DNA from: Natrialbaceae archaeon AArc-T1-2
GTDB lineage: Archaea; Halobacteriota; Halobacteria; Halobacteriales; Natrialbaceae
Assembly: GCF_030273315.1 (NCBI RefSeq)
Contig: NZ_CP127174.1
Span: 1,550,001 to 1,614,000 of the forward strand
Length of the DNA stretch: 64,000 nt
Direction of reading: 5' to 3'
The notes under the pieces are model-generated. The model saw only the letters and a list, made by a program, of their open reading frames with translations. It searched no databases and was not told where the DNA came from. Below, one piece after another: positions 1 through 64,000 of the stretch. The position numbers and the translations under genes are program-made. The stretch's first letter is position 1. Each line of letters begins with the position of its first letter.

Positions 1-238
1 CCTCCGCGAGCAGCTCCTGTGCACTCGGGGTGAGCACGTCACGTACCGCCTCCGTCGCGAGCTCGGCGAGTACCTCGCCGCCGACGAGCGTCGCGACGGC
101 GACGCCGAGCAACGCGAGCGGAATCAACGAGACGAACGCGTAGAACGCGACGCCCGCGGCCACGAAGGTGAGTTGCTCGGCTCGAGCCAGCCGGATTACG
201 CGTCGGACGGTCCGAGGGCTGTCTCTGTCGTCGGTCAC
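1..238 (-). CDS. YihY/BrkB-family inner-membrane protein, N-terminal part
   Basis: The gene starts at a GTG at 238 and runs off the left edge, so only about 79 N-terminal residues are visible. After a basic start (TDDRDSPRTVRR) comes the family's typical first membrane segment, with QLTFVAAGVAFYAF followed by VSLIPLALLGVAVATL. This is the start of the YihY/virulence-factor-BrkB family, polytopic membrane proteins of uncertain function once mistaken for RNase BN. A TATA-like element at 263-269 on the minus strand sits about 27 bases before the GTG, which supports a leaderless transcript and this start. It is divergent from the phosphate permease. The family call is good; the function is unknown. 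Confidence 0.75.
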   Translation of the reverse strand, partial: MTDDRDSPRTVRRVIRLARAEQLTFVAAGVAFYAFVSLIPLALLGVAVATLVGGEVLAELATEAVRDVLTPSAQELLAE

Positions 239-262
239 GGAAACTACGTCGACGCCGAGAGA

Positions 263-269
263 CAAATAT
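263..269 (-). promoter_or_regulatory. TATA box for the YihY-family gene
   Basis: The minus strand reads CATATTT, centred about 28 bases before the GTG at 238, the spacing expected for a haloarchaeal leaderless transcript. Confidence 0.45.
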
Positions 270-353
270 GCGAACGGGTGGGCGTCGCGACACTGCGAAC
301 GGCGACCCACGTCCATTACATCGAGGTAACGTGTTTGTCTGCTACACTACTTA

Positions 354-360
354 CTTTACA
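354..360 (+). promoter_or_regulatory. TATA box for the phosphate permease
   Basis: CTTTACA is centred 26 bases before the ATG at 383. This favours 383 over in-frame upstream codons as the true start. Confidence 0.5.
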
Positions 361-382
361 ATCACACCTGTATTATCCACCG

Positions 383-1567
383 ATGGTCGAAACCGTTCTG
401 TTGGTCGGGATCGTCGCCTCGATTTTCGTCGGGTTCAACATCGGCGGATCGTCGACGGGGATCACGTGGGGGCCGTCCGTCGGCGCGGGAATCGTAACGA
501 AGACGACGGCGGCGGCGGTCATGACGTTTTTCGTCTTTCTCGGCGGGTGGACCGTCGGTCGGAACGTGATGGACACCCTTAGCGAGGGTATCGTCACGAT
601 CGATCTCACGCTGACGGCGGGTGTCGCCGTCCTCTTTTTCATCGGACTGGGGATTCTCGTCGCGAACATCTTCGGCGTCCCCGTCCCGACGTCGATGACG
701 ACCGTCGGCGCGATCGCCGGGCTGGGACTCGCGACCGACACGCTCAACTACGAGACGGTCGCGTGGATCATCTCCTGGTGGATCGTGACGCCGATCGTCG
801 GATTCTGGGCCGGTGGGATCATCGGCCGTTACATCTATCCGTGGGTCAACCGGCGGGTACAGATCGAGACGTCCGACGGGCCGTTGCTCGCTTTCGATCG
901 TAGCGGCGCGGTTCCGACGCCGACGCTGGGTCCGAACACGACCAGGGTGGAACTCGCCACCACGGCGCTCGTTCTCGTCATCGGCTGTTACATGGCGTTC
1001 AGCGCTGGCGCGAGTAACGTCCCGAACGCCGCTGCGCCGCTTGTCGGCGGCGTCGATGGGCTGGACGTCGACGCCGCGATCGTCGTCGCCACGCTCGCGA
1101 TCGGCCTCGGCGGGTTTACGATCGCTCGCCGGACGATGGAGTCGGTCGGCGGCGAACTGAGCGACATCCCGCTTCTTGCGGCACTATTCGTCATGGTGAC
1201 CGCATCCACGATCACGACCCTCCTCTCGTGGGCCGGCATCCCGATCAGTCTCGTGATGGCGACGGTGATGACGATCGTCGGCATCGGGTGGGGTCGGGCG
1301 ACCCGTCCAATCACCGTCCGCGAGGCGGTCACCCGCGAGCCGGAGATCGAAGAGCGTGAGATCGAACTCGGCGCCATCGTCGCCGAAGAGAAAGAAGGCG
1401 AAGAGGCACCGCCCATCGGCGAGGAAGAGCCCGAAGAAGTGCTTCGTGGCGAAGACCTGTTCAACCCCCGGGCGGTGATCAAGTACGTCTCGATGTGGAT
1501 CATCGGGCCGTCGATGTCGACGATCCTGGCGTACGGGTTTTTCCTCCTCCTGCCGGGGATCGCTTGA
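383..1567 (+). CDS. pitA: PiT-family inorganic phosphate transporter
   Basis: A 394-residue polytopic membrane protein of the PiT family (PF01384), which imports phosphate (or metal-phosphate) by cation symport. The family's duplicated signature is visible: GFNIGGSS near residue 17 and FSAGASNVPNAAAP near residue 205, each opening one half of the transporter. A hydrophilic acidic loop (EEKEGEEAPPIGEEEPEE) lies between the last helices, near residue 340. The frame is open further upstream, but the TATA box and the hydrophobic N-terminus (VETVLLVGIVASIFVG) select ATG 383. A single-domain universal stress protein follows 36 bases downstream on the same strand, a pairing common in haloarchaea and probably co-transcribed. 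Confidence 0.85.
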   Translation: MVETVLLVGIVASIFVGFNIGGSSTGITWGPSVGAGIVTKTTAAAVMTFFVFLGGWTVGRNVMDTLSEGIVTIDLTLTAGVAVLFFIGLGILVANIFGVPVPTSMTTVGAIAGLGLATDTLNYETVAWIISWWIVTPIVGFWAGGIIGRYIYPWVNRRVQIETSDGPLLAFDRSGAVPTPTLGPNTTRVELATTALVLVIGCYMAFSAGASNVPNAAAPLVGGVDGLDVDAAIVVATLAIGLGGFTIARRTMESVGGELSDIPLLAALFVMVTASTITTLLSWAGIPISLVMATVMTIVGIGWGRATRPITVREAVTREPEIEEREIELGAIVAEEKEGEEAPPIGEEEPEEVLRGEDLFNPRAVIKYVSMWIIGPSMSTILAYGFFLLLPGIA

Positions 1568-1603
1568 CGGAAACTTACGTCCCCGGACGGCGTACCGTGG
1601 CGT

Positions 1604-2032
1604 ATGCTCTCGACGATCCTCGTTCCGATGGACGACTCCGAGCCGGCCGGCCGCGCCCTCGAGTACGCACTCGACAATCACCCAGACGCCGCGGTCACCG
1701 TCCTCCACGTCGTTGGCGTCCCGTCGATGATGATGGGCGACGCGGTGAGTCTCACGCTCGAGGACGACATCAGCGAGGCCGCAGCCGACCGCGCCGAGCC
1801 AATCTTCGACCGCGCCCACGAGATCGCAGACGAGCGAGACCGAGAGATCGAGACGATCGTCGGGTTCGGCCACCCGGCCCGGAACGTCATCGACCGCGCC
1901 GACGACTACGACACGGTCGTTCTCGGGAGTCACGGCGAGGACTGGAGCCGTGCGACGCGTCAGTTTCTCGTCGGGAACGTCGCCGAGACGGTCTCCAAGC
2001 GGGCGCCGGTGCCGGTGACGATCGTACGCTGA
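1604..2032 (+). CDS. Universal stress protein, single UspA domain
   Basis: A 142-residue single UspA domain (PF00582). It begins with the typical strand MLSTILVPMDDSEPAGRALEYA and has the ATP-binding type loop late in the chain (VLGSHGEDWSRATRQFLVGNVAETV), resembling G-x2-G-x9-G. Such proteins are small cytoplasmic nucleotide-binding regulators. It lies directly after the phosphate permease and may modulate it or be co-induced with it; that is inference. AACTTAC at 1573-1579 could be a separate TATA box about 28 bases before the ATG, so independent transcription is possible. Confidence 0.85.
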   Translation: MLSTILVPMDDSEPAGRALEYALDNHPDAAVTVLHVVGVPSMMMGDAVSLTLEDDISEAAADRAEPIFDRAHEIADERDREIETIVGFGHPARNVIDRADDYDTVVLGSHGEDWSRATRQFLVGNVAETVSKRAPVPVTIVR

Positions 2033-2123
2033 TACGGATTGCTGTACCTATGTCCCGGGGCAACCGCAAGACGGGACGCGGTTTCCCCGGTACGGACGTA
2101 CAGCAGTCAGTATGAAACGTCGG

Positions 2124-2492
2124 CTACGACTCCGACTCGTCTCCGACCGACTCCTCGATGATCTCTTCGACCTCGTCCTCTCGAGGCCGTCGGTCGACCC
2201 GTTCCTCGACGGCTTCGACCTGCGCCTGCACTCCTTCGACTTGCTTCTCTACCGTCTCGCCGACCGTTTTCTCGACTGTCTCTTCGACGGTCTCCTCGAC
2301 GGCCTGGGTCATCCAGTCGGGATCGAACCGGGCCATCTTCCAGACGACGTGGACGACGTAAGCTGAGAAAACGCCCAGGCCGAACGCGATCCCGATACCG
2401 AACTCGAGGGTCGCGATCAACACGATCGCGAGGACGATCAACGCTCCGTACGCGAGGTCGACGGCCGCGTCGACGCGAACTGGGTTCAGCAT
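2124..2492 (-). CDS. Small membrane protein with acidic coiled-coil tail
   Basis: A 122-residue protein starting at MLNPVRVDAA. The first ~50 residues hold two membrane segments (ALIVLAIVLIATLEFGIGIA and FGLGVFSAYVVHVVW). A tail of about 70 residues follows, made of V-E-E-T/V-E-K repeats that should form an amphipathic coiled coil, ending in a very acidic patch. The open frame extends upstream to 2936, but that part is Arg-rich and antisense to trm1, so the Met at 2492 is chosen. It is similar in style to haloarchaeal conserved membrane proteins without known function. The gene stands alone between uspA and trm1. Confidence 0.65.
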   Translation of the reverse strand: MLNPVRVDAAVDLAYGALIVLAIVLIATLEFGIGIAFGLGVFSAYVVHVVWKMARFDPDWMTQAVEETVEETVEKTVGETVEKQVEGVQAQVEAVEERVDRRPREDEVEEIIEESVGDESES

Positions 2493-2706
2493 GGCTGATC
2501 GGTATAGAGGTCGGTACACGGTTTCACGCGCTGTGAACCGGATCCCGCTCGAAGACGACTGTTCCGTTGGACCGCCTGCCAATCCGTGGCCATGACGTCT
2601 GCTATACGTTAGACGGTTGAAACCCTTTGGCAAGCAGTCGATAGATGGCACGATACGCCTCGGCGTCAGCGCGTGTCGACGTCTTTCGTCGGCTGTGTCC
2701 GATCGA

Positions 2707-3834
2707 TCACTCACCCGTCCCGTCTCTCGTCGCCGCACGAATCTCGGCGACGTCGGCGTCGGTCTTGAACGTCGTCCCGCCGTAGTGTGCCCGCGACGCC
2801 TCGTGGCCAGCCGCCTCGAGATCGGAAAGGAACTCGTCCATCGCGTTCGCGGAGACGCCCCACTCCTTGCAGAGGCGATGCTGGTCGTAGTGGGTCGGAA
2901 CGGCGAGTTCGGCCGCGAGCGTCTCGAGCAACGCACGACCCGTCTCGGCGGTCCCGAACGCGTCGGGAACCCGCTCGCGGACGTCGGCGACGAACTCGGG
3001 TTCGCAGGTGCGTCCGAGCCAGACCGGACCTGCCGTGAGCATCCGTTCTCCCCCGCAGTTGGGACAGGTCTCGAGCGGGTTCGCGATCAATCCAGGATCG
3101 GCCTCCCGGTAGAGACAGTCCTCGCAGTGATAGAGGTGGCCGAGTTCTTCGAGGGTGGCGTCGGCGCTCGTCGCCTTCTGCTCGAGCTCGAGGTAGGTCC
3201 GGACGTAGTGACTCGAGGCGTGTGTCAGCAACGGCGTGACGCCGACGTCGTGGCGAGCAGCGGTGCGAGCCAGCGCAGATACCAGGATTCGAACGCCCAT
3301 CTCGGCGTGGTAGTCGGTGTTTCGCGGGACCGCTGAGTACGACCGGACGCCGCTTGCGAAGTGTGCGCCACAAAGCGGCGCGGTATCGGTCGCGGTGACA
3401 CAGAGCAGGTCCCGACAGTTCGCGACGGCGGCGTCGGCAAACGGCATCGGCGTTCCGTAGGGATCGAGATCGATCACGTCGTAGTAGTCCTCGTGCATGA
3501 CGACGTTCGCGTCGCCGTGGACGACGCCGGCGTCGCAGTCGTTTCGCCGGCAGTTCTCGCGGGCGAGCGACACCGCCTCGCGGTCGCGATCACAGCAGGT
3601 CACCTCCCAGCCGTCGGCCCCAGCGCGGATCCCCCGGACGCCGCTTGCCGTCATCGCGTCGAGATAGGAGTCGGCGCGAGGCTCGCGCTCGCGGTAGGCT
3701 CGCAGGGTCGCGATCGTCAGATCCCGGTTTAACTCCTGTCGTGGATTGTAGAACACCGACTCCTCGACGCCGTCGGTCGACTCCCCCGGAACCTCGAACT
3801 CGAGGCCGCCCTCCGTCACGCGCATACGACTCAC
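2707..3834 (-). CDS. trm1: tRNA (guanine(26)-N(2))-dimethyltransferase Trm1
   Basis: A 375-residue SAM-dependent enzyme that dimethylates G26 at the D-arm/anticodon-arm junction of tRNA. Visible family marks: the N-terminal [14 protein letters not shown] block near residue 30, the Rossmann-type [14 protein letters not shown] motif I near residue 58, the catalytic DLDPYGTP near residue 121, and a C-terminal zinc ribbon with CEDC and CPNC near residues 235-260. Length matches archaeal Trm1. MSRMRV offers two starts three codons apart; 3834 is used. It is divergent from the SWIM-domain gene, with 123 bases between them. Confidence 0.93.
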
Positions 3835-3929
3835 TCGAGTGGCGACGGCGTTAAACGACGTGGTCCGCCGCCGGTGGAAACGTCGCGACTACGACTTCGA
3901 TCTCGCTCGCGACGAGACAACCAAACCGA

Positions 3930-3936
3930 TTTTACA
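3930..3936 (+). promoter_or_regulatory. TATA box for the SWIM-domain gene
   Basis: TTTTACA is centred 25 bases before the GTG at 3958, supporting that GTG as a leaderless start instead of the ATG at 3874. Confidence 0.45.
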
Positions 3937-3957
3937 GTCCGGTGCAGAGTCGGTGAC

Positions 3958-4314
3958 GTGTCCGAGGCGAATCCGGTCGAGCAGTGGGAAGCCCGACTCG
4001 AGGAAGCCGGAGAGCTGACACCGGCACTCGTCGGTCGGATCACGGATTTACACGGCGACCGCGGCGCGAAAGCCATCGAGGCCGTCGCCGAGGGCCGGGT
4101 GAAAGTCTACCGCGATTTCACCGTCGTCGTCGGCTACGAGGACGAGTACGTCGTCGAGGGCCGGGGCTGTACCTGCAAGGACAGCGAGTACAACCTCGAC
4201 CCCGACGATCCGACCGACCTCTGCTGGCACGCGCTCGCGGTCGCTATCGGCCGTCGGATCGGCCACGTCGACTACCACGACATGTGGTACTCGGACGTCC
4301 GGGAGTTCCTGTGA
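3958..4314 (+). CDS. Minimal SWIM zinc-finger protein
   Basis: A 118-residue protein starting at GTG 3958 (MSEANPVEQWEAR). The only recognisable domain is a SWIM-type zinc finger: CTC near residue 76, then about 15 residues, then CWH, giving C-x-C-xn-C-x-H. SWIM domains bind DNA or protein partners and are found in SWI2/SNF2 ATPases, MuDR transposases and Shu2-type recombination mediators. Here it stands alone with a preceding small beta-rich region (VKVYRDFTVVVGYEDEYVVEG). A recombination or DNA-binding role is plausible but not shown. It is the standalone form seen across haloarchaea. Confidence 0.75.
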   Translation: MSEANPVEQWEARLEEAGELTPALVGRITDLHGDRGAKAIEAVAEGRVKVYRDFTVVVGYEDEYVVEGRGCTCKDSEYNLDPDDPTDLCWHALAVAIGRRIGHVDYHDMWYSDVREFL

Positions 4315-4465
4315 TGGCCGACCCGTCGTGTACTGACGCCGAAAATTGTAATACCCTCTCGTGCGATCCGTTACCATGGGAGTTGCCTGTTCGCTATACT
4401 GTACACTCACTGTGAGCAATCTGAGTGCAATCGTCGCCGCGTTACAGCCCGAGACCATCTCCAGG

Positions 4466-4813
4466 ATGGGGCTTACCCCAGCCGTCACGTTCTCGTTGCT
4501 TTCCGATCGACGGCGACGCCGTCTCCTGTCGTTGCTGTCGGACCGGCGTGCCGTTCGAATCGACGAGGCGGTCGCGTGGATCGCCGCCTGCGAGGCGGAG
4601 ACGACGCTCGAGGAAGTACCCACGGAGACGAAACGACGCGTTCGGGTATCACTCGTCCACGTCCATCTGCCGAAACTGGCCGACGCGGGCGTCGTCGACT
4701 ACGACCCGCGCCACGGAGACGTCGTTCTGACAGACCGGGGCGAGACACTCGTCCGAACGCTGTCGGCGTTGCAACTCGAGACGTCACCGCCACGGAGCGA
4801 CGCTCCTGACTGA
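4466..4813 (+). CDS. DUF7344-type winged-helix protein
   Basis: About 115 residues from ATG 4466 (MGLTPAVTFSLLSD). The chain resembles the haloarchaeal DUF7344 family of ArsR-like winged helices: a first helix with LLSDRRRRRLLSLLSD, then a segment of charged helix, then the recognition-like block VHLPKLADAGVVDYD and the wing VVLTDRGETL. The frame stays open upstream, with GTG 4412 and the first Met at 4376 as alternative starts; GTTACA at 4441 is a weak TATA element about 23 bases before 4466. It probably acts as a DNA-binding regulator, with unknown target. Its stop lies 3 bases from the end of hisH, convergently. Confidence 0.65.
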   Translation: MGLTPAVTFSLLSDRRRRRLLSLLSDRRAVRIDEAVAWIAACEAETTLEEVPTETKRRVRVSLVHVHLPKLADAGVVDYDPRHGDVVLTDRGETLVRTLSALQLETSPPRSDAPD

Positions 4814-4816
4814 CGA

Positions 4817-5479
4817 TTATCGTTGTGCACAGAGGTTCACGAAGTTTCGCAGAATCTGCAGCCCCGTCTCGCCGCTTTTCTCCGGGTGAAACTGGGTGCC
4901 GAAGACGGTTCCGTCCTCGCTGGCGACGACCGAGGGAAACGCGCGACCGTAGTCGGTCGTCGCGACGGTCGCGTCGCCGTCGTCCGGGCGGGCGTAGTAG
5001 GAGTGGACGAAGTAGGCGTACTCCCCCTCGACTCCCGCGACCAATGGGTGCTCGCGCTCGACCGACAGCTCGTTCCAGCCCATGTGGGGGACTTTCTGGC
5101 CCTCGTCGAAGCGGACGTTGGTCCCTGGGACCAGGTCGAGCCCTTCGACGGCGGCCTCGCCGTCGGTTTCGCCCTCCTCGCTTGCGGTGAGCAGCATCTG
5201 CATCCCGAGACAGATGCCAAACAGCGGCTGGTCGCGTTCGGCGACCGCGAGCAGATCCTCGCGGATCGGAGCGGCGTTCTCGACGCCCTCGCGAAACGCC
5301 CCGACGCCGGGGAGGACGACCCCGTCGGCGTCTGCGAACGCGTCGGGATCGTCGGTGATCGCCACCGCGGCACCGGCGCGCTCGAGTCCGCGCGTGACGC
5401 TGCGGAGGTTCCCGAGGCCGTAGTCGACGACGACCACCGACGCGATCGGCTCGTCGGTGGCGGGGGTGGTCGTGTTCAT
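4817..5479 (-). CDS. hisH: Imidazole glycerol phosphate synthase glutaminase subunit HisH
   Basis: A 220-residue class I glutamine amidotransferase that supplies ammonia to HisF in histidine synthesis. The VVDYGLGNLRSV start strand, the oxyanion region LPGVGAFREG, the nucleophile Cys in FGICLGMQML, and the His/Glu pair in TQFHPEKS complete the triad. The PHMGWNEL block is HisH-specific. The frame has a Met 11 codons earlier, but MNTTTPATDEP at 5479 is the better start. It is isolated from other his genes, as usual in haloarchaea. Confidence 0.93.
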   Translation of the reverse strand: MNTTTPATDEPIASVVVVDYGLGNLRSVTRGLERAGAAVAITDDPDAFADADGVVLPGVGAFREGVENAAPIREDLLAVAERDQPLFGICLGMQMLLTASEEGETDGEAAVEGLDLVPGTNVRFDEGQKVPHMGWNELSVEREHPLVAGVEGEYAYFVHSYYARPDDGDATVATTDYGRAFPSVVASEDGTVFGTQFHPEKSGETGLQILRNFVNLCAQR

Positions 5480-5561
5480 GTCTGTCTCTGTCCGTCGGCG
5501 GTGGGTGGGCAAGTGTATTGCCCTTTGGCACGAACGCGTCTCGGTGGTCGACCGGTCACGA

Positions 5562-5744
5562 TCAGGCCATCATCCCGAACGAACGGAGCATCCCGCTTAT
5601 CAGCGCCTTGACGACGATGCCGAGGCCAGCCAGCACGAGGGCGATACCGGCGGCGATCTGTAAGCTCGCGTGTGCGACGAGGGCGATGCCGGCGAGCATG
5701 ACCACGATGCCGGCGATGCCGACCGGTCCGAGATTGTCGAGCAT
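5562..5744 (-). CDS. Small two-helix membrane protein (DUF7470-like)
   Basis: A 60-residue protein, MLDNLGPVGIAGIV, made almost entirely of two hydrophobic helices (GIVVMLAGIALVAHASLQIA and GIALVLAGLGIVVKALI). It matches my memory of the haloarchaeal DUF7470 family; function unknown. A Met nine codons earlier would add a basic PVDRPHR stretch and is less likely. It lies between hisH and eIF1A, 82 bases before hisH on the same strand. Confidence 0.6.
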   Translation of the reverse strand: MLDNLGPVGIAGIVVMLAGIALVAHASLQIAAGIALVLAGLGIVVKALISGMLRSFGMMA

Positions 5745-5817
5745 GGACCGGTGTGGACGGTCGACGGGCATAAACGCCGTGATTCACAGAGGCGACCGGA
5801 ATCGATTGCGGCGGGCG

Positions 5818-5864
5818 GGCCGAAATCGATAAAGGATTAAACGCCTCGAAACCCAATTTCGGCC
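5818..5864. promoter_or_regulatory. Inverted repeat bracketing the eIF1A promoter
   Basis: GGCCGAAAT at 5818-5826 is repeated exactly in reverse complement (ATTTCGGCC) at 5856-5864. The right arm ends one base before the eIF1A ATG and the TATA box lies between the arms. It could be a two-site operator or, if transcription starts upstream, a hairpin hiding the start. Confidence 0.4.
5836..5841 (+). promoter_or_regulatory. TATA box for eIF1A
   Basis: ATTAAA is centred 27 bases before the ATG at 5866, consistent with a leaderless transcript. Confidence 0.5.
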
Positions 5865-5865
5865 T

Positions 5866-6153
5866 ATGAGTGACGACGGCGACGGTCGAACGAACCTCCG
5901 GATGCCAGAGGAAGACGAGGTATTCGCGACCGTCACGGACATGCTCGGGGCGAATCGCGTCAAAGTACGGTGTGCCGACGGCAAAGAACGCACGGCACGC
6001 ATCCCCGGCAAGATGCAAAAACGCATCTGGATCCGCGAAGACGACGTCGTGCTGGTCGAACCGTGGGACTGGCAGGACGAGAAAGCCGACATCACCTGGC
6101 GGTACGAGAAAAGCGACGCCGATCAGCTGCGCCGGGAAGGACACATCCAGTAA
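5866..6153 (+). CDS. eif1A: Translation initiation factor eIF1A
   Basis: A 95-residue S1/OB-fold protein that binds the A site of the 30S subunit and helps scanning and initiator-tRNA placement. Recognised by [20 protein letters not shown], the [18 protein letters not shown] core and the [17 protein letters not shown] strand-turn, all hallmarks of aIF1A. Full length with an acidic N-terminus. Its promoter lies inside a 9-bp inverted repeat. It ends convergently to mdh, with two hairpins in between. Confidence 0.95.
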
Positions 6154-6198
6154 CTGCTCGCTTCGCTCGCAGTTTTGACACCTGCCGATGAGCCGTCC

Positions 6199-6220
6199 GA
6201 GACGCGCTGTCGCGCGTCTC
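6199..6220. terminator. Hairpin between eIF1A and mdh
   Basis: GAGACGCG, a 6-base loop, then CGCGTCTC: a perfect 8-bp stem in the 84-base gap between two convergent genes. No T-run follows, so a bidirectional transcription end or RNA 3' stabiliser is a guess from position. Confidence 0.4.
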
Positions 6221-6225
6221 CCTGC

Positions 6226-6238
6226 GGGGTGTGACCCC
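6226..6238. terminator. Short GC hairpin at the mdh stop codon
   Basis: GGGGT, loop GTG, ACCCC. The stem reaches the last base of the mdh stop codon (mdh ends at 6238). It is the second hairpin in the same convergent gap. Confidence 0.25.
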
Positions 6239-7152
6239 TAGGCGATCTCGTCGTACTGCTCGGCGAGCTTCTCGGCGGCTTCGCCGAGCTGGTTGCGTTC
6301 GAACTCGGGCAGCTCCCACTCGACGACTTCCTCGACGCCGTCGGAGCCGAGCTTGCAGGGGACGCCGAAGGCGGTATCCTCGTGGCCGTACTCACCCTCG
6401 AGTTTGACACTCGCCGGCACCACTTCGCCCGTGTCGCGGAGGATGGCCTCGACCATGTGGCCGACGCCCGTGGCGGGGCCCCACTCCGTCGCGCCCTTGC
6501 GCTCGATGACGTTCATCGCCGAGGTCTGGAGCTCGGAGAGCAGCTCCGCTTTTTCCTCGTCGGAGAACTCGAGGTCCTTGCCGTTGACCCGGACTTTCGA
6601 GAAGACGGGGACCTGAGCGTCGCCGTGTTCGCCGAGGATCGTCGCCTCGACGTTCTGGACGGGGGCGTCGTAGCGTTCCGAGATGACGTAGCGGAACCGA
6701 GCGGAGTCGAGTCGGCCGCCGAAGCCGATCACCTGCTCGCGTGCCAGATCGCCCGATTCGTAGAGGTGACGGTTGAGCAGGTCGACGGGGTTCGAGGTGG
6801 TGATCGTGATGAAGTCGTCGTTGTGCTCGGCGAGCGAGGAGCCGATGTCTTCCATGATCGGGGCGTTGTCGCCCGCGAGGTCGATGCGAGTCTGGCCGGG
6901 CTGGCGCGGAATGCCGGCCGTGACGACGACGACGTCCGAGCCGGCGGTGTCCTCGTAGCCCCCCTGTCGGATCGTCGTGTTCGAGTCGTAGGCGACCCCG
7001 TGGTTCACGTCGGCTGCCTGCCCGACAGTGTCGTCTTCTTTGTCCGGAATGTCGACGAAGACGAGTTCGTCCGCCACCTCTCGCAGTGCGATGTTGTAGC
7101 CAGCAGCGGCACCGACCGTTCCGGCCGCGCCGACCACGCTAACTTTCGTCAT
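6238..7152 (-). CDS. mdh: Malate dehydrogenase
   Basis: A 304-residue NAD-dependent dehydrogenase interconverting malate and oxaloacetate in the citric acid cycle. It is of the LDH-like tetrameric type found in haloarchaea. Visible: the nucleotide-binding loop [11 protein letters not shown] at the N-terminus, the substrate-loop arginines in [17 protein letters not shown] (first Arg marks malate specificity), [11 protein letters not shown], and the catalytic His in [14 protein letters not shown]. The very acidic C-terminus fits halophilic adaptation. ATTTAAC at 7180-7186 on the minus strand is a likely TATA box, leaving about 4 untranslated bases. Confidence 0.95.
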
Positions 7153-7180
7153 ACCACGTAAACCTGCACCGGGAATCGCG

Positions 7181-7186
7181 TTAAAT
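7181..7186 (-). promoter_or_regulatory. TATA box for mdh
   Basis: The minus strand reads ATTTAA, about 31 bases before the mdh ATG. Confidence 0.4.
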
Positions 7187-7319
7187 CCGTCGAATCTCCC
7201 ACGTTGGCACGGTTTGACGAGTCGGAGTTCGTCGGTTGTCGAACCCTCTCGCGCCGCCGACGCATCGACACGACCCCGGCTTCGTCACGCTCATGCGCGT
7301 TCGTCACACGCACTCGAGC

Positions 7320-7766
7320 ATGCGCATAAGCGTCATCGGCGGCAGGACGATCGAGGACGAGCAGGCGACGATCGCGGAGTCCGTCGGACGCGAACTTGGT
7401 CGACGCGGCCACACCGTCATCTGTGGTGGCCTCGGCGGGACGATGGAGGCCGTCTGTCGGGGCGCGAACGCCGAGGGCGGCGAGACGATCGGTATCCTCC
7501 CCGTCGAGGACCGCGACCGCGCGAACGAGTTCGTCGACACGCCGATCGCGACCGGGATGGGCCACGCCCGGAACGCGCTGGTTCCGCTGAACGGCGACGG
7601 CGTGATCGCCCTGGCTGGGGGCTCCGGGACGCTCTCGGAGATCGCCCTCGCGGGCGTCTACGATCGTCCGGTCGCCGGCATCGGAACGCACGACGCTCCC
7701 GGGGTCGAAGCTGTCGAGACGCCCGACGAGGCGGTTGACTATCTCGAGGAGGCCGTTCGGCGGTGA
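7320..7766 (+). CDS. TIGR00725-family Rossmann protein (LOG/lysine-decarboxylase-like)
   Basis: A 148-residue protein starting MRISVIGG. It has the LOG-type nucleotide fold: the first strand ISVIGGRTIEDEQ, CGGLGGTMEAVCRGA (a GG-x-GT-like motif), and ALAGGSGTLSEIALA, the equivalent of the PGGxGTxxE motif of LOG phosphoribohydrolases. Members of this branch have no settled activity; nucleotide-monophosphate or cytokinin-like hydrolysis is inferred only from the fold. Two upstream in-frame Mets exist, but they precede a His/Arg-rich stretch unlike the family. Confidence 0.7.
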   Translation: MRISVIGGRTIEDEQATIAESVGRELGRRGHTVICGGLGGTMEAVCRGANAEGGETIGILPVEDRDRANEFVDTPIATGMGHARNALVPLNGDGVIALAGGSGTLSEIALAGVYDRPVAGIGTHDAPGVEAVETPDEAVDYLEEAVRR

Positions 7767-7880
7767 TACTGTCGGTCATGGACCTGTGAACTGGCGTGTG
7801 CCAGAACCGGCGTTACAGCGTGTGTCGGCCCGTCCGCTCTCACGGGTGGATCACGTACGTCTGACCGACAGTATGAGTCG

Positions 7881-8189
7881 TCACAACCGTTCCATCGTCG
7901 ACTCCGAACGGCGGCCGAGAACGATCCACACGAGGGCAGCGAGCAGCCACACGCCGGTGCCGAGGAGTCCGACCTGCAGGCTCGTGACGGGCACGAGCAA
8001 CCACACGACGAGCAGATAGCCAACGCTTGCCGGCACCGCCGGCGCGAACTCGAGCCAGAGTCGCCACTCCCGTTCCAGCCGGGAGCGAACGCCGGCCAGC
8101 CACCGTTCGAGTCGGGACCGAAGATCCGATCGCCCGGCACCGACGCCGTCGCTCGAGTCGACCCGCTCTGTCATTCGTCTCTCGAGCAT
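7881..8189 (-). CDS. Small two-helix membrane protein
   Basis: A 102-residue protein, unrecognised at family level. About 48 polar and Arg-rich residues (RLERWLAGVRSRLEREWRLW) precede two membrane helices, VGYLLVVWLLVPVTSLQVGLL and GVWLLAALVWIVLG, with a short tail. The Met at 8174 (MTERVD) is an alternative start; a weak TATA-like element near 8205-8213 fits the start at 8189. It is divergent from the zinc ribbon gene. Confidence 0.5.
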   Translation of the reverse strand: MLERRMTERVDSSDGVGAGRSDLRSRLERWLAGVRSRLEREWRLWLEFAPAVPASVGYLLVVWLLVPVTSLQVGLLGTGVWLLAALVWIVLGRRSESTMERL

Positions 8190-8281
8190 CCACGGGAGCT
8201 ACCTAAGGGTTACGTTCCGTGACGTGCCGGCGAGCGAGACGGGTCGCAGCTTTTTCGATCGGCCAGCACCTCGAGACGAGT

Positions 8282-9004
8282 ATGAGCGACTTCGACAAGG
8301 AGGCAGAACGCGAGAAGCTTCGAGAGAAGTACGAACGCGACAGGCAAGACCGGGAGGCGACGAAACGGATGAGCGACCTCCTGCTCAAGGGCGCGACGAT
8401 GACGAACGCCCACTGTGACGTCTGTGGCGATCCGCTCTTTCAACAGAACGGGACCACCTTCTGTCCGAGCTGTCACGGAGGGCCGGAGGGCGTCGAGGCG
8501 ACGGCTGCCGACGAGGGCGGTACCGACGCGGCGACGACGGACGCAACGGCCACGGCGGAGCCGACACCGGTAGACGAGTCGTCCACGGACGAAGCCCCGG
8601 CGGGTGCGGACGCGGAGACGACGGCGACCGACGACGCGACCGCCGACCGCGAAAGCGCCGACGATACCGACTCGAGCGACCGCGACCAGCCCGCAGCTCG
8701 ATCCCGGTCCGAGACGCCGGCGACCGACCGAGCGACCCGTCCCGCCCGGACGCCAGCCTCCCGGGCGGACGACGGGCGAGAGGCGGCGAGACGGCCGTCC
8801 CGCGAGGATCGACCCGCGAGGACGCGACCGCCGTCGAGAGTCGACGGTAGTGATCTCGAGACCGCCCGATCGTCGTTGGTCACGGCCCTAGAGCACTTTG
8901 CCGGCGAGGCTGCGGCGACCGAGAATCCGCGGTACGCACGGGAGTGTCTCGAGGCCGCCCGCGAGGCCGCCGACGCGCTCGCGGCGCTCGATCAGCAGGT
9001 GTAG
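8282..9004 (+). CDS. Autoantigen p27 (SSSCA1)-like zinc ribbon protein
   Basis: A 240-residue protein. The first ~70 residues match the Sjogren's/scleroderma autoantigen 1 family (PF06677): a charged helix (DFDKEAEREKLREKYERD), then RMSDLLLKGATMTNAHC, then a zinc ribbon with CDVC and CPSC. A long Thr/Ala/Asp-rich disordered linker (about 75-185) follows. A C-terminal helical segment (ALEHFAGEAAATENPRYARECLEAAREAADAL) may mediate interaction. Function in archaea is unknown. Its last 13 bases overlap the 3' end of hef, convergently. Confidence 0.75.
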   Translation: MSDFDKEAEREKLREKYERDRQDREATKRMSDLLLKGATMTNAHCDVCGDPLFQQNGTTFCPSCHGGPEGVEATAADEGGTDAATTDATATAEPTPVDESSTDEAPAGADAETTATDDATADRESADDTDSSDRDQPAARSRSETPATDRATRPARTPASRADDGREAARRPSREDRPARTRPPSRVDGSDLETARSSLVTALEHFAGEAAATENPRYARECLEAAREAADALAALDQQV

Positions 9005-11433
9005 TCGCTGCCGACGACCTCGCGGATCCGTTCGGCGGTCACCTCGCCGACACCCTCGGCGTTCTGGAGTTCCTCCTCGCTCGCGATCATCACCGCCTCG
9101 ACGCTGCCGAACTCGGTGAGTAGCGACCGTGCGGTGACGGGGCCGATCTCGGCGATCGAGGCGACGACGTACTCCTGTTGTTCGCCGAGCGTCTTGGTCC
9201 CTTTCTCGCCGTGGACGGAGACGTCCCGTCCCGAAACGTCCTGCTCGCGGCCGGCGATCACGGCGAGCAGTTCGGTCGTGTCGGCCTCGCTTTCGGTCCG
9301 GAGGACGCTCGCACCGAAGTCGACCGCGAGACTCGAGAGCGCCCCCCGGACGGCGTTCGGGTGGACGTCGCGCTGTTCGTAGATGTCCTCGCCTTCGACG
9401 ACGACGATCGGCCGCGAGTAGTGTCTGGCCATGTCGCCGACCTGCTCGAACAGCGAGCGATCGCCGCCCACCAGCGAGTCGACGAAGTCGGCGACGGACT
9501 TGCGCTCGACGACGACCCGGTCCGAGAGCACGTAGTCGCCGACCGCGAGCGTCTCGAGGCGGACCTCGTACTCGTCGCGTCTCGAGAGTTCGCGAGCGAT
9601 GTCGGCGTCCATCTCGCGCTGGTCGGCGACGACTTCGATCGTCTCGCCCTCGGCGCTTGCGACCGGCGGCTCGTCCTCGAGGGATGCGGGCTCGTCGTCT
9701 CCCTCGGTCGACTCCTCGTCGGCGACGTCGGCGAACGCCTGCAAGCCGGGCTGGCCCGCAACCCCCTCTGTTCCACTGGAGACCTCGCTGCCGTCTCCGG
9801 GTTTTCCATCGTCGTCGTTCACTTTCGCTCCGCTCTCGAACGCCGCGAGTGAGCGCTGGCTCTCGTCGAGTTCGTTCTCGAGGTCGTCGGCCATCCCCTT
9901 CAGCTCGCGCAGCTCCGACTCCATCTCCTTTTCGCGTCGCCGGGAGATCCAGAAGTAGGCCTCGTCGCGGGTGTCCTCGGCCATCAACACGACGACCCGG
10001 CCCTCCGACTGGCGACCGGTTCGGCCCTTGCGCTGGATCGATCGGATCGCGGTCGGGACGGGTTCATAAAAGAGCACGAGGTCGACCTCGGGGACGTCGA
10101 GTCCCTCCTCGGCGACCGACGTCGAGACGAGCACCTCGAACTCGCCCGCTCGGAACTGCTCGAGCACCTCCTGTTGCTCGTTCTGGGTCATGCCGTCCGA
10201 TCCGTCGCGGTCGCCTTGGCCGACGAACCGCCGGACGTCGACGCTCTCGGCGAGGAAATCGGAAAGCGCTTCGGCGGTATCCCGTGACTCGGTGAAGACG
10301 ATCACGCGCTCACCGTCCTCGAGGCCGAGCGTCTCGGCGAGCAGCATGCGAGTCTTGCGGTACTTGGGGTGAAGCTGGTCGAACGACTCCGCTTTCCGCA
10401 TCGCCTCGCGGACGCGAGGATCCGAGACCATCCGCTGGCTGGCCTTCGACGCGCCGGAAGTGCGGGCCTGGTTGCGCTGGCGCTCGAAGTACCGCCGCAG
10501 GGCCTCGACGCTTTGGGTCTCGACCAGGGTGACCGCCTGACGCAGTTTCATCACCTCCGCGTGGATCGACATCCCCTCGTAACCTTTCGACTGGTCGTTG
10601 CCGATCAGTCGCTGTAACTCGCCGCGCATCGCGTTGAGCTCCTTCTGGGACTGGTCGGGCTGGGTCGAGTCCGCGATGCCGAGTTCCTTGAGTTTCTCGA
10701 GGCGATCTCTGATCACCTCGTTCAGCGCGTCCCGGATCTCTATGACCTCCTCGGGCAACTCGATGCGTTCCCACTCGAGGTCGGTCTCGTGGGTGTACTC
10801 CGCGACGTCTGCGTCCTCTTCGGTCATCACCTCGACCTCGCCGATGCCGAGGTTCTCACAGACTTCGAGGATGGCCTCCTCGTCGCCGCCCGGCGAGGCG
10901 GACATGCCGGTGACAAGCGGGTTCTCGGCCTCGTCGTGGTAGCGTTCGGCGATGTAGTTGTAGGCGTAGTCGCCGGTCGCGCGGTGACACTCGTCGAAGG
11001 TGCAGTGGGTCACGTCCGCAAGCGAGATCCGCGAGCCGACGAGGTCGTTCTCGATCACCTGCGGGGTAGCCATCACGATCGTCGCTGCCTCCCACGTCTC
11101 GGCGCGATCCTCGGGGCTGACGTCGCCCGTGAAGACGACGATCTCCTCGTCGGGAATCGCCAGTGCCTCCCGGTAGAACTCGGCGTGCTGGGAGACAAGC
11201 GGTTTGGTGGGGGCGAGCATCAGCGATTTCCCGCCGACTTCCTCGAGTCGCCGCGCCGTCACGAGCAGGCTCACCGTCGTCTTGCCGAGCCCGGTGGGCA
11301 GACAGACGAGCGTGTGGTCGGTCGCGGCCGTTCCCGCGAGCTGGAGCTGGTAGAGTCGTCGCTCGAGGATGCCGGACTCGAGCAGCGGATGGTCGATCGT
11401 CGGCGTCTCGTTCTCGGAATCCGGCACAGCCAT
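8992..11433 (-). CDS. hef: Hef: fork-structure helicase/endonuclease
   Basis: An 813-residue fusion of an SF2 helicase and an XPF-type nuclease, acting on stalled forks and Holliday-like structures (archaeal relative of FANCM/XPF). In order: Walker A LPTGLGKTT near residue 46, DECHRATGDYAY (motif II), a helicase insertion region, motif VI QRKGRTGRQ near residue 465, an acidic linker (about 545-610), the ERCC4 nuclease core VVVERKSVADFVDSL (ERK-x3-D) near residue 665, and a C-terminal helix-hairpin-helix pair (EIGPVTARSLLTEFGSVEAV). All catalytic motifs are intact. HTTM lies upstream on the same strand, 76 bases away. Confidence 0.95.
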   Translation of the reverse strand: MAVPDSENETPTIDHPLLESGILERRLYQLQLAGTAATDHTLVCLPTGLGKTTVSLLVTARRLEEVGGKSLMLAPTKPLVSQHAEFYREALAIPDEEIVVFTGDVSPEDRAETWEAATIVMATPQVIENDLVGSRISLADVTHCTFDECHRATGDYAYNYIAERYHDEAENPLVTGMSASPGGDEEAILEVCENLGIGEVEVMTEEDADVAEYTHETDLEWERIELPEEVIEIRDALNEVIRDRLEKLKELGIADSTQPDQSQKELNAMRGELQRLIGNDQSKGYEGMSIHAEVMKLRQAVTLVETQSVEALRRYFERQRNQARTSGASKASQRMVSDPRVREAMRKAESFDQLHPKYRKTRMLLAETLGLEDGERVIVFTESRDTAEALSDFLAESVDVRRFVGQGDRDGSDGMTQNEQQEVLEQFRAGEFEVLVSTSVAEEGLDVPEVDLVLFYEPVPTAIRSIQRKGRTGRQSEGRVVVLMAEDTRDEAYFWISRRREKEMESELRELKGMADDLENELDESQRSLAAFESGAKVNDDDGKPGDGSEVSSGTEGVAGQPGLQAFADVADEESTEGDDEPASLEDEPPVASAEGETIEVVADQREMDADIARELSRRDEYEVRLETLAVGDYVLSDRVVVERKSVADFVDSLVGGDRSLFEQVGDMARHYSRPIVVVEGEDIYEQRDVHPNAVRGALSSLAVDFGASVLRTESEADTTELLAVIAGREQDVSGRDVSVHGEKGTKTLGEQQEYVVASIAEIGPVTARSLLTEFGSVEAVMIASEEELQNAEGVGEVTAERIREVVGSDYTC

Positions 11434-11509
11434 TGCCAGCGATTCGACGTCGGCTCGGTTAAGCCTTGATGTACCACGGTGAAAGTGAAACGAACCCGGC
11501 GGACGTGCG

Positions 11510-13165
11510 CTACGTCGGTGGCCTGATCACCGTCCGCTGGTTGTCGCCACAGCCGTGTCGGTAAATCAATGCATACTCGCGGTCACGGTTCGCCGGGTCG
11601 TCGATCGTCTCGGCGGTTACCGCCTCTTCGACGACGTACATGTTGACGGCGACGAGTTCCTCGCCGTGGTCGTCCGGCCAGCGCTCACAGCGGTGCTCGG
11701 CGAGCCGTGCCGGGACGGCGTCGTCGATGCTTCCCCGGCGGACGCTGTTCATGTAGAACCGCTCCCGGTACGTGCCGTGTTGGTTCTGTAACTGATCGTA
11801 CGGGCGCTCGTAGGTCAGTGCTCGCTCGTTGTAGGCGTCGATCAGCTCGCCGGAGGCGGTCTCCGCCGGGAAGACGTAGTAGCGATCCGTCGTCCGCGGA
11901 TGAGGGCCGGCGAAGACGCCCCACCCGATCGGCTGGTCGATCCCCAGACTCGAGGCGGCCGTCTCGACCTGTCTCACGCCGGTCGTCTCCGCGAGCGTCG
12001 CATCGATCTCGCCGTCGACTCGCTCCCCGATCGGGCGGTCGTCACCATCGCCGCTTTCGAGTGCGACCGGGGCGACGTTGACCGCGATCGCGACGGCCAC
12101 GAACAGGACGGTGACGACGACGGCGGCGAGTGCGAGGTCGTACGTTCGCGCCCGCAGCTGTCGCACCCCTTCGTCGCCCAGTCGCGGATTCGGGAACCGC
12201 GTTGCAAGCGCCTCGAGTCGGCCGGCCAGGTGCTCGAGTCGCGTGCGGTCGACGCCGGCCCGGTCGGCGACAGTGGCCAGGTCGTCCCAGAACTGCGCCT
12301 GCAGGAACAAGAGTACGCCCGCCAGCGCGACGTACGGGAACGCCCCGATGCGAACCGTCAGCGCGAACGCCAGATGGCCACCGACGAACAGCCCGGCCAG
12401 CAGCATCCGCGCCCGGCCGCGCAGGAGGATCAGGAGCCACGCGAACACGAGCATGTAAAACCACAACAGCCCACCGGCCTCGAGCAACGTCGGGAACGCC
12501 CGGAGGGAATCGCCGAGGAAGAACGTCATCTCGTCGAGGCCGAACACGAGCGGTGCCGCGTCTCCGCCGGTCCAGAGTTCGGACTGTGCTTTGATCAGTC
12601 CGTTCGTGACGTACATGTAGACCATCTGGCCGAGGATCAACGCCGAGGCGGCGTTCGCGACGGACGGTCTCGGCGGACGATCCCTGTGAACGGCGTCGAC
12701 GGACCAGCGTTCACCGAGCGGGAGGAAGAGTGCCCAGAACAGCAGCAACCGAAACAGCGTGTCGGCGTAGCTCAACACGAACGGGTTGTGGTGATCGAGC
12801 GAGACGACGAACAGGAACGTGAGGGCGGTCGCGAGCCTGGTCCGGTAGCCGACGATCAACTGGACGGCGAGCAGCCCCTGGAGGACGAAAAGCGCCGCGA
12901 TGAGCGTCGGATCGGTCGTGAGATGATACACCGAGACGGCGTACTCCGGCGTGGCCTCTCTCGCGAGCGATCGCGGAACGACGCCGTCGTCGGTGTAGAA
13001 GAACTCGAAGTTACGCGACCGGAGCAACAGGTCGGCGACGACGAGCACGCCGACGACGACGCGGAAGACGGCGAGCGTCCGCGTGTCGACCTGCACGCAT
13101 CGCCGCAGGTACTGCCACAGCCGATTGTCCGACTCGAGGAGGGCAGGACGGACAGTGGGGCCCAT
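11510..13165 (-). CDS. HTTM-domain membrane protein (gamma-carboxylase-like)
   Basis: A 551-residue protein. The N-terminal ~290 residues are an HTTM domain (horizontally transferred transmembrane, PF05090), the membrane part of vitamin K-dependent gamma-carboxylase: VDTRTLAVFRVVVGVLVVADLL opens it, and LDHHNPFVLSYADTLFRLL carries the characteristic histidines. Around 290-370 is a linker and an extra helix (LALAAVVVTVLFVAVAIAVN). The last ~170 residues are soluble and probably outside the membrane. Haloarchaeal members have no proven substrate. CCTATACT at 13190-13197 gives a leaderless start at 13165. Confidence 0.8.
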   Translation of the reverse strand: MGPTVRPALLESDNRLWQYLRRCVQVDTRTLAVFRVVVGVLVVADLLLRSRNFEFFYTDDGVVPRSLAREATPEYAVSVYHLTTDPTLIAALFVLQGLLAVQLIVGYRTRLATALTFLFVVSLDHHNPFVLSYADTLFRLLLFWALFLPLGERWSVDAVHRDRPPRPSVANAASALILGQMVYMYVTNGLIKAQSELWTGGDAAPLVFGLDEMTFFLGDSLRAFPTLLEAGGLLWFYMLVFAWLLILLRGRARMLLAGLFVGGHLAFALTVRIGAFPYVALAGVLLFLQAQFWDDLATVADRAGVDRTRLEHLAGRLEALATRFPNPRLGDEGVRQLRARTYDLALAAVVVTVLFVAVAIAVNVAPVALESGDGDDRPIGERVDGEIDATLAETTGVRQVETAASSLGIDQPIGWGVFAGPHPRTTDRYYVFPAETASGELIDAYNERALTYERPYDQLQNQHGTYRERFYMNSVRRGSIDDAVPARLAEHRCERWPDDHGEELVAVNMYVVEEAVTAETIDDPANRDREYALIYRHGCGDNQRTVIRPPT

Positions 13166-13189
13166 CTACTGTCGTGATTTCGAGCGAAC

Positions 13190-13197
13190 AGTATAGG
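13190..13197 (-). promoter_or_regulatory. TATA box for the HTTM gene
   Basis: The minus strand reads CCTATACT, centred 28 bases before the ATG at 13165. Confidence 0.5.
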
Positions 13198-13260
13198 TAT
13201 TGTTACTCCCGGGTCGCCAGCAACGTTTTCCTCGCTCGAGGTGGTGCGATCGGTACCGAG

Positions 13261-13764
13261 ATGTCCGACGACGCTCGCGTGCTGTCTCGACTGCCCGGCA
13301 GTACTGCACTCCTTCGAGCCGTCGCGTTCGTCGTGGCGATAAACGTCGTCGGCAGCGTCCCCGGCGTCCTCTTTTCGCCCGACAGCGCCTGGTTTCGTGC
13401 CCTCGAGAAGCCCCAATTCTACCCGCCAGAGATCGCGTTCCCGGTCGTCTGGACGCTGCTTTTTACCCTCATGGGAGTTGCGCTGTGGCTCGTCTGGGAG
13501 CGCGATCGGACGGGCCGTGGACTCGCGATCGGACTGTTCGCCGTCCAGATGGCGTTCAACGTCGCCTGGACGCCGGTCTTTTTCGGGCTCGAGGAGCTGT
13601 TTTTCGGCCTCGTCGTCATCGTCTCCCTCTGGGTGGTGCTCGTCGCGACGATCGTCGCGTTTTCCCGCGTGGATCGACGGGCGGCGGCGTTGCTCGTCCC
13701 CTACCTCGCCTGGGTGACGTTCGCGGCCGTGCTCAACGCCGAACTCTGGCGGCTGAACGCGTGA
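13261..13764 (+). CDS. tspO: TspO/MBR-family membrane protein
   Basis: A 167-residue protein with five helices, related to the mitochondrial peripheral benzodiazepine receptor; it binds porphyrins and sterol-like ligands. Family marks: WFRALEKPQFYPPEIAFPVVWTLLF (the PxW..P block), GVALWLVW, and FNVAWTPVFFGLE (the N-x-x-W..FF motif), then LVPYLAWVTFAAVLNAELWRLN (the YLAW..F..LN motif). ATG 13261 (MSDDARV) is preferred over an upstream in-frame start at 13174, which would overlap the divergent promoter. In haloarchaea tspO is often near carotenoid or retinal genes; none is seen here. Confidence 0.9.
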   Translation: MSDDARVLSRLPGSTALLRAVAFVVAINVVGSVPGVLFSPDSAWFRALEKPQFYPPEIAFPVVWTLLFTLMGVALWLVWERDRTGRGLAIGLFAVQMAFNVAWTPVFFGLEELFFGLVVIVSLWVVLVATIVAFSRVDRRAAALLVPYLAWVTFAAVLNAELWRLNA

Positions 13765-13819
13765 ACCGCGACTCGTCCCGTCCGTCCCGACCCGTGAACC
13801 GTCCGGAACGATCAAAAGA

Positions 13820-13827
13820 CTAATATC
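13820..13827 (+). promoter_or_regulatory. TATA box for the ABC exporter operon
   Basis: CTAATATC is centred 25-26 bases before the ATG at 13849. Confidence 0.5.
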
Positions 13828-13848
13828 TCAGACCGATAGTTCGCTCCT

Positions 13849-14784
13849 ATGGCCGCGATCGAACTTCGCGGCGTGACCAAACGTTACGAGAAAGCCGGCC
13901 TCCTCGGCGGCCGGTCGGTCACCGCCCTCCACGACCTCGATCTCACAGTACGAACCGGCGAGATATTCGGGTTTTTAGGCCCGAACGGCGCGGGAAAGTC
14001 GACGACGATCGACATCCTGCTCGATTACACCGCCCCGACCGAGGGTTCGGTCCACGTCCTCGGACGCGACGTCGCCACCGACGGCACCGCCGTTCGCGAC
14101 CGCGTTGGCATCCTCCCGGACGGCTACGGGCCGATCGGCGAGCGTACGGGTCGAGAACACGTCGCGTTCGCCATCGAGGCGAAAGACGCCGACGACGACC
14201 CCGACGACCTCATCGAACGCGTCGGGATGGCCGGCTCCGATGCGTACCCCGTCGAACAGTACTCGAAGGGGATGGCCCAGCGGCTCATGCTCGCGATGGC
14301 GCTGGTCGGCGAACCCGATCTGTTGATCTTAGACGAACCCTCGACCGGACTCGACCCAAACGGTGCCCGGACTATGCGCCGGATCGTCCGCGAGGAAAAC
14401 GCCCGCGGCGCAACCGTCTTCTTCTCGAGTCACATTCTCGAACAGGTCGAGGCGGTCTGTGACCGGGTCGCCATCGTCGACGGCGGCGAACTCGTCGCCG
14501 TCGATACGATCGACGCCCTGCGCGAATCGAACGGCGCGACCTCGACTGTGACCGTCGAACTGTCGGCGATTCCCGACGGCACGCTCGAGCGCGTTCGCGC
14601 CATCGACGGCGTCACCGACGTCGCCACCGACGGGACGGCGGTCGTCGTCACCTGCGAGAACGCCGCGAAGGCGGCGGCTGTCGCCGCGTTCTACGACGCC
14701 GGGGCCGACGTCACGAACGTCACCACCAGCGAGACGTCGCTCGAGGAGCTGTTCGAGAGCTACACGCGGGGTGTCGCCCAGTGA
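13849..14784 (+). CDS. ABC-2 type transporter, ATP-binding subunit
   Basis: A 311-residue nucleotide-binding subunit. Walker A is GPNGAGKST near residue 45, the signature loop YSKGMAQRL (variant of LSGGQ) near residue 142, Walker B LLILDEPSTGLDP near residue 163, and the switch His in FFSSHILEQVE. The last ~90 residues form the small C-terminal domain typical of ABC-2 exporters (drug, Na+ or NosF-like). Its stop overlaps the GTG start of the permease by 4 bases, so the two are translated together. The substrate is not evident. Confidence 0.9.
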   Translation: MAAIELRGVTKRYEKAGLLGGRSVTALHDLDLTVRTGEIFGFLGPNGAGKSTTIDILLDYTAPTEGSVHVLGRDVATDGTAVRDRVGILPDGYGPIGERTGREHVAFAIEAKDADDDPDDLIERVGMAGSDAYPVEQYSKGMAQRLMLAMALVGEPDLLILDEPSTGLDPNGARTMRRIVREENARGATVFFSSHILEQVEAVCDRVAIVDGGELVAVDTIDALRESNGATSTVTVELSAIPDGTLERVRAIDGVTDVATDGTAVVVTCENAAKAAAVAAFYDAGADVTNVTTSETSLEELFESYTRGVAQ

Positions 14785-15620
14785 GCTCGCTCGAGACGCT
14801 CGCGTTGTTCGTCCGGGAGGACGTCCGCGACACCGTCCGCGAGCGACAGTTTCACCTCCTCGTCGGCATCTTCGCGCTGCTGGCCGCATTGATGACGTAC
14901 GCGGCGGATCGATCGGCGTCCGCGACCGGCGGCGAGGCCGAACTGATCCCGTCGCTGGTGCCGATCGTTGCGATGCTGACGCCGCTTCTTGCGCTTGGCT
15001 TTTTCGCGTCGACGCTCGTCGAGAAGCGGACGACCGGTGCGCTCAAGGTCGTCCTCGGATTACCGATCTCCCGGGGGACGGCGGTTCTCGGGACGTTCGT
15101 CGGTCGGACGATCGTGATCTGTACGGCGGTGGTCGCGTCGTTTCTCCTGGCGCTTGCGCTCGCGACCGTTTTGAACGTGACCGTCGACCCGGTACGGTTC
15201 GTCGCCGTGACGGCGGTTCTCGCACTGCTCGGGACGACGTTTACCGCCCTCGCCGTCGCCATCTCGGCGATCGTCCGCACGACGACGCGGGCGACGGCGA
15301 CCGCGTTCGGCGTCTTCGTCCTGTTTTTCTTCGGGCTCTGGGCACAGCTCCCGACCGCTCTGTTGTACGTCCGCCACGGCTTTTCGTTTCCCGAGACGAC
15401 GCCCGGATGGGTCGACGTCGTCGCAGCACTCAACCCGGTCGCCGCGTACACGAACCTGCTCGCCGGACTGTACCCCGATCTCAACAGCGGCGCGTTCGTC
15501 ACGCCGCCGTCGGAGCCGGCCGTCTACGAACGGCCCGCGTTCGCACTCGCCGTCCTCGTCGGTTGGATTGTCCTCGCGATCGGCGTCGGCTACCGTCGGT
15601 TTCGGGCCACCGACATCTGA
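14781..15620 (+). CDS. ABC-2 type transporter, permease subunit
   Basis: A 279-residue permease, beginning at a GTG whose TG is shared with the stop of the ATPase gene (GTGA). Six hydrophobic segments are visible: FHLLVGIFALLAALMTYAA, LIPSLVPIVAMLTPLLALG, TAVVASFLLALALATVL, VAVTAVLALLGTTFTALAV, TAFGVFVLFFFGLWAQL and ALAVLVGWIVLAIGVGY. The ASTLVEKRTTGALKVVLGLP block is typical of ABC-2 permeases of the NosY/copper or export type. Substrate unknown. Its stop directly abuts the stop of the dolichol-kinase-like gene. Confidence 0.85.
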   Translation: MSSLETLALFVREDVRDTVRERQFHLLVGIFALLAALMTYAADRSASATGGEAELIPSLVPIVAMLTPLLALGFFASTLVEKRTTGALKVVLGLPISRGTAVLGTFVGRTIVICTAVVASFLLALALATVLNVTVDPVRFVAVTAVLALLGTTFTALAVAISAIVRTTTRATATAFGVFVLFFFGLWAQLPTALLYVRHGFSFPETTPGWVDVVAALNPVAAYTNLLAGLYPDLNSGAFVTPPSEPAVYERPAFALAVLVGWIVLAIGVGYRRFRATDI

Positions 15621-16211
15621 TCACGCGGGGACGACCTCGAGTACGAGCCAGGCGAGGACCGCGGCGTAGATGGGAATCGTCAGGTTGTCGTCGACGACGA
15701 ACTCGCGGATCGTCACGGTCACGCCGTCTGCGACCGTCGCGCCTGCGGCTGCGGCGACCGCGGCTGCGGGCGTCTCGTGGAGAAACGGAAGCGCGAGCAC
15801 TAACATGACGCCGAAGGTCGCCGCGAGTACCCACGGGCGCTTGACCCGGCGCAACGTATCGTCCGAAAGTGCCCCGCTTATGGGGTCGCCGATCGCGAGC
15901 ATGAGCATCGCGGGCAGGGCGATCTCGGGTTCGAAGACCAGTACGACGATCGTCATGCTGACCACGTAGTAGCCGTAGCCGGCGAACTGCTCGCGTTCGT
16001 ACTCGCGGGTGAGCTTCTCGTAGAACCACCACTCCAGCCCGACCCGCAGCCGGAGGAACTCGAGACCGATCGCGCCCACCGCCAGCGCGACCATCAGGAT
16101 CCGAAAGCGACCCCAGCTGAGCGACAGCTCGAGCGACTGCGCGAGGAGGTAGAGAGCGACCAGCCCGGCACCGCTTGCGTGGACCAGTCGTCGCTTGAGT
16201 TCGTCGGCCAT
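15621..16211 (-). CDS. Dolichol kinase / CTP-dependent lipid kinase-like membrane protein
   Basis: A 196-residue integral membrane protein with about six helices. The block LAIGDPISGALSDDTLRRVKRPW matches the conserved GD-(A/P)-x-A-(A/S) site of the SEC59/DGK1-type CTP-dependent lipid kinases (PF01148-like), and LVHASGAGLVALYLLA opens the protein as in those enzymes. Archaea need such kinases to recycle polyprenol phosphate for N-glycosylation and membrane lipids. The exact substrate (dolichol or archaeol-type lipid) cannot be told. It follows glyS by 44 bases on the same strand. Confidence 0.7.
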   Translation of the reverse strand: MADELKRRLVHASGAGLVALYLLAQSLELSLSWGRFRILMVALAVGAIGLEFLRLRVGLEWWFYEKLTREYEREQFAGYGYYVVSMTIVVLVFEPEIALPAMLMLAIGDPISGALSDDTLRRVKRPWVLAATFGVMLVLALPFLHETPAAAVAAAAGATVADGVTVTIREFVVDDNLTIPIYAAVLAWLVLEVVPA

Positions 16212-16255
16212 CCAGTCGTCGGTCAGCGGGAGGACTAATCAGTTCGTCGGAATCG

Positions 16256-18013
16256 CTACCCTTCGAGGTCTTCTAGCTCCGCGAACTCGAGCGATCCCGC
16301 ACGGAGCGCGGCGAGGGTGTCGGGGAGTTCCGCGATCGGGAGGCGTTTCTGGGCGGTCGAATCGCGCTCGCGGACCGTCACCGCGTCGTCCTCGAGACTC
16401 TCGTAGTCGACGGTGACACAGAACGGCGTCCCCACCTCGTCCTGGCGGCGGTACCGGCGACCGATCGCCCCGGAGTCGTCGTAGGTGATCGCAAGTCCCG
16501 CCGCACGGAGGTCGGAAGCGATCGCCTCCGCCCGGGCCTCGAGGTCGTCGTCGCGTTGCAGCGGGAAGACGCCGACGAACGTGGGCGCGACCTCGGGATC
16601 GAGCGCGAGATACGTTCGTTTTTCGCCGTCGACTTCGTCCTCGCGGTAGGCGTGGTGGAGAACGGTGTAGACGAGTCGGTCGACGCCGAAGGAGGGTTCG
16701 ACGACGTGGGGGGTGACGTGCTCGCCGGCGATCGTCTCCTCGTCGACCGAGAAGCCGGTCTTCTCGACGGGAATCTCGGAGGGCTCGCCCTCGAGGTCGA
16801 CCGTGACCGTCTCGCCGTCGAACGCCGTCCGGTCGCGCTCGGCGAGTGCCTCGAGTTCCGCGACGACTGCCTGGGCGTCGCTGCCGAACTCCGGTCCCAG
16901 ATAGCTCATGTCGGGGTCGACCGTCGCGCGCTCGACGGTTTTCGGGTCGTCGTACTGGTTGAAGATCGTAAAGCGGTCCTCGGAGTGCTCGCCGTGTTTC
17001 GAGAGGTCGTAGTCGCCGCGGTGAGCGAAGCCGGCGATCTCGATCCAGTTCCCGTCGATCTCGCTTTCGGCGTCCCAGCAGTCGGCGGCGTAGTGAGCGC
17101 GCTCGCCAGAGAGGTGTTGGCGGTAGCGGAACCGCTCCGTGTCGACGCCGACCGAGGCGTACCACTCCTGGGAGATGCCGAGGAAGTAGCCGATCCAGGG
17201 ATCCGCGATCGTGCCGTCGGCGACGGCTTCACCGATCGTCGTCTCGACGGCGTTGCCGTCCTCGGCGTGTTGTTCGCTCGCGGGATACAGCGTCACCGTG
17301 ACGTCCTCGACCTCTGTGAGATCGGGCTCGTCCTCGGGATCGATGAAGAGTTCGAGTTCGGCCTGGGTGAACTCCCGCGTGCGGATGATCGAGCGACGGG
17401 GGCTGATCTCGTTGCGGTAGGCCCGGCCGATCTGGGTAACGCCGAAGGGAAGCTGGTTGCGGGCGTACTCCTTCAGCCGGGGGAACTCGACGAAGATGCC
17501 CTGTGCGGTTTCTGGACGCATGTAGCCGGGCTGGGAGTCGCCGGGGCCGATGTTCGTCGCGAACATCAGATTGAAACGCTCGACGGCCTGGCCCGCAAGC
17601 CCCGCACCGCAGGCGGGACAGACGAGTTCGTACTCGGCGACGATCTCTTCGACCTCCGGGATGGGGAGGCTCTCTGCGTCCTCGTAGTCGGTGTTGTCCT
17701 CGACGATGTGATCGGCCCGGTGGCTCGTGCCACACTCGGGACACTCGACCAGCATATCGTCGAACCCCTCGAGGTGGCCCGACGCTTCGAAGACGGGTTC
17801 GGGCATGATCGTCGGCGCGTCGATCTCCATGTGGCCCTCGCCGACGGCGTAGCGCTCGCGCCAGGCGTCCTCGATGTTCTGTTTCAACGATGCGCCCTGC
17901 GGACCGAAGGTGTAGAAGCCGCCGACGCCGCCGTAGACCCCGGCGGACTGAAAGAAGTAGCCGCGTCGTTTGGCGAGCTCGACTAGCTTTTCGCTCGTGG
18001 ATTCCTCACTCAT
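16256..18013 (-). CDS. glyS: Glycine-tRNA ligase
   Basis: A 585-residue class II aminoacyl-tRNA synthetase of the dimeric eukaryotic/archaeal type. YFFQSAGVYGGVGGFYTFGP opens the catalytic domain; CPEC near residue 90 and CPAC near residue 125 form a zinc ribbon insert. Motif 2 is in QIGRAYRNEISPRRSIIRTREFTQAELE, and motif 3 in FGVDRLVYTVLHHAY. The C-terminal anticodon-binding domain starts near residue 480 (LDPEVAPTFVGVFPL). All key parts are present. It sits between the CBS gene and the dolichol-kinase-like gene, all on the minus strand. Confidence 0.95.
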   Translation of the reverse strand: MSEESTSEKLVELAKRRGYFFQSAGVYGGVGGFYTFGPQGASLKQNIEDAWRERYAVGEGHMEIDAPTIMPEPVFEASGHLEGFDDMLVECPECGTSHRADHIVEDNTDYEDAESLPIPEVEEIVAEYELVCPACGAGLAGQAVERFNLMFATNIGPGDSQPGYMRPETAQGIFVEFPRLKEYARNQLPFGVTQIGRAYRNEISPRRSIIRTREFTQAELELFIDPEDEPDLTEVEDVTVTLYPASEQHAEDGNAVETTIGEAVADGTIADPWIGYFLGISQEWYASVGVDTERFRYRQHLSGERAHYAADCWDAESEIDGNWIEIAGFAHRGDYDLSKHGEHSEDRFTIFNQYDDPKTVERATVDPDMSYLGPEFGSDAQAVVAELEALAERDRTAFDGETVTVDLEGEPSEIPVEKTGFSVDEETIAGEHVTPHVVEPSFGVDRLVYTVLHHAYREDEVDGEKRTYLALDPEVAPTFVGVFPLQRDDDLEARAEAIASDLRAAGLAITYDDSGAIGRRYRRQDEVGTPFCVTVDYESLEDDAVTVRERDSTAQKRLPIAELPDTLAALRAGSLEFAELEDLEG

Positions 18014-18193
18014 GGTTCGTCGATGTCGGTGTTCGTCGCTCGATCCGACCGCGCCGACTCGGCAGGGTCAGGACGTGTCGACGCGAGTCGATCGTCGCTC
18101 GGTCGTTCATACGTGTACCCTGAAACGCGGTGCAAAAGTCACTTTCGTAGCCGTAGCGCTGTAGCTGAGGTCGTCGGAGTCGCCCGCTGTCGG

Positions 18194-19051
18194 TCACTCC
18201 CGGTCGGCGAGCGCCGCGACGACGTCGACGTCGCGGACGATCCCGACGAGCTGGTCGCCGCTGACCATCGGAATCTGCTCGACGTCGTGTCTGATCATCA
18301 GCTGGGCGACCTCCTGGACGGGTTTCCGTCCCGAGACCGTGACGACGTCCTCGGTCATGAACTCCGAGACGGGATCGGTCGGGAGTTCGATGTCCCGCGT
18401 CGGCAGGTACCGACTGCCGACGCCTTTGATCCCTTCCCAGGCCCACTCCGAGTCCTGATCGGCGAAGGAGTTGCCCGTCTCCTCTTCGCCTTCGACGATC
18501 CGGGCGACGTCGATGATGTCGACCTCCGTGAGGACCCCGCTCATCGATCCCTCGTCGTCGAGCGCGACGGTGTAGGGGACGTTCGCGTAGGACAGCTCTC
18601 GCTCGGCGACGGGCAACGGCGCGCCTTCGTAGGTCGTGTTCACGTTCTCGCTCGCGTACTCGCCGATCTCGACGTCCGTCTCGGCGTCGCCGGTTGCGAT
18701 CGCGTGGACCACGTCCGTCACCGTGACGATCCCTTCGAACTCGCCGTCGACGACGGGAACGCGGCGGCCGCCCTCCGTGAGCATCAGAGTCGCGACGGCC
18801 TCGATTGCCTCTCCGGCCGTCGTCGTCGGGACGTCTTCCATCAGCATGACCAGCTGGTCCTCGTCGGGCTGTTCGATCAGAGCGTCGCGGGTAACGAGTC
18901 CGCGATACTCCGGTCCGTTGTCGGTCGGTTTGACGACCGGCACGGACGAGAACGATCGCTCCTGGAGGTACTCGAGGACGTCTTCTCTGGTGCCGGGCAA
19001 CTCGACTGTCACGACCCTCGAGCGCGGCGTCATCGCGTCGGCTACGTTCAT
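18194..19051 (-). CDS. Protein with four CBS domains
   Basis: About 285 residues holding four CBS motifs in two Bateman pairs: N-terminal MNVADAMTPRSRVVTVELPG, a second around EAVATLMLTEGGRRVPVVDG, a third degenerate one around VPYTVALDDEGSMSGVLTEVD, and the C-terminal VSEFMTEDVVTVSGRKPVQEV. CBS pairs bind adenosyl ligands (AMP, ATP, SAM) and usually gate a partner enzyme or transporter. Here there is no fused effector. Met 19051 is preferred to 19057 because the TATA box at 19077-19082 is then 28 bases upstream. It is the first gene of the run into glyS, with 180 bases between them. Confidence 0.85.
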   Translation of the reverse strand: MNVADAMTPRSRVVTVELPGTREDVLEYLQERSFSSVPVVKPTDNGPEYRGLVTRDALIEQPDEDQLVMLMEDVPTTTAGEAIEAVATLMLTEGGRRVPVVDGEFEGIVTVTDVVHAIATGDAETDVEIGEYASENVNTTYEGAPLPVAERELSYANVPYTVALDDEGSMSGVLTEVDIIDVARIVEGEEETGNSFADQDSEWAWEGIKGVGSRYLPTRDIELPTDPVSEFMTEDVVTVSGRKPVQEVAQLMIRHDVEQIPMVSGDQLVGIVRDVDVVAALADRE

Positions 19052-19076
19052 GTCCATCTCGTACGGCCAAACCGAG

Positions 19077-19082
19077 TATAAA
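19077..19082 (-). promoter_or_regulatory. TATA box for the CBS gene
   Basis: The minus strand reads TTTATA, 28 bases before the Met at 19051. Confidence 0.5.
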
Positions 19083-19147
19083 GCCAGTGTTTCGACCTAC
19101 CGGTCGACCCGCAGCGACGGCGACCGAGGCCGAGTCACTTCGACGGG

Positions 19148-19153
19148 TTTATA
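19148..19153 (+). promoter_or_regulatory. TATA box for the 57-residue haloarchaeal protein
   Basis: TTTATA is centred 27 bases before the ATG at 19178. This decides that start among the GTG at 19157 and the ATGs at 19163 and 19178. Confidence 0.55.
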
Positions 19154-19177
19154 CGCGTGAGAATGTCATACTCACTC

Positions 19178-19351
19178 ATGGTGGTGGATCCCAACGGACA
19201 CGCCGAGCCGGCGAGCGAGACCATCGTCGGAGCGATCGACGCGAGCGACCACGGCGAGGGCGAGGAGTACATCATCGCAGACATTTCGGCAGACGGCGCG
19301 TGGCTTTCGATCGGTGCCGAGGACGCGCCGACGCTTCCCGCCTGGCGCTGA
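19178..19351 (+). CDS. Small haloarchaeal protein (DUF7556-like)
   Basis: A 57-residue acidic protein, MVVDPNGHAEPAS. The second half (EEYIIADISADGAWLSIG, then APTLPAWR) matches a haloarchaeal family I remember as DUF7556: a short beta-rich chain ending in a L-P-x-W-R tail. No function is known. The start is fixed by the TATA box at 19148. It is divergent from the CBS gene and 64 bases before the next gene on the same strand. Confidence 0.6.
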   Translation: MVVDPNGHAEPASETIVGAIDASDHGEGEEYIIADISADGAWLSIGAEDAPTLPAWR

Positions 19352-19415
19352 CGTGACGACGATCCGCAGCGATCCGATCGCTTTTTCGTGCTGTCACACC
19401 CCGACCGTAGAGACG

Positions 19416-19889
19416 ATGGACCGACGAGACACGACCGTCGGCAATGCGAGTGCGACCGGAACGCTCACCCGTGGACTCGCCAGGTTCGTCCCGTCGTCGC
19501 TCGCACGGCGGGCGGTCTCCGTCGACGTGACGACCGATCGCGCAGTCTACGATCGCGGCGATCCCGTCGCGGTCACCGTCACGTTCGAGAACCGCCTCCC
19601 GGTCCCCGTCGACGTGCCGACGCCGGCGGCACGACGCTGGGGCTGGACGGTAAACGGCAACCTCGAGGCCAGCGACGAACGCCGGTACACCCGCTCGCAG
19701 CCGTCGACGTTCGCGTTCCGGGCCGGCGAACGAAAGCAGGTCTCGTTCGTCTGGCACGGTCGTCTCGAGCGGACCGACGACCACGAGTCGGTCCTGCCCG
19801 ACCCGGGCGAGTACGAGATCCGGGCGTTCGTCGCGACCCACGAAGGAACACATCGACCCAGCGACGCGGCGACGATCCAGATCCGATAG
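19416..19889 (+). CDS. Beta-sandwich protein of DUF7974/BsuPI type
   Basis: A 157-residue protein from ATG 19416 (MDRRDTTVGN). The region VSVDVTTDRAVYDRGDPVAV followed by TVTFENRLPVPVDVPTP is an Ig-like strand pattern seen in BsuPI-type proteinase-inhibitor domains and in the haloarchaeal DUF7974 family. RKQVSFVWHGRLER and LPDPGEYEIRAFVATHEG fill the later strands. There is no signal peptide, so it appears cytoplasmic. Function is unknown. It ends convergently to the peptide ABC operon. Confidence 0.6.
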   Translation: MDRRDTTVGNASATGTLTRGLARFVPSSLARRAVSVDVTTDRAVYDRGDPVAVTVTFENRLPVPVDVPTPAARRWGWTVNGNLEASDERRYTRSQPSTFAFRAGERKQVSFVWHGRLERTDDHESVLPDPGEYEIRAFVATHEGTHRPSDAATIQIR

Positions 19890-19955
19890 GGCCGAGGCGA
19901 AAACGCCGGGGTCGGTTCGAGCGCGAGGGCCCGGGAGCGACAGTCGGATCGAAGA

Positions 19956-21263
19956 TCAGCGATACAGGTGACAGCCAACGAAGTGCGTCCCGTGTCCGTA
20001 CTCCGGTTCGACCTCGTACGTCGGACGCTCCCGGGCACAGATGCTCCGTTCGGCGAAGGACTCGAGCAGGAGCTCGGTCGCCGCCGTCCATCCCTTGCGG
20101 TCGCCGTCGCCGTCTGTCCTGCCAGCTTCGCGGTCGGTCGCGACGAGGTCGATGGCCGCCTCGACGACCTCGCCGGCCTCGCCGTGTGGCAACTCGCCGT
20201 CGAAAAAGCGCGTCCGGACCTCGGCCGCGGTCGTGGGCTCGAACGTCCGTCGCTTGACGGCCCGCATGAACGCCCGCGTCCGTTCCCACTCCCGGTCGGT
20301 CAGCTCGTACTCGGCGGGCGCGATCAGACGCGGACACCGGGTCCGGAACCGACAGCCGGAGGGCGGATCGACCGGGCTCGGCACCTCGCCCTCGAGGACG
20401 CCGCGTTCGCCCCGGTCGCGGGGATCGGGCGTCGGAATGGACTCGAGCAACGCCTCGGTGTAGGGGTGGGCCGGGTTCTCGAAGAGTTCCTCGCGTTCGG
20501 CGAGTTCGACGACGTGGCCGAGGTACATCACTGCGACGCGGTCGGAGATGTACCGGATCACCGAGAGGTCGTGGGCGATGAAGAGGTACGTGAGCCCGAA
20601 CTCCGCCTGGAGCTCCTCCATCGTGTTCAGCACCTGTGCCTGGATGGAGACGTCGAGTGCGGAGACGGGTTCGTCACAGACGACGAAGTCGGGATCGACC
20701 GACAGCGCCCGTGCGAGGTTGATCCGCTGGCGCTGGCCACCCGAGAAGGCGTGGGGATAGCGGTTGTAGTGGTGGGGATCGAGGCCGACCTTCTCGAGTA
20801 ACGCCTTCGCTCGGGCCTCCCTGCCCTCCGCGTCCAACATGTCGTGGGCACGCATCGGTTCCTCGACGATCTGGCCGACTTTCATCCGCGGATCGAGCGA
20901 GGACTGGGGATCCTGGAAGATCAGCTGAATCTCCGAGCGTTTCCGTCGCAGCTCCTCGCCGCTCAACTGGGTCAGGTCCTCGCCGTTGAACCGGATCGTC
21001 CCGTCGGTGGGTTCGAGCAGGCGAAGGATCGTCCGCCCGAGCGTGCTCTTGCCACAGCCCGACTCGCCGACCAGGCCGAGCGTCTCGCCCTCCCGGATCT
21101 CGAAGGAGACGCCGTCGACGGCTTTCACCCGGTCCCGGCCGACGCTGATCGGCGGAAACTGGCCCGGGTCGAACTCGATACCTGCGAACAGCCCCGAGTC
21201 GGCGACGAAGTGTTTGGTGAGGCCGTCGACCTCGAGCAGCGGCTCCTCGCCTGCGTCACTCAC
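19956..21263 (-). CDS. dppF: Peptide ABC transporter ATPase DppF/OppF
   Basis: A 435-residue ATP-binding subunit of the dipeptide/oligopeptide importer. The GTG at 21263 ([18 protein letters not shown]) overlaps the end of dppD by 8 bases. Walker [10 protein letters not shown], signature SGGQRQRI and Walker [13 protein letters not shown] are intact. It is about 100 residues longer than usual: the C-terminal oligopeptide domain begins normally ([12 protein letters not shown]), then carries an insertion before the terminal FVGCHLYR. Such insertions occur in other haloarchaeal DppF proteins as I recall. It is the last gene of the five-gene operon. Confidence 0.9.
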
Positions 21264-22386
21264 GGCTCTCACCCCCGTCGGCCGAGGCGGAATCGTCCGC
21301 CGCGGCGAGGCGTGCGTCCGGATCGATCGATGCGCTCTCGTCGTAGCCGACGTCGAAGGCGTCGTGTTTGACGCAGGCGGCCCGGTGGGCCCGCCCATCG
21401 GCGTCGGCGACCTCGCGCGTGTCCGGGTGAACGCGCTTGCAGACGTCCCTGGCGTCGGGACAGCGCGGGTGGAACCGACAGCCCGACGGCGGATTGATCG
21501 CCTCGGGCATCACGCCCTCGATCGGCTCGAGCTCCTCGACGGTCCGGTCGGGCCGTGGCATCGAGGAAAGCAGGGCTTCGGTGTAGGGGTGTCTGGTGTC
21601 GTAGAACAGTTCGTCGACGGGTGCCTGTTCGACGATCTCGCCGAGGTACATCACGTTCACTCGATCACAGATCTCGGCGACGACGCCCATGTCGTGAGTG
21701 ACCCAGATGAAGCTCGTGTCGTACTTCGACTGGAGGTCGTCGACGAGGTCTACGATCTGTCCCTCGACGGTGACGTCCAGCGCCGTCGTCGGCTCGTCGG
21801 CGATGATCAGGTTTGGCTCGCAGGCGAGTGCCATCGCGATGAGCACGCGCTGGCGCATCCCGCCGGAGAACTGGTGTGGGTACTCCTCGTAGCGTTGTTC
21901 GGGATCCGGAATGCCGACCTCCCGGAGCATCTCGAGTGCCTCCTCGCGAGCCGCCTCGGCGGAGAGATCGCGGTTGAGCTCGATGAACTCCCGGAGCTGG
22001 CCGCCGACGGTGAAGACGGGGTTGAGCGACTCCATCGGATCCTGGAAGATGACGGCGATCTCGTTGCCCCGGATCCGATCGCGCATTTCCCGTTCGGTAA
22101 GCATCGCCTCGCGCTCGCGGAGTTCGCCGTCTGGCCCCTCCTCGAGGCCGAAGATCGTCTCGCCCCGGTAGGTTATTTCGCCGCCGACGATCTCGCCGGG
22201 GCTGTCGACGAGTCGGAGCAGACTCATCGAGGCGACGCTCTTGCCGGCCCCCGACTCGCCGACGAGGCCGACGATCTCGCCCTCCTCGACGGTGAACGAG
22301 ATGCCGTCGACGGCACGGACGGTGCCGGCTTCCGTGAAAAACTGTGTCTTGAGGTTCTCGACGCGAAGGAGTGGGTCGGAGCTCAT
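21256..22386 (-). CDS. dppD: Peptide ABC transporter ATPase DppD/OppD
   Basis: A 376-residue ATP-binding subunit. The start [18 protein letters not shown] at 22386 is one base after the dppC stop; an upstream in-frame Met lies inside dppC and is rejected. Walker A is GESGAGKSV, signature FSGGMRQRV, Walker [13 protein letters not shown], and the oligopeptide C-terminal domain has the Cys-rich [17 protein letters not shown] block. The C-terminal tail is acidic and disordered. It pairs with DppF to energise the DppBC channel. Confidence 0.92.
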
Positions 22387-22387
22387 G

Positions 22388-23386
22388 TTAGTCCTCGAGT
22401 CGTGGGTCGAGTGCGTCTTGCAGGCCGTCACCGAAGAGGTTGAAGCCCATGATCGTCACCAGGATGGCGAGGCCGGGCCAGATCGAGAGCCAGACGTTCG
22501 AGTGCATGTAGCCGTGTGCGGTGTTTAACATCTCGCCCCAGTCCGGCGTCGGCGGCTGTGCGCCGTAGCCGAGAAAGGAGAGGCCGGCGACGATGAGTAT
22601 CGTCACGCCGATCTGTAAGGTCGCGTAGACGAGCACGGGCGCGAAGCTGTTCGGGATCACGTGTCTGCGGATGATGTTTCGATCCCTGACGCCGGCGGCA
22701 CGGGCCGCCTCGATGTAGTCCATCTCGCGGACGGAGAGGACCTCGCTTCTGATGATCCGGGCGAACACCGGCACGAACGTGATCCCGACGCCCAACACGG
22801 CGTAGGTGATGTCGGGAGTCCCGCCGGTGACGAAGACGGTGAAGACGATGATGAGGATCAGCGGCGGGATGGCGTAGATCGTCTCGACGGCTCGCATCAA
22901 CACGTCGTCGATCTTGCCGCCGTAAAAGCCCGAGACGGCCCCGATGATCGTTCCACCGACGAAGCCGATCAGCGTCGAGACGATGCCGACGCTGACCGAC
23001 ACCTGTGCGCCGTAGACGATCCGGGTGAAGTAGTCCCGCCCGTTCGGGTCGGTGCCCAGCGGGTGGCTCATCGAGCCCTCGGGGTGAAACGCCGGCGGGA
23101 CGTTCCCTTCGCCTTCACCCGGCGGCGGGAGCCGCTCTGGATGATCGAAGATGGGAAGCGCCTCGGCGACGGTGAAATCGGCCATCGCCCCGAAGGTGAG
23201 CCGCGAGAGGTTGCTGTCGACGATCGTGTACGCCGAGATCGCGAGCACGACGGCCACGACGTACAGCCCCCACCGTGCGGTGGTGTCCTGCATGACCTTC
23301 GCCATCGTGTACCGCCACCCGAACTTCGCCTCGACGTCTTCGGTCGGTCCGGTCTCCTCGCCCAGTTGTGATTCGCCGATCGCCAT
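22388..23386 (-). CDS. dppC: Peptide ABC transporter permease DppC
   Basis: A 332-residue permease with an N-terminal helix (WGLYVVAVVLAISAYTIV) and a BPD_transp_1 domain. The EAA loop is visible as YIEAARAAGVRDRNIIRRHVIPN near residue 235. ATG 23386 (MAIGESQ) is preferred because GGAGGG at 23395-23400 (minus strand) is a good ribosome binding site and the dppB stop is just upstream; the alternative is GTG 23395. The stretch GTDPNGRDYFTRIVYG near residue 105 is typical of DppC. Confidence 0.92.
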   Translation of the reverse strand: MAIGESQLGEETGPTEDVEAKFGWRYTMAKVMQDTTARWGLYVVAVVLAISAYTIVDSNLSRLTFGAMADFTVAEALPIFDHPERLPPPGEGEGNVPPAFHPEGSMSHPLGTDPNGRDYFTRIVYGAQVSVSVGIVSTLIGFVGGTIIGAVSGFYGGKIDDVLMRAVETIYAIPPLILIIVFTVFVTGGTPDITYAVLGVGITFVPVFARIIRSEVLSVREMDYIEAARAAGVRDRNIIRRHVIPNSFAPVLVYATLQIGVTILIVAGLSFLGYGAQPPTPDWGEMLNTAHGYMHSNVWLSIWPGLAILVTIMGFNLFGDGLQDALDPRLED

Positions 23387-23387
23387 C

Positions 23388-24386
23388 TCACTCACCCTCC
23401 CCGTACGTGACCCGGGGATCGATGTAGGCGTAGGAGATGTCCGTGATGATGACGCCGACGACGAACATCGTCCCGATCACGATCGTGACGCCCATGATCA
23501 GCTGGTAGTCGTTGCTCTGGATCGCCTCGAGGAACAGTCGCCCGATACCGTTGATGTTGAACACGTACTCGATGAGGACGGCTCCGCCCAGTGCCGTCGA
23601 GAGGTTGAGCCCGACGATGGTGATGATCGGCAGCTGGGAGACCTGGAACGCGTGTTTCCGGAGGATCGTCCGCTCGGGGACGCCGTAGGCCCGTGCGAGT
23701 TTGACGTACTCGCCCTGGAGGGACTCGATCATCTGGGTGCGCTCGACGCGCATCAGCGTCGCCATCTGGAGGGTTCCGAGTGCGATCATCGGCAACAGGA
23801 GGTGTCTGATCGTCTGATAACCCAACTCGAGGTAGCCGCTGTAGCCGTAGTGGGCCGGATCGCGCCAGGGGTAGACGAGCCCGCTCGAGGGAAGCCACCC
23901 GAGCTGGATGGCGAAGATCAGGATCAGCATGATGCCGATCCAGAAGGAGGGCGTGCTCACGCCGATCAGGGCGACGATCCGAGAGATGTGGTCGGTAGGT
24001 TCGTTTCGTCGCGTCGCGGCGACGATGCCAAGCGGGATCGCCGTGACGAGCGCGAAGGCATACGCCGACAGGACCAGAAGCAGCGTCGGCCCGGCACGCT
24101 GGGCTAACAGCTCCGCGACGGGCCGGTCCCGGTGGATGCTGTGGCCGAGGTCGCCCTGGAGCAGGTTCGCCATGTACGTGACGTATCGTTCGTGCATCGG
24201 CCGGTCGAGGCCGTACTGGCGTTCGACTCGCTGGATCACTTCCTGGTCGACCTGCTGGCCCTGGAGCATGAGCCGTACCGGATCGCCGGGCGCGAGGTTC
24301 GCGAGGACGAACGTGATGACGGTGATCCCGATGAGGACGGGAATCGCCTGTACGACGCGGTAGATCGTGTATCGGAGCAGTCCCAT
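23388..24386 (-). CDS. dppB: Peptide ABC transporter permease DppB
   Basis: A 332-residue permease, MGLLRYTIYRVVQAIPVLIG, with six membrane helices, the family's N-terminal APGDPVRLML motif and the EAA loop YVKLARAYGVPERTILRKHAF. The longer open frame (to 24527) is rejected, since residues before MGLLRY are Ser/Arg-rich and lie in the gap after dppA. It forms the importer channel with DppC. There are 49 bases between it and dppA. Confidence 0.92.
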   Translation of the reverse strand: MGLLRYTIYRVVQAIPVLIGITVITFVLANLAPGDPVRLMLQGQQVDQEVIQRVERQYGLDRPMHERYVTYMANLLQGDLGHSIHRDRPVAELLAQRAGPTLLLVLSAYAFALVTAIPLGIVAATRRNEPTDHISRIVALIGVSTPSFWIGIMLILIFAIQLGWLPSSGLVYPWRDPAHYGYSGYLELGYQTIRHLLLPMIALGTLQMATLMRVERTQMIESLQGEYVKLARAYGVPERTILRKHAFQVSQLPIITIVGLNLSTALGGAVLIEYVFNINGIGRLFLEAIQSNDYQLIMGVTIVIGTMFVVGVIITDISYAYIDPRVTYGEGE

Positions 24387-24435
24387 TCGTTGGTGTGGTG
24401 TCGGTAGTCCCGCTCGAGGGGGCCGACCGAGCGGG

Positions 24436-26118
24436 TCAGTCGTCGATCCAGACGTTGCCGTACTCGGAGACGATGCGTGGATTCTGCTGGACCATCGGAT
24501 GGGCGTGGAGGTCCTTGACGTACTCACGAGACGCCATCGTGTTGTGGAACGAGTACGCCGGCAGCGACGGCACCTCCTCTAAAATCTCGATCATCACGCC
24601 CTCGTAGCGGTCGTATCGCTCGTCCTGGTCGGCGAGTTCGCGAGCCTCGGCGATATCGTCGTGGAAGTCCGCGCTCCCCTCGTAGAAGTGGGCCTGGTTG
24701 ATTCCTTCCTGGCTCTCGTGATAGAGGTTGTAGATGTACGCGTCGGGGTCCGGGCCGCCGGTCCAGCCGAGGAGATACGCCTGAAAGTCGTCGGGGCTCG
24801 GGTCCTCGTTGTAGACGGTCTCGTCGAGCAAGGTCCCGAAATCGAGCGTCACGGCTTCGGCCCCGTCGTAGCCGAGTTCACCGAGTCGGGTGGCGATGCG
24901 CTCTGCCAGGTCGCCCCGGTGGTCGCCGGGGGCCAGGATCGACGGGCTCCAGTCGTCGGGCACCGCACCGTCGAGCAGTTCCTCGGCCCGCTCGGGATCG
25001 TATTCAGGATAGTACTCCTCGTGCCAGTCCTCGAGCGGGAACCCCCACATCTCGTTCGTGATCGGCGGGATCGGAGCCGACAACGGCTGTGCGACGTTTG
25101 CGAGCTGAGTCTCGACGAAGTCGGTCATCGAGAACGAGTGACAGATCCCCCGGCGCACGTCGGGATCGCCCGTCGGCGCGTCGTCCCGGCAGTTGAAGGT
25201 GAGATGCATGTAGGAGGGACTCTCGCTGATGTGGACCCGGACGCCGTCTTCGGCCTCGAGTTCGGCCCAGTCGTCGTTTGGCACGTCGGCGATGGCGTCG
25301 GTGTCGCCGGCCCGGATCTCGCCGATTCGACTCGCCGGGTCGACGTTGTCGACGAACGTGATCTCCTCGAGGTAGGGCTCGGGTTCGTCCCAGTAGTCGT
25401 CGTTGCGCTCGAGGGTGACGTACTCGTTGAACTCGAAGTCGCTCCAGACGAACGGGCCGGAGCCGACGGGGTTCGTGTTGAACTCCTCGCGTTGGTCTTC
25501 GGTCTCGCGTTCGCTTTCCGGAACGACGTAGATCGCCTGGGTCTGCAGCTCCCAGGGGCCGTAGGGGTGCTCGAGGTCGACCTGAACCTGGTAGTCGTCG
25601 ATGACCTCCGCGGACTCGATCATGTCGTACTGGGCCTCGTTGACGCTGTCTTCCTCCTGGAAGGCCATGAACGAGTGCGCGACGTCGTCGGCGGTGAGCT
25701 CCTCGCCGTTGTGGAACTCGATGCCCTCGTGGATCTCGTAGAGGTATCGCGTGTCGTCGCGTTCGACATCTGGCATGTCGACGGCGACTTTCGGCTCGAG
25801 GTCGAGGCCGTCGTCCCACGCGTAGAGGCTGTCGAAGACGAGTTTGAACGCCTGCGTGCTGTAGGCGTCGTTCGAGTGGATCGGATCGAAGTCCTCGTCA
25901 CGTTCGAGTTCCTGGGTGAACTCCATCGTGCTCTGGCGTGCGGCCTCCTCATCGTCGGGTTCGTCTCGCTCGTAGTCGTAGTCGTCCGGATCGATGAGGT
26001 CCGCCCCGTCACCGTCCGGGTCGTCGTCACCGATACACCCCGCGACCACCATTGCCGACGCTGCCCCACCGGCCGCGAGGATGCGACGCCGGGTGGATGT
26101 ATAACTAAACTCGGACAT
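24436..26118 (-). CDS. dppA: Peptide ABC transporter substrate-binding lipoprotein DppA
   Basis: A 560-residue SBP_bac_5 protein. The N-terminus carries a Tat-type signal (STRRRILAAGGAASAMVVAGC) with a lipobox Cys near residue 28, so it is exported folded and lipid-anchored to the outer face. An acidic linker follows (DDDPDGDGADLIDPDDYDYE). The binding domain shows the family features EFHNGEELTADDVAHSF, NTNPVGSGPFVWSDFEFNEY and late LLGWTGGPDPDAYIYNLYH. It is first in the operon dppABCDF. The minus-strand region 26128-26155 is AT-rich and carries a possible promoter. Confidence 0.92.
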   Translation of the reverse strand: MSEFSYTSTRRRILAAGGAASAMVVAGCIGDDDPDGDGADLIDPDDYDYERDEPDDEEAARQSTMEFTQELERDEDFDPIHSNDAYSTQAFKLVFDSLYAWDDGLDLEPKVAVDMPDVERDDTRYLYEIHEGIEFHNGEELTADDVAHSFMAFQEEDSVNEAQYDMIESAEVIDDYQVQVDLEHPYGPWELQTQAIYVVPESERETEDQREEFNTNPVGSGPFVWSDFEFNEYVTLERNDDYWDEPEPYLEEITFVDNVDPASRIGEIRAGDTDAIADVPNDDWAELEAEDGVRVHISESPSYMHLTFNCRDDAPTGDPDVRRGICHSFSMTDFVETQLANVAQPLSAPIPPITNEMWGFPLEDWHEEYYPEYDPERAEELLDGAVPDDWSPSILAPGDHRGDLAERIATRLGELGYDGAEAVTLDFGTLLDETVYNEDPSPDDFQAYLLGWTGGPDPDAYIYNLYHESQEGINQAHFYEGSADFHDDIAEARELADQDERYDRYEGVMIEILEEVPSLPAYSFHNTMASREYVKDLHAHPMVQQNPRIVSEYGNVWIDD

Positions 26119-26305
26119 TATACGCGACCATCCTATCTGAACGCTCTATGTTACTCACTGCCTACGTATAACAATTGTCGTTCGACGATTGACAACACGA
26201 CTCATTACCGGACACAATAGTCGATTTATAAAATGTTAGCACGGTGGTGTGACGACGAGTGACGAAACGAGTGGGTTTTTCCGCATACCACTCCATCTGG
26301 CGCAT

Positions 26306-26770
26306 ATGAACTACCGAGAAGTCGAACTCGAATCGGAGTACGTCGCCCGCCTCGAGACGGGCGCGGAGTGGCGATCGGAGATCGAGTCCCTTGCGGCCGA
26401 CGTCGAGGCCGACGCCGCGTGGTTTACTGCCCTGGGTGCCGTCCAGGACGCGGAGGTGTGGTTCTACGATCAGGACGACTGCGAGTACCATCCGGTCGAG
26501 TTCGACGAACCGCTCGAAGTGGCAAGCTGTGTGGGCAACGTCGCCTGGCTCGAGGTCTCCGAGTCACACTCGGAGGACAGCGAGACGGAGTCTCGCCAGT
26601 GGGAGCGGTTCGCTCACACCCACGTCGTCCTCTCGAGGCCCGACGGCGAGGCGGTCGCCGGCCACCTGAACGAGGCGACGGTCTGGGCCGGCGAGGTTCA
26701 CATGCGCGTCTTCGAGGAGGGTCTCGAACGCGCTCACGACGAGACGACCGACCTCGATCTCTGGCTCTGA
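26306..26770 (+). CDS. PPC/DUF296-domain DNA-binding-like protein
   Basis: A 154-residue protein from ATG 26306 (MNYREVELESEYVARLETGA). It belongs to the PPC/DUF296 family, whose plant members carry AT-hooks; the archaeal ones are small trimeric proteins. The conserved core is visible in AAWFTALGAVQDAEVWFYDQ, HTHVVLSRPDGEAVAGHL and AGEVHMRVFE. It lies one base before the PolD DP2 gene, so the two are probably one transcript. The link to replication is only positional. The frame is open upstream to 26249, but the Met at 26306 fits the family. Confidence 0.8.
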   Translation: MNYREVELESEYVARLETGAEWRSEIESLAADVEADAAWFTALGAVQDAEVWFYDQDDCEYHPVEFDEPLEVASCVGNVAWLEVSESHSEDSETESRQWERFAHTHVVLSRPDGEAVAGHLNEATVWAGEVHMRVFEEGLERAHDETTDLDLWL

Positions 26771-26771
26771 G

Positions 26772-29700
26772 ATGCGTGCGGAAGACGAACGGTACTTCGA
26801 TCGGCTCGAGGCCCAGCTCGAGGCGGCGTTTGTCGTCGCCGAACGGGCGAAAGCCGACAGCGCGGATCCCGAACCCGAGGTCGAGATCCCGACCGCACGC
26901 GACATGGCCGACCGCGTCGAGAACATTCTCGGCATCGACGGCGTCGCCGAACGGGTCCGCGAACTCGAGGGGGAGATGAGCAGGGAAGAAGCCGCGCTGG
27001 AACTGGCCGCGGACTTCGCCGAGGGCCGGGTCGGCGACTACGAGACGAAAGCGGGGAAAGTCGAGGGCGCGGTTCGCACTGCGGTTGCCCTGCTGACCGA
27101 GGGCGTCGTCGCCGCTCCGATCGAGGGGATCGACAAGGTCGAGATCTTGGAGAACGACGACGGCACCGAGTTCGTCAACGTCTACTACGCCGGGCCGATC
27201 CGGTCGGCCGGCGGGACTGCACAGGCGCTGTCGGTGCTGGTCGCGGACTACACCCGGGCGCTCGTCGGCATCGACCAGTACAAGGCCCGCGACGACGAGA
27301 TCGAACGCTACGCCGAGGAGATCTCTCTCTACGACAAGGAGACCGGCCTGCAGTACACGCCGAAAGCGACGGAGACGACGTTTATCGCCGAGCACATGCC
27401 GATCATGTTAGACGGCGAGGCCACCGGCGACGAGGAGGTCTCGGGCTTTCGGGACCTAGAGCGCGTCGACACCAACAGCGCCCGCGGTGGGATGTGTCTC
27501 GTCCTCGCGGAGGGGATCGCACTCAAGGCCCCCAAGATCCAGCGTTACACCCGGAACTTAGACGAGATCGACTGGCCGTGGCTCCAGGACCTGATCGACG
27601 GCAACTACGGCGACGGTGACGATGCGGCCGAGGAAGACGACGACAGCGAGGACGGCGAGACCAGCACCGACGCCGACGACGGCGACGACGGGGTCGACCC
27701 CGACGACGAGGAAGACGGCCCCGACGGCCCGCCTCGCGTCGATGAATCCGAGAAGTTCCTCCGGGACCTGATCGCCGGTCGGCCGGTGTTCTCCCATCCC
27801 TCCGCCGAGGGTGGCTTTCGCCTGCGGTACGGCCGCGCCCGCAACCACGGCTTCGCGACCGCCGGCGTCCACCCCGCGACGATGCACCTCGTCGATGACT
27901 TCCTCGCGACCGGCACGCAGGTCAAGACCGAACGGCCCGGCAAGGCCGCCGGCGTCGTCCCCGTCGACTCCATCGAGGGGCCGACGATACGGCTGGCAAA
28001 CGGCGACGTCCGCCGGATCGACGACCCCGAGGACGCACTCGAGGTGCGAAACGGCGTCGAGAAGATCCTCGACCTCGGCGAGTACCTCGTCAACTACGGC
28101 GAGTTCGTCGAGAACAACCACCCGCTCGCACCCGCCTCCTACACCCCCGAGTGGTGGAAACAGGACCTCGCGGCCGCCGGCGCGGACGTCCAGGCGCTGG
28201 AAGACGACCCCCACGTCGACCTCGAGCATCCCTCCGTCGAGCGCGCCCTCGAGTGGGCCGAGTCCTACGACGCCCCCCTCCATCCCGAGTACACCTACCT
28301 CTGGCACGACCTCTCGGTCACGGCCTTCCGTACCCTCGCCGCGGCGGTCGCCGACGGCCGGATCGACGGCGACACGCTCGTCCTCGCGTGGGACGAGGAC
28401 GTCCGGGACGCCCTGGAGACGATCGTGATCGAACACCGCCAGCGCGAGCGCGAGGGCCGCCTCGAGATAGACGACTGGCGGCCGTTCGCCCTGACGGTGG
28501 GCTGTCAGCCCCGGCAGACGGTCGCCGACGGGGCCTCCCTCGGTGTCGACCGGGGGACCGCCGGCATCGACCTCGAGCGCACCTGGGACGACGACGACCT
28601 CTCGGAACGCGCCCGGACGTGGGCCGACGGCGAGAACGCGATCGAGGCGGTCACCGAGGTCGCTCCCTTCGAGGTTCGGGAACGCGCCCCGACCCGGATC
28701 GGCAACCGGATGGGCCGACCCGAGAAGTCCGAACGGAGAGACCTCAGCCCGCCGGTGCACACCCTGTTCCCGATCGGCGAGGCCGGCGGGTCACAGCGCG
28801 ACGTCGCCAAGGCCGGCAAACACGCCGAGTCGATGTCCGACACGCCCGGCGTGGTCGAGGTCCAGGTCGGCCGCCAGTACTGTGACGCCTGCGACATCGA
28901 GACCTTCGAGAACCGCTGTCCGGAGTGTGGGGACCGGACCGAACCCGACTACCGCTGTCCGGACTGTGACGCGACGATCGAACCCGACGAGGCCGGCCGC
29001 GTCGAGTGTGACCGCTGTGAGGTCGAGGCGACCTGCGTCGAGACCCGGGAGATCGACATCAACGAACGGTACCGGGATGCCCTCGAGTCCGTCGGCGAAC
29101 GCGAGAACGCCTTCGACATCCTGAAAGGCGTCAAGGGGCTGTCCTCGACGACCAAGATTCCGGAACCGATGGAGAAAGGGATCCTGCGGGCCAAACACGA
29201 CGTCTCCGCGTTCAAAGACGGCACCGTCCGCTACGACATGACCGACCTCCCGGTCACGTCCGTCCGGGCCAGCGAACTCGACGTCGACGTCGGCCAGCTC
29301 CAGGCGCTTGGCTACGAGGAAGACGTCCACGGCGACCCCCTGACCCACGAGGACCAGCTCGTCGAGCTCAAAGTCCAGGACGTCGTCCTCTCCGACGGCG
29401 CGGCCGAACACATGATGCAGACGGCCGACTTCATCGACGACTTGCTCGAGTCCTACTACGGGCTGGAACCGTACTACGAACTCGAGGAGCGTGACGACCT
29501 CGTGGGCGAACTCGTCTTCGGGATGGCTCCACACACGTCGGCAGCAACTGTCGGGAGAGTGATTGGTTTCACGAGTGCGGCTGTCGGATATGCTCATCCG
29601 TACTTTCACGCCGCGAAACGCCGTAATTGCGACGGTGACGAGGATTGTGTGATGCTGCTCTTGGACGGCCTTTTGAACTTTAGTATCAGCTTCTTGCCAG

Positions 29701-30374
29701 ATAAAAGAGGGGGGCGTATGGACGCGCCCTTGGTCATGTCCTCCCGTATCGATCCCTCCGAGATCGACGACGAGGCCCACAACATGGACATCGTCTCCCA
29801 GTACCCACGGGAGTTCTACGAGGCGACCCTCGAGATGGCCGATCCGGGCGAGGTCGACGTCCAGATTGCGGAGGACACGCTCGGCACGGACGGGGAGTAC
29901 ACCGGCTTCGCCCACACCCACGACACCACCGACATCGCGCTCGGGCCGGACCTCTCTGCGTACAAGACGCTCGGCTCGATGATGGACAAGATGGACGCCC
30001 AGCTCGAGCTCTCCCGGAAGCTGCGGGCGGTCGACGAGACCGACGTCGCCGAACGGGTCATCGAGTATCACTTCCTCCCGGACCTGATCGGCAACCTCCG
30101 GGCCTTTTCCCGCCAGGAGACCCGCTGTCTCGACTGTGGCGAGAAGTTCCGCCGGATGCCCCTGACCGGCGACTGCCGGGAGTGTGGCGGCCGGGTCACC
30201 CTCACCGTCCACAAGGGGTCGGTCAACAAGTACATGCAGACGGCGATCCAGGTCGCCGAGGAGTACGACTGCCGGGACTACACGAAACAGCGACTCGAGG
30301 TCCTCGAACGCTCGCTCGAGAGTATCTTCGAAAACGACAAGAACAAACAGTCAGGTATCGAAGACTTCATGTGA
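26772..30374 (+). CDS. polD2: DNA polymerase D large subunit DP2
   Basis: A 1200-residue catalytic subunit of the archaeal replicative polymerase PolD. Early conserved blocks include YYAGPIRSAGGTAQALSVLV near residue 137 and FRLRYGRARNHGFATAG. The double-psi beta-barrel active site contains KRRNCDGDEDCVM, with the catalytic acidic residues D954 and D956. Cys pairs at CDAC, CPEC, CPDC, CDRC and later CLDC/CREC give several zinc sites. An acidic low-complexity insertion lies at residues ~277-325. There is no intein. Codons 919-988 have base use unlike the rest of the gene (see findings). Full length; the C-terminal KQSGIEDFM resembles a PCNA-binding tail. Confidence 0.97.
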   Translation: MRAEDERYFDRLEAQLEAAFVVAERAKADSADPEPEVEIPTARDMADRVENILGIDGVAERVRELEGEMSREEAALELAADFAEGRVGDYETKAGKVEGAVRTAVALLTEGVVAAPIEGIDKVEILENDDGTEFVNVYYAGPIRSAGGTAQALSVLVADYTRALVGIDQYKARDDEIERYAEEISLYDKETGLQYTPKATETTFIAEHMPIMLDGEATGDEEVSGFRDLERVDTNSARGGMCLVLAEGIALKAPKIQRYTRNLDEIDWPWLQDLIDGNYGDGDDAAEEDDDSEDGETSTDADDGDDGVDPDDEEDGPDGPPRVDESEKFLRDLIAGRPVFSHPSAEGGFRLRYGRARNHGFATAGVHPATMHLVDDFLATGTQVKTERPGKAAGVVPVDSIEGPTIRLANGDVRRIDDPEDALEVRNGVEKILDLGEYLVNYGEFVENNHPLAPASYTPEWWKQDLAAAGADVQALEDDPHVDLEHPSVERALEWAESYDAPLHPEYTYLWHDLSVTAFRTLAAAVADGRIDGDTLVLAWDEDVRDALETIVIEHRQREREGRLEIDDWRPFALTVGCQPRQTVADGASLGVDRGTAGIDLERTWDDDDLSERARTWADGENAIEAVTEVAPFEVRERAPTRIGNRMGRPEKSERRDLSPPVHTLFPIGEAGGSQRDVAKAGKHAESMSDTPGVVEVQVGRQYCDACDIETFENRCPECGDRTEPDYRCPDCDATIEPDEAGRVECDRCEVEATCVETREIDINERYRDALESVGERENAFDILKGVKGLSSTTKIPEPMEKGILRAKHDVSAFKDGTVRYDMTDLPVTSVRASELDVDVGQLQALGYEEDVHGDPLTHEDQLVELKVQDVVLSDGAAEHMMQTADFIDDLLESYYGLEPYYELEERDDLVGELVFGMAPHTSAATVGRVIGFTSAAVGYAHPYFHAAKRRNCDGDEDCVMLLLDGLLNFSISFLPDKRGGRMDAPLVMSSRIDPSEIDDEAHNMDIVSQYPREFYEATLEMADPGEVDVQIAEDTLGTDGEYTGFAHTHDTTDIALGPDLSAYKTLGSMMDKMDAQLELSRKLRAVDETDVAERVIEYHFLPDLIGNLRAFSRQETRCLDCGEKFRRMPLTGDCRECGGRVTLTVHKGSVNKYMQTAIQVAEEYDCRDYTKQRLEVLERSLESIFENDKNKQSGIEDFM
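29526..29735 (+). other. Recoded 70-codon island inside polD2
   Basis: The reading frame continues, but codons switch from GCC/CCC/GGC/CTC-type to GCT, CCA, ACT, AGA, ATT, GGT, AGT, TAT, CAT, TTT, AAT, TTG. By my count G+C is about 55%, well below the flanking DP2 sequence. The protein sequence across it is the highly conserved catalytic block. Confidence 0.75.
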
Positions 30375-31006
30375 GCCGACGGGTGGACAGGTTCGCTCAC
30401 CGGTGAACGGCCTCGTCCCCGACTGATCAGTAATCTCTTATTTCCGGTCGCGTAACGGGACCAAAGCGACTGGTGACGCGGCGTCGACGGTGTCTCGTCG
30501 TGACGGATGCGAGAGCCAGCCGACCTCGGAGGAGACCACACCAACAGACGTGACACTGGCGGGAGTCCGTATCCAAAATGAGATAGTCAGAAATCGTAGT
30601 ATAATACATATATGTCTATATTACATAAAGTATCTCGTCGGGAGGCGACCTCGAGACGTGTCGTGGATACAGCGAGCAGTCGAGACGCACGACACGCCAC
30701 GCTATCGTGAGCCAAGAACGCGGATAACGCCCACCTCGAGCGGTGTGCTGGCTATACAGCCACTTTTGAAAGGGCGTTGAAAGGGTAGCCGATACCAGAA
30801 GGTGGGGATCGGTCAGAGACACGCGTCACCAATTTTGGACGCGACTTTCGGGAGATCAACCGGCACGGCAGTTACGTCGCGGCGTGGCGACTCGACCAGT
30901 CGGGTGCGGACGAGGTCGCCGAGAGAAATGCGACCGATCGGGACCAGTTCTATCGAAATAGCATCATATTTGTCGGTCTGAGAGGTTGTCTCTCCGACCG
31001 ACGGTA
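30375..31006. other. 632-base gap between polD2 and cydB
   Basis: No supported gene. It contains an AT-rich pocket around 30585-30630 and a short hairpin TGGCT-ATAC-AGCCA near 30749. On the minus strand from about 30995 to 30813 the frame reads protein-like (DKYDAISIELVPIGRISLGD, ending KIGDACL) but has no convincing start codon; it may be a gene remnant. Two GC-poor short open frames here do not look coding. Confidence 0.4.
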
Positions 31007-32002
31007 TCAGCCGTAGTGGTCGCTCTCGCGTGGCGGACCGCTGAACACCGAGTACAGGGTGACGAAGTAGCCGAGGATCAGCGGGATGAAGATCGCGGCG
31101 AAGATCGAGGTCACGTTCAGTGCCAGCGGGGAGACGACGGCGTCGGCGATCGTCAGTTCGGCGGCCGGATCGACCGACGGGTACAGCAGGTACGCGATGA
31201 AGGCGACGAAGGCGGCGGCGACGAGGCCTGCACTGCCGACGGCGAGGCGGTATCGTTCCCACAGGCTCGCGTAGACGAACGCGGCGGCGGCAGCGACCGT
31301 CACGGCGACGACCAGCAGCGTCGGTGCGGAGGCGACCACCGGACGAAGGTCGGGATAGAGGGTGTACAGGGCGGCGGCCGTGAGCACGAACAGCGCGAGG
31401 TAGACCCCCGTCGCGATCCGTCCACGGCGGGCGGCGGTCTCGCGAAGCTGTCCCTCGGTTTTCACGCCCAGGAATGCGGCCCCGAGGACGACCGAGAGCG
31501 CGACGAGCGTCAGTCCGACGACGATCGGGGCGGGCGCGAGCGCGGAGGGTTCCCCGAGCACCCAGCTCGCGGCGAACATCCCGAGCAACAGCGGCGAGAA
31601 CGCGCTGCCGGCGACGAAACAGGCGTCCCAGAACCGCACCCAGGTCTCGTCGTCTTTCTCTTCACGGAGCTTCGAGCCGAGGCCCCGGATCGAGAGCGCG
31701 AACACGATGGCAAAGGCAAGCAGATAGTGCCGGCTCAAGAGGTTGGCGTACACTCGCGGGAAGGCGGCAAACAGCACCGTCCCGAACAGCACGAGCCAGA
31801 CCTCGTTTGCCTTCCAGAGCGGACCGAAGGCGGCGAGCATTGTCTCTCGTTCCTCGTCGTCGGCGTCGGCGTACAGTATGCCGAGCCCGAAGTCGAAGCC
31901 GTCGAGCAGGAGGTATCCGCCCAGCGCGAAGATGACGAGCCCGAACCAGAGCTCGGGAAGGACGTCGACGATGTACTCGCTGTCCGAGAGCAGGTCAGTC
32001 AT
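31007..32002 (-). CDS. cydB: Cytochrome bd oxidase subunit II (copy 1)
   Basis: A 331-residue membrane protein, partner of CydA in the quinol:O2 oxidoreductase. LPELWFGLVIFALGGYLLLDGFDFGLG is the CydB signature, followed by AFGPLWKANEVWLVLFGTVLFAAFP. About eight to nine helices. Its start overlaps the end of cydA by 8 bases, giving translational coupling. It is homologous to, but clearly different from, the CydB of 35713-36759, so the two pairs are old paralogues or one is acquired. Confidence 0.93.
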   Translation of the reverse strand: MTDLLSDSEYIVDVLPELWFGLVIFALGGYLLLDGFDFGLGILYADADDEERETMLAAFGPLWKANEVWLVLFGTVLFAAFPRVYANLLSRHYLLAFAIVFALSIRGLGSKLREEKDDETWVRFWDACFVAGSAFSPLLLGMFAASWVLGEPSALAPAPIVVGLTLVALSVVLGAAFLGVKTEGQLRETAARRGRIATGVYLALFVLTAAALYTLYPDLRPVVASAPTLLVVAVTVAAAAAFVYASLWERYRLAVGSAGLVAAAFVAFIAYLLYPSVDPAAELTIADAVVSPLALNVTSIFAAIFIPLILGYFVTLYSVFSGPPRESDHYG

Positions 32003-33461
32003 CGGCGGTCACCCCCGGGGAGTCGGGCGTTTCGCGGTCCTCGATTCCCGTCTCGTGGCGTTCGGCCTCCTCGTCGATGATCCGCTTGAGCACGTACAGG
32101 AAGATCCCGAACAGGAGGATGTAGCCGACGACGAACGCCACGAGCGTCAGCATCGCCTCTGCGGAACCAAGCGGCGGTGAAACGCCCTCGCTGGTCTTCA
32201 ACACGTCCTGGATGATCCAGGGCTGGCGACCGATCTCGGTGACGTACCAGCCGGTGATCAACGCGACGAAGCCAAGCGGCGTCGAGGCCATCAGTGCCTT
32301 CAGGAGCCGATCGTCCTCGGAGAGCTCGCCCTTCCAGAGCCGGTAGCTGCCCCACAGTCCGAGCGCGACGAACCAGAAGCCGAGCCCGACCATGATCCGG
32401 AACGACCAGAACACCCAGGCGACGGGCGGTGAGTCGTACTCGAAGTCGTTCAGGCCGGTCACCTCCGCTGTGGGATCACCTTCCGCGAGGAACGAGGCGA
32501 GCATCGGGATACTTATCGTGTAGAGGTTATCGGCCCGCGGATCGGTGATCGCGGAGACGTCGGTCGGGAACGCGACGACGTGTAAGTCCGCCTGGCCGGT
32601 CTCGTAGTGGGCCTCCATCGCGGCGAACTTGTGTGGCTGGGTGTCGGCGACGTGACGGCCGTACATGTCGCCGTGGATCACCTGGAAGATCGAGGTGACG
32701 AGCAAGACGACGACGGCGGCCTTGAGGGCGGTCTGCCAGACCTCGCTGTCGCGGTTCGTCCAGATGAAGTAGGCGGCGATCCCGGCGATCACGAGCGTCA
32801 CCGAGATGATCGCCGCGTTCTGCATGTGGACGTACATCCACGGCAGCCGGGGATTGAAAAACGCCGCCATCGGGTCGGTCAGCTGGGCGATCGGCAGCCC
32901 GTCTTCCATCACGACCTCGTAGCCACGCGGCGTCTGCATCCAGGAGTTGACGACCAGGATCCAGAACGCAGAGAGCCACGCACCCAACGCGACGAGAAAC
33001 GCCGAGAACGCGTACGCGAGGTCGGAGACGCGTTCACGACCGAACAGCAACACGCCGAGTGCGACGGCCTCGAGGAAGAAGGCCATCTTCGTCTCGAACG
33101 ACAGCGGGCCGCCGATCATCTCGCCCGCGGCGGCTGAGAACGCGCTGAAGTTCGTTCCGAACATGAAACTCATCGGGATCCCCGTCACCGTCCCCATGAT
33201 GAAGCCGACGGCGAAGATCTTCGTCCAGAACGCCCGGAGGCGTGCGTACCGTTCCCGCCCCGTCCTGATCTCCTGGACGGTGAAGTAGACCAGAAACGGC
33301 GCAAGCCCGACCGAGAGGGCAGCGAAGATGATGTGTATCGTAATCGCCCAGCCGAACTGGATCCGACTCGCCAGCTCGGGCGTCAAAAACGCCAGTGCCA
33401 GTACCTCGCTCGCGTGTGCAGTGGCAAGCTCCGGTATCGGCGTCACTCGAGTGGGAAACAT
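31995..33461 (-). CDS. cydA: Cytochrome bd oxidase subunit I (copy 1)
   Basis: A 488-residue subunit carrying hemes b558, b595 and d. Heme ligands are visible as His43 in RIQFGWAITIHIIFAALS, the His in MYVHMQNAA near residue 205, and the TGWYVTEIGRQPW block near residue 400. The length and short Q-loop look like the S-type/cyanide-insensitive oxidases. Start MFPTRVTPIPEL at 33461 is used; the frame extends to 33542 without family similarity. The N-terminal ~19 residues exceed copy 2. It is upstream of cydB and divergent in orientation from the second cyd operon. Confidence 0.93.
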   Translation of the reverse strand: MFPTRVTPIPELATAHASEVLALAFLTPELASRIQFGWAITIHIIFAALSVGLAPFLVYFTVQEIRTGRERYARLRAFWTKIFAVGFIMGTVTGIPMSFMFGTNFSAFSAAAGEMIGGPLSFETKMAFFLEAVALGVLLFGRERVSDLAYAFSAFLVALGAWLSAFWILVVNSWMQTPRGYEVVMEDGLPIAQLTDPMAAFFNPRLPWMYVHMQNAAIISVTLVIAGIAAYFIWTNRDSEVWQTALKAAVVVLLVTSIFQVIHGDMYGRHVADTQPHKFAAMEAHYETGQADLHVVAFPTDVSAITDPRADNLYTISIPMLASFLAEGDPTAEVTGLNDFEYDSPPVAWVFWSFRIMVGLGFWFVALGLWGSYRLWKGELSEDDRLLKALMASTPLGFVALITGWYVTEIGRQPWIIQDVLKTSEGVSPPLGSAEAMLTLVAFVVGYILLFGIFLYVLKRIIDEEAERHETGIEDRETPDSPGVTADD

Positions 33462-33622
33462 GTGTACCTGATATCCGGGGATAGGGATCCAATATCGGTA
33501 AACTAGCCTTTGGGTATAGCCAAGATTCGATTGACAAACCAAAACCCGCGTACTAGCACAGTCTGCCGACTACCGAAATCGACTCGCGGTGACCGATCCC
33601 GTCCGACCCACGGAGACCACGA

Positions 33623-33868
33623 TCACGAGGAGCCGTCGACGTGGCGGTTCGCGGAGACGAACCACGCGCCGAAAACGACGAAGAGGCCGACGATCGCCAG
33701 AATCACACCGATCGGCGGGTTGAGGAAAAACAGCGGAATACCGGCGACGAACGTGAATGCACCCTTCTTTCTCACCGTCCGCTTGGGCGCGTTTCCACAG
33801 CTGGGACAGCTCGATGCACCCGCCTCGAGCGGTTCGTCACAGGCCGCACACGAGTCAACCGATACCAT
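33623..33868 (-). CDS. Zinc-ribbon protein with two membrane helices
   Basis: An 81-residue protein from ATG 33868 (MVSVDSCAACDEPLEAGASS). An N-terminal zinc ribbon with CAAC and CPSCG is followed by a basic stretch (KRTVRKKG) and two membrane helices (FTFVAGIPLFFLNPPIG and ILAIVGLFVVFGAWFVS). Unknown function; such ribbons tethered to the membrane are common in haloarchaea. It sits between the two cyd operons, 161 bases before cydA copy 1 on the same strand. The longer open frame to 34012 is antisense-like and rejected. Confidence 0.65.
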   Translation of the reverse strand: MVSVDSCAACDEPLEAGASSCPSCGNAPKRTVRKKGAFTFVAGIPLFFLNPPIGVILAIVGLFVVFGAWFVSANRHVDGSS

Positions 33869-34198
33869 AGTACGAGTCTCGAATTCGAACGTCTTAGCGC
33901 TTTGCATCCCGCCGCTGGATCGATCGTCCCGACCGGCGAATCGATCGGACCCAGCCACGAGCTGCCGTCTGAGTCTCGATACGGGGATGCCGAAGCCGAT
34001 GGCGGGTGACACGGAGGGTTCGACTGGACGAGACGTCGTGGCCGTCGGAGGCAGAACGGGCGGAACCGTCGTCGCGAACGAGCTTGCGGAGCTTGCGCGA
34101 CGACCTCGGCGAGGAGATACACCGGCAGCGAGAGGACCGATGACCGTTCTCGTGTGTGCTGGCTAACATTTATGCCGGCCGGTAAAGACAGCAGACGC
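33869..34198. other. Intergenic region between the zinc-ribbon gene and the second cyd operon
   Basis: No supported gene from 33869 to about 34160. The right end holds the promoter of the cydA copy 2 transcript and leads into a small leader ORF. The Arg-rich frames here lack any family resemblance. Confidence 0.5.
34167..34174 (+). promoter_or_regulatory. TATA box and adjacent palindrome before the second cyd operon
   Basis: CATTTATG is centred about 28 bases before the ATG at 34199. The perfect palindrome CCGGCCGG (34175-34182) lies immediately downstream, between TATA and start, where a repressor could act. Confidence 0.45.
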
Positions 34199-34273
34199 AT
34201 GATCGGGCTTCAGGCGCGAATCGAACTGGACCGACGTGTACGAACACGCACACGGGGTGAGAGCGACGCGTGA
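34199..34273 (+). CDS. Putative 24-codon leader ORF of the second cyd operon
   Basis: ATG 34199 opens a 24-residue basic peptide (MIGLQARIELDRRVRT, ending GESDA). Its stop TGA at 34271-34273 overlaps the GTG start of cydA copy 2 as GTGA. The TATA box at 34167-34174 places the likely transcript start at this ATG, so the ORF would be leaderless and the first thing translated, with cydA reached by coupling; GGGGTGAG at 34256-34263 could also serve as a ribosome binding site for cydA. No homology is recognised. Its only role may be to regulate or load ribosomes onto cydA; it could also be spurious. Confidence 0.35.
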   Translation: MIGLQARIELDRRVRTRTRGESDA

Positions 34274-35703
34274 TCGAACCACTCCTGATCGACCCCGAAC
34301 TGGGGAGTCGCATCCAGTTCGGCGGCACGCTTTCGGTCCACATCGTCTTCGCCGCCCTCTCGGTCGGACTCGCACCCTACATCGTCTACTTCACCTGGAA
34401 AGAGATCTCGACGGGACGAGAGAAGTACGAACGGTTGCGTTCGTTCTGGACGAAGGTCTTCGCCGTCGGCTTCGTGATGGGAACGGCGACCGGTATTCCG
34501 ATGAGCTTTCAGTTCGGGACGAACTTTCCCGAATTTGCCGAGTTCGCCGGCGAACTCATCGGCGGCCCCCTCGCCTTCGAGTCGACGATGGCCTTCTTCC
34601 TCGAGGCCGTCTTCCTCGGCGTCTTGCTGTTTGGCCGCGACCGGGTCAGCGATCGCGTCTACGTCCTCTCGTCGGTGCTCGTGATGGTCGGCGCGTGGCT
34701 CTCTGCGTTCTGGATCCTGATCGTCAACTCCTGGATGCAGACGCCACAGGGGTACGAACTGGTCGAGGAAAACGGCACGACGGGGCTCGTGCTCACCGAT
34801 CCGATCGCGGCCTACTTCACGCCGCGGCTGTTCTGGATGTACGTTCACATGCAGAACGCGGCGGTGATCTCGGTGACACTCTTCGTCGCCGGCGTCGCCG
34901 CCTACTTCGTCTGGACGAACCCCAACAGCGAACCCTGGCGCGGGACGCTCAAGCTCTCGGTGGGCGTCCTCGCGATCACCTCAATCTTCCAGGTGATCCA
35001 CGGCGACATGTACACCCGCCACGTCGTCCAGACCCAGCCGATGAAATTCGCCGCGATGGAGGCGATCTACGAGACCAAAGAGGGTGCACCGTTGCACCTG
35101 CTGGCGTTTCCCCGTAACCTCGCGGACATCACCGATCCACGCGCCGAGGAGCTGTTCACGGTGAGTATCCCGTACCTGGCGTCGTTGCTGGCCGAGGCCG
35201 ACCCGGCCGGGGTCGTCTACGGCCTCGAGGAGTTCGACGTCGAGAACCCGCCCGTCGCCTGGGTGTTCTGGTCGTTCCGGACGATGGTGTTTCTCGGCTT
35301 CTGGTTCATCGCGCTCGGACTGTGGGGCGTCTACCGGATGCGCACGGGAACGCTCTTCGAGCGCAGTCGGTATCTCAAAGCGCTCATGGCGTCGATCCCG
35401 CTCGGGTTCGTCGCGACTATTACGGGCTGGTACGTCACCGAGATCGGCCGCCAGCCCTGGGTCATCCAGGACGTCCAGTTCACGAGCGACGGCGTCTCCC
35501 AGACGCTCACGTCGACTCAGATGACGATCTCGCTCACCGCCTTCGTGATCGTCTATGCGATTCTCGTCACCATCTTTCTCGGCGTCATCAAGTGGATCGT
35601 CGACGGCGAACTCGAGCGAGTCACGCGCGACGATCGCGAGGAGACCGAGCGAGAACGCGAACGGTCGGACGAACGGACACAGAGCGGCTCCGGGGAGGTG
35701 TAA
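34270..35703 (+). CDS. cydA: Cytochrome bd oxidase subunit I (copy 2)
   Basis: A 477-residue CydA beginning at GTG 34270 (IEPLLIDPELGSRIQFGGTL). Heme ligands: His24 in SVHIVFAALS, His193 in MYVHMQNAA, and the TGWYVTEIGRQPW block near residue 390. The C-terminus is a highly charged Arg/Glu tail (EETERERERSDERTQSGSGEV) not seen in copy 1. The short Q-loop again suggests the S-type oxidase. It is translationally coupled to the leader ORF and nine bases before cydB copy 2. Confidence 0.93.
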   Translation: MIEPLLIDPELGSRIQFGGTLSVHIVFAALSVGLAPYIVYFTWKEISTGREKYERLRSFWTKVFAVGFVMGTATGIPMSFQFGTNFPEFAEFAGELIGGPLAFESTMAFFLEAVFLGVLLFGRDRVSDRVYVLSSVLVMVGAWLSAFWILIVNSWMQTPQGYELVEENGTTGLVLTDPIAAYFTPRLFWMYVHMQNAAVISVTLFVAGVAAYFVWTNPNSEPWRGTLKLSVGVLAITSIFQVIHGDMYTRHVVQTQPMKFAAMEAIYETKEGAPLHLLAFPRNLADITDPRAEELFTVSIPYLASLLAEADPAGVVYGLEEFDVENPPVAWVFWSFRTMVFLGFWFIALGLWGVYRMRTGTLFERSRYLKALMASIPLGFVATITGWYVTEIGRQPWVIQDVQFTSDGVSQTLTSTQMTISLTAFVIVYAILVTIFLGVIKWIVDGELERVTRDDREETERERERSDERTQSGSGEV

Positions 35704-35712
35704 GCCGTATCG

Positions 35713-36759
35713 ATGTCGCCCGTTACCGCTTCTCTCGTCGGTCGGACGGTCTCGTTCGGCCCCGTCGTTCCCGTCGACGAGTATCTGGTCCCGACACTGC
35801 CCGAACTCTGGTTCGGAGTCTTGCTGTTTACGCTCGCGATGTACGTCTTTCTCGACGGATTCGACTTCGGGATCGGGATGTTGTACGCCACGCGCGAGGA
35901 CGAGGAGGAACGGGAGCTATTGCTCGCGGCGTTCGGACCGGTCTGGGACGCGAACGAGGTCTGGCTCGTCGCGTTCGGGACGATACTGCTCGCTGCCTTT
36001 CCACCGGTGTACGCGGCGTTGTTGAGCGAGCACTACCTGTTGATCTTCGCGATCGTGTTCGCGCTCATCCTCCGCGGGGTGACGCCCGAACTCAGAGAGC
36101 AGCGAGACGATCCCGAATGGGAACGGGCCTGCGACCGCGGCTTCGTCGCCGGGAGCACCCTCTCGCCGCTTTTTATCGGCACGCTCGCGGGAAGCTGGGT
36201 GTTCGGGACGGGGACGCTTTCCCTTCCGGGCGTGTTGACCGGCGTCGCGACCGTCTTCCTGTCGCTCGCAGCCGGCGCGGCCTACCTCGGGATGAAGACG
36301 ACCGGCGAGCTTCGCGAGGAGATGGCTGCGTACGGACTGTACGCAAGCGGTGGCTATCTCGTGACCGTCGTCGCCTTGCTCACCGTCGTCTTCGTCACCG
36401 ATCCGCTCGGCGTCCGCGAGACGCTCCTTACCGTTCCGGTCGCGGCGGTCGTCGTCGCGACGGTCCTCTTGCTCGTCGGCGGGGCGGCCGCCGCCACTCG
36501 TGACGCAGTCACCGTCTGGTTCTCCGCCACCGGGGGCGTCGCCGTCGCGCTCGTCGTCCTCGTGGCTATTTTCCTCTATCCGACCGTCTACCCATCGACC
36601 GGAACCACCGTTCGCGAGGCGGTGATCTCGCCGCTTGCGCTCAACGTTCTCACAGTCGTCGTGATCCCGGCGCTGGTGCTCGTATTGCTCTACTTCCGAT
36701 ATCTGTATACGGTGTTTTCGGGACCGGTCGAGAGCGAGGGATACGGAACCTCAGACTGA
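35713..36759 (+). CDS. cydB: Cytochrome bd oxidase subunit II (copy 2)
   Basis: A 348-residue CydB with the block LPELWFGVLLFTLAMYVFLDGFDFG and AFGPVWDANEVWLVAFGTILLAAFP. The first ~25 residues (SPVTASLVGRTVSFGPVVPV) extend beyond copy 1. The last helix ends FRYLYTVFSGPVESEGYGTSD, matching YSVFSGPPRESDHYG of copy 1, so the two share an end. It forms an operon with cydA copy 2 and ends 27 bases from a convergent Bat-type regulator. Confidence 0.93.
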   Translation: MSPVTASLVGRTVSFGPVVPVDEYLVPTLPELWFGVLLFTLAMYVFLDGFDFGIGMLYATREDEEERELLLAAFGPVWDANEVWLVAFGTILLAAFPPVYAALLSEHYLLIFAIVFALILRGVTPELREQRDDPEWERACDRGFVAGSTLSPLFIGTLAGSWVFGTGTLSLPGVLTGVATVFLSLAAGAAYLGMKTTGELREEMAAYGLYASGGYLVTVVALLTVVFVTDPLGVRETLLTVPVAAVVVATVLLLVGGAAAATRDAVTVWFSATGGVAVALVVLVAIFLYPTVYPSTGTTVREAVISPLALNVLTVVVIPALVLVLLYFRYLYTVFSGPVESEGYGTSD

Positions 36760-36786
36760 GTCGGACGAGCGAACGACCACGTACCG

Positions 36787-37554
36787 TCAGTCCGACGGCG
36801 TCTCGTCGGGGTCGACGAACCGCTCGAGGTGGTGCTTGACGAGCGCCGACTCGGCCATCCGGAGCCGATAGGACAGCGTCGACTCCGGAACGTCGAGTTC
36901 GTCGGCGAGTTCGTCGAGCGTGACCTCCCGCGGGCGCTCGTAGTATCCTCGGGCAGCCGCCGCCGCGATCGCCTGTCGCTGTGGGCCCGACAGGCCGACG
37001 TCGACGATGCCGTCGCCGTGCCACTCCGTCGCCGTGCCGAGATGCCCCATCTCGAGCGTTACCCCCTCACAGAGGGTCGTCTCGAGGTGATCGTAGAGTG
37101 CGCCGACGCCGTCGTCGGAGCGGGTCAGTAGTCGCCACCACACGGTCCCATCGCGACAGCGACTCTCACAGATCGTACCGGGTGCGACGTGTGCCGCTGC
37201 GAGTCTGTCGACCGAAACGCCCGTCCCGACGTCCTCGACGTAGACGTAGAGCAACCGACGTCGTGGCGCACACTCGAGTCGGTACCACGAACTCCGGCCG
37301 CCACAGGGCTCGGCTCCGAGCGAACGCGGGCGGTAGTCGCGATCCTCGAGTGCCGTCTGGAGGCGATCGGTCGCGTTCGGGGGGCCAGTGAGCTGGACGA
37401 GCCGGATACACGAGCGGTCCCCGAGGACGACGTCGATCGTCGACATCTCGAGCGTCGGGTGTTCGCGAACGATGTCTGCGATCGGGTCCGTGCCGGGTTC
37501 GTACTCGAGGCTGAAGGTAAATTCACGAAGCCGATCGTCCGGCGTGGCACTCAT
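36787..37554 (-). CDS. Bat-type helix-turn-helix (HTH_10) regulator
   Basis: A 255-residue protein of the bacterio-opsin-activator type. The N-terminal ~185 residues are a ligand-like region, and the C-terminus is the HTH_10 domain (PF04967): GLSGPQRQAIAAAAARGYYERPREVT, then LDELADELDVPESTLSYRLRMAE. No GAF or PAS motif is plain. It is convergent with cydB copy 2, so a role in oxygen- or redox-dependent control is only suggested by position. Another HTH_10 protein is at 56528-57223. Confidence 0.75.
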   Translation of the reverse strand: MSATPDDRLREFTFSLEYEPGTDPIADIVREHPTLEMSTIDVVLGDRSCIRLVQLTGPPNATDRLQTALEDRDYRPRSLGAEPCGGRSSWYRLECAPRRRLLYVYVEDVGTGVSVDRLAAAHVAPGTICESRCRDGTVWWRLLTRSDDGVGALYDHLETTLCEGVTLEMGHLGTATEWHGDGIVDVGLSGPQRQAIAAAAARGYYERPREVTLDELADELDVPESTLSYRLRMAESALVKHHLERFVDPDETPSD

Positions 37555-37791
37555 CGTTTCCGTTCCGACGCCCGGCTCTCGACCCGCCGTCGCGTGTCGC
37601 GAACGCGTATCGGTTTCCGTACCCTGGCGTGCGTCACAGTCGATCCCATCTCGTCTCGTACTAGACGACCACAGCGCCTAAAGGGGTCGAACGGACCGAT
37701 TTTCAGGACTGGTTCGCACTCGACCGACGCTGTTCGAAAATGTTGCTCGTTGCTGTGACGAACCGGCGATCCACCGCCGTGAAGCGGTCGG

Positions 37792-40104
37792 TCAGCCGAA
37801 GAGGTGATCCATCAGCAGTCGCTCGAGGGGGCCACGCCTTCGACCGTCGTGTGTCTGGACCATGACGGCGGTGGTGTCGACGCTGTCGATCAGCCGGTTG
37901 CCGGGTCGTCCGAGCAGTCGGGCACCGAGTCCGGTTCGATCGATGCCGGTCACGAGGAGGTCGGCGTTGCCGACGAACCGCGCCAGGCCGTCGATTTCGT
38001 CGTCGGTTTCGATGACCGTCGAGCGCGTCGGCACGGTCAGGGTGGAGATGAGCTCCTCGTGGTAGCGTTCGACCGTTTCGCGCTGGCTGTCGGGGGCATC
38101 GGCGGGAATCGCCTGTAAGAGGTTGAGTTCGGCGCCGGTTTCTTCGGCGACGGCGTCGGCAAACAGCAGCTTCAGCGGATCGTACGGTCCCTGGTTCGCG
38201 ACGACGGCGATCTCGTCGGCGCCGTCGAAGCCGTCGTCGTCGACCAGCATGACGTCACAGGGAGCGTTCTCGAGCAGCCAGTCGGTGTCGCTGCCGAACA
38301 GCCGCTTGTGGAACTCGGCCTGGTCGCGTTCGGCGATCACCAGATCGTAGTCGCCGTAGGTCGCGAAGTCGACGATCGCGCGGTTGTGGTCCTCGCTGTC
38401 GACCTCGCGGTACTCGATGCGTGTGTCCGTCGTCGGTTCCGACTCGTCGTCGGCGACGGTGACGCCGCCGGAGGTTCGTACCGATCGCCCGATGGTCGGA
38501 CCGTCGGGGAACCACGACGGTGTGTCGTCGTCGTCGTTCGGCAGCCAACCTGGAACGTCGTCGGTACAGACGTCGGCGTGATCGCCGGCGAACACCCGAC
38601 AGGGGACGTCGACGAACTCGACGACGGAGACGGTCGTCGATCGTAGCCGTCCCATGTCGGTCGCCATCCGGAGCATGTCTCGTTTCGCCTCGGGTGAGGT
38701 CGTCTCGGTGATCGCAACCAGCACGTCGTACTCCTGGTCGGACTCGAAGAGCTCGCGGGTACGGTCGGTGGCACGTTCGCTGACGTTCTCGCGGACGCCG
38801 GCGCGGGCCGCTCCTTCGCGGTCGATCCGCTTGCGGGCGTAGACGTAGTACCACGCCATCGCACCGGCGGTGATGAGAACCGAGCCGACGAACGGAATCG
38901 TCCCCATCGTCGTCAACACGACGAGTCCGCCGACGATGCCGGCCACTTGGACCCAGGGATACAGCGGGGAGACGAAGTCGGGGTCGTATCCCTCGACGGC
39001 TCCCTCCCGGAAGCCGACGACCGCGAGATTGACCAGGATGAACACGAGCACCTGGAACGCGGAGGCCAGTTTCGCGATCTGGAGGATCGGCACGAACGCG
39101 ATCAGTACCATGATGACGGCACCCGTGAGGAGGATCGCCCTCATCGGCGTGTTAAAGCGGGGGTGAAGCTCCTCGAGCGAGTCGGGAACGAGGTTGTCAC
39201 GCGCCATCGCGAACGGATACCGCGAGGCCGAGAGCACGCCGGCGTTGGCGGTGCTGACAAGCGCCAGCAAGGCAGCGACGACGACTGCGACGACGCCGAT
39301 CGTACCGAGGGTCTGCTCGGCAGCGACGGCGACAGGCGCGTCGGTGGCAGTGAGGACGTCGCCGGGTGTGACGCCGATGAGCACCACGACCAGCAACACG
39401 TACAGCAGGGTCGTGAACCCGAGCGAGACCAGCATCCCGAGTGGGATGTTCCGGGAGGGATTTTCGATCTCTTCGGCGACGCTTGCAATCTTGGTGACAC
39501 CGGCGTACGAGACGAAGACCGCACCCGTCGCCGCGAGCAGACCGGTCGATCCCGGATCCATCGCACCCTCGAGCCGTGCAGTCTCGATGGCGAGGCCGCT
39601 GCCGGCGACGAACCAGACCATCGCCGCGAGCATGACCGCGACGATTGCGACCTGGAACCGGCCGGTGACGTCCGAGCCGACGAGGTTGACCAGGATCAAC
39701 ACCGCCGCAATTCCCAGCGCGATCCCCGTGACCGTCCCCGGTGAGAGACTGCGCTCTAGCAGATAGACGAGATACGGGACGCCGCCGACGAGTGCGAGCG
39801 CGCCCTTGAACGACAGCGAGAACCACGTCCCGATGCCGGCGACGGTGCCAAGCAACGGTCCCATCCCGCGCTCGATGTAGACGTAGCTGCCGCCGTCTTC
39901 CGGCATCGCCGTCGCCATCTCGGACTTCGACAGCGCTGCGGGGATGACTAACAGCCCAGCCAGGATGTACGCCAGCACGACCGTCGAGCCGGCGATCTCG
40001 TAGGCCAGCGCCGGGAGAATGAAGATTCCCGATCCGACCATCGCACCGATACTGATCGCGACGACTTCGGGCAATCCGAGATCGCGGTTGAGTCCCGACG
40101 CCAT
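37792..40104 (-). CDS. APC-family amino acid permease fused to two Usp domains
   Basis: A 770-residue fusion. Residues 1-430 are an APC-superfamily permease (cationic amino acid type) with about 12 helices; GLNRDLGLPEVVAISIGAMVGSGIFILPALAY at the start is the signature. Residues ~455-620 and 630-750 are two UspA-like domains (VLVAITETTSPEAKRDML; the second begins near EIAVVANQGPYDPLKLLF). This layout is common in haloarchaea, where the nucleotide-binding tail is thought to tie transport to stress or energy state. AGGAGGT at 40114-40120 (minus strand, 9 bases before the ATG) gives an unusually good ribosome binding site, implying a leadered transcript. Confidence 0.85.
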   Translation of the reverse strand: MASGLNRDLGLPEVVAISIGAMVGSGIFILPALAYEIAGSTVVLAYILAGLLVIPAALSKSEMATAMPEDGGSYVYIERGMGPLLGTVAGIGTWFSLSFKGALALVGGVPYLVYLLERSLSPGTVTGIALGIAAVLILVNLVGSDVTGRFQVAIVAVMLAAMVWFVAGSGLAIETARLEGAMDPGSTGLLAATGAVFVSYAGVTKIASVAEEIENPSRNIPLGMLVSLGFTTLLYVLLVVVLIGVTPGDVLTATDAPVAVAAEQTLGTIGVVAVVVAALLALVSTANAGVLSASRYPFAMARDNLVPDSLEELHPRFNTPMRAILLTGAVIMVLIAFVPILQIAKLASAFQVLVFILVNLAVVGFREGAVEGYDPDFVSPLYPWVQVAGIVGGLVVLTTMGTIPFVGSVLITAGAMAWYYVYARKRIDREGAARAGVRENVSERATDRTRELFESDQEYDVLVAITETTSPEAKRDMLRMATDMGRLRSTTVSVVEFVDVPCRVFAGDHADVCTDDVPGWLPNDDDDTPSWFPDGPTIGRSVRTSGGVTVADDESEPTTDTRIEYREVDSEDHNRAIVDFATYGDYDLVIAERDQAEFHKRLFGSDTDWLLENAPCDVMLVDDDGFDGADEIAVVANQGPYDPLKLLFADAVAEETGAELNLLQAIPADAPDSQRETVERYHEELISTLTVPTRSTVIETDDEIDGLARFVGNADLLVTGIDRTGLGARLLGRPGNRLIDSVDTTAVMVQTHDGRRRGPLERLLMDHLFG

Positions 40105-40113
40105 GGCTAGACG

Positions 40114-40120
40114 ACCTCCT
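40114..40120 (-). promoter_or_regulatory. Consensus Shine-Dalgarno before the APC permease
   Basis: The minus strand reads AGGAGGT, 9 bases before the ATG at 40104. A perfect anti-16S match is notable where most starts look leaderless, so this mRNA has an untranslated or ORF-bearing leader. Confidence 0.55.
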
Positions 40121-40541
40121 GTGACGTCGTCACCCCGACCCCGAACTCGCGGAGATCATGGCTGTCGAACGATGCTTCGTTTCCGAATCGATACGTCCTC
40201 CCTGTCATCACGTTCGCTCGAGGTGACTGGGTGTCGCAACTGTCTGCACTTCGTCCGACTCGAGGCGACCGTTTGAGACGGTCTCGAGGACGAGCGGGAA
40301 TCGGTTCCGACCGAACGACGACCGGTTGTGCACTATCCATACACTCCTAACTACCACCATCTAACGGGCGATCGAATATAATGGTTCTGAATACAGTGCG
40401 ACCACGCATTGCTAGGGGATTGTACCAGGTAAATACGGAGGGTGGGAGATCGAGATGTCCTACCCGCTGCTGGACCTCCTGCCCACTGTAATGTAAAACT
40501 CGTGGAATACTGGTGGGCCCCGGGAAACGACGCGTCACGTA
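40121..40541. other. Gap between the APC permease and the Na+/H+ antiporter
   Basis: No supported gene. It holds the leader region of the APC permease, an AT-rich stretch at 40370-40385 (minus strand ATTATATTC), and a GCCCAC...GTGGGC inverted repeat near 40481-40520 downstream of the antiporter stop, possibly part of its 3' end. A 77-codon minus-strand frame (40107-40340) is Arg-rich and not accepted as a gene. Confidence 0.4.
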
Positions 40542-42395
40542 TCAATCGTGGGGATGGAACCGCTTGACGGCACGGTCGACCGCGTCTGTCCGTCCGAGGA
40601 AGGTGACGCGATCTCCCTCGCGAAGTTCGTGATCGCCGGTCGGTACCTCCGTCGTTCCGTCGGCGTGTGTGAGCAAGCCGACGATACAGCCGTCCGGAAT
40701 CGCGGCGTTGAGTTCGGCGATCGTCTTTCCGACCAGGTCCGAGGCGGTCACTTCGATCTCCTGGACGTCTCCCGTCCGTCCGAGTTCGTTCATCCAGGCC
40801 GACAACGAGGGCCGTTCGAGGACGTTCTCGAGCGACCAGGCGGTCGCCATCGAGAGGTCGATCGCGTGGACGCCAAGCGACTCGAACGCCTCGACGTTGT
40901 CGGGCTGGTTGACTCGCGAGGCGACCGTCTCGACGCCGAATTTCGTCGCCGCGGTCTGACAGACGAGCAGGTTGACGTCGTCGTCCGGCGTCACGGCGGC
41001 GACCGTCTTCGCGTTGTCCGTGCCGGCGCGTGCCAGAACCTCGGCGTCGGTACCGTCGCCCTCGATGGCTCTGAGGCCGCGTTTCCGCGCTTTTTCGACC
41101 GCTTCGGGGTCGTGGTCGACGAGCAGTACGTTCTCTCCGTCACGTTCAAGCCGTTCCGCGAGAGACAGGCCGACCCGTCCCCCGCCGACGATGATAGTAC
41201 GCATTGGTGATACCTCGAGGACGTCCGCGATCTGTCGTGCGAGGCCGGCCTGGAGGACGACCGTCGCGAAGATGAGCAAGAAGACGGTGCCGGCGAGCAG
41301 CTGTGCCTCCTGTGGTCGGCCAAGCGCCTGGAGTTCGACGGCAAACAGCGTCGCGACGCTCGCGGGAATGATCCCGCGTGGGCCGACGGCACTCAAGAAG
41401 AGCTGTTCGCGAAGCGTAAACCGTGTGCCGGTCGTCGAGAGGTAGATCACGGCCGGTCGAAGCACCATCGTGACCGCGGCGACGATGGCGAGCCCGGCCA
41501 GTCCGAGCGCGAAGATGTCCGCGAAATCGATCAACGCCGCCAGCGCGACGAAGATAAACGAGAGCACGACGACCGAGAGATCGTCGAGGAAGTCGATGAC
41601 CTCCTCGTGGTGTGGGAGGTCGACGTTCCCGAGCGCGAATCCGGCCATCGCTGCGGCGGCGATTCCCGTCTCGTGGGCGATCAGTTCGGAGCCGGCGTAG
41701 GCCACGACGATGCCAGCGAGGACGATCAACCTGGCGTGGAGTGGTCCGTTTCCGGGAGCGAGGTTTGCACGATTCAACACGAACCACACGCCTGCCGCAA
41801 CGAGCGCGCCGACCGCCAGTCCGACTGACAGGCGCATGAGAAAGTCCCCGACGAACCGGACCGGACCGCCGTTGCCCGCGATCAACACCTCGAAGACGAC
41901 GACGACCAGAATCGCCGCAGTCACGTCGTTTATCACGCCCTCGCCTTCGAGGACGGCGGCGACGTTATCTCGGACGGTGACGACCTGCAGGATGGGACCG
42001 ATCACCGTCGGGCCGGTCGCGATCAACAACGCTCCGACTAACAGGCCGACCTCGAGACTGGTATCGAGAACGACGACGACGGCGGCGGCCGTCCCGAGCC
42101 AGGTGACGAGCGCACCGACGGTCGTGAGACGGGCCAGTGCCGTTGGACTCTCTCGGAGTTTGTGTAGCTGCAGGTGATAGCCGCCCTCGAAGAGGATGAT
42201 CGCGACACTGACGCCGACCATCGCCGAGAGTCCGCCGCCGAACGTCTCCCGGGAGACGATCTCGATCCCTTCGGGACCGATCGCGATCCCTGCAACGATC
42301 AGAAAGAGGACACTCGGGATCCGGAGTCGATCCGCGATGACGCGGGAAGCGACGCCGAGTGCGAGGATGACGGCGACGGCGACGATGAGTATCAC
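40542..42395 (-). CDS. CPA-type Na+/H+ antiporter fused to TrkA domains
   Basis: A 617-residue protein. Residues 1-390 form a 12-helix cation/proton antiporter (PF00999): VSVAIILFEGGYHLQ, the conserved LLIATGPTVIGPIL and LEGEGVINDVTAAIL. From Met398 a TrkA-N (RCK) Rossmann domain begins (RTIIVGGGRVGLSLAERLERD), and a TrkA-C domain occupies ~525-610. The RCK part binds NAD(H) or nucleotides and gates transport. In a halophile it should help keep internal Na+ low and K+/pH balanced. The next upstream gene is the TauE/SafE exporter, 73 bases away. Confidence 0.9.
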   Translation of the reverse strand: MILIVAVAVILALGVASRVIADRLRIPSVLFLIVAGIAIGPEGIEIVSRETFGGGLSAMVGVSVAIILFEGGYHLQLHKLRESPTALARLTTVGALVTWLGTAAAVVVVLDTSLEVGLLVGALLIATGPTVIGPILQVVTVRDNVAAVLEGEGVINDVTAAILVVVVFEVLIAGNGGPVRFVGDFLMRLSVGLAVGALVAAGVWFVLNRANLAPGNGPLHARLIVLAGIVVAYAGSELIAHETGIAAAAMAGFALGNVDLPHHEEVIDFLDDLSVVVLSFIFVALAALIDFADIFALGLAGLAIVAAVTMVLRPAVIYLSTTGTRFTLREQLFLSAVGPRGIIPASVATLFAVELQALGRPQEAQLLAGTVFLLIFATVVLQAGLARQIADVLEVSPMRTIIVGGGRVGLSLAERLERDGENVLLVDHDPEAVEKARKRGLRAIEGDGTDAEVLARAGTDNAKTVAAVTPDDDVNLLVCQTAATKFGVETVASRVNQPDNVEAFESLGVHAIDLSMATAWSLENVLERPSLSAWMNELGRTGDVQEIEVTASDLVGKTIAELNAAIPDGCIVGLLTHADGTTEVPTGDHELREGDRVTFLGRTDAVDRAVKRFHPHD

Positions 42396-42468
42396 GATTT
42401 AGAACGGTTTCTCGAGTGGCGGCTGAAGCCGGCTGATCGATCACTGAGCTGGTGACTCGTCGGCATCG

Positions 42469-43503
42469 TTAGTCGTCTCCGTCGGGCGTCGGCGCTGTGT
42501 TCGGATCGCCGACGTCGGCCGACTGGACGGCCTGATAGAGGATGATCAGCGCGACGAAAAACGACGAGCCGACGAGCAGGAGGACGCTCACGATCTCGAG
42601 GCCGTCCGTGCCGATCCAGTCGGCGGCCTCGCTGATGGCGATCCCGACGCTTGCAAGTAGCATCATGATGCCGAAGTAGACGATGACGTCGTCTTCTTCG
42701 ACGATGGCCGTGGCGGCCGAGCCGATGCGAGCGCCGAGTGCACTCCCGACGAGCAACAGCCCGACGACCGCGAGGTCGACGCTACCCTGCATGCCGTAGG
42801 TGAACGCACCGAACGCACCCGAGAACAGCCCGGCGAAGAGGCTGGTCCCGACTGCGGCAGTAAGCGGCGTCCCGATCAGGTAGTAGATCGCCGGCATCCG
42901 GATGAATCCGCCGCCGACGCCGATCAGTCCCGAGACGAGGCCGACACCCCCGCCGGCACCCGTGACCGTCCACAGCGACGTCCGGCCGCCGGAGACGAGC
43001 GAGATCATCGGCGGAATTCGGTACGACTGGATCTTCTGAGCGATCGGCGGAATCTCGTCGTCGTCGACGTCCTCGTCCCCGTCGTCAGCGTCGTCCTCGT
43101 CGTCGAGGGCGTATGCACGCCGGAGGAACAGCAAGCCGATGCCTGCAAGCAGGACGATGTAGGCTCCGCCAGTGACGAGTTCGGCGATCCCTAGTGCCTC
43201 GAGGGCGAAGACGAGCCGACTGCCGAGTTCGATCCCGATCGAGAGGACGACGAACAACGCTGCGCCGAGTTTGTAATCGACCTGGCCGACGTCGTAGTGT
43301 TTCATCACGGCGATGACCGACGTCCCGAAGTAAAACGCCAGCCCGCTCCCGATGGCGACGGAGGCGGGGTAGCCGAGGATCAACAGCGTCGGCGTGATCA
43401 GGAACGAACCCCCCATTCCGAAGAATCCGAACAGTACTCCGACCATGAAGCCGAAGACGACGAACAACACCAGCAACGACAGGCCGAGTCCGAGCAGTTC
43501 CAT
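42469..43503 (-). CDS. TauE/SafE-family sulfite/organosulfonate exporter
   Basis: A 344-residue permease with about eight helices in two halves. The first half has GFFGMGGSFLITPTLLILGYP and the second VSGLIGVGGGFIRMPAIYYLIG, the typical duplicated glycine-rich motifs. The loop between the halves carries an acidic run at about residues 133-153 (DEDDADDGDEDVDDDE), a halophile addition. The family exports sulfite and related anions. It starts 3 bases after the DUF7512 gene stop and follows the rhodanese-MBL gene, so sulfite removal is the likely role. Confidence 0.85.
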   Translation of the reverse strand: MELLGLGLSLLVLFVVFGFMVGVLFGFFGMGGSFLITPTLLILGYPASVAIGSGLAFYFGTSVIAVMKHYDVGQVDYKLGAALFVVLSIGIELGSRLVFALEALGIAELVTGGAYIVLLAGIGLLFLRRAYALDDEDDADDGDEDVDDDEIPPIAQKIQSYRIPPMISLVSGGRTSLWTVTGAGGGVGLVSGLIGVGGGFIRMPAIYYLIGTPLTAAVGTSLFAGLFSGAFGAFTYGMQGSVDLAVVGLLLVGSALGARIGSAATAIVEEDDVIVYFGIMMLLASVGIAISEAADWIGTDGLEIVSVLLLVGSSFFVALIILYQAVQSADVGDPNTAPTPDGDD

Positions 43504-43506
43504 TCG

Positions 43507-43650
43507 CTATGCCTCCCCTCGATAGCGTACGACAGCCTTCTCGACGATCGACTCGAGCCAGCCGTATCCGACGTAGAGGGCCACTGCCTGCACCAGGATG
43601 ACGCCGACGACTGCGGCTGCGCCGATCACCCCACCTTCTATTCCGATCAT
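43507..43650 (-). CDS. DUF7512-like 47-residue membrane peptide
   Basis: A 47-residue protein, MIGIEGGVIGAAAVVGVILV, with one membrane helix and a charged end (ESIVEKAVVRYRGEA). It matches my memory of the haloarchaeal DUF7512 family, which lies beside TauE/SafE exporters. The spacing (3 bases to tauE, 34 bases from the upstream gene) makes it part of one operon. It may be a small partner of the exporter; that is inference. Confidence 0.65.
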   Translation of the reverse strand: MIGIEGGVIGAAAVVGVILVQAVALYVGYGWLESIVEKAVVRYRGEA

Positions 43651-43684
43651 TTTCTAACTAGTAACGATGGAGGGCTGTATCGAC

Positions 43685-44857
43685 TTAGTCGTCAGCGACG
43701 GCGCTGTCTTCGGTCGCCGCACACCGGTTTGGACCGAGCTCGAGTTCGTTGCGCTCGTCTTCGTCCGCGGGCTCGTAGACGCCGAGGTTGGTCTCGATGA
43801 CCTTCTCGTAGTTCGGCGGCTTGGAGGGCAGGTTGTCGAACATGTGCTCGACGAACTCGTCCTCGTCGAGCTGGATGATCTCGTTTTTCGCCCAGATCTC
43901 GCCGACGGTCGAGAACATCGGCATGCCGGGTTCGACGTCGATGTACTCGCCGCAGTTGGTCAGCGAGAAGTGCCCGGGGAGGATCTTGACGTGGTCGGGC
44001 ATCGTGGCGATCTTGTGCTGGAGCGTCTCGTACTGGACGCGAGCGCCGGCTTTCGCGTCCTCGCCGGCGAACTGGAGTTCGGTGCGGCCGATCGACTCGA
44101 CGAACAGCGTGTCGCCGGTCATCAGGGCCTCGTCCTCGACGAGGTAAGAGGTCATGCCAGTCGTGTGGCCCGGCGTGTGAACGGCCTTGATGGCGACGTC
44201 GCCGACCATCACCGTCTCGTTGGGCTCGAGGCCGTCGAAGTCGTAGTTGGGGTCACGCGTGTTCGCGGGCTCGCCGAGGTGGTAGGGGACCTCGTACTCG
44301 TCGGCGAGGTCGCGACCCGCGGAGATGTGGTCGGCGTGGATGTGGGTGTCGAAGACCCGGTCAATCTCGTAGCCGCGGTCGGCTGCAGCCTGCTCGAAGG
44401 CGTCGGTCGCGCGGGTGACGTCGACGAGTGCCGCTTTACCGGTTCGTTTCGATCCGACGAGATACCCGAGACAGCCCTTCGAGCGGCGCTGGAGCTGGAG
44501 AATCTCGAGGCCGTCGCGCTCGGTCGCAATCGAGACGACGTCGTAAACGAGACTCCAGTCTTCCATCCCGCCCTCGACGCGGGCGACGTTCTCGAAGTCC
44601 TCGTCCTCGAGGTACTCGGCGAACGCTTCTGCAGAGCAACCGGTCGCACACGTGACGACGATCTCGTCGTCGGCGTCGTACGCCTCGGGGTCGAACTCAC
44701 CGACGAGTTCGTCGTTCGACGCCGAGTACTCGACGTTCTCGGCTTCGGCGATGCGCCAGTCTTCGTAGTCCTCCGGTGCTCGGGTGTCGAAGAGGACGTC
44801 GACATCGTCCGCCTCGATACGATCGCGTAGTTCGGCTGCTGAAATCGTCTCGACCAT
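43685..44857 (-). CDS. Rhodanese - metallo-beta-lactamase fusion (persulfide dioxygenase-like)
   Basis: A 390-residue fusion. Residues 1-105 are a rhodanese domain with its active Cys in VTCATGCSAEAF and EGGMEDWSLVYDV after it. From ~120 a metallo-beta-lactamase fold follows: the metal motif THIHADHISAGRDLA near residue 171, the HTPGHTTGMTSYLV strand, and LMTGDTLFVESIGRTEL. This is the ETHE1/CstB type, which oxidises persulfides to sulfite with O2. The rhodanese is N-terminal, whereas many bacterial fusions carry it C-terminally. CTTAAG at 44884-44889 is a plausible TATA box. Confidence 0.85.
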   Translation of the reverse strand: MVETISAAELRDRIEADDVDVLFDTRAPEDYEDWRIAEAENVEYSASNDELVGEFDPEAYDADDEIVVTCATGCSAEAFAEYLEDEDFENVARVEGGMEDWSLVYDVVSIATERDGLEILQLQRRSKGCLGYLVGSKRTGKAALVDVTRATDAFEQAAADRGYEIDRVFDTHIHADHISAGRDLADEYEVPYHLGEPANTRDPNYDFDGLEPNETVMVGDVAIKAVHTPGHTTGMTSYLVEDEALMTGDTLFVESIGRTELQFAGEDAKAGARVQYETLQHKIATMPDHVKILPGHFSLTNCGEYIDVEPGMPMFSTVGEIWAKNEIIQLDEDEFVEHMFDNLPSKPPNYEKVIETNLGVYEPADEDERNELELGPNRCAATEDSAVADD

Positions 44858-44883
44858 GTAGTAGAACGTTCGAGCCGGGCGTT

Positions 44884-44889
44884 CTTAAG
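44884..44889 (-). promoter_or_regulatory. TATA box for the rhodanese-MBL gene
   Basis: CTTAAG on the minus strand, centred about 29 bases before the ATG at 44857. A second AT-rich element (CATAAATATATG) lies at about 44903-44914. Confidence 0.4.
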
Positions 44890-45088
44890 GCCTCGAGCAA
44901 CCCATATATTTATGCCATTCGTCCGCTGTACCACTGCACCGAGCGGGCATAAGTGACGAAAGTTGCTGGCACTGCGTGTACCGACTCTCTGTGGCATATA
45001 CACTGACATATGCTGAAGAAAGCCACGCAAGCCGTTGGGATACAGCCACATCAATGACTATTCACGAACGCTGAAAGAAGACGGACAG

Positions 45089-45928
45089 TTACCGCCGTCC
45101 ACGCGGTGGAACGACGAGTACGTTGGCCGATGCTTCCTCGAGGACGGTCTCGGAGACGCTACCGAGCAGTAGTCGGCGCAGTCGGCTGAGTCCGCGGGCT
45201 CCGACGAGCACCGTCGTCGGCTCGACCTCGTCTTCGGCGGCCAGGATCTCTTCTTCCGGGTTCCCGGTGCGAACCATCGTCTCCGCGTCGATTCCGAGCG
45301 TCGCGAGTTCGCTCGCCAGCGTCTCGAGTTTCTCGTGTGCCTCGGCGCGGTCGTCGTCGATGCGTTCCTGTTCCGGTCCCTGCACGTGAACGAGCGTCGC
45401 TTCCTCGACGGCGTCCTGTACGACGCGGAACTGGTCGAACGCCCGTTCGGCGTTCTCGGAGAAGTCGGTCGCGTACAGCATCCGTTCGAAGAGGTGCTCG
45501 CGGACGATTTCGGGACCGTCGTCCTCGACGATCCGTTCGACGAGGACGGGACGGGTCGCTGCGCGCACGACGTTTCGTGCGGTCGATCCGAGCACCCGTC
45601 GGTCGGACTCGCCGCGGCCACGTGATCCGACGAGGATCAGGTCCGCGTCAACGCGCTTTGCGATCCCGTTGATCCGCTGGTGGGGTGGCCCGCGGACGAC
45701 GTGGACGTCGACGTCGAAGCCGGCGTCCTCGATGGTGCGACGCTGTCTCGAGAGCGCCTTCTCACGCGGTTTGGTCATTCCGGGAACGCCGTAGTGGACG
45801 TTCGAACTGACGACGGTGACGACGTGTACCGTCTCGACGCCGATCCGGGAGAGACACTCGAGACAGGTCCGGGACTCGATCGCTGCTCCGGTCGCTTCGG
45901 AGAGGTCGGTCGCGAAGACGGCTTCCAT
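45089..45928 (-). CDS. Universal stress protein with two UspA domains
   Basis: A 279-residue protein with two UspA units: MEAVFATDLSEATGAAIES begins the first, and RMLYATDFSENAERAFDQF the second near residue 150. Each ends in a G-x2-G-x9-G type ATP loop (VGSRGRGESDRRVLGSTARN; VGARGLSRLRRLLLGSVSET). It lies within the sulfur cluster, upstream of the rhodanese-MBL gene on the same strand. Its role there is unknown. Confidence 0.85.
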   Translation of the reverse strand: MEAVFATDLSEATGAAIESRTCLECLSRIGVETVHVVTVVSSNVHYGVPGMTKPREKALSRQRRTIEDAGFDVDVHVVRGPPHQRINGIAKRVDADLILVGSRGRGESDRRVLGSTARNVVRAATRPVLVERIVEDDGPEIVREHLFERMLYATDFSENAERAFDQFRVVQDAVEEATLVHVQGPEQERIDDDRAEAHEKLETLASELATLGIDAETMVRTGNPEEEILAAEDEVEPTTVLVGARGLSRLRRLLLGSVSETVLEEASANVLVVPPRGRR

Positions 45929-46099
45929 AGCCGCTCATGGGTGACCGCTCCCTTTCAAGATTCCGTCGACACCGAACACCTTCGGTACTCGAGATACCAG
46001 TCCGGACAAGCGGAAAAAACGTCGCAGTTCGAGCCGGAGACGGTCACGCCGACGGGAGACGGGTCGGCGACCGGCTGTGTCAGTTGCGTCACCCAGGCT

Positions 46100-46780
46100 C
46101 TAGATGTCCTTGAGCGTGAACCACCAGTCGTAGGAGTCGTACTCCTCCTCGTCGACCTCTTCGAGTCGCTGTTCGGCTTCCTCGACCGTTCCAGGCGGCG
46201 AGAGCAACGCCTTGTCGCCGAAGTTTTCGTTCTCGGGCCAGTCGGCCGGCAGGGCGACGTCTTCTTCCTCGTGGGTCTGCAACGCCTCGAGCGAGCGCAG
46301 GACCTCGTCGATGTTGCGGCCGATCTCTTTGGGGTAGTAAAGCACCTGGCGTGTGATACCCTCGTCGTCGACGATGAAGACCGCACGAACCGTCGACGTT
46401 CCCTGGCCGGGGTGGACCATACCGAGCTCCTCGGCGACGGTACCGCTCTCGTCGGCGATGATCGGGAATCCGATCTCCTCGTCGAGTTCGTCGTCGATCC
46501 AGTCGGTCCACTTGATGTGTGAGTGGACGCGGTCGACCGAGAGGCCGATCAGTTCGGTGTTGCGTTCGGCGAACTCCTCACGGCGCTGTTCGAAGCCGAC
46601 GAACTCGGTCGTACAGACCGGCGTGAAGTCACCGGGATGGCTAAAGAGGACGAACCACTCGCCCTCGTAGTCGTCCGGGATCGTCTTCGTTCCGTGGGTC
46701 GTCTCTACCTCGAGCTGTGGGAATTCGTCGCCGATGAGCGGGAATCCGTTCGCTCCGTCGTCGTCAGTCTCTGCGGACAT
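46100..46780 (-). CDS. Peroxiredoxin, Prx6-type
   Basis: A 226-residue thiol peroxidase reducing H2O2 and alkyl peroxides. The peroxidatic Cys sits in FSHPGDFTPVCTTEF near residue 55, with the catalytic Arg in the STVRAVFIVDDEG block. The long C-terminal part (DVALPADWPENENFGDKALL) is typical of the 1-Cys/Prx6 type, which often has no resolving Cys partner. TCATTATG at 46803-46810 gives a leaderless start. It lies inside the sulfur cluster, where persulfides and peroxides could both be substrates. Confidence 0.92.
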   Translation of the reverse strand: MSAETDDDGANGFPLIGDEFPQLEVETTHGTKTIPDDYEGEWFVLFSHPGDFTPVCTTEFVGFEQRREEFAERNTELIGLSVDRVHSHIKWTDWIDDELDEEIGFPIIADESGTVAEELGMVHPGQGTSTVRAVFIVDDEGITRQVLYYPKEIGRNIDEVLRSLEALQTHEEEDVALPADWPENENFGDKALLSPPGTVEEAEQRLEEVDEEEYDSYDWWFTLKDI

Positions 46781-46802
46781 TGCATCCGATACTATGTGAC
46801 GG

Positions 46803-46810
46803 CATAATGA
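46803..46810 (-). promoter_or_regulatory. TATA box for the peroxiredoxin gene
   Basis: TCATTATG on the minus strand, centred 26-27 bases before the ATG at 46780. Just upstream, CGAAAA (46820-46825) and TTTTCG (46832-46837) form an inverted repeat that could be an operator. Confidence 0.5.
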
Positions 46811-47036
46811 TTGACCTTTCGAAAAGAGAAGTTTTCGTAGCCTGTGGTTATTCTACACTTATCTCGAAATATTTTCGCATCAATGGAGTCGTGGCATGGC
46901 TACGGGTAGCAGGCGAAGCGACGACGTAGCCGTGACTGCTCGGAAATGGACAGGACAACGATGCGCTCGAGAGACGACCCCGCTCGCTCGGCGATCGTCG
47001 AAAACACAGGTACCCGACTTCGGTCGTCGAATGCAG

Positions 47037-47882
47037 TCAGTTCGACCGCGAGGACCCCATCCGCCGGAGGAACTCGATCAGGATGCCGAGGCCTTGCCTG
47101 ACGTCGTCGTCACGAAGCGCGCCGAGCATCCCGAAGAGACCGACTTTCTTCGGCGGCTGCTCCTCGGTGAACGCACCGAGGCCGGCCTCGACTGAGTCGA
47201 TGAGCTGTTCATCACCCAGCTTACTGCCCAGCACGAGCATGTTACCGAGGTTCTGCCCGAGCTGGTAGGGCTCGAGGTCGGCCTCGCCGTAGGCGTGGCT
47301 CATGCCGGCGACCATCATTCGCAACTCCGTGATCGGCTGTCTATTCTCCTGAACGACGCTTATGGCCTCCGGGATCAGGTCCTCGGCGAGCTCGTAGGTC
47401 ACGTCGAGCAACTCGAGCAGCTCGATCAGCGTCTCTTCGTTCTCGCCGAGCCGTTCGAGCAAGACGAGCGTCTCCTCGCGCTCGAGGGCGAACCGGAGCC
47501 GTTCGATCGTCTCGCGGTTCTCGCGAACGATCGTCTTGACCTCTGGCACCAGATCGCCGACGAGTTCGTCGACGACTTCGAGGGTCTCTAAGAGCTCGAC
47601 GAGCGTATCGGCGTTCTCGCCGACGCGCTGGACGAGTACGAGCGTCTCCTCGCGCTCGAGAGCCATGCGCAGCTCTGCGACCGGCTCGCGGGACTCGTGG
47701 GCTGCCTCGCGCAGCTCGGGCGCGAGATCCTCCGAAAGCTCCTGGACGACGACGAGCAACTCGAGTAACTCGGCGAGCTCCTCGTCGTTCTCCTCGAGCG
47801 TGCGGGCGAGCTCGTTTACTTCGGCGGCCTCGAAGCCGGTGCCGTCGAAGTCGCTGTCTACCGATTGGTCTTTCTGAGCCAT
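47037..47882 (-). CDS. DUF1641 protein with three tandem 58-residue repeats
   Basis: A 281-residue protein, MAQKDQSVDSDFDG. Residues 28-85, 86-143 and 144-193 are repeats of one 58-residue unit (E-L-L-E-x-L/V, E-L-x-x-D-L-x-P-E, E-x-R-x-x-I/V-x-x-L-R), and units 1 and 2 share the exact run ALEREETLVL. The last ~90 residues hold the DUF1641 region (YQLGQNLGNMLVLGSKLGDE, GILIEFLRRMGS). It starts 3 bases after the flavoprotein stop, so the two are co-translated. Bacterial DUF1641 proteins also accompany oxidoreductases. It may form the docking or membrane-contact partner of the reductase; that is inference. Confidence 0.75.
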   Translation of the reverse strand: MAQKDQSVDSDFDGTGFEAAEVNELARTLEENDEELAELLELLVVVQELSEDLAPELREAAHESREPVAELRMALEREETLVLVQRVGENADTLVELLETLEVVDELVGDLVPEVKTIVRENRETIERLRFALEREETLVLLERLGENEETLIELLELLDVTYELAEDLIPEAISVVQENRQPITELRMMVAGMSHAYGEADLEPYQLGQNLGNMLVLGSKLGDEQLIDSVEAGLGAFTEEQPPKKVGLFGMLGALRDDDVRQGLGILIEFLRRMGSSRSN

Positions 47883-47885
47883 TGG

Positions 47886-49058
47886 TTACGGAAGCGGGTC
47901 GTAGCCTTTCATCCAGGCGTCCCAGTAGACCGACGGGAGGACGTTGACGTCCATGATCCAGTTCATCTTGCTCTCGACGGGTGCGGAGATCGAGTTCTCG
48001 TAATCGAACTCCGCGATCAGTGCCTTGCCTTTCTCGGTGAGCAACGGACAGGCGGCGTAGCCGTCGTACTCCTTTGGCATCGGTCGGCCGTTCATCACCG
48101 CCGGCAGGTTGTTCGCGACGACGTGAGCCTGCTTGCGAGCGGCCGCGGCCGTCTTCGAGTGGGGTGCGTTCTCACAGTCACCCAGCGCGAAGACGTTGTC
48201 GTACTCGTCGTGCTGACAGGTGTGTTTGTCGATCGTGACGTACTCGCCGTCGTCCGAACCCTCAGTCAGCGGCGAGTTGTCGGTGATCGGCTCCTGGCCG
48301 AACTGCGGCGTCACTGGCGCGTAGAGATCGTAGGAAATCTCCTCGCCGTCGGCCGAACGGACGACACCGGCGTCGGGATCGATCTCCTCGACGGAGAAGT
48401 TCTCTTCGAACTTGATGTCGCGATCGTTCCAGATCTCATAGAGCTTGTCGCGGTAGGGCTGGACGCCGAAGTGGTGTTCGGCGTTTCTGGTCATGATGAC
48501 CTCGACGTCGTCGCGGATGCCCTGCCGGCGGAAGTAGTCCTCGGCGAGCATCGTCAGCTTCAGCGGCGCGCCGGGACACTTAATCGGCGTGTTGGGCTGG
48601 GTAACGAGGAAGGTCCCACCGTCGAAGTCCTCGAGAGCTTCACCCAGCTCGAGGGCGGCTTCGTAGTGGTAGAACGGGAAGACCTCGTCCGTTTCCTGCC
48701 AGGCCTCGAGCAGGCCGGGTGTGGCGGTCGGGTCGAGTCGGTGGCCCGTCGCGACGACGAGGTAGTCGTACTCGAGGTCCTCACCCGCCTCGAGCGCGAC
48801 GGTCTGTTCGTCGGGGTCTACGCCCGTCACCGCGTCATGGACAAACTCGACGCCCGGTTTGAGCAGTTCGTCGACGTCCCGTGACTGGTCGGGCTCGAGG
48901 TACCCGAACGGGATGAGGTAAAACGACGGCTGGTAGAAGTGTTCGGTACTCTTATCGACGACGACGACCTCCGCCTCGTCACTGTCTAGCTTTCGCCGGA
49001 GGAGGTTCGCCGTCATCGCACCGCCGGAACCTGCCCCCAGTACGGCTATCGTATCCAT
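47886..49058 (-). CDS. FAD-dependent oxidoreductase of sulfide:quinone reductase type
   Basis: A 390-residue flavoprotein. TIAVLGAGSGGAMTANLLRRKL is the FAD-binding GxGxxG loop, LVVATGHRLDP the second motif, and NVFALGDCENAPHSKTAAAA the third. Cys residues in KCPGAPLKL near residue 162 and in YAACPLLTEKGK near residue 334 match the redox Cys pair of sulfide:quinone reductases. It would oxidise sulfide to persulfide or polysulfide and pass electrons to the quinone pool. The DUF1641 gene follows directly. NDH-2-like use cannot be ruled out, but the Cys pair favours sulfide. Confidence 0.8.
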   Translation of the reverse strand: MDTIAVLGAGSGGAMTANLLRRKLDSDEAEVVVVDKSTEHFYQPSFYLIPFGYLEPDQSRDVDELLKPGVEFVHDAVTGVDPDEQTVALEAGEDLEYDYLVVATGHRLDPTATPGLLEAWQETDEVFPFYHYEAALELGEALEDFDGGTFLVTQPNTPIKCPGAPLKLTMLAEDYFRRQGIRDDVEVIMTRNAEHHFGVQPYRDKLYEIWNDRDIKFEENFSVEEIDPDAGVVRSADGEEISYDLYAPVTPQFGQEPITDNSPLTEGSDDGEYVTIDKHTCQHDEYDNVFALGDCENAPHSKTAAAARKQAHVVANNLPAVMNGRPMPKEYDGYAACPLLTEKGKALIAEFDYENSISAPVESKMNWIMDVNVLPSVYWDAWMKGYDPLP

Positions 49059-49181
49059 ATGCGGCTAAATATTGCAGCGTCTCCCATCTAAACGCACGTC
49101 TTTGAGAAACAATTGTATGCAGAGGTCTGCCACGACGAGAAAGCGGAAAATGTTGCTCGATCGTGCTAACGCGTGGACGTA

Positions 49182-50291
49182 TCAGTTCCCCGTATCGGAT
49201 TCGACCGGTGCGTCGATCAGGTTCCCCCACTCGATCCAGGAGCCGTCGTAGTTCGCGACGGCGTCGTACTCGAGCAGCTCCGAGAGAATGAACCAGACGA
49301 TCGAGGACCGCTCTCCGATGTGACAGTAGACGATCGTCTCCGTCCCGGGGTGGACGTCGCGGTCGTGAAACAGCTGTTCGAGCTCGGCCCGATCCTTGAA
49401 CCGTCCGTTCTCGTCGATGACGTCCGACCACATGAGGTGAGCGGTACCGGGGATGCGACCCGCCGATCGGGCTTCCGGCAGGTCCTTGTCGGGCGGTCGT
49501 GCTTGATCGCCGCGAAACTCCGAGGACGAACGCACGTCGACGATCCTCACGTCGCGCGCGATGGCCGCCTCGACGTCCGTTCGGTACGCACGGATCCGAT
49601 CGTCGGACGGATGCGCGCTGTACTCTCGGGGCGTAACCTCGGGCGCGTCGGTCGTCATCGGACGGTCGGATCGTTCCCAGTGTGTCTTCCCACCGTCGAG
49701 CAACCGTACGTCGGTGTGACGGTAGTACTTGAACAGCCAGTAGAGATACGCCGCGTACTGATTGTGGCCGGTACTGTAGATCACGACCGTGCTGTCGACC
49801 GTGATGCCGCGGTCGCCGACGCAGGTTTCGAAGGTCTGACAGTCGGCGATTCCACAGCCGTTGACGTCGACGAGTTCTTCGAGCACGTCGATCTGGACGG
49901 CACCCGGCAGGTGTCCCCGCTCGTACTCCTCGTCGCTGTCGGCTTCGACGAGTCGCAGGTCCGGGTCGTCCGCCTCGAACTCCGAGAGCCGGCTCTCGAC
50001 CCACTCGGGCGACACCACCACGGTCTGTTCGTCGTCGGTCGGCTCCGACCCGTCGGGGCCGTGTTTCAGCCTGTAACAGGTCTGTCGACCGTCGTGAAGC
50101 GCGGGCGAGGAGTCGATGAGATCGGCCTCCTCGAGTTGATCGAGTCCGTACCGGGCGGTCCGGGAGGAAAGCAGCGTCGTCTCGGTCAACCCCTTGAGCG
50201 TCATCGATCCCTCGTCCGCCAGGGTCTTGTAGATGAACTTCGAACTCGGGGGAAGGTCCTCGAGTGCGTCGTCGACGTTTTGATCCGGCAT
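49182..50291 (-). CDS. Winged-helix - tandem rhodanese fusion
   Basis: A 369-residue fusion. Residues ~1-80 form a winged helix (SSKFIYKTLADEGSMTLKGL, then SRTARYGLDQLEEADLIDSS). Two rhodanese domains follow, together a thiosulfate-sulfurtransferase. The first (WVESRLSEFEADDPDLRLVE) has STGHNQ at its loop with no Cys, so it is non-catalytic as usual. The second has the active loop IVYCHIGERSS with the catalytic Cys. It may bind DNA and sense persulfide. It lies 123 bases upstream of the flavoprotein gene on the same strand and could regulate it. No promoter is clear. Confidence 0.8.
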   Translation of the reverse strand: MPDQNVDDALEDLPPSSKFIYKTLADEGSMTLKGLTETTLLSSRTARYGLDQLEEADLIDSSPALHDGRQTCYRLKHGPDGSEPTDDEQTVVVSPEWVESRLSEFEADDPDLRLVEADSDEEYERGHLPGAVQIDVLEELVDVNGCGIADCQTFETCVGDRGITVDSTVVIYSTGHNQYAAYLYWLFKYYRHTDVRLLDGGKTHWERSDRPMTTDAPEVTPREYSAHPSDDRIRAYRTDVEAAIARDVRIVDVRSSSEFRGDQARPPDKDLPEARSAGRIPGTAHLMWSDVIDENGRFKDRAELEQLFHDRDVHPGTETIVYCHIGERSSIVWFILSELLEYDAVANYDGSWIEWGNLIDAPVESDTGN

Positions 50292-50945
50292 GATCCTTGG
50301 GCTATACTAGCCCTCGTTAATATACAGGTCTTTCGCCATCACACCGTATGCTCGAGATGAAGTCGGGAGATTACGGGTTTGCGGGATGGCCGAGCCGATC
50401 TCCGGGCAGTATCCGCACGGAAGGAGCAATAATTACTCGCTATCACACACATATATCTGTGATCTTTCTGCTCGATACAAGCAATATTGTGTGGTAACAG
50501 TCGATGGGGGACGATCATGTTTGGAAACTAATGAGATCGGTCTGAAGGCGCTGGGGACTCTCCATTAATATCGTAATTAATATAGTACTCAAATACCACC
50601 ATGCAGAATATATAATACGAATAGTGACATACAAATACACATCAGCCCGTTTAGAAAAACGATCTGGTGATATTTCAATAAATACTGGAAATATGGGTGA
50701 AATAAACACTATACTGCCGTTCTCCACACATATCACTCGGCAGCCCTCTACACTGAGATGGCCTAAGATAACTCAGCTGGTGTAATATATCTCTGTATAT
50801 AAAGAATATGTACTTCTTCTCTATATATAGATAATAGAAGAATATATAACTCCCGATATAACAGTCCGACGCTCGACTCTGGCGGTCTCCTCGCAGTGAT
50901 CGGAGAGTCGAAGAGAACTTACTCTCACCTTCCGCATCACGGGCT
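50292..50945. other. 654-base AT-rich gap
   Basis: No supported gene. From about 50560 to 50870 the sequence is strikingly AT-rich for this genome, with repeated AGAATATATA-like words (near 50604 and 50838) and a perfect 7-bp inverted repeat TTCTTCT (50814-50820) / AGAAGAA (50836-50842). A 73-codon minus-strand frame here has no family resemblance. It may be foreign DNA, a remnant element, or a regulatory and bending region. Confidence 0.55.
50916..50923 (+). promoter_or_regulatory. TATA box for panE
   Basis: AACTTACT is centred 26-27 bases before the ATG at 50946. Confidence 0.45.
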
Positions 50946-51845
50946 ATGGATATCGTCGTCTTCGGAGCGGGGAGTCTGGGGAGTCTCGTCGGTGGCGTCC
51001 TCGCTGACGTTCACGACGTTACTCTCGTCGGTCGTGGCGATCACGTCGCGGCCGTCCGCACCGACGGACTCGCGATCACGGGTGAACTCGAGACGACCGT
51101 TCATCCGAATGTGACGACCGACGGCACGGATCTCGACGCCGAACTCGCGGTTGTGACGGTCAAATCGTTCGATACGACCTCGGCCGCGGCGGCGCTCGCG
51201 ACGGGATCGATCGACGTCGTACTTTCGTTGCAAAACGGGATGGGAAACGAGGAGGCGCTCGCGTCCCGGCTCGAGTCACCGGTGCTCGCGGGAACGGCGA
51301 GCTACGGCGCTCGCTCGCCGGAACCGGGCATCGTCGACTGCACCGGCATCGGTGAAATTGTCCTCGGTCCGCGAGACGGCGGCAGCTCGAACACGGCGGA
51401 CCGCGTCGGCGAGGCGTTCGAGTTGGCCGGTCTCGAGACGATCGTCGCCGGCGACATGCCCCGTCGGCTGTGGGAGAAACTCGGGGTCAACGCCGGTATC
51501 AACGCCGTGACCGCACTCGCACGGACCGAAAACGGTGCAGTACTCGAGAAGCCAGCTCGCGACGTCGCGCGCCGAGCGACCTGCGAGACCGCACGGGTCG
51601 CACGTGCGTGTGACGTCGCTCTCTCGGACCGCGAGGCCGTCGAGGCGATGGAATCCGTCGCGTCGGCGACGGCGGCGAACACGTCCTCGATGCTCCAAGA
51701 CGTCCACGCAGGCCGACGAACCGAGGTCGACGCGATCAACGGCTACGTGCTCGAGCGAGCGCGCGAGTCCGGTCTCGAGGTGCCGACGAATCGAACGCTC
51801 GCGGCGCTACTGCGGGCGTGGGAACGAGGCGAAGGAGTACGCTGA
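50946..51845 (+). CDS. panE: 2-dehydropantoate 2-reductase (ketopantoate reductase)
   Basis: A 299-residue NAD(P)H-dependent reductase that makes pantoate in coenzyme A synthesis. It has the Rossmann loop VVFGAGSLGSLVGGVLA, the VTVKSFDTTSAA block, SLQNGMGNEEAL with the conserved Asn, and the catalytic Lys region WEKLGVNAGINAVTAL. The C-terminal helical domain shows SSMLQDVHAGRRTEVDAING, typical of PanE. ATG 50946 has a TATA box 27 bases upstream. Convergent with NifU, 4 bases apart. Confidence 0.93.
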   Translation: MDIVVFGAGSLGSLVGGVLADVHDVTLVGRGDHVAAVRTDGLAITGELETTVHPNVTTDGTDLDAELAVVTVKSFDTTSAAAALATGSIDVVLSLQNGMGNEEALASRLESPVLAGTASYGARSPEPGIVDCTGIGEIVLGPRDGGSSNTADRVGEAFELAGLETIVAGDMPRRLWEKLGVNAGINAVTALARTENGAVLEKPARDVARRATCETARVARACDVALSDREAVEAMESVASATAANTSSMLQDVHAGRRTEVDAINGYVLERARESGLEVPTNRTLAALLRAWERGEGVR

Positions 51846-51849
51846 TCCG

Positions 51850-52203
51850 TTAGAACGGCGCTTCGGGGCCTTCGTCTGGCTCGCCGTCGTCGACGGTCTC
51901 GCCGGGGAACGACGGCTCCATACCGCCGCCGCCGTCGTCGCCGTCCATGCCGGTGTGGGCGTTTACCGTCTCGATCTCGGGAATCTCTTTGACCATCCGG
52001 CTTTTGATCGCCTGGATCGTCATCGGCGAGATGCCACAGCCGCTGCAGGCACCGCCGAGTGCGATCGTGACCTCGCCGTTCTCGCGGTCGAGTTCCTGGA
52101 TGGCCGCGCTGCCGCCGTGCATCTGGATCTGCGGGAAGTTGCGTCGCAGGAAGTTCGAGACGCGCTCCTCGAGGTCGTCGCCGTCCTGTGTCTCCGTGCT
52201 CAT
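51850..52203 (-). CDS. NifU-like Fe-S scaffold protein
   Basis: A 117-residue NifU C-domain protein. The core LEERVSNFLRRNFPQIQMHGG and the cluster motif ALGGACSGCGISPMTIQAI (C-x-x-C) are intact. It carries and delivers Fe-S clusters. The C-terminal ~35 residues are a Gly/Asp-rich halophile tail. The start is the only good Met. Confidence 0.9.
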   Translation of the reverse strand: MSTETQDGDDLEERVSNFLRRNFPQIQMHGGSAAIQELDRENGEVTIALGGACSGCGISPMTIQAIKSRMVKEIPEIETVNAHTGMDGDDGGGGMEPSFPGETVDDGEPDEGPEAPF

Positions 52204-52253
52204 ACGTCGCGGTTGGGGGCGAACGTCCTTAGACCTTCCGTCGGCGGCGACGG

Positions 52254-52571
52254 CTACTCGAACCCGAACACCCGTCGCAGCTCCGTCTCGATCTCTTCGA
52301 CGTGCGTCTCGAGGACGCTCTCGAACCGCTCTTCGTCGACGGCGACGCCAGTGAGTCGGTCGTACGGCTCGTCGGGAAGTTCGACGCGGAACTCGCCGTC
52401 GCCCTCGTAGAACGGTTCGCTCTCGTTTAACACCTGCTGGTCGATGGCGTGAACGAGCGTCGAATCGTAGCGGTCGTTCATTCGGTTGAACGCGTTCTTG
52501 TACGCCTGCTGGAGTTCGGGAAAGTAGTTGGCGTACTTATCTTCGAACTGTTCGGGATCGAACTCGGCCAT
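52254..52571 (-). CDS. DUF5783-family haloarchaeal protein
   Basis: A 105-residue protein from ATG 52571 (MAEFDPEQFEDKYANYFPEL). It matches my memory of the DUF5783 family, with the conserved YKNAFNRMNDRYDSTLVHAI and DQQVLNESEPFYEGDGEF blocks. It is all helical and acidic, with no known function. The open frame extends 15 codons upstream, but that start would lie in a basic region. It is on the same strand as the NifU gene, 50 bases before it. Confidence 0.7.
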   Translation of the reverse strand: MAEFDPEQFEDKYANYFPELQQAYKNAFNRMNDRYDSTLVHAIDQQVLNESEPFYEGDGEFRVELPDEPYDRLTGVAVDEERFESVLETHVEEIETELRRVFGFE

Positions 52572-52732
52572 ACACGACCGTCGGAGAGCACGGACAAAAG
52601 TCGGACGATCAGCCACGACGATCGGTCGCTACCAGTGACTCTCGTGACCGGTGACTCGAGTCGGCCTGCTATTTACGGAGGCTGCGTACGCAAGCCGAAC
52701 GACCACCCCCGACAGTCGCGACTCACCAGTAT

Positions 52733-53122
52733 ATGCCTCTCGAGCACCCCCCCATCCCACCCGAAACGCTGCCGCCCGGATGGGGAGCCGCCGAAACCGA
52801 CGACGAGTACCTCGCGTACCGCCACAATCAGCCACCGATCACGCTGATCGCGGAACAGACCGAGCTCGACCGGGTCCACCCGGGGCTTGGCCTCGGTCGG
52901 TGCTGGGAGCTGCGGTGTCGTCACTTCGTCGGTGAACTACCCGTTTCGGAGTCGATCGGCTGCGTCTCCACCCGCCGTGCTGCCCTCGACGGCTTGCTCG
53001 CGTGTATGGATCGGATCCACGACTCCGTCGACGAGCCACACGACTCGATCGGGGTCGGGACGATCCTCGAGAGCGTTTCGCTCGAGGAACTCGTTCCCAA
53101 TGGCACGACTCGGATTCGCTGA
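52733..53122 (+). CDS. Unrecognised haloarchaeal protein
   Basis: A 129-residue protein, MPLEHPPIPPETLPPGWGAA. The first part has a Pro-rich start followed by YLAYRHNQPPITLIAEQTEL, and later CWELRCRHFVGELPVSESIG and TRRAALDGLLACMDRIHDSV. The layout suggests a small alpha/beta domain with two Cys near the middle. I recognise no family with certainty. It is not antisense to another gene and its codon use is ordinary, so it is likely real. Confidence 0.55.
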   Translation: MPLEHPPIPPETLPPGWGAAETDDEYLAYRHNQPPITLIAEQTELDRVHPGLGLGRCWELRCRHFVGELPVSESIGCVSTRRAALDGLLACMDRIHDSVDEPHDSIGVGTILESVSLEELVPNGTTRIR

Positions 53123-53422
53123 CCGCCACCCTGTGCTTTGATATATCGGTATGTAGTTCATATCTGTCGGCATGCCGGTTGAGTGCACACTGTATCGAAT
53201 ACGAGCACGAGCGACGCCGTCTCGTCGTAGCCGGTAGCGATCACGTCCCGCTTGCCATCACTCGACAACGGACACCCGCTCGTGAACGAGACCGTACCCG
53301 TGCCGCAAGCCATAAACTGTATATCACGATACGGAATTGCCAGCGATCGACGAACCGACGGGCAGTAGCGCAGAGCTTATACACCCCAACGAGGTACCTG
53401 CAACGGAGCCCCTCTGCTGGCC
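53123..53422. other. Gap before the PHP-domain gene
   Basis: About 300 bases with no supported gene. Two TATA-like elements are visible, GTATATCA near 53317 and CTTATACA near 53377-53384; the second lies about 40 bases before the ATG of the PHP gene and could start a short-leadered transcript. Long frames here are Arg-rich and not coding-like. Confidence 0.4.
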
Positions 53423-54175
53423 ATGACATCGCCGATCCCTTTCGCGATCGACTTTCACGTTCACTCCGACGACTCCTACGACGGTCACGAGCCGATCGAG
53501 CTCATCTTAGAACACGCAGCCGACATCGGCCTCGACGGGGTCGTCATTACCGACCACGACGAGATCGGCGAATCGTTGCGTGCGGCCGAACTCGCACCCG
53601 AGTACGGACTTGTCGGGATCCCGGGCGTGGAGGTGTCGACGCGTCACGGCCACCTGCTCGCCATCGGCGTCGAGGAACGACCCGATCCCGGACAGCCGTT
53701 CATGGAAACCGTCGAGACCGTCCGCCAACTGGGCGGGATCGCTATCGTTCCACACCCGTTCCAGCGCAGCCGCCACGGGGTCCGCAAGCGCCACATCAAA
53801 GACGCCGACGCGATCGAGGTGTACAACTCGATGCTGTTTACCGGCTACCGGAATCGGCGCGCGCGAACGTTCGCGAGACGTCGTAATTACCCCGGTATCG
53901 GTGCGAGCGACGCACACTACCTTCCGAACGTCGGCAGGGCCTACACCGAGATCCTCGTCCTGCCGAACGGCTCGCCCGCCGGCAAGGCCGACATCGACGG
54001 CGACGACCTCGTCGACGCCATCCTCGAGGGTCGCACCCAGATCCGTGGGAAACGAACACCGATTCACAAAAGCTCCGTCCAGTACGCGAAGGGGGCGGTT
54101 CGGAAGTCGACGTATCTCGTCACCTCGAGAACACCACTCGTTCCGACGGTGCCGGCGTCGATGGATCGATCCTGA
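53423..54175 (+). CDS. PHP-domain phosphoesterase
   Basis: A 250-residue metal-dependent phosphoesterase of the PHP superfamily. Visible: DFHVHSDDSYDGHEP near residue 10 (metal HxH), GVVITDHDEIGESLRAA, GIPGVEVSTRHGHLLAIG, IVPHPFQRSRHG and the late GIGASDAHYLPNVGRAYTEI (the last metal site). The substrate is not certain; related proteins hydrolyse nucleotides or histidinol phosphate. It ends 3 bases from the convergent DHH gene. Confidence 0.85.
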   Translation: MTSPIPFAIDFHVHSDDSYDGHEPIELILEHAADIGLDGVVITDHDEIGESLRAAELAPEYGLVGIPGVEVSTRHGHLLAIGVEERPDPGQPFMETVETVRQLGGIAIVPHPFQRSRHGVRKRHIKDADAIEVYNSMLFTGYRNRRARTFARRRNYPGIGASDAHYLPNVGRAYTEILVLPNGSPAGKADIDGDDLVDAILEGRTQIRGKRTPIHKSSVQYAKGAVRKSTYLVTSRTPLVPTVPASMDRS

Positions 54176-54178
54176 CGA

Positions 54179-55609
54179 TCAGGACAGCTGGTCGCCGGCG
54201 AGCTCGTCGGCCCGCTCGAGAAACTCGGCTTCGCTACCTGCAGGAACCGTCGCCCCCGCAGCGACGTCGTGGCCGCCGCCGTCGCCGCCGACTGCCCGCG
54301 AGGCCTCGCCCATCACGACCGAGAGGTCGAGCCCTCGCCGGACGAGCGCGTGGGTCCCACGCGCCGAAACTTTGAGTTCGGTAGACTCGTCCTCGCTCGA
54401 GCCGTCGCGTTTCTCGGCGAAGGCGACGATCGGCATCGACCGGCTGATGCCGTCGGTACCGAGTGCCATCCCGGCGACGATGCCGACGATCGTCTCGCGG
54501 ATGCGATCGCCCGCGTGAAACCACTGGAGATTTTCCTCGCGGGTAACGCCCTCGCTCGTGACGAGGTCGATTCCCGTAGAGAGGTTTCGGCGGTGGTCGC
54601 GCAGGAGGGTCCGTGCCCGTTCGAGTGCGCCCGCGCGATTGCCGAGACAGACGCCGAGACCGACGTCGGCCCGGTCGTAGCGGGCGGTCGCGTTCAAAAG
54701 CGTGGAGAACTCGCTCGCGTCCCGGAGTTCGGTGCCGACGGGCTCTTCGCTCAAGACGTAGGCGGTGCCGACGAGGGAGTCGATCTTCGAGGCGGGAACG
54801 CCGTTCGTGACGGCTCGTCTGACCAGCGCGCTCGTGACGATCCGCTTCTCCTCGCGGGTGAGCCCCGACCACCGTCGCCATTCACCGTCGCGTTTCAACT
54901 CGAGGTCGAGGCCGTCCAGAAAGCGCAGTGCGCCGTTCTCGTCGTTCGAGATACCGGGAATGTGGACGTCGGTGGCGTACTCGAGCAGCTTCGGCAACGG
55001 ACGGGTCTGTTTGCCATAGAGCGCGAGGTCCTTGTCGGTCTCGAGGACGCCCGCGTCGACGCCATCGGCGACGATCCGTTCGTTCGCGCCCTCGAGTTTC
55101 CCGCCGGAGGCCTGCATGTCGCCGACGGCCCCGACGACGGCCAGCGCGGCGAGGTCGCGGTTGTCCGTCCCGTTTTCTAGCTCACGAGCGAGGACGTAGC
55201 TCGTGCCCGCACCCGAAAGCTCCGAGGCCCCGTCGATGCCGACCAGCAGGGGATTGAGGTGGTAGGCGGTGTCGGCGTCGGCGGGCTGGTGGTGATCGGC
55301 GATCACCGGCGTGAACGCGCCCGCCTCCTCGTACTCCGCGATGGCCTCGAGCTGGCCGCTTCCGAAGTCGGTGAAGAGAACGGTCTCGTAGTCGGTCGCC
55401 GCGATGGCGGCGATGGCGTCGGCGTCGAGTTGCTTCTCGAAGACGACTTCGTGGGAAATTCCGGCCCGTTCGAGCGCCCGCGAGGCGATCGCGGCGCTTG
55501 TCAGCCCGTCGGCGTCGATGTGAGAGGCGAGCAAGACGCGATCGGCCGCCCGCAGGCGGTCTGCACACGCTCGAGCGCGGTCGGCGAGGTCGGGAACCGG
55601 CACGTCCAT
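54179..55609 (-). CDS. DHH-family phosphoesterase (RecJ/NrnA-like)
   Basis: A 476-residue protein from ATG 55609 (MDVPVPDLADRARAC). The DHH domain has LLASHIDADGLTSAAI near residue 28, DFGSG near 81, the VIADHHQPADADTAYHLNP motif near 103, and a DHHA1-type end with GGDGGGHDVAAGATV near residue 445. All metal residues are visible. It likely degrades single-stranded nucleic acid or small nucleotides; the archaeal RecJ-like GAN role is one option. The upstream open frame (to 55849) overlaps the ferredoxin gene and is rejected. Confidence 0.88.
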   Translation of the reverse strand: MDVPVPDLADRARACADRLRAADRVLLASHIDADGLTSAAIASRALERAGISHEVVFEKQLDADAIAAIAATDYETVLFTDFGSGQLEAIAEYEEAGAFTPVIADHHQPADADTAYHLNPLLVGIDGASELSGAGTSYVLARELENGTDNRDLAALAVVGAVGDMQASGGKLEGANERIVADGVDAGVLETDKDLALYGKQTRPLPKLLEYATDVHIPGISNDENGALRFLDGLDLELKRDGEWRRWSGLTREEKRIVTSALVRRAVTNGVPASKIDSLVGTAYVLSEEPVGTELRDASEFSTLLNATARYDRADVGLGVCLGNRAGALERARTLLRDHRRNLSTGIDLVTSEGVTREENLQWFHAGDRIRETIVGIVAGMALGTDGISRSMPIVAFAEKRDGSSEDESTELKVSARGTHALVRRGLDLSVVMGEASRAVGGDGGGHDVAAGATVPAGSEAEFLERADELAGDQLS

Positions 55610-55665
55610 CACCGGCGATTGGTCCGTCGTCCCGAATAAAGGTGCGGATCGACCGCGATGGAACG

Positions 55666-56160
55666 TTACTCGTCGTCTGGATGAGCGACCTCGAGTGCGA
55701 AGTCGTCGTCGGGGTAGGCGACGCAGGTCAGGATCCAGCCGTCTTCGATCTGGTCGTCCTCGAGGTACTCGTTGCCGTCGTGGGTGACGACCTCGGTCGC
55801 GTCGCCGTCGTACAGTGCCGTACACTCCCCGCAGGTGCCGACCTCGCAAACGTAGGGGATGTCGACGTCGGCCTCGAGCGCCGGATACAGTATCTCATCG
55901 TCCTCTGCGACCTCGACGATCTCGTCATACTCGAGGAACTCGAGTTCGTAGGTTGCCACGTCGTTGTCCGGTTCGTCGTCGTCCGGCTCCGCGTCGGGAT
56001 CGTCCTCGTCGAGACAGCCCGCGAGGACGACGACGCCGGCACCGCCGATCGCGGTAAGCAACCGTCGACGCTCGACGTCGGGAAGGTCGCGTGGGCACGC
56101 GACGGCCACAGCCGAATTGTCAACCGCTTCGTCGGAGCCACCGTCGGGTCTCTCTGGCAT
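55666..56160 (-). CDS. Tat-lipoprotein plant-type [2Fe-2S] ferredoxin
   Basis: A 164-residue protein from ATG 56160. After ~28 polar residues comes a Tat-type signal, VERRRLLTAIGGAGVVVLAGC, with a lipobox Cys. An acidic linker (DEDDPDAEPDDDEPDND) follows, and the C-terminal ~95 residues are a plant-type ferredoxin: CEVGTCGECTALY gives three cluster Cys (C-x4-C-x2-C) and LTCVAYP the fourth. So the iron-sulfur domain would sit outside the membrane, lipid-anchored. TGATAAGAG at 56185-56193 (minus strand) supports this start. The donor and acceptor are unknown. Confidence 0.82.
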   Translation of the reverse strand: MPERPDGGSDEAVDNSAVAVACPRDLPDVERRRLLTAIGGAGVVVLAGCLDEDDPDAEPDDDEPDNDVATYELEFLEYDEIVEVAEDDEILYPALEADVDIPYVCEVGTCGECTALYDGDATEVVTHDGNEYLEDDQIEDGWILTCVAYPDDDFALEVAHPDDE

Positions 56161-56184
56161 ACGCGTAGTCACTCCACGCCGAGG

Positions 56185-56193
56185 CTCTTATCA
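56185..56193 (-). promoter_or_regulatory. TATA box for the lipoprotein ferredoxin
   Basis: The minus strand reads TGATAAGAG, centred about 29 bases before the ATG at 56160. Confidence 0.4.
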
Positions 56194-56275
56194 TTCCAGT
56201 CAGTTTTCACGAACGTGTGTCGAGACCGTCAGGTAGCTCACGAGCGAGCCCGACCTCGAGCCGAACCGAGACGGC

Positions 56276-56410
56276 CTACTTGTCCGTGAGCATCCGAAGA
56301 CCCACCCCGACGAGGATCACGAACGCACCCAACAGCGTGGCAAACGGCGGGATCGGGACGAAAAGTAGTCCGACGCCGACGAGTATCACGACGGTCGAGA
56401 GCCGTACCAT
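56276..56410 (-). CDS. 44-residue membrane peptide
   Basis: ATG 56410 opens a 44-residue protein, MVRLSTVVILVGVGLLFVPI, with two short hydrophobic stretches separated by PIPPFATL and ending RMLTDK. It is a short haloarchaeal-style membrane protein with no family I can name. Plain hydrophobic content and a clear start and stop make it likely real. It lies between the ferredoxin and a Bat-type regulator. Confidence 0.5.
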   Translation of the reverse strand: MVRLSTVVILVGVGLLFVPIPPFATLLGAFVILVGVGLRMLTDK

Positions 56411-56527
56411 ATTCGTTTGCCGACGAGCGATACGGGTGTATCCGCCCCCGGCGTGTGCCGGGAGCGCGGCCGTCGACCCGAACGTGTTCGGGACAGGTTG
56501 TTAATCCTCCCGGCCCAACCCGTTCGT

Positions 56528-57223
56528 ATGGCACGGGCGACGCTTACGATCACGCTTCCCGAGGACGTCTGGATCCAGCAGATATCGACGTCGTATCCGG
56601 ACGCGACCGTCGAGGTACTCGCGGCTGTCCCCGACGCCGAGACCGGATTCGCGCTGGTCCGGATCACCGACTCCGACGTGGCGTCGATCGTCGAGGACGT
56701 CGATGACCACCCTCAGATCGTCGAACTCTCCGTAACGAAACTTGACGACGACCAGGCGACGGTTCACTTCGAGACGACCGCCCCCTTGCTCCTGTTTTCC
56801 TCGCAGGCATCCGGCGTCCCGATCGAACTTCCCGTCGAGATTCGAAACGGCGAGGCGACCGTCGAGGCCGCCGGCTCCCGCGAGCGACTGTCCCAGTTCG
56901 TCGATCACCTCGAGGCGTTCGGGTTCACCTACCAGGTCGAGAGCGTGATCGAACAGCTCCACGAGCGCCAACTCCTCTCGGAGCGCCAGCGCGAGATCCT
57001 GCTTACGGCCGTCGAGGCCGGCTACTACGATACGCCGCGTCGCTGTTCGCTGACCGAGCTCGCCGACCGACTCGACATCGCGAAATCGACCTGTAGCGAG
57101 ACGCTTCACCGGATCGAGGAAACGATCGTGAAACGTTTCGTCGACGAGCTGGAAGGCGACACCGACGCCGGATTGCTCGAGGAACGACTCACGGATCGGG
57201 AGTCGGTCAACAACAGAAGATAA
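56528..57223 (+). CDS. Bat-type helix-turn-helix (HTH_10) regulator
   Basis: A 231-residue protein from ATG 56528 (MARATLTITLPEDVWIQQIS). The C-terminal HTH_10 domain is clear: LLSERQREILLTAVEAGYYDTPRRCS, then LTELADRLDIAKSTCSETLHRIE. The N-terminal part is the ~150-residue input region of this class. The Met at 56528 fits the family; the open frame reaches 56417. Its last 17 bases overlap the end of the MoaD-like gene, convergently. Confidence 0.8.
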   Translation: MARATLTITLPEDVWIQQISTSYPDATVEVLAAVPDAETGFALVRITDSDVASIVEDVDDHPQIVELSVTKLDDDQATVHFETTAPLLLFSSQASGVPIELPVEIRNGEATVEAAGSRERLSQFVDHLEAFGFTYQVESVIEQLHERQLLSERQREILLTAVEAGYYDTPRRCSLTELADRLDIAKSTCSETLHRIEETIVKRFVDELEGDTDAGLLEERLTDRESVNNRR

Positions 57224-57596
57224 ACGGATACAGAAGCGACACCCGATCGCCGTCCTCGAGGCTGGTATCGAGTCCCTCGAGGTGTTCGTTGAACGTCCCG
57301 TTGACGCAGACGCGGGCGTACCGTCTCGTCTGTTCGCCCTCCGGGTTCTTTTGCCACGTCCCGGGCAGCTCCTCGGGGGGGTGAGCCCAGCCCCGGGCGG
57401 TCGCGTCGGCTTCGGTCTCGGCGATCAGCAGCTCTTCGACGTCGTACTCGGCGAAAAACGCCTCGAGAAACGCCCGGAGTGTCGTCCCCTCGAAGCGAAA
57501 CTCGAGGCTGTGGGCCCCGACGGCGTCCCGGACGTGACCGGTACAGCGAACGTCGACCGTGGTCTCGCGCGTGCGTTGATCGGTGTCGATGGCCAT
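57207..57596 (-). CDS. MoaD/ThiS-like ubiquitin-fold protein ending in Cys-Cys
   Basis: A 129-residue protein, MAIDTDQRTRETTVDVRCTG. The ubiquitin-like core is seen in RFEGTTLRAFLEAFFAEYDV, then RRYARVCVNGTFNEHLEGLD and LEDGDRVSLLYPFIF, in the order of MoaD/ThiS/SAMP proteins. But the chain ends -FIFCC, not the expected -GG, so it cannot use the usual Gly thiocarboxylate. About 30 inserted residues with Trp and Pro (GWAHPPEELPGTWQKNPE) lie mid-domain. It may be a degenerate carrier, or a metal or sulfur binder through the Cys pair. Confidence 0.7.
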   Translation of the reverse strand: MAIDTDQRTRETTVDVRCTGHVRDAVGAHSLEFRFEGTTLRAFLEAFFAEYDVEELLIAETEADATARGWAHPPEELPGTWQKNPEGEQTRRYARVCVNGTFNEHLEGLDTSLEDGDRVSLLYPFIFCC

Positions 57597-57667
57597 CGAT
57601 GGATCGTATCCTTCTCGGGGCCGGACGCGGAAACGTGTCGTCCCGAACGTGTTCGACCGACCGCGAG

Positions 57668-57675
57668 TTTAAATA
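57668..57675 (+). promoter_or_regulatory. TATA box for the C4-zinc-finger protein
   Basis: TTTAAATA is centred 26-27 bases before the ATG at 57698, one of the strongest promoters in the window. Confidence 0.6.
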
Positions 57676-57697
57676 CGAAATCGCGGCCACCGTCTGT

Positions 57698-58450
57698 ATG
57701 ATCGACGACGCGATTCGCGTGCTCGCAGGCGACTGTACGGTCATCACCGACGGCACGGACCGCGAGGAGTACCGGGGCCGTGTGACGACGATCGTCAAGC
57801 CGGACAACACCGTCCTCGTTCACGACGTCGACGGCTATCAGCCCGTCGCGTGGCTCACCCGGGCGGATAGCGTCTCGAGCGATCGCGCCGACGGCTTCTC
57901 GCTCGTCGCGAGGAAAGACGACCGGACAGTCCGGATCGCGGCCCACGATCGGGACGGGTTCGCACATTATCCGGCCACGGTGGCGGGTAGACCCGTCGGC
58001 GACTGTCCCGACTGTGACGGCGAACTGATCCACGCTTCGGACGTCAACTGCGTCGACTGTGACAACGCCTACGCCATCCCCGCGGACGCGACGATCCGCG
58101 ACGACCGGTGTCCGTGTGATCTCCCGCGAATACGCGTCGAACGCGGGCTCGCCTTCGACATCTGCATCGACCGCGACTGTGAGTCGCTCGACGACGCCGT
58201 CCGCGAGGCGTTCGACCGCGAGTGGACGTGTCCGAACTGCAGCGGCGACCTTCGGATCCTCCGGCGGGGCGGCCTGATCGCCGGCTGTGAACAGTATCCC
58301 GAGTGTGATACCGGCTTCGTGATCCCCGGTGGCGTCGTCGACGGCGAGTGTGACTGTGGTCTCCCGACGTTCGAAACCGCGAGCGGGAGACGCTGTCTCG
58401 ATGCGACCTGCGAGCACGTAGGCGATCTGGTTCGGACGCGGACGCCGTAA
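57698..58450 (+). CDS. NucS-N-like domain with topoisomerase-type C4 zinc fingers
   Basis: A 250-residue protein from ATG 57698. The N-terminal ~70 residues (VLAGDCTVITDGTDREEYRG, then VKPDNTVLVHDVDGYQPVAW) resemble the N-domain of NucS/EndoMS nucleases. From ~103 follow Cys clusters CPDC, CVDC, CPC, CPNC and CDC typical of topoisomerase DNA-binding zinc fingers. The NucS catalytic nuclease domain is absent. It is probably a DNA-binding protein. It starts divergently from the MoaD-like gene and precedes endA by 50 bases on the same strand. Confidence 0.7.
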   Translation: MIDDAIRVLAGDCTVITDGTDREEYRGRVTTIVKPDNTVLVHDVDGYQPVAWLTRADSVSSDRADGFSLVARKDDRTVRIAAHDRDGFAHYPATVAGRPVGDCPDCDGELIHASDVNCVDCDNAYAIPADATIRDDRCPCDLPRIRVERGLAFDICIDRDCESLDDAVREAFDREWTCPNCSGDLRILRRGGLIAGCEQYPECDTGFVIPGGVVDGECDCGLPTFETASGRRCLDATCEHVGDLVRTRTP

Positions 58451-58500
58451 GCGCCGCCCGGATCCACAGTCCCTTTGTGAGACGCAGCCGAGTCTCGAGT

Positions 58501-59541
58501 ATGGGACTCGAGGGACGGTTCGAAGACGGCGTGGTCCGGGTCGGCGGGGACGCACGTCAGCGCTATCACGACTCGCGTGGATACGGCTACCCGCTTTCGG
58601 GCAACGAGATCGCACTCGCGCCCGTCGAGGCGGCACACCTCCTGTTCAGAGGCGACCTCGAGGCCGTCGTCGACGGCGACGACCGTCTCGGATTCCGCGC
58701 GTTCGCCGCCCGCGAGCCCGGTCCCGCCTTCGACGTCCGATTTCTGGTCTACGCCGATCTGCGCTCGCGGGGGTTTTATCTCTCGCCGGCCGCCGAACCG
58801 TGGGTGGCCGATCCGCCCGACGCCGACTTCGTCGTCTTTCCCCGCGGGAAAGGCCCCGGTGACGGTGAGATCGAGTACGCCCTTCGTGTGATCGGCGAAC
58901 GGACGGACGTCCACGCCGACGATCTGGCGGCGGGTGTTCTCGCGATCGTCGACGAGGAAAGCGAGATCACCTACTTCGAGCTCTCCCGGGCGGACGTCAC
59001 GGGCGAGACGGAGACGACGCTGCCGACGGCCGTCGGTGCGGACCTGCTCACGGACCGAGTCGTCCTCTGGGACCCTCCGGTCGCGCTCTATGAGGAGGCG
59101 TTCTACGGTCAGCCTCTCGAGGGTCGAGAGTACGACGAGCCGACGCTGCAGTGTTCCCTGCTCGAGGCTGCCCACCTCGCCGAGCGGGGCGCGATCGATC
59201 TCGAGCCGGAGACGGTACTCGAGCGCGGACGGGGAGTCGAAGGCGAGCGGTTCGATCGCCGACTCGCGGCGTATACGACCCTGCGCGAACGCGGCGTCGT
59301 ACCGAAGACGGGCTACAAGTTCGGTGCGGACTTTCGGACGTACGCCGACGTCGAATCCGTCGAGACGCTGGGTCACTCAGAGCTGTTGATCAGGGTGGTG
59401 CCGGCCACACACGTCTTCGAACCGCGGGACCTCTCGCTCGACGTGCGACTCGCCCACGGCGTCCGCAAGACGATGGTGTTCGCGCTGGTCGACGACGAGT
59501 CGGGACTCGAGTGGTGGTCGATCGAACGGCTCACACCGTAA
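58501..59541 (+). CDS. endA: tRNA-splicing endonuclease EndA
   Basis: A 346-residue homodimer-type tRNA intron endonuclease containing two fused repeats. The second half has the catalytic Tyr, His and Lys: TGYKFGADFRTYA near residue 265, then GHSELLIRVV, and VRLAHGVRKTMVFAL. The first half is the structural copy (RSRGFYLSPAAEPW, AEYALRVIGE-like). MGLEGRFEDGVV at 58501 is preferred to the Met eight codons earlier. It removes introns from pre-tRNA and processes rRNA spacers. Confidence 0.93.
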   Translation: MGLEGRFEDGVVRVGGDARQRYHDSRGYGYPLSGNEIALAPVEAAHLLFRGDLEAVVDGDDRLGFRAFAAREPGPAFDVRFLVYADLRSRGFYLSPAAEPWVADPPDADFVVFPRGKGPGDGEIEYALRVIGERTDVHADDLAAGVLAIVDEESEITYFELSRADVTGETETTLPTAVGADLLTDRVVLWDPPVALYEEAFYGQPLEGREYDEPTLQCSLLEAAHLAERGAIDLEPETVLERGRGVEGERFDRRLAAYTTLRERGVVPKTGYKFGADFRTYADVESVETLGHSELLIRVVPATHVFEPRDLSLDVRLAHGVRKTMVFALVDDESGLEWWSIERLTP

Positions 59542-59586
59542 TTACGGGTGTACTAAGTATCCGGAGCGACCTACCAACGGACTCCG

Positions 59587-60855
59587 ATGGCACTCGATCC
59601 GAACGATCGGACGATCGCCGGCTTCACGATGGCCGGACACGCGCTGGTTCACTGGTTCGAGACGTCGATCCCGATCTTTCTGGTCGTCTGGCTCGCCGCA
59701 TTCGACGTCGACGTCGCCGTGTTGGGGCTCGTCGTCGCGCTCGGGTACGCGCCGTTTGGCCTCGGTGCGTTGCCGGCCGGCGTCCTGTCGGATCGGTTCG
59801 GGCCGAAGCGGCTCGTCCTCGCCTGTCTCGCCGGGATGTCGCTTTCGTTTCTCGTGCTGGCGGTTGCCGACTCGATCGCTGCCGTCGCCGTCGGACTGGT
59901 TCTGTGGGGGATCGCCGCCAGCGTCTACCACCCGGCCGGACTCTCGCTGATCAGTACCGGCGTCGACGAACGCGGGACGGTCTTCGCCTGGCACGGCATC
60001 GCCGGCAACGTCGGCATCGCGCTCGGGCCGTTCGTCGCCGCCACGCTGTTGATCGTCTTCGAGTGGCAGGTCGTCGCCGCCGTCCTCGCCGTGCCCGGGC
60101 TGGTCGCGGTCGCGTACGGAGTGGGTGCCGACTTCGATCCGACGGCTGCCGTCGACGACGACGCCGCGGCCGGTCCCGACGACGCGCTCTCGCTCCCCGA
60201 ATTCCTGTCGAACTCCCGGACGCTGTTTGCGAGCGCGTTCGCGGTCGTCTTCGCTATCGTCACGGTCGAGGGACTGTTCTACCGGGGGATCCTCACCTAC
60301 CTCCCCGAGATCCTCCAGGGACTGCCGGCGATGGCCGCGATCGACCTCGAGGCCGACCTCGAGGGAATCGACCCCGGTGATTACGTCTACGTCGGCCTGC
60401 TAGTCGTCGGAATGGCCGGTCAGTACGCCGGCGGCAAACTCACGAATCGGCTGCCGGCCGAACGGGGGCTGGCGGCGATTTTCGCCGTCCTCGCCGTCCT
60501 CGCGCTCGCGTTCGTGCCGGTGACGGGGATGGGACTCGGTCCGTTGCTCGTTCTCTGTGGACTGGTCGGCTTCTTCCTGTTTGCCATCCAGCCGTTCTAC
60601 CAGGAAGCCGTCGCGGTCTACACGCCGCCGGAGACGCGCGGCCTCTCGTACGGCTACACCTACCTCGGGGAGTTCGGCCTCGGTGCGACGAGCATCGCCA
60701 TCGGCGGGTTCGTCCTCGGCTCGGTCTCTCTCGCTGCGTTTTTCGTCCTGCTCGCCGCGTTCGCGCTCACCGGCGTGGTACTCTCGGGTGGACTCGTGTT
60801 CGCACTCGATCGATTCGAGACGGCCGGGGGACAGACGGCCGCCGAGACCGATTAG
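59587..60855 (+). CDS. MFS transporter
   Basis: A 422-residue major facilitator with 12 helices. The loop 2-3 motif is ALPAGVLSDRFGPKRLVLA (the G-x3-D-R-x-G-R/K type) near residue 59. Late helices carry LVGFFLFAIQPFYQEAVAVY and GYTYLGEFGLGATSIAIGGF. Substrate unknown. Its stop overlaps the 3' end of hemD by 4 bases, convergently. Confidence 0.85.
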   Translation: MALDPNDRTIAGFTMAGHALVHWFETSIPIFLVVWLAAFDVDVAVLGLVVALGYAPFGLGALPAGVLSDRFGPKRLVLACLAGMSLSFLVLAVADSIAAVAVGLVLWGIAASVYHPAGLSLISTGVDERGTVFAWHGIAGNVGIALGPFVAATLLIVFEWQVVAAVLAVPGLVAVAYGVGADFDPTAAVDDDAAAGPDDALSLPEFLSNSRTLFASAFAVVFAIVTVEGLFYRGILTYLPEILQGLPAMAAIDLEADLEGIDPGDYVYVGLLVVGMAGQYAGGKLTNRLPAERGLAAIFAVLAVLALAFVPVTGMGLGPLLVLCGLVGFFLFAIQPFYQEAVAVYTPPETRGLSYGYTYLGEFGLGATSIAIGGFVLGSVSLAAFFVLLAAFALTGVVLSGGLVFALDRFETAGGQTAAETD

Positions 60856-61583
60856 GACTCGAGGTCTGCGAGGACGGCCTCGAGCAGCGCGTCGACGGTC
60901 GCGTCTGCAGGAACGACGTCGACCGGGAGTCCGTGTTCGACTGCCGTCTCGCGGGTCGGTTCGCCGATCACGCCGACGACGGCGTCCTCGAGGCCCTTAC
61001 GAGCGTCGGCTTCGACCTCGCGTTCGTCGGCCGCTTCGAGGAAGTGCTGGACGGTCAGCGAGGAGGTAAAACAGGCGGCGTCGAGTTCGCCCGCGGCGGC
61101 CAGCTCGGCGGAGTCGCCGCTTCCCTCCGGCCGGACGAGTCGATAGAGGATCGTCTCGTGGACGTACGCGCCCGCGTCCTCGAGGCCGTCGGTGAGGACG
61201 GGACTCCCGTGGTCGCTGCGGGCGACTTCCACCTTTTGGCCGTCGACGTCCTCGCCGAGATCGGCGACGAGTCCGCTCGAGGTGTACTCCACGGGGACGA
61301 CCTCGACCGCGTAGCCGGCCGTCTCGAGGACGTCGGCCGTGCTCGGGCCGATGGCACAGACGGTGGCGTCGCCGGGCGACCACCCCGCGTCGGCGGCGAG
61401 CTCGACGCCGGTCTTGCTCGTCAGGACGGCGTAGTCGGCGTCGTCCCGTGGTGCTTCGCCAGTCGGTTCGACGGCCAGCATCGGGTCCGGAACGGGCTCG
61501 ACGCCGCACTCTTCGAGTGCGGTGACGGTCTCTTCGAGGCGGTCGTCGTCGGGCCGAAAGACGGCGACGGTCGGCTCGCTCAT
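60852..61583 (-). CDS. hemD: Uroporphyrinogen-III synthase HemD
   Basis: A 243-residue enzyme closing the tetrapyrrole ring with inversion of ring D. It has the two-lobe alpha/beta layout, with VAVFRPDDDRLEETVTALEE first, then AVLTSKTGVELAADAGWSP, VCAIGPSTADVLETAGY and CFTSSLTVQHFLEAA in the second lobe. Sequence conservation in HemD is low, but adjacency to hemC makes the call firm. Its ATG at 61583 overlaps the hemC stop (TGATG), so translation is coupled; a GTG one codon earlier is possible. Confidence 0.9.
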   Translation of the reverse strand: MSEPTVAVFRPDDDRLEETVTALEECGVEPVPDPMLAVEPTGEAPRDDADYAVLTSKTGVELAADAGWSPGDATVCAIGPSTADVLETAGYAVEVVPVEYTSSGLVADLGEDVDGQKVEVARSDHGSPVLTDGLEDAGAYVHETILYRLVRPEGSGDSAELAAAGELDAACFTSSLTVQHFLEAADEREVEADARKGLEDAVVGVIGEPTRETAVEHGLPVDVVPADATVDALLEAVLADLES

Positions 61584-62680
61584 CACTTCCCCTCCGGTTC
61601 CTCGGGTTCGGCCTCCCGACGTGCCTCTTCGATCAGCTCGGCCGCGCCACGATCCGCGAGGTCGTCGGCGAACTCGCGGGCGGCGCTTGCGTGGGTTTCG
61701 ATCGGCAGGTCCCGGCTCGCGATCACCGACTGCTGGCCGTCACGATCGTAGACCTGGACGGTCGTGTGGACGTACTCTCCCTGGACGATGGCGTAGATTC
61801 CGATCGGGGCGATACAGCCCCCTCCCAGCTCTGCGAGCACGGTCCGTTCGACGGTCGTCTCGACCCGACTGCGTGGGTGGTCGATCGCCGACTGGATCTC
61901 GCGGGCCGTCTCGCCGTCGCGGGCCGTCACCGCCAGTGCTCCCTGGCCGGGAGCGGGGGGAAACGTCGTCGGTGGCAGCCGGTCGTACTCGACGGAGCGT
62001 GCTAGCCCGCTTCGTTCGAGGCCCGCTTCGGCGAGGACGATCGCGTCGTACTCGGTCTCGACCTCACGGCCCAGCGCCGCCTTCTCGAGTTCTGAGCGGT
62101 CGTCGAACCACTCCTCGGCGGTGCGGTCGTCGTCTTCCTGGTTCGTTTCCCGCTCGTTCTCCGCTTCGATACGCTTCTGGTGGTCTCGCTGGAGCGTGGG
62201 CGCGAGCAGCTTCTCGACGCGCGTGTCGACGTTCCCCCGGAGCGGTTCGACCTCGAGGTCCGGCCGCTCCGAAAGCAACTGTGCGCGTCGGCGCAGACTC
62301 GAGGTGCCCACGGTCGCACCCTCGGGCAGATCCGCGAGGGCGTCGCCGGCGGGCGTCACCAGCGCGTCGGTCGGCTGGCCCCGTTCGGGGACGGCCGCGG
62401 TGACGAGCTCGTCGGGCTGTTCGGTCGGCATGTCCTTCATCGAGTGGATCGCGGCGTCGACGTCGCCCTCGAGGACGCGTTCGTCGAGCTCCCGGACGAA
62501 GGCCCCGGTCTTCCCCAGGCGGTGGATCAGTTCGTCTCGAACCTGATCGCCCGTCGTCTCGACGGTCACGAGTTCGACCTCGTACCGACGCTCCTCGAGT
62601 GTCTCCCCGACGAGGGCGGCCTGTCGTCGGGCGAGCGTCGACCCCCGCGTCGCCAGTCGTAACGTCCCACGCGTTCGCAT
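61583..62680 (-). CDS. hemC: Hydroxymethylbilane synthase HemC
   Basis: A 365-residue porphobilinogen deaminase. LRLATRGSTLARRQAALV opens it; DAAIHSMKDMPTEQP, VGTSSLRRRAQLL and RGNVDTRVEKL are the conserved blocks, and the dipyrromethane cofactor Cys is in LGGGCIAPIGIYA. A ~50-residue acidic insertion follows RGNVDTRVEKL before EYDAIVLAEAGLERSG, making it longer than typical HemC (~310). TTTTAAT at 62704-62710 (minus strand) is a good TATA box. It is first in hemCD, divergent from uvrC. Confidence 0.95.
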   Translation of the reverse strand: MRTRGTLRLATRGSTLARRQAALVGETLEERRYEVELVTVETTGDQVRDELIHRLGKTGAFVRELDERVLEGDVDAAIHSMKDMPTEQPDELVTAAVPERGQPTDALVTPAGDALADLPEGATVGTSSLRRRAQLLSERPDLEVEPLRGNVDTRVEKLLAPTLQRDHQKRIEAENERETNQEDDDRTAEEWFDDRSELEKAALGREVETEYDAIVLAEAGLERSGLARSVEYDRLPPTTFPPAPGQGALAVTARDGETAREIQSAIDHPRSRVETTVERTVLAELGGGCIAPIGIYAIVQGEYVHTTVQVYDRDGQQSVIASRDLPIETHASAAREFADDLADRGAAELIEEARREAEPEEPEGK

Positions 62681-62703
62681 ACTCAGGTCTCGGCGCTTCG
62701 GCG

Positions 62704-62710
62704 ATTAAAA
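62704..62710 (-). promoter_or_regulatory. TATA box for hemC
   Basis: The minus strand reads TTTTAAT, centred 27 bases before the ATG at 62680. Confidence 0.55.
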
Positions 62711-62783
62711 GCGCACGCTCTGGGTGCGAGCCAGCGCGTGGCCGACGTCAGGCTCAAAGCCCTCGCCTCGCTAGGTGACGGCG

Positions 62784-64000
62784 ATGAACGCCGACGCGGT
62801 CCGTGCGCGTGCCGACGACCTGCCACGCGAGCCGGGCGTCTACCAGTTTCTCGACGGCGAGACGACGCTGTACGTCGGCAAGGCCGTCGACCTGCGCGAC
62901 CGGGTGCGATCTTACGCCGACCCGCGCAGCGCCCGTATCCGTCGGATGGTCGAGCGCGCCGACGGCCTCGAGATCGCCGTCACCGATACCGAGACCCAGG
63001 CGCTGTTGCTCGAGGCGAACCTGATCAAACGTCACGCCCCCCGGTACAACGTCCGGCTGAAAGACGACAAGTCCTATCCGATGGTCCAGCTCACGGCCCA
63101 CGAGGCCCCCCGCATCGAGATCACCCGCGATCCCTCGGAGTCGGCGACCGTCTACGGGCCGTTCACGACCAAGGGTCGCGTCGAGACGGTCGTGAAGGCG
63201 TTGCGCGAGACCTACGGCGTGCGTGGCTGTTCCGATCACACGTACGCCGGGCGCGATCGGCCCTGTCTCGACTACGAGATGGGACTCTGTACCGCGCCCT
63301 GCACCGGGGAGATCGACCTCGAGAGCTACCGCGAGGACGTCGCCGCAGTCGAGCGCTTTTTCGAGGGCGAGACGGGCGTCCTCGCCGACCCGATCGAGCG
63401 ACGCATGGCGGCCGCCGCCGAGGACCGGCAGTTCGAGCGCGCGGCGAATCTCCGGGATCGGCTCGAGGCCGTCGCGGCCTTCCACGGCGAGGGCGGCGAG
63501 GCGGTCCAGTCGCCGGGGGACGAGCGGGCCGTCGACGTCCTCGGGGTCGCGATCGAGGGCGAGACGGCGACGGTCGCCCGACTGCGCGCAGAAGACGGCA
63601 AGCTCGTCGACCGGGAGCGACACGCCCTCGAGGCCCCGGGACGGTCGGACGGGGGCCGGGCCGGCGTCCCCGCCGTCCTCGCTGCCTTCCTCGTCCAGTA
63701 CTACGCCGAACGCGAGCTGCCCGACGCTCTCCTGTTGCCCGAACGCCACGGCGACGAGGAGATCTCGGCCTGGCTCGCGGCGGAGGGCGTTTCCGTCCGG
63801 GTGCCGGGCGCGGGCCGGGAGGCCAAACTCGTCGACCTCGCGCTGAAAAACGCCCGGCGCACCGTCGGCGGCCGCGACGAGTGTGCCATGCTCGCGGACG
63901 CACTCGAGCTCGCGGTCGGCCGCGTCGAGCGCATCGAGGGGTTCGACGTGAGCCACGCCCAGGGGACGTCGGCGGTCGGCAGCAACGTCACGTTCGTCGA
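62784..64000 (+). CDS. uvrC: Excinuclease ABC subunit C (UvrC), N-terminal two thirds
   Basis: Open to the right edge, with about 405 residues visible from ATG 62784 ([20 protein letters not shown]). The GIY-YIG nuclease domain has [28 protein letters not shown], the UvrC Cys cluster [18 protein letters not shown] follows near residue 160, and the UvrB-binding UVR motif [14 protein letters not shown] is near residue 215. The RNase H-like C-domain begins with [17 protein letters not shown] 62775 is an alternative start. It nicks DNA on both sides of damage with UvrAB. Confidence 0.95.

Follow-up and report, generated by a model that had tools for sequence, protein, structure and literature searches.

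In this study, we describe a gene that joins a winged-helix domain to a complete tandem rhodanese and whose product we regard, with a probability of roughly 0.6, as a locally acting regulator of transcription, probably an activator, in which the rhodanese part senses sulfane sulfur. The gene resides in a 64-kb stretch of haloarchaeal DNA, hereafter called the window, directly upstream of a gene for a sulfide:quinone oxidoreductase (SQR). That the protein binds DNA and regulates the sulfide cluster, as had been suspected from the window alone, is strongly supported by comparative evidence, namely a conserved winged helix, a near-perfect co-occurrence with SQR, and predicted palindromic sites that are locked in position within the promoters of the cluster. 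The persulfide switch itself appears plausible from the protein sequences.

The open reading frame was confirmed where the original prediction had placed it (49182-50291, minus strand; Table 1), and so was its position as the first gene upstream of the SQR gene on the same strand, with a gap of 123 bp between the two. Since the full-length form is present in dozens of genomes from several families, the fusion is real and no artefact of assembly or annotation. The AF2 model of the full fusion, based on 35 family sequences, has a mean pLDDT of 85. Within the fusion family, mean pairwise identity amounts to 71% for the winged helix, which is hence the best conserved part, to 57% and 63% for the two rhodanese domains and to 23% for the linker between the domains, which is, judged by this figure, free to vary.

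The N-terminal winged helix was borne out both by the AF2 models, with helices at residues 15-27, 32-39 and 43-55 and a two-strand wing at 59-63/71-75, and by family-wide matches to MarR_2. The recognition helix, on whose presence in a structure model the original prediction had made itself depend, is the helix at 43-55, and the hypothesis thus survived this check; the same elements were obtained when residues 1-85 were modelled alone (AF2, pLDDT 87). In the alignment of the winged helix, MarR_2 was matched by 28/28 members and MarR by 26 (E <= 0.05, best 5e-9), and TrmB (PF01978) produced weak matches in 13 of the 28 domain homologues (best 2.3e-4) and none in the window protein. Taken singly, the window protein stays below the curated Pfam cut-offs of HTH_20 (18.1 bits, cut-off 27) and MarR (PF01047; 17.5-21.0 bits, cut-off 24.6). 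Comparison of the winged-helix model with solved structures returned MarR and ArsR-type regulators (Z 9.7-11.4) and singled out no one family. With MarR below its cut-off and TrmB weak, we did not file the domain as MarR.

The prediction of a tandem rhodanese held as well. PF00581 matched the window protein in two stretches (E 1.9e-26), phmmer retrieved thiosulfate sulfurtransferases (down to 2.7e-64) across residues 90-364, and in structure the enzyme part matches thiosulfate sulfurtransferases of mycobacteria and Thermus, the closest solved structure being 3aay (VIA-align Z 37.2, rmsd 1.6, 274 residues). By these matches, the fold is that of a tandem-domain thiosulfate/3-mercaptopyruvate sulfurtransferase with two rhodanese domains and the cysteine loop in the second, and sulfurtransferase activity is predicted. 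The single catalytic cysteine that had been pointed out, Cys323, is invariant in 35/35 fusions. A further cysteine, absent from the original prediction, lies in the second wing strand: Cys72 is found in 33/35 fusions versus 0/21 unfused winged-helix homologues, in which the position is mostly occupied by Leu, Val or Ile. One divergent fusion (L178:304-1386, genome G011) carries its cysteine two residues earlier, in a wing reading GRCSFY, and the palindrome in its SQR promoter is much weaker; a co-evolution of domain and operator is possible in this case. The first rhodanese half holds no cysteine that is conserved throughout the 35 fusions, and Cys146, Cys151 and Cys157 were ruled out as family sensors, as 146 is kept in 16/35 and 151 and 157 in one. 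Directly behind the catalytic cysteine, 13/13 unfused relatives from haloarchaea carry an Arg (CRxGERS), whereas this Arg is replaced in all fusions, by His, Asn or, once, Gly (C(H/N)xGERS). From our point of view, Cys72, the altered loop and the pattern of conservation would be more in keeping with a sensor than with a housekeeping enzyme.

Table 1. Genes, protein parts and predicted control elements of the sulfide-oxidation region, in window positions; distances in brackets refer to the start of the gene downstream.
Feature	Position	Strand	Basis or remark
TauE/SafE sulfite exporter gene	42469..43503	-	after the MBL-rhodanese gene
Rhodanese + metallo-beta-lactamase (MBL) protein gene	43685..44857	-	probable persulfide dioxygenase
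1-Cys-type peroxiredoxin gene	46100..46780	-	
Predicted operator upstream of peroxiredoxin gene	46861..46881		centre 46871
DUF1641 protein gene	47037..47882	-	conserved SQR partner
SQR gene	47886..49058	-	closest solved structure human SQOR, 8.7e-66
SQR core promoter	49086..49104	-	BRE-like CAAAGACG 49097-49104; TATA-like GTTTAGAT 49086-49093; by sequence reading
Predicted operator, proximal SQR site	49101..49121		centre 49111 (-53); abuts BRE
Predicted operator, distal SQR site	49141..49161		centre 49151 (-93)
Winged helix + tandem rhodanese fusion gene, 369 aa	49182..50291	-	ORF, Pfam, phmmer, AF2
Second rhodanese domain, residues 235-365	49197..49589	-	catalytic loop C323-H-I-G-E-R-S
Catalytic Cys323 codon, invariant	49323..49325	-	family alignment
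First rhodanese domain (non-catalytic), residues 91-220	49632..50021	-	Pfam, phmmer, fold match
Winged-helix domain, residues 10-76	50064..50264	-	AF2 models, Pfam
Wing, residues 59-75	50067-50117	-	AF2
Wing Cys72 codon	50076..50078	-	family alignment
Recognition helix, residues 43-55	50127-50165	-	AF2
Predicted operator upstream of fusion gene	50421..50441		centre 50431 (-140)
Predicted operator upstream of fusion gene	50476..50496		centre 50486 (-195)

The genes around the fusion form a sulfide-oxidation module. The window SQR scores 317 bits against the NCBIfam type III SQR model and thus stays below the cut-off of 525; human SQOR converts sulfide into persulfides. The MBL-rhodanese protein is closest to 3r2u, which we take to be the staphylococcal MBL protein CstB, and to 3tp9, in line with a persulfide dioxygenase. 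Across 40 fusion loci, SQR, DUF1641 and MBL-rhodanese genes were each found in 36 and a peroxiredoxin gene in about 30, and besides the fusion no gene family with a DNA-binding domain was common to most of them. The DUF1641 gene adjoins SQR in nearly all these clusters. A divergent arrangement of MBL-rhodanese gene and fusion, with start codons 213-274 bp apart, prevails outside the Natrialbaceae ortholog clade and is seen in a few loci of this clade, and there the fusion is followed by the SQR-DUF1641-peroxiredoxin genes behind a promoter gap of their own. Up to 17 loci encode, in the vicinity of the module, a protein that by eye resembles cytochrome bd oxidase subunit II (in L144, for example, some 4.8-5.8 kb upstream of the fusion), and it is possible that it represents a sulfide-resistant terminal oxidase for the electrons from SQR.

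Full-length relatives of the fusion share 66-75% identity in other Natrialbaceae and 51-56% in a second clade from other haloarchaeal families. Since an unfused tandem rhodanese (about 48% identity) exists in most haloarchaeal genomes, the fusion has to be seen as a special form. Among 243 Halobacteriales genomes, the fusion was found in 18, SQR in 19 and both in 18, which corresponds to a Fisher p of 2.7e-26 with no correction for common descent or for joint transfer of the whole cluster. The SQR of the sole SQR genome without fusion (G052) shows only 56% identity. The co-occurrence may simply stem from the genes being transferred together. The fusion is plasmid-borne in Natronorubrum bangense, Natronosalvus and Salarchaeum.

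When 102 non-redundant promoters of four module genes were compared by motif discovery, a strong dyad, AATA-N-TTTC, emerged in 30 sequences versus 0.25 expected, and it resolves to the 21-bp palindrome TAnnnGMAATWATTKCnnnTA. Since circularity had to be avoided, the SQR promoters were left out and the matrix was trained on the other promoters; 27/31 SQR promoters scored above the 99th percentile of dinucleotide shuffles. Measured against a local 99th-percentile null, the site centre lies at -92/-93 in 28/31 SQR promoters and a second site at -52 in 21/31, and the 40-42 bp between the two equal four helical turns. Of the 36 MBL-rhodanese promoters, 20 have the motif at -51 to -53 and 17 at -102 to -106, and the fusion gene's own sites vary in their distance to the start and hold no fixed position. 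In the SQR promoter of the window, the core of the proximal palindrome spans -58 to -48, the BRE-like element -46 to -39 and the TATA-like element -35 to -28. With a matrix that included the window promoters among its about 100 training promoters, the five top matches in the 64 kb were centred at 49151, 50486, 46871, 50431 and 49111, all of them before the SQR, fusion and peroxiredoxin genes. Two stretches had been suggested for a test of DNA binding, of which 49059-49181 indeed contains two predicted operators (49151 and 49111), whereas 50292-50400 holds the core promoter of the fusion only, with the predicted sites located beyond it, at 50431 and 50486. Near the operator, a second palindrome, TTAC-N12-GTAA, was noted in 9 non-redundant promoters versus 0.08 expected; it precedes the fusion gene in members of the Natrialbaceae ortholog clade (e.g., L142, L143, L148) and is perhaps a site for another regulator.

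A search for the exact consensus in the genome of the window returned five places, two of which (16.5 and 14.2 bits) are strong operator-like sites flanking a pair of genes for a sulfite-oxidase-like molybdopterin enzyme and a halocyanin (C1:2346667-2348640; L234, L238). Two further genomes with the fusion have the upstream site of this pair at about the same distance (11.0 bits in either), and the fusion-lacking genome G140 does not have it; the pair is a possible distant target of the regulator. In the same genome, a PF04143 sulfur-transport gene is oriented divergently to four consecutive tandem rhodaneses, of which at least the first has a Tat/lipoprotein-like signal (C1:1096446-1103000; L233, L004, L006-L008), with GAAATAATTTC lying in between; this could be a thiosulfate-handling locus. 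The motif site between the transport gene and the secreted rhodanese reaches 10.0 bits, which is within the chance range, and was rejected as a target and kept as a lead only. Lastly, the genome encodes a second winged-helix-rhodanese fusion that is unlinked to SQR (C1:1115370-1116443; L139:7344-8468), with Leu at the position of the wing cysteine and the loop CHVGWRS, and perhaps with a different signal. The motif is absent upstream of this and of another unlinked fusion copy (L154).

We infer DNA binding at the palindromes, dimerisation, sulfur sensing, persulfidation, a relay to Cys72 and the sign of regulation, and envisage their interplay as follows. A dimer of the winged helix would bind the 21-bp palindrome, present in two helically phased copies directly upstream of the SQR BRE/TATA, as well as similarly placed palindromes at the MBL-rhodanese (persulfide-dioxygenase-like) and peroxiredoxin genes, and the tandem rhodanese would act as the sensor. 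SQR would turn sulfide into sulfane sulfur in the form of persulfide or polysulfide, which Cys323 would take up and thereby become persulfidated; this state could be relayed to Cys72 or end in a Cys72-Cys323 or Cys72-Cys72' bond. DNA binding would be altered as a result, such that SQR, MBL-rhodanese and peroxiredoxin would be transcribed when the rhodanese is loaded with sulfur. The narrower proposal of a sulfur relay onto DNA within one protein, by which sulfane sulfur from SQR passes from Cys323 to the wing Cys72 and switches the activator on, is put forward tentatively, as possible rather than probable.

Other readings of the same data can be imagined, and two of them, repression and a primarily catalytic role, overlap with ours in that they share its DNA-binding part. 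One that does not would assign the palindromes to another regulator, for example an unfused winged-helix protein, and leave the winged helix of the fusion for dimerisation or protein contacts only. Unfused winged-helix homologues are indeed present in nearly every genome searched, and in a genome-wide count the 11-bp core GMAATWATTKC is about equally frequent in fusion-bearing and fusion-lacking genomes and exceeds a reversed-pattern control in both, so that other proteins may use the core. However, the sites are absent from the SQR homologues without linked fusion (L227, L230, L231 and L232, i.e., the SQR homologue of one fusion-lacking genome and three extra SQR copies), no further regulator is conserved in the clusters, and the HTH core of the fusion is the 71%-identical part of the protein. 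In genome G049, SQR lies 108 kb away from the fusion and has kept both sites. The unfused winged-helix loci are mostly devoid of the motif as well, with a strong site in just 2/21, which also leaves unsupported the idea that the whole domain family binds it. We consider this reading quite improbable. Matrix scores of 10-12.5 occur in about one third of 3.9-kb control loci, and as the core is not specific genome-wide, the evidence for our regulator consists of position and context and not of genome-wide uniqueness.

The strongest rival is repression, given that BigR and SqrR act as repressors. The same protein would then block TFB/TBP from the BRE-proximal site and be released upon persulfidation of the rhodanese or Cys72, in analogy to BigR and SqrR, its functional analogues, which are released by reactive sulfur (PMC5823870). 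The proximal site abutting the BRE would suit such a role, but both sites lie upstream of BRE/TATA, neither covers TATA or the start, and two helically phased sites resemble an upstream activating region. In archaea, sites 5' of BRE/TATA are associated with activation and sites 3' of them with repression (PMC4158304), a division that holds for the repressors and activators reviewed there and for OxsR (PMC9426492), and it is this location that makes us favour an activator over a repressor, which appears somewhat unlikely. The protein could also be a trigger enzyme, that is, a working rhodanese of the pathway with catalysis as its main role and a winged helix that serves as a moonlighting autoregulator or as an anchor to the locus. 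An invariant Cys323 in a catalytic fold and the other sulfur-transfer enzymes of the module would agree with this, yet most of these genomes already possess a tandem rhodanese from this family in unfused form, the Arg beside the catalytic cysteine is lost from every fusion, and the DNA-binding domain is better conserved than the enzyme; we judge a chiefly catalytic role unlikely.

Bacteria are already known to have persulfide-sensing regulators, and haloarchaea to have winged-helix factors that act as thiol switches. Like BigR and SqrR, the fusion is a probable winged-helix regulator that adjoins genes for SQR, a probable persulfide dioxygenase and a sulfite exporter and for which a cysteine sulfur switch is proposed, so that the linkage typical of these regulators to at least one of such genes is found at the fusion locus too. 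The fold comparison of the winged helix returned SqrR (6o8k, Z 9.8) along with many MarR and ArsR proteins. BigR and SqrR are, however, small repressors that consist of one domain holding two cysteines, whereas in the fusion a whole tandem rhodanese follows the N-terminal winged helix, only one cysteine of the winged helix, Cys72 in the wing, is conserved instead of two switch cysteines, and the predicted sites suggest activation. OxsR of Haloferax volcanii, a single winged-helix, TrmB-family thiol switch that has one functional cysteine and activates from sites 5' of BRE/TATA (PMC9426492), resembles the fusion as a haloarchaeal winged-helix factor with one cysteine and sites at this location, but differs in its lack of an enzyme domain, the placement of Cys24 at a helix interface, a CG-rich motif and hypochlorite as signal. 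The tandem rhodaneses Mtb CysA2/CysA3 and that of T. thermophilus share fold, length, catalytic cysteine and GERS loop with the fusion but have no DNA-binding domain, and the Mtb CysA2 loop reads CRxGERS instead of C(H/N)xGERS. The CstR-CstA-CstB-SQR operon of Staphylococcus, with its sulfur-responsive control of SQR and an MBL-rhodanese, can be likened to the present module, although CstR is an all-helical CsoR-type protein without fused enzyme. Bacterial ArsR-rhodanese fusions such as Rv0324, which combine an HTH with a rhodanese domain, exist as annotations and differ from the fusion in their single rhodanese domain, ArsR HTH and bacterial origin. The open-access literature yielded no paper on these single-domain fusions and no description of an archaeal winged-helix/rhodanese fusion, of a regulator whose sensor domain is a complete tandem sulfurtransferase, or of an archaeal regulator of sulfide oxidation with a predicted operator.

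Overall, to our knowledge the persulfide sensors investigated to date are bacterial repressors of small size, which react with reactive sulfur directly through cysteines of their own, and we know of no earlier archaeal persulfide-responsive regulator, such that the fusion would be the first if the relay holds true. The switch could be tested with two point mutations. If it proves correct, a complete sulfurtransferase would serve as the receptor and would show how the active site of an enzyme can become a signalling device, and the haloarchaeal oxidation of sulfide would gain a predicted regulon together with its operator.
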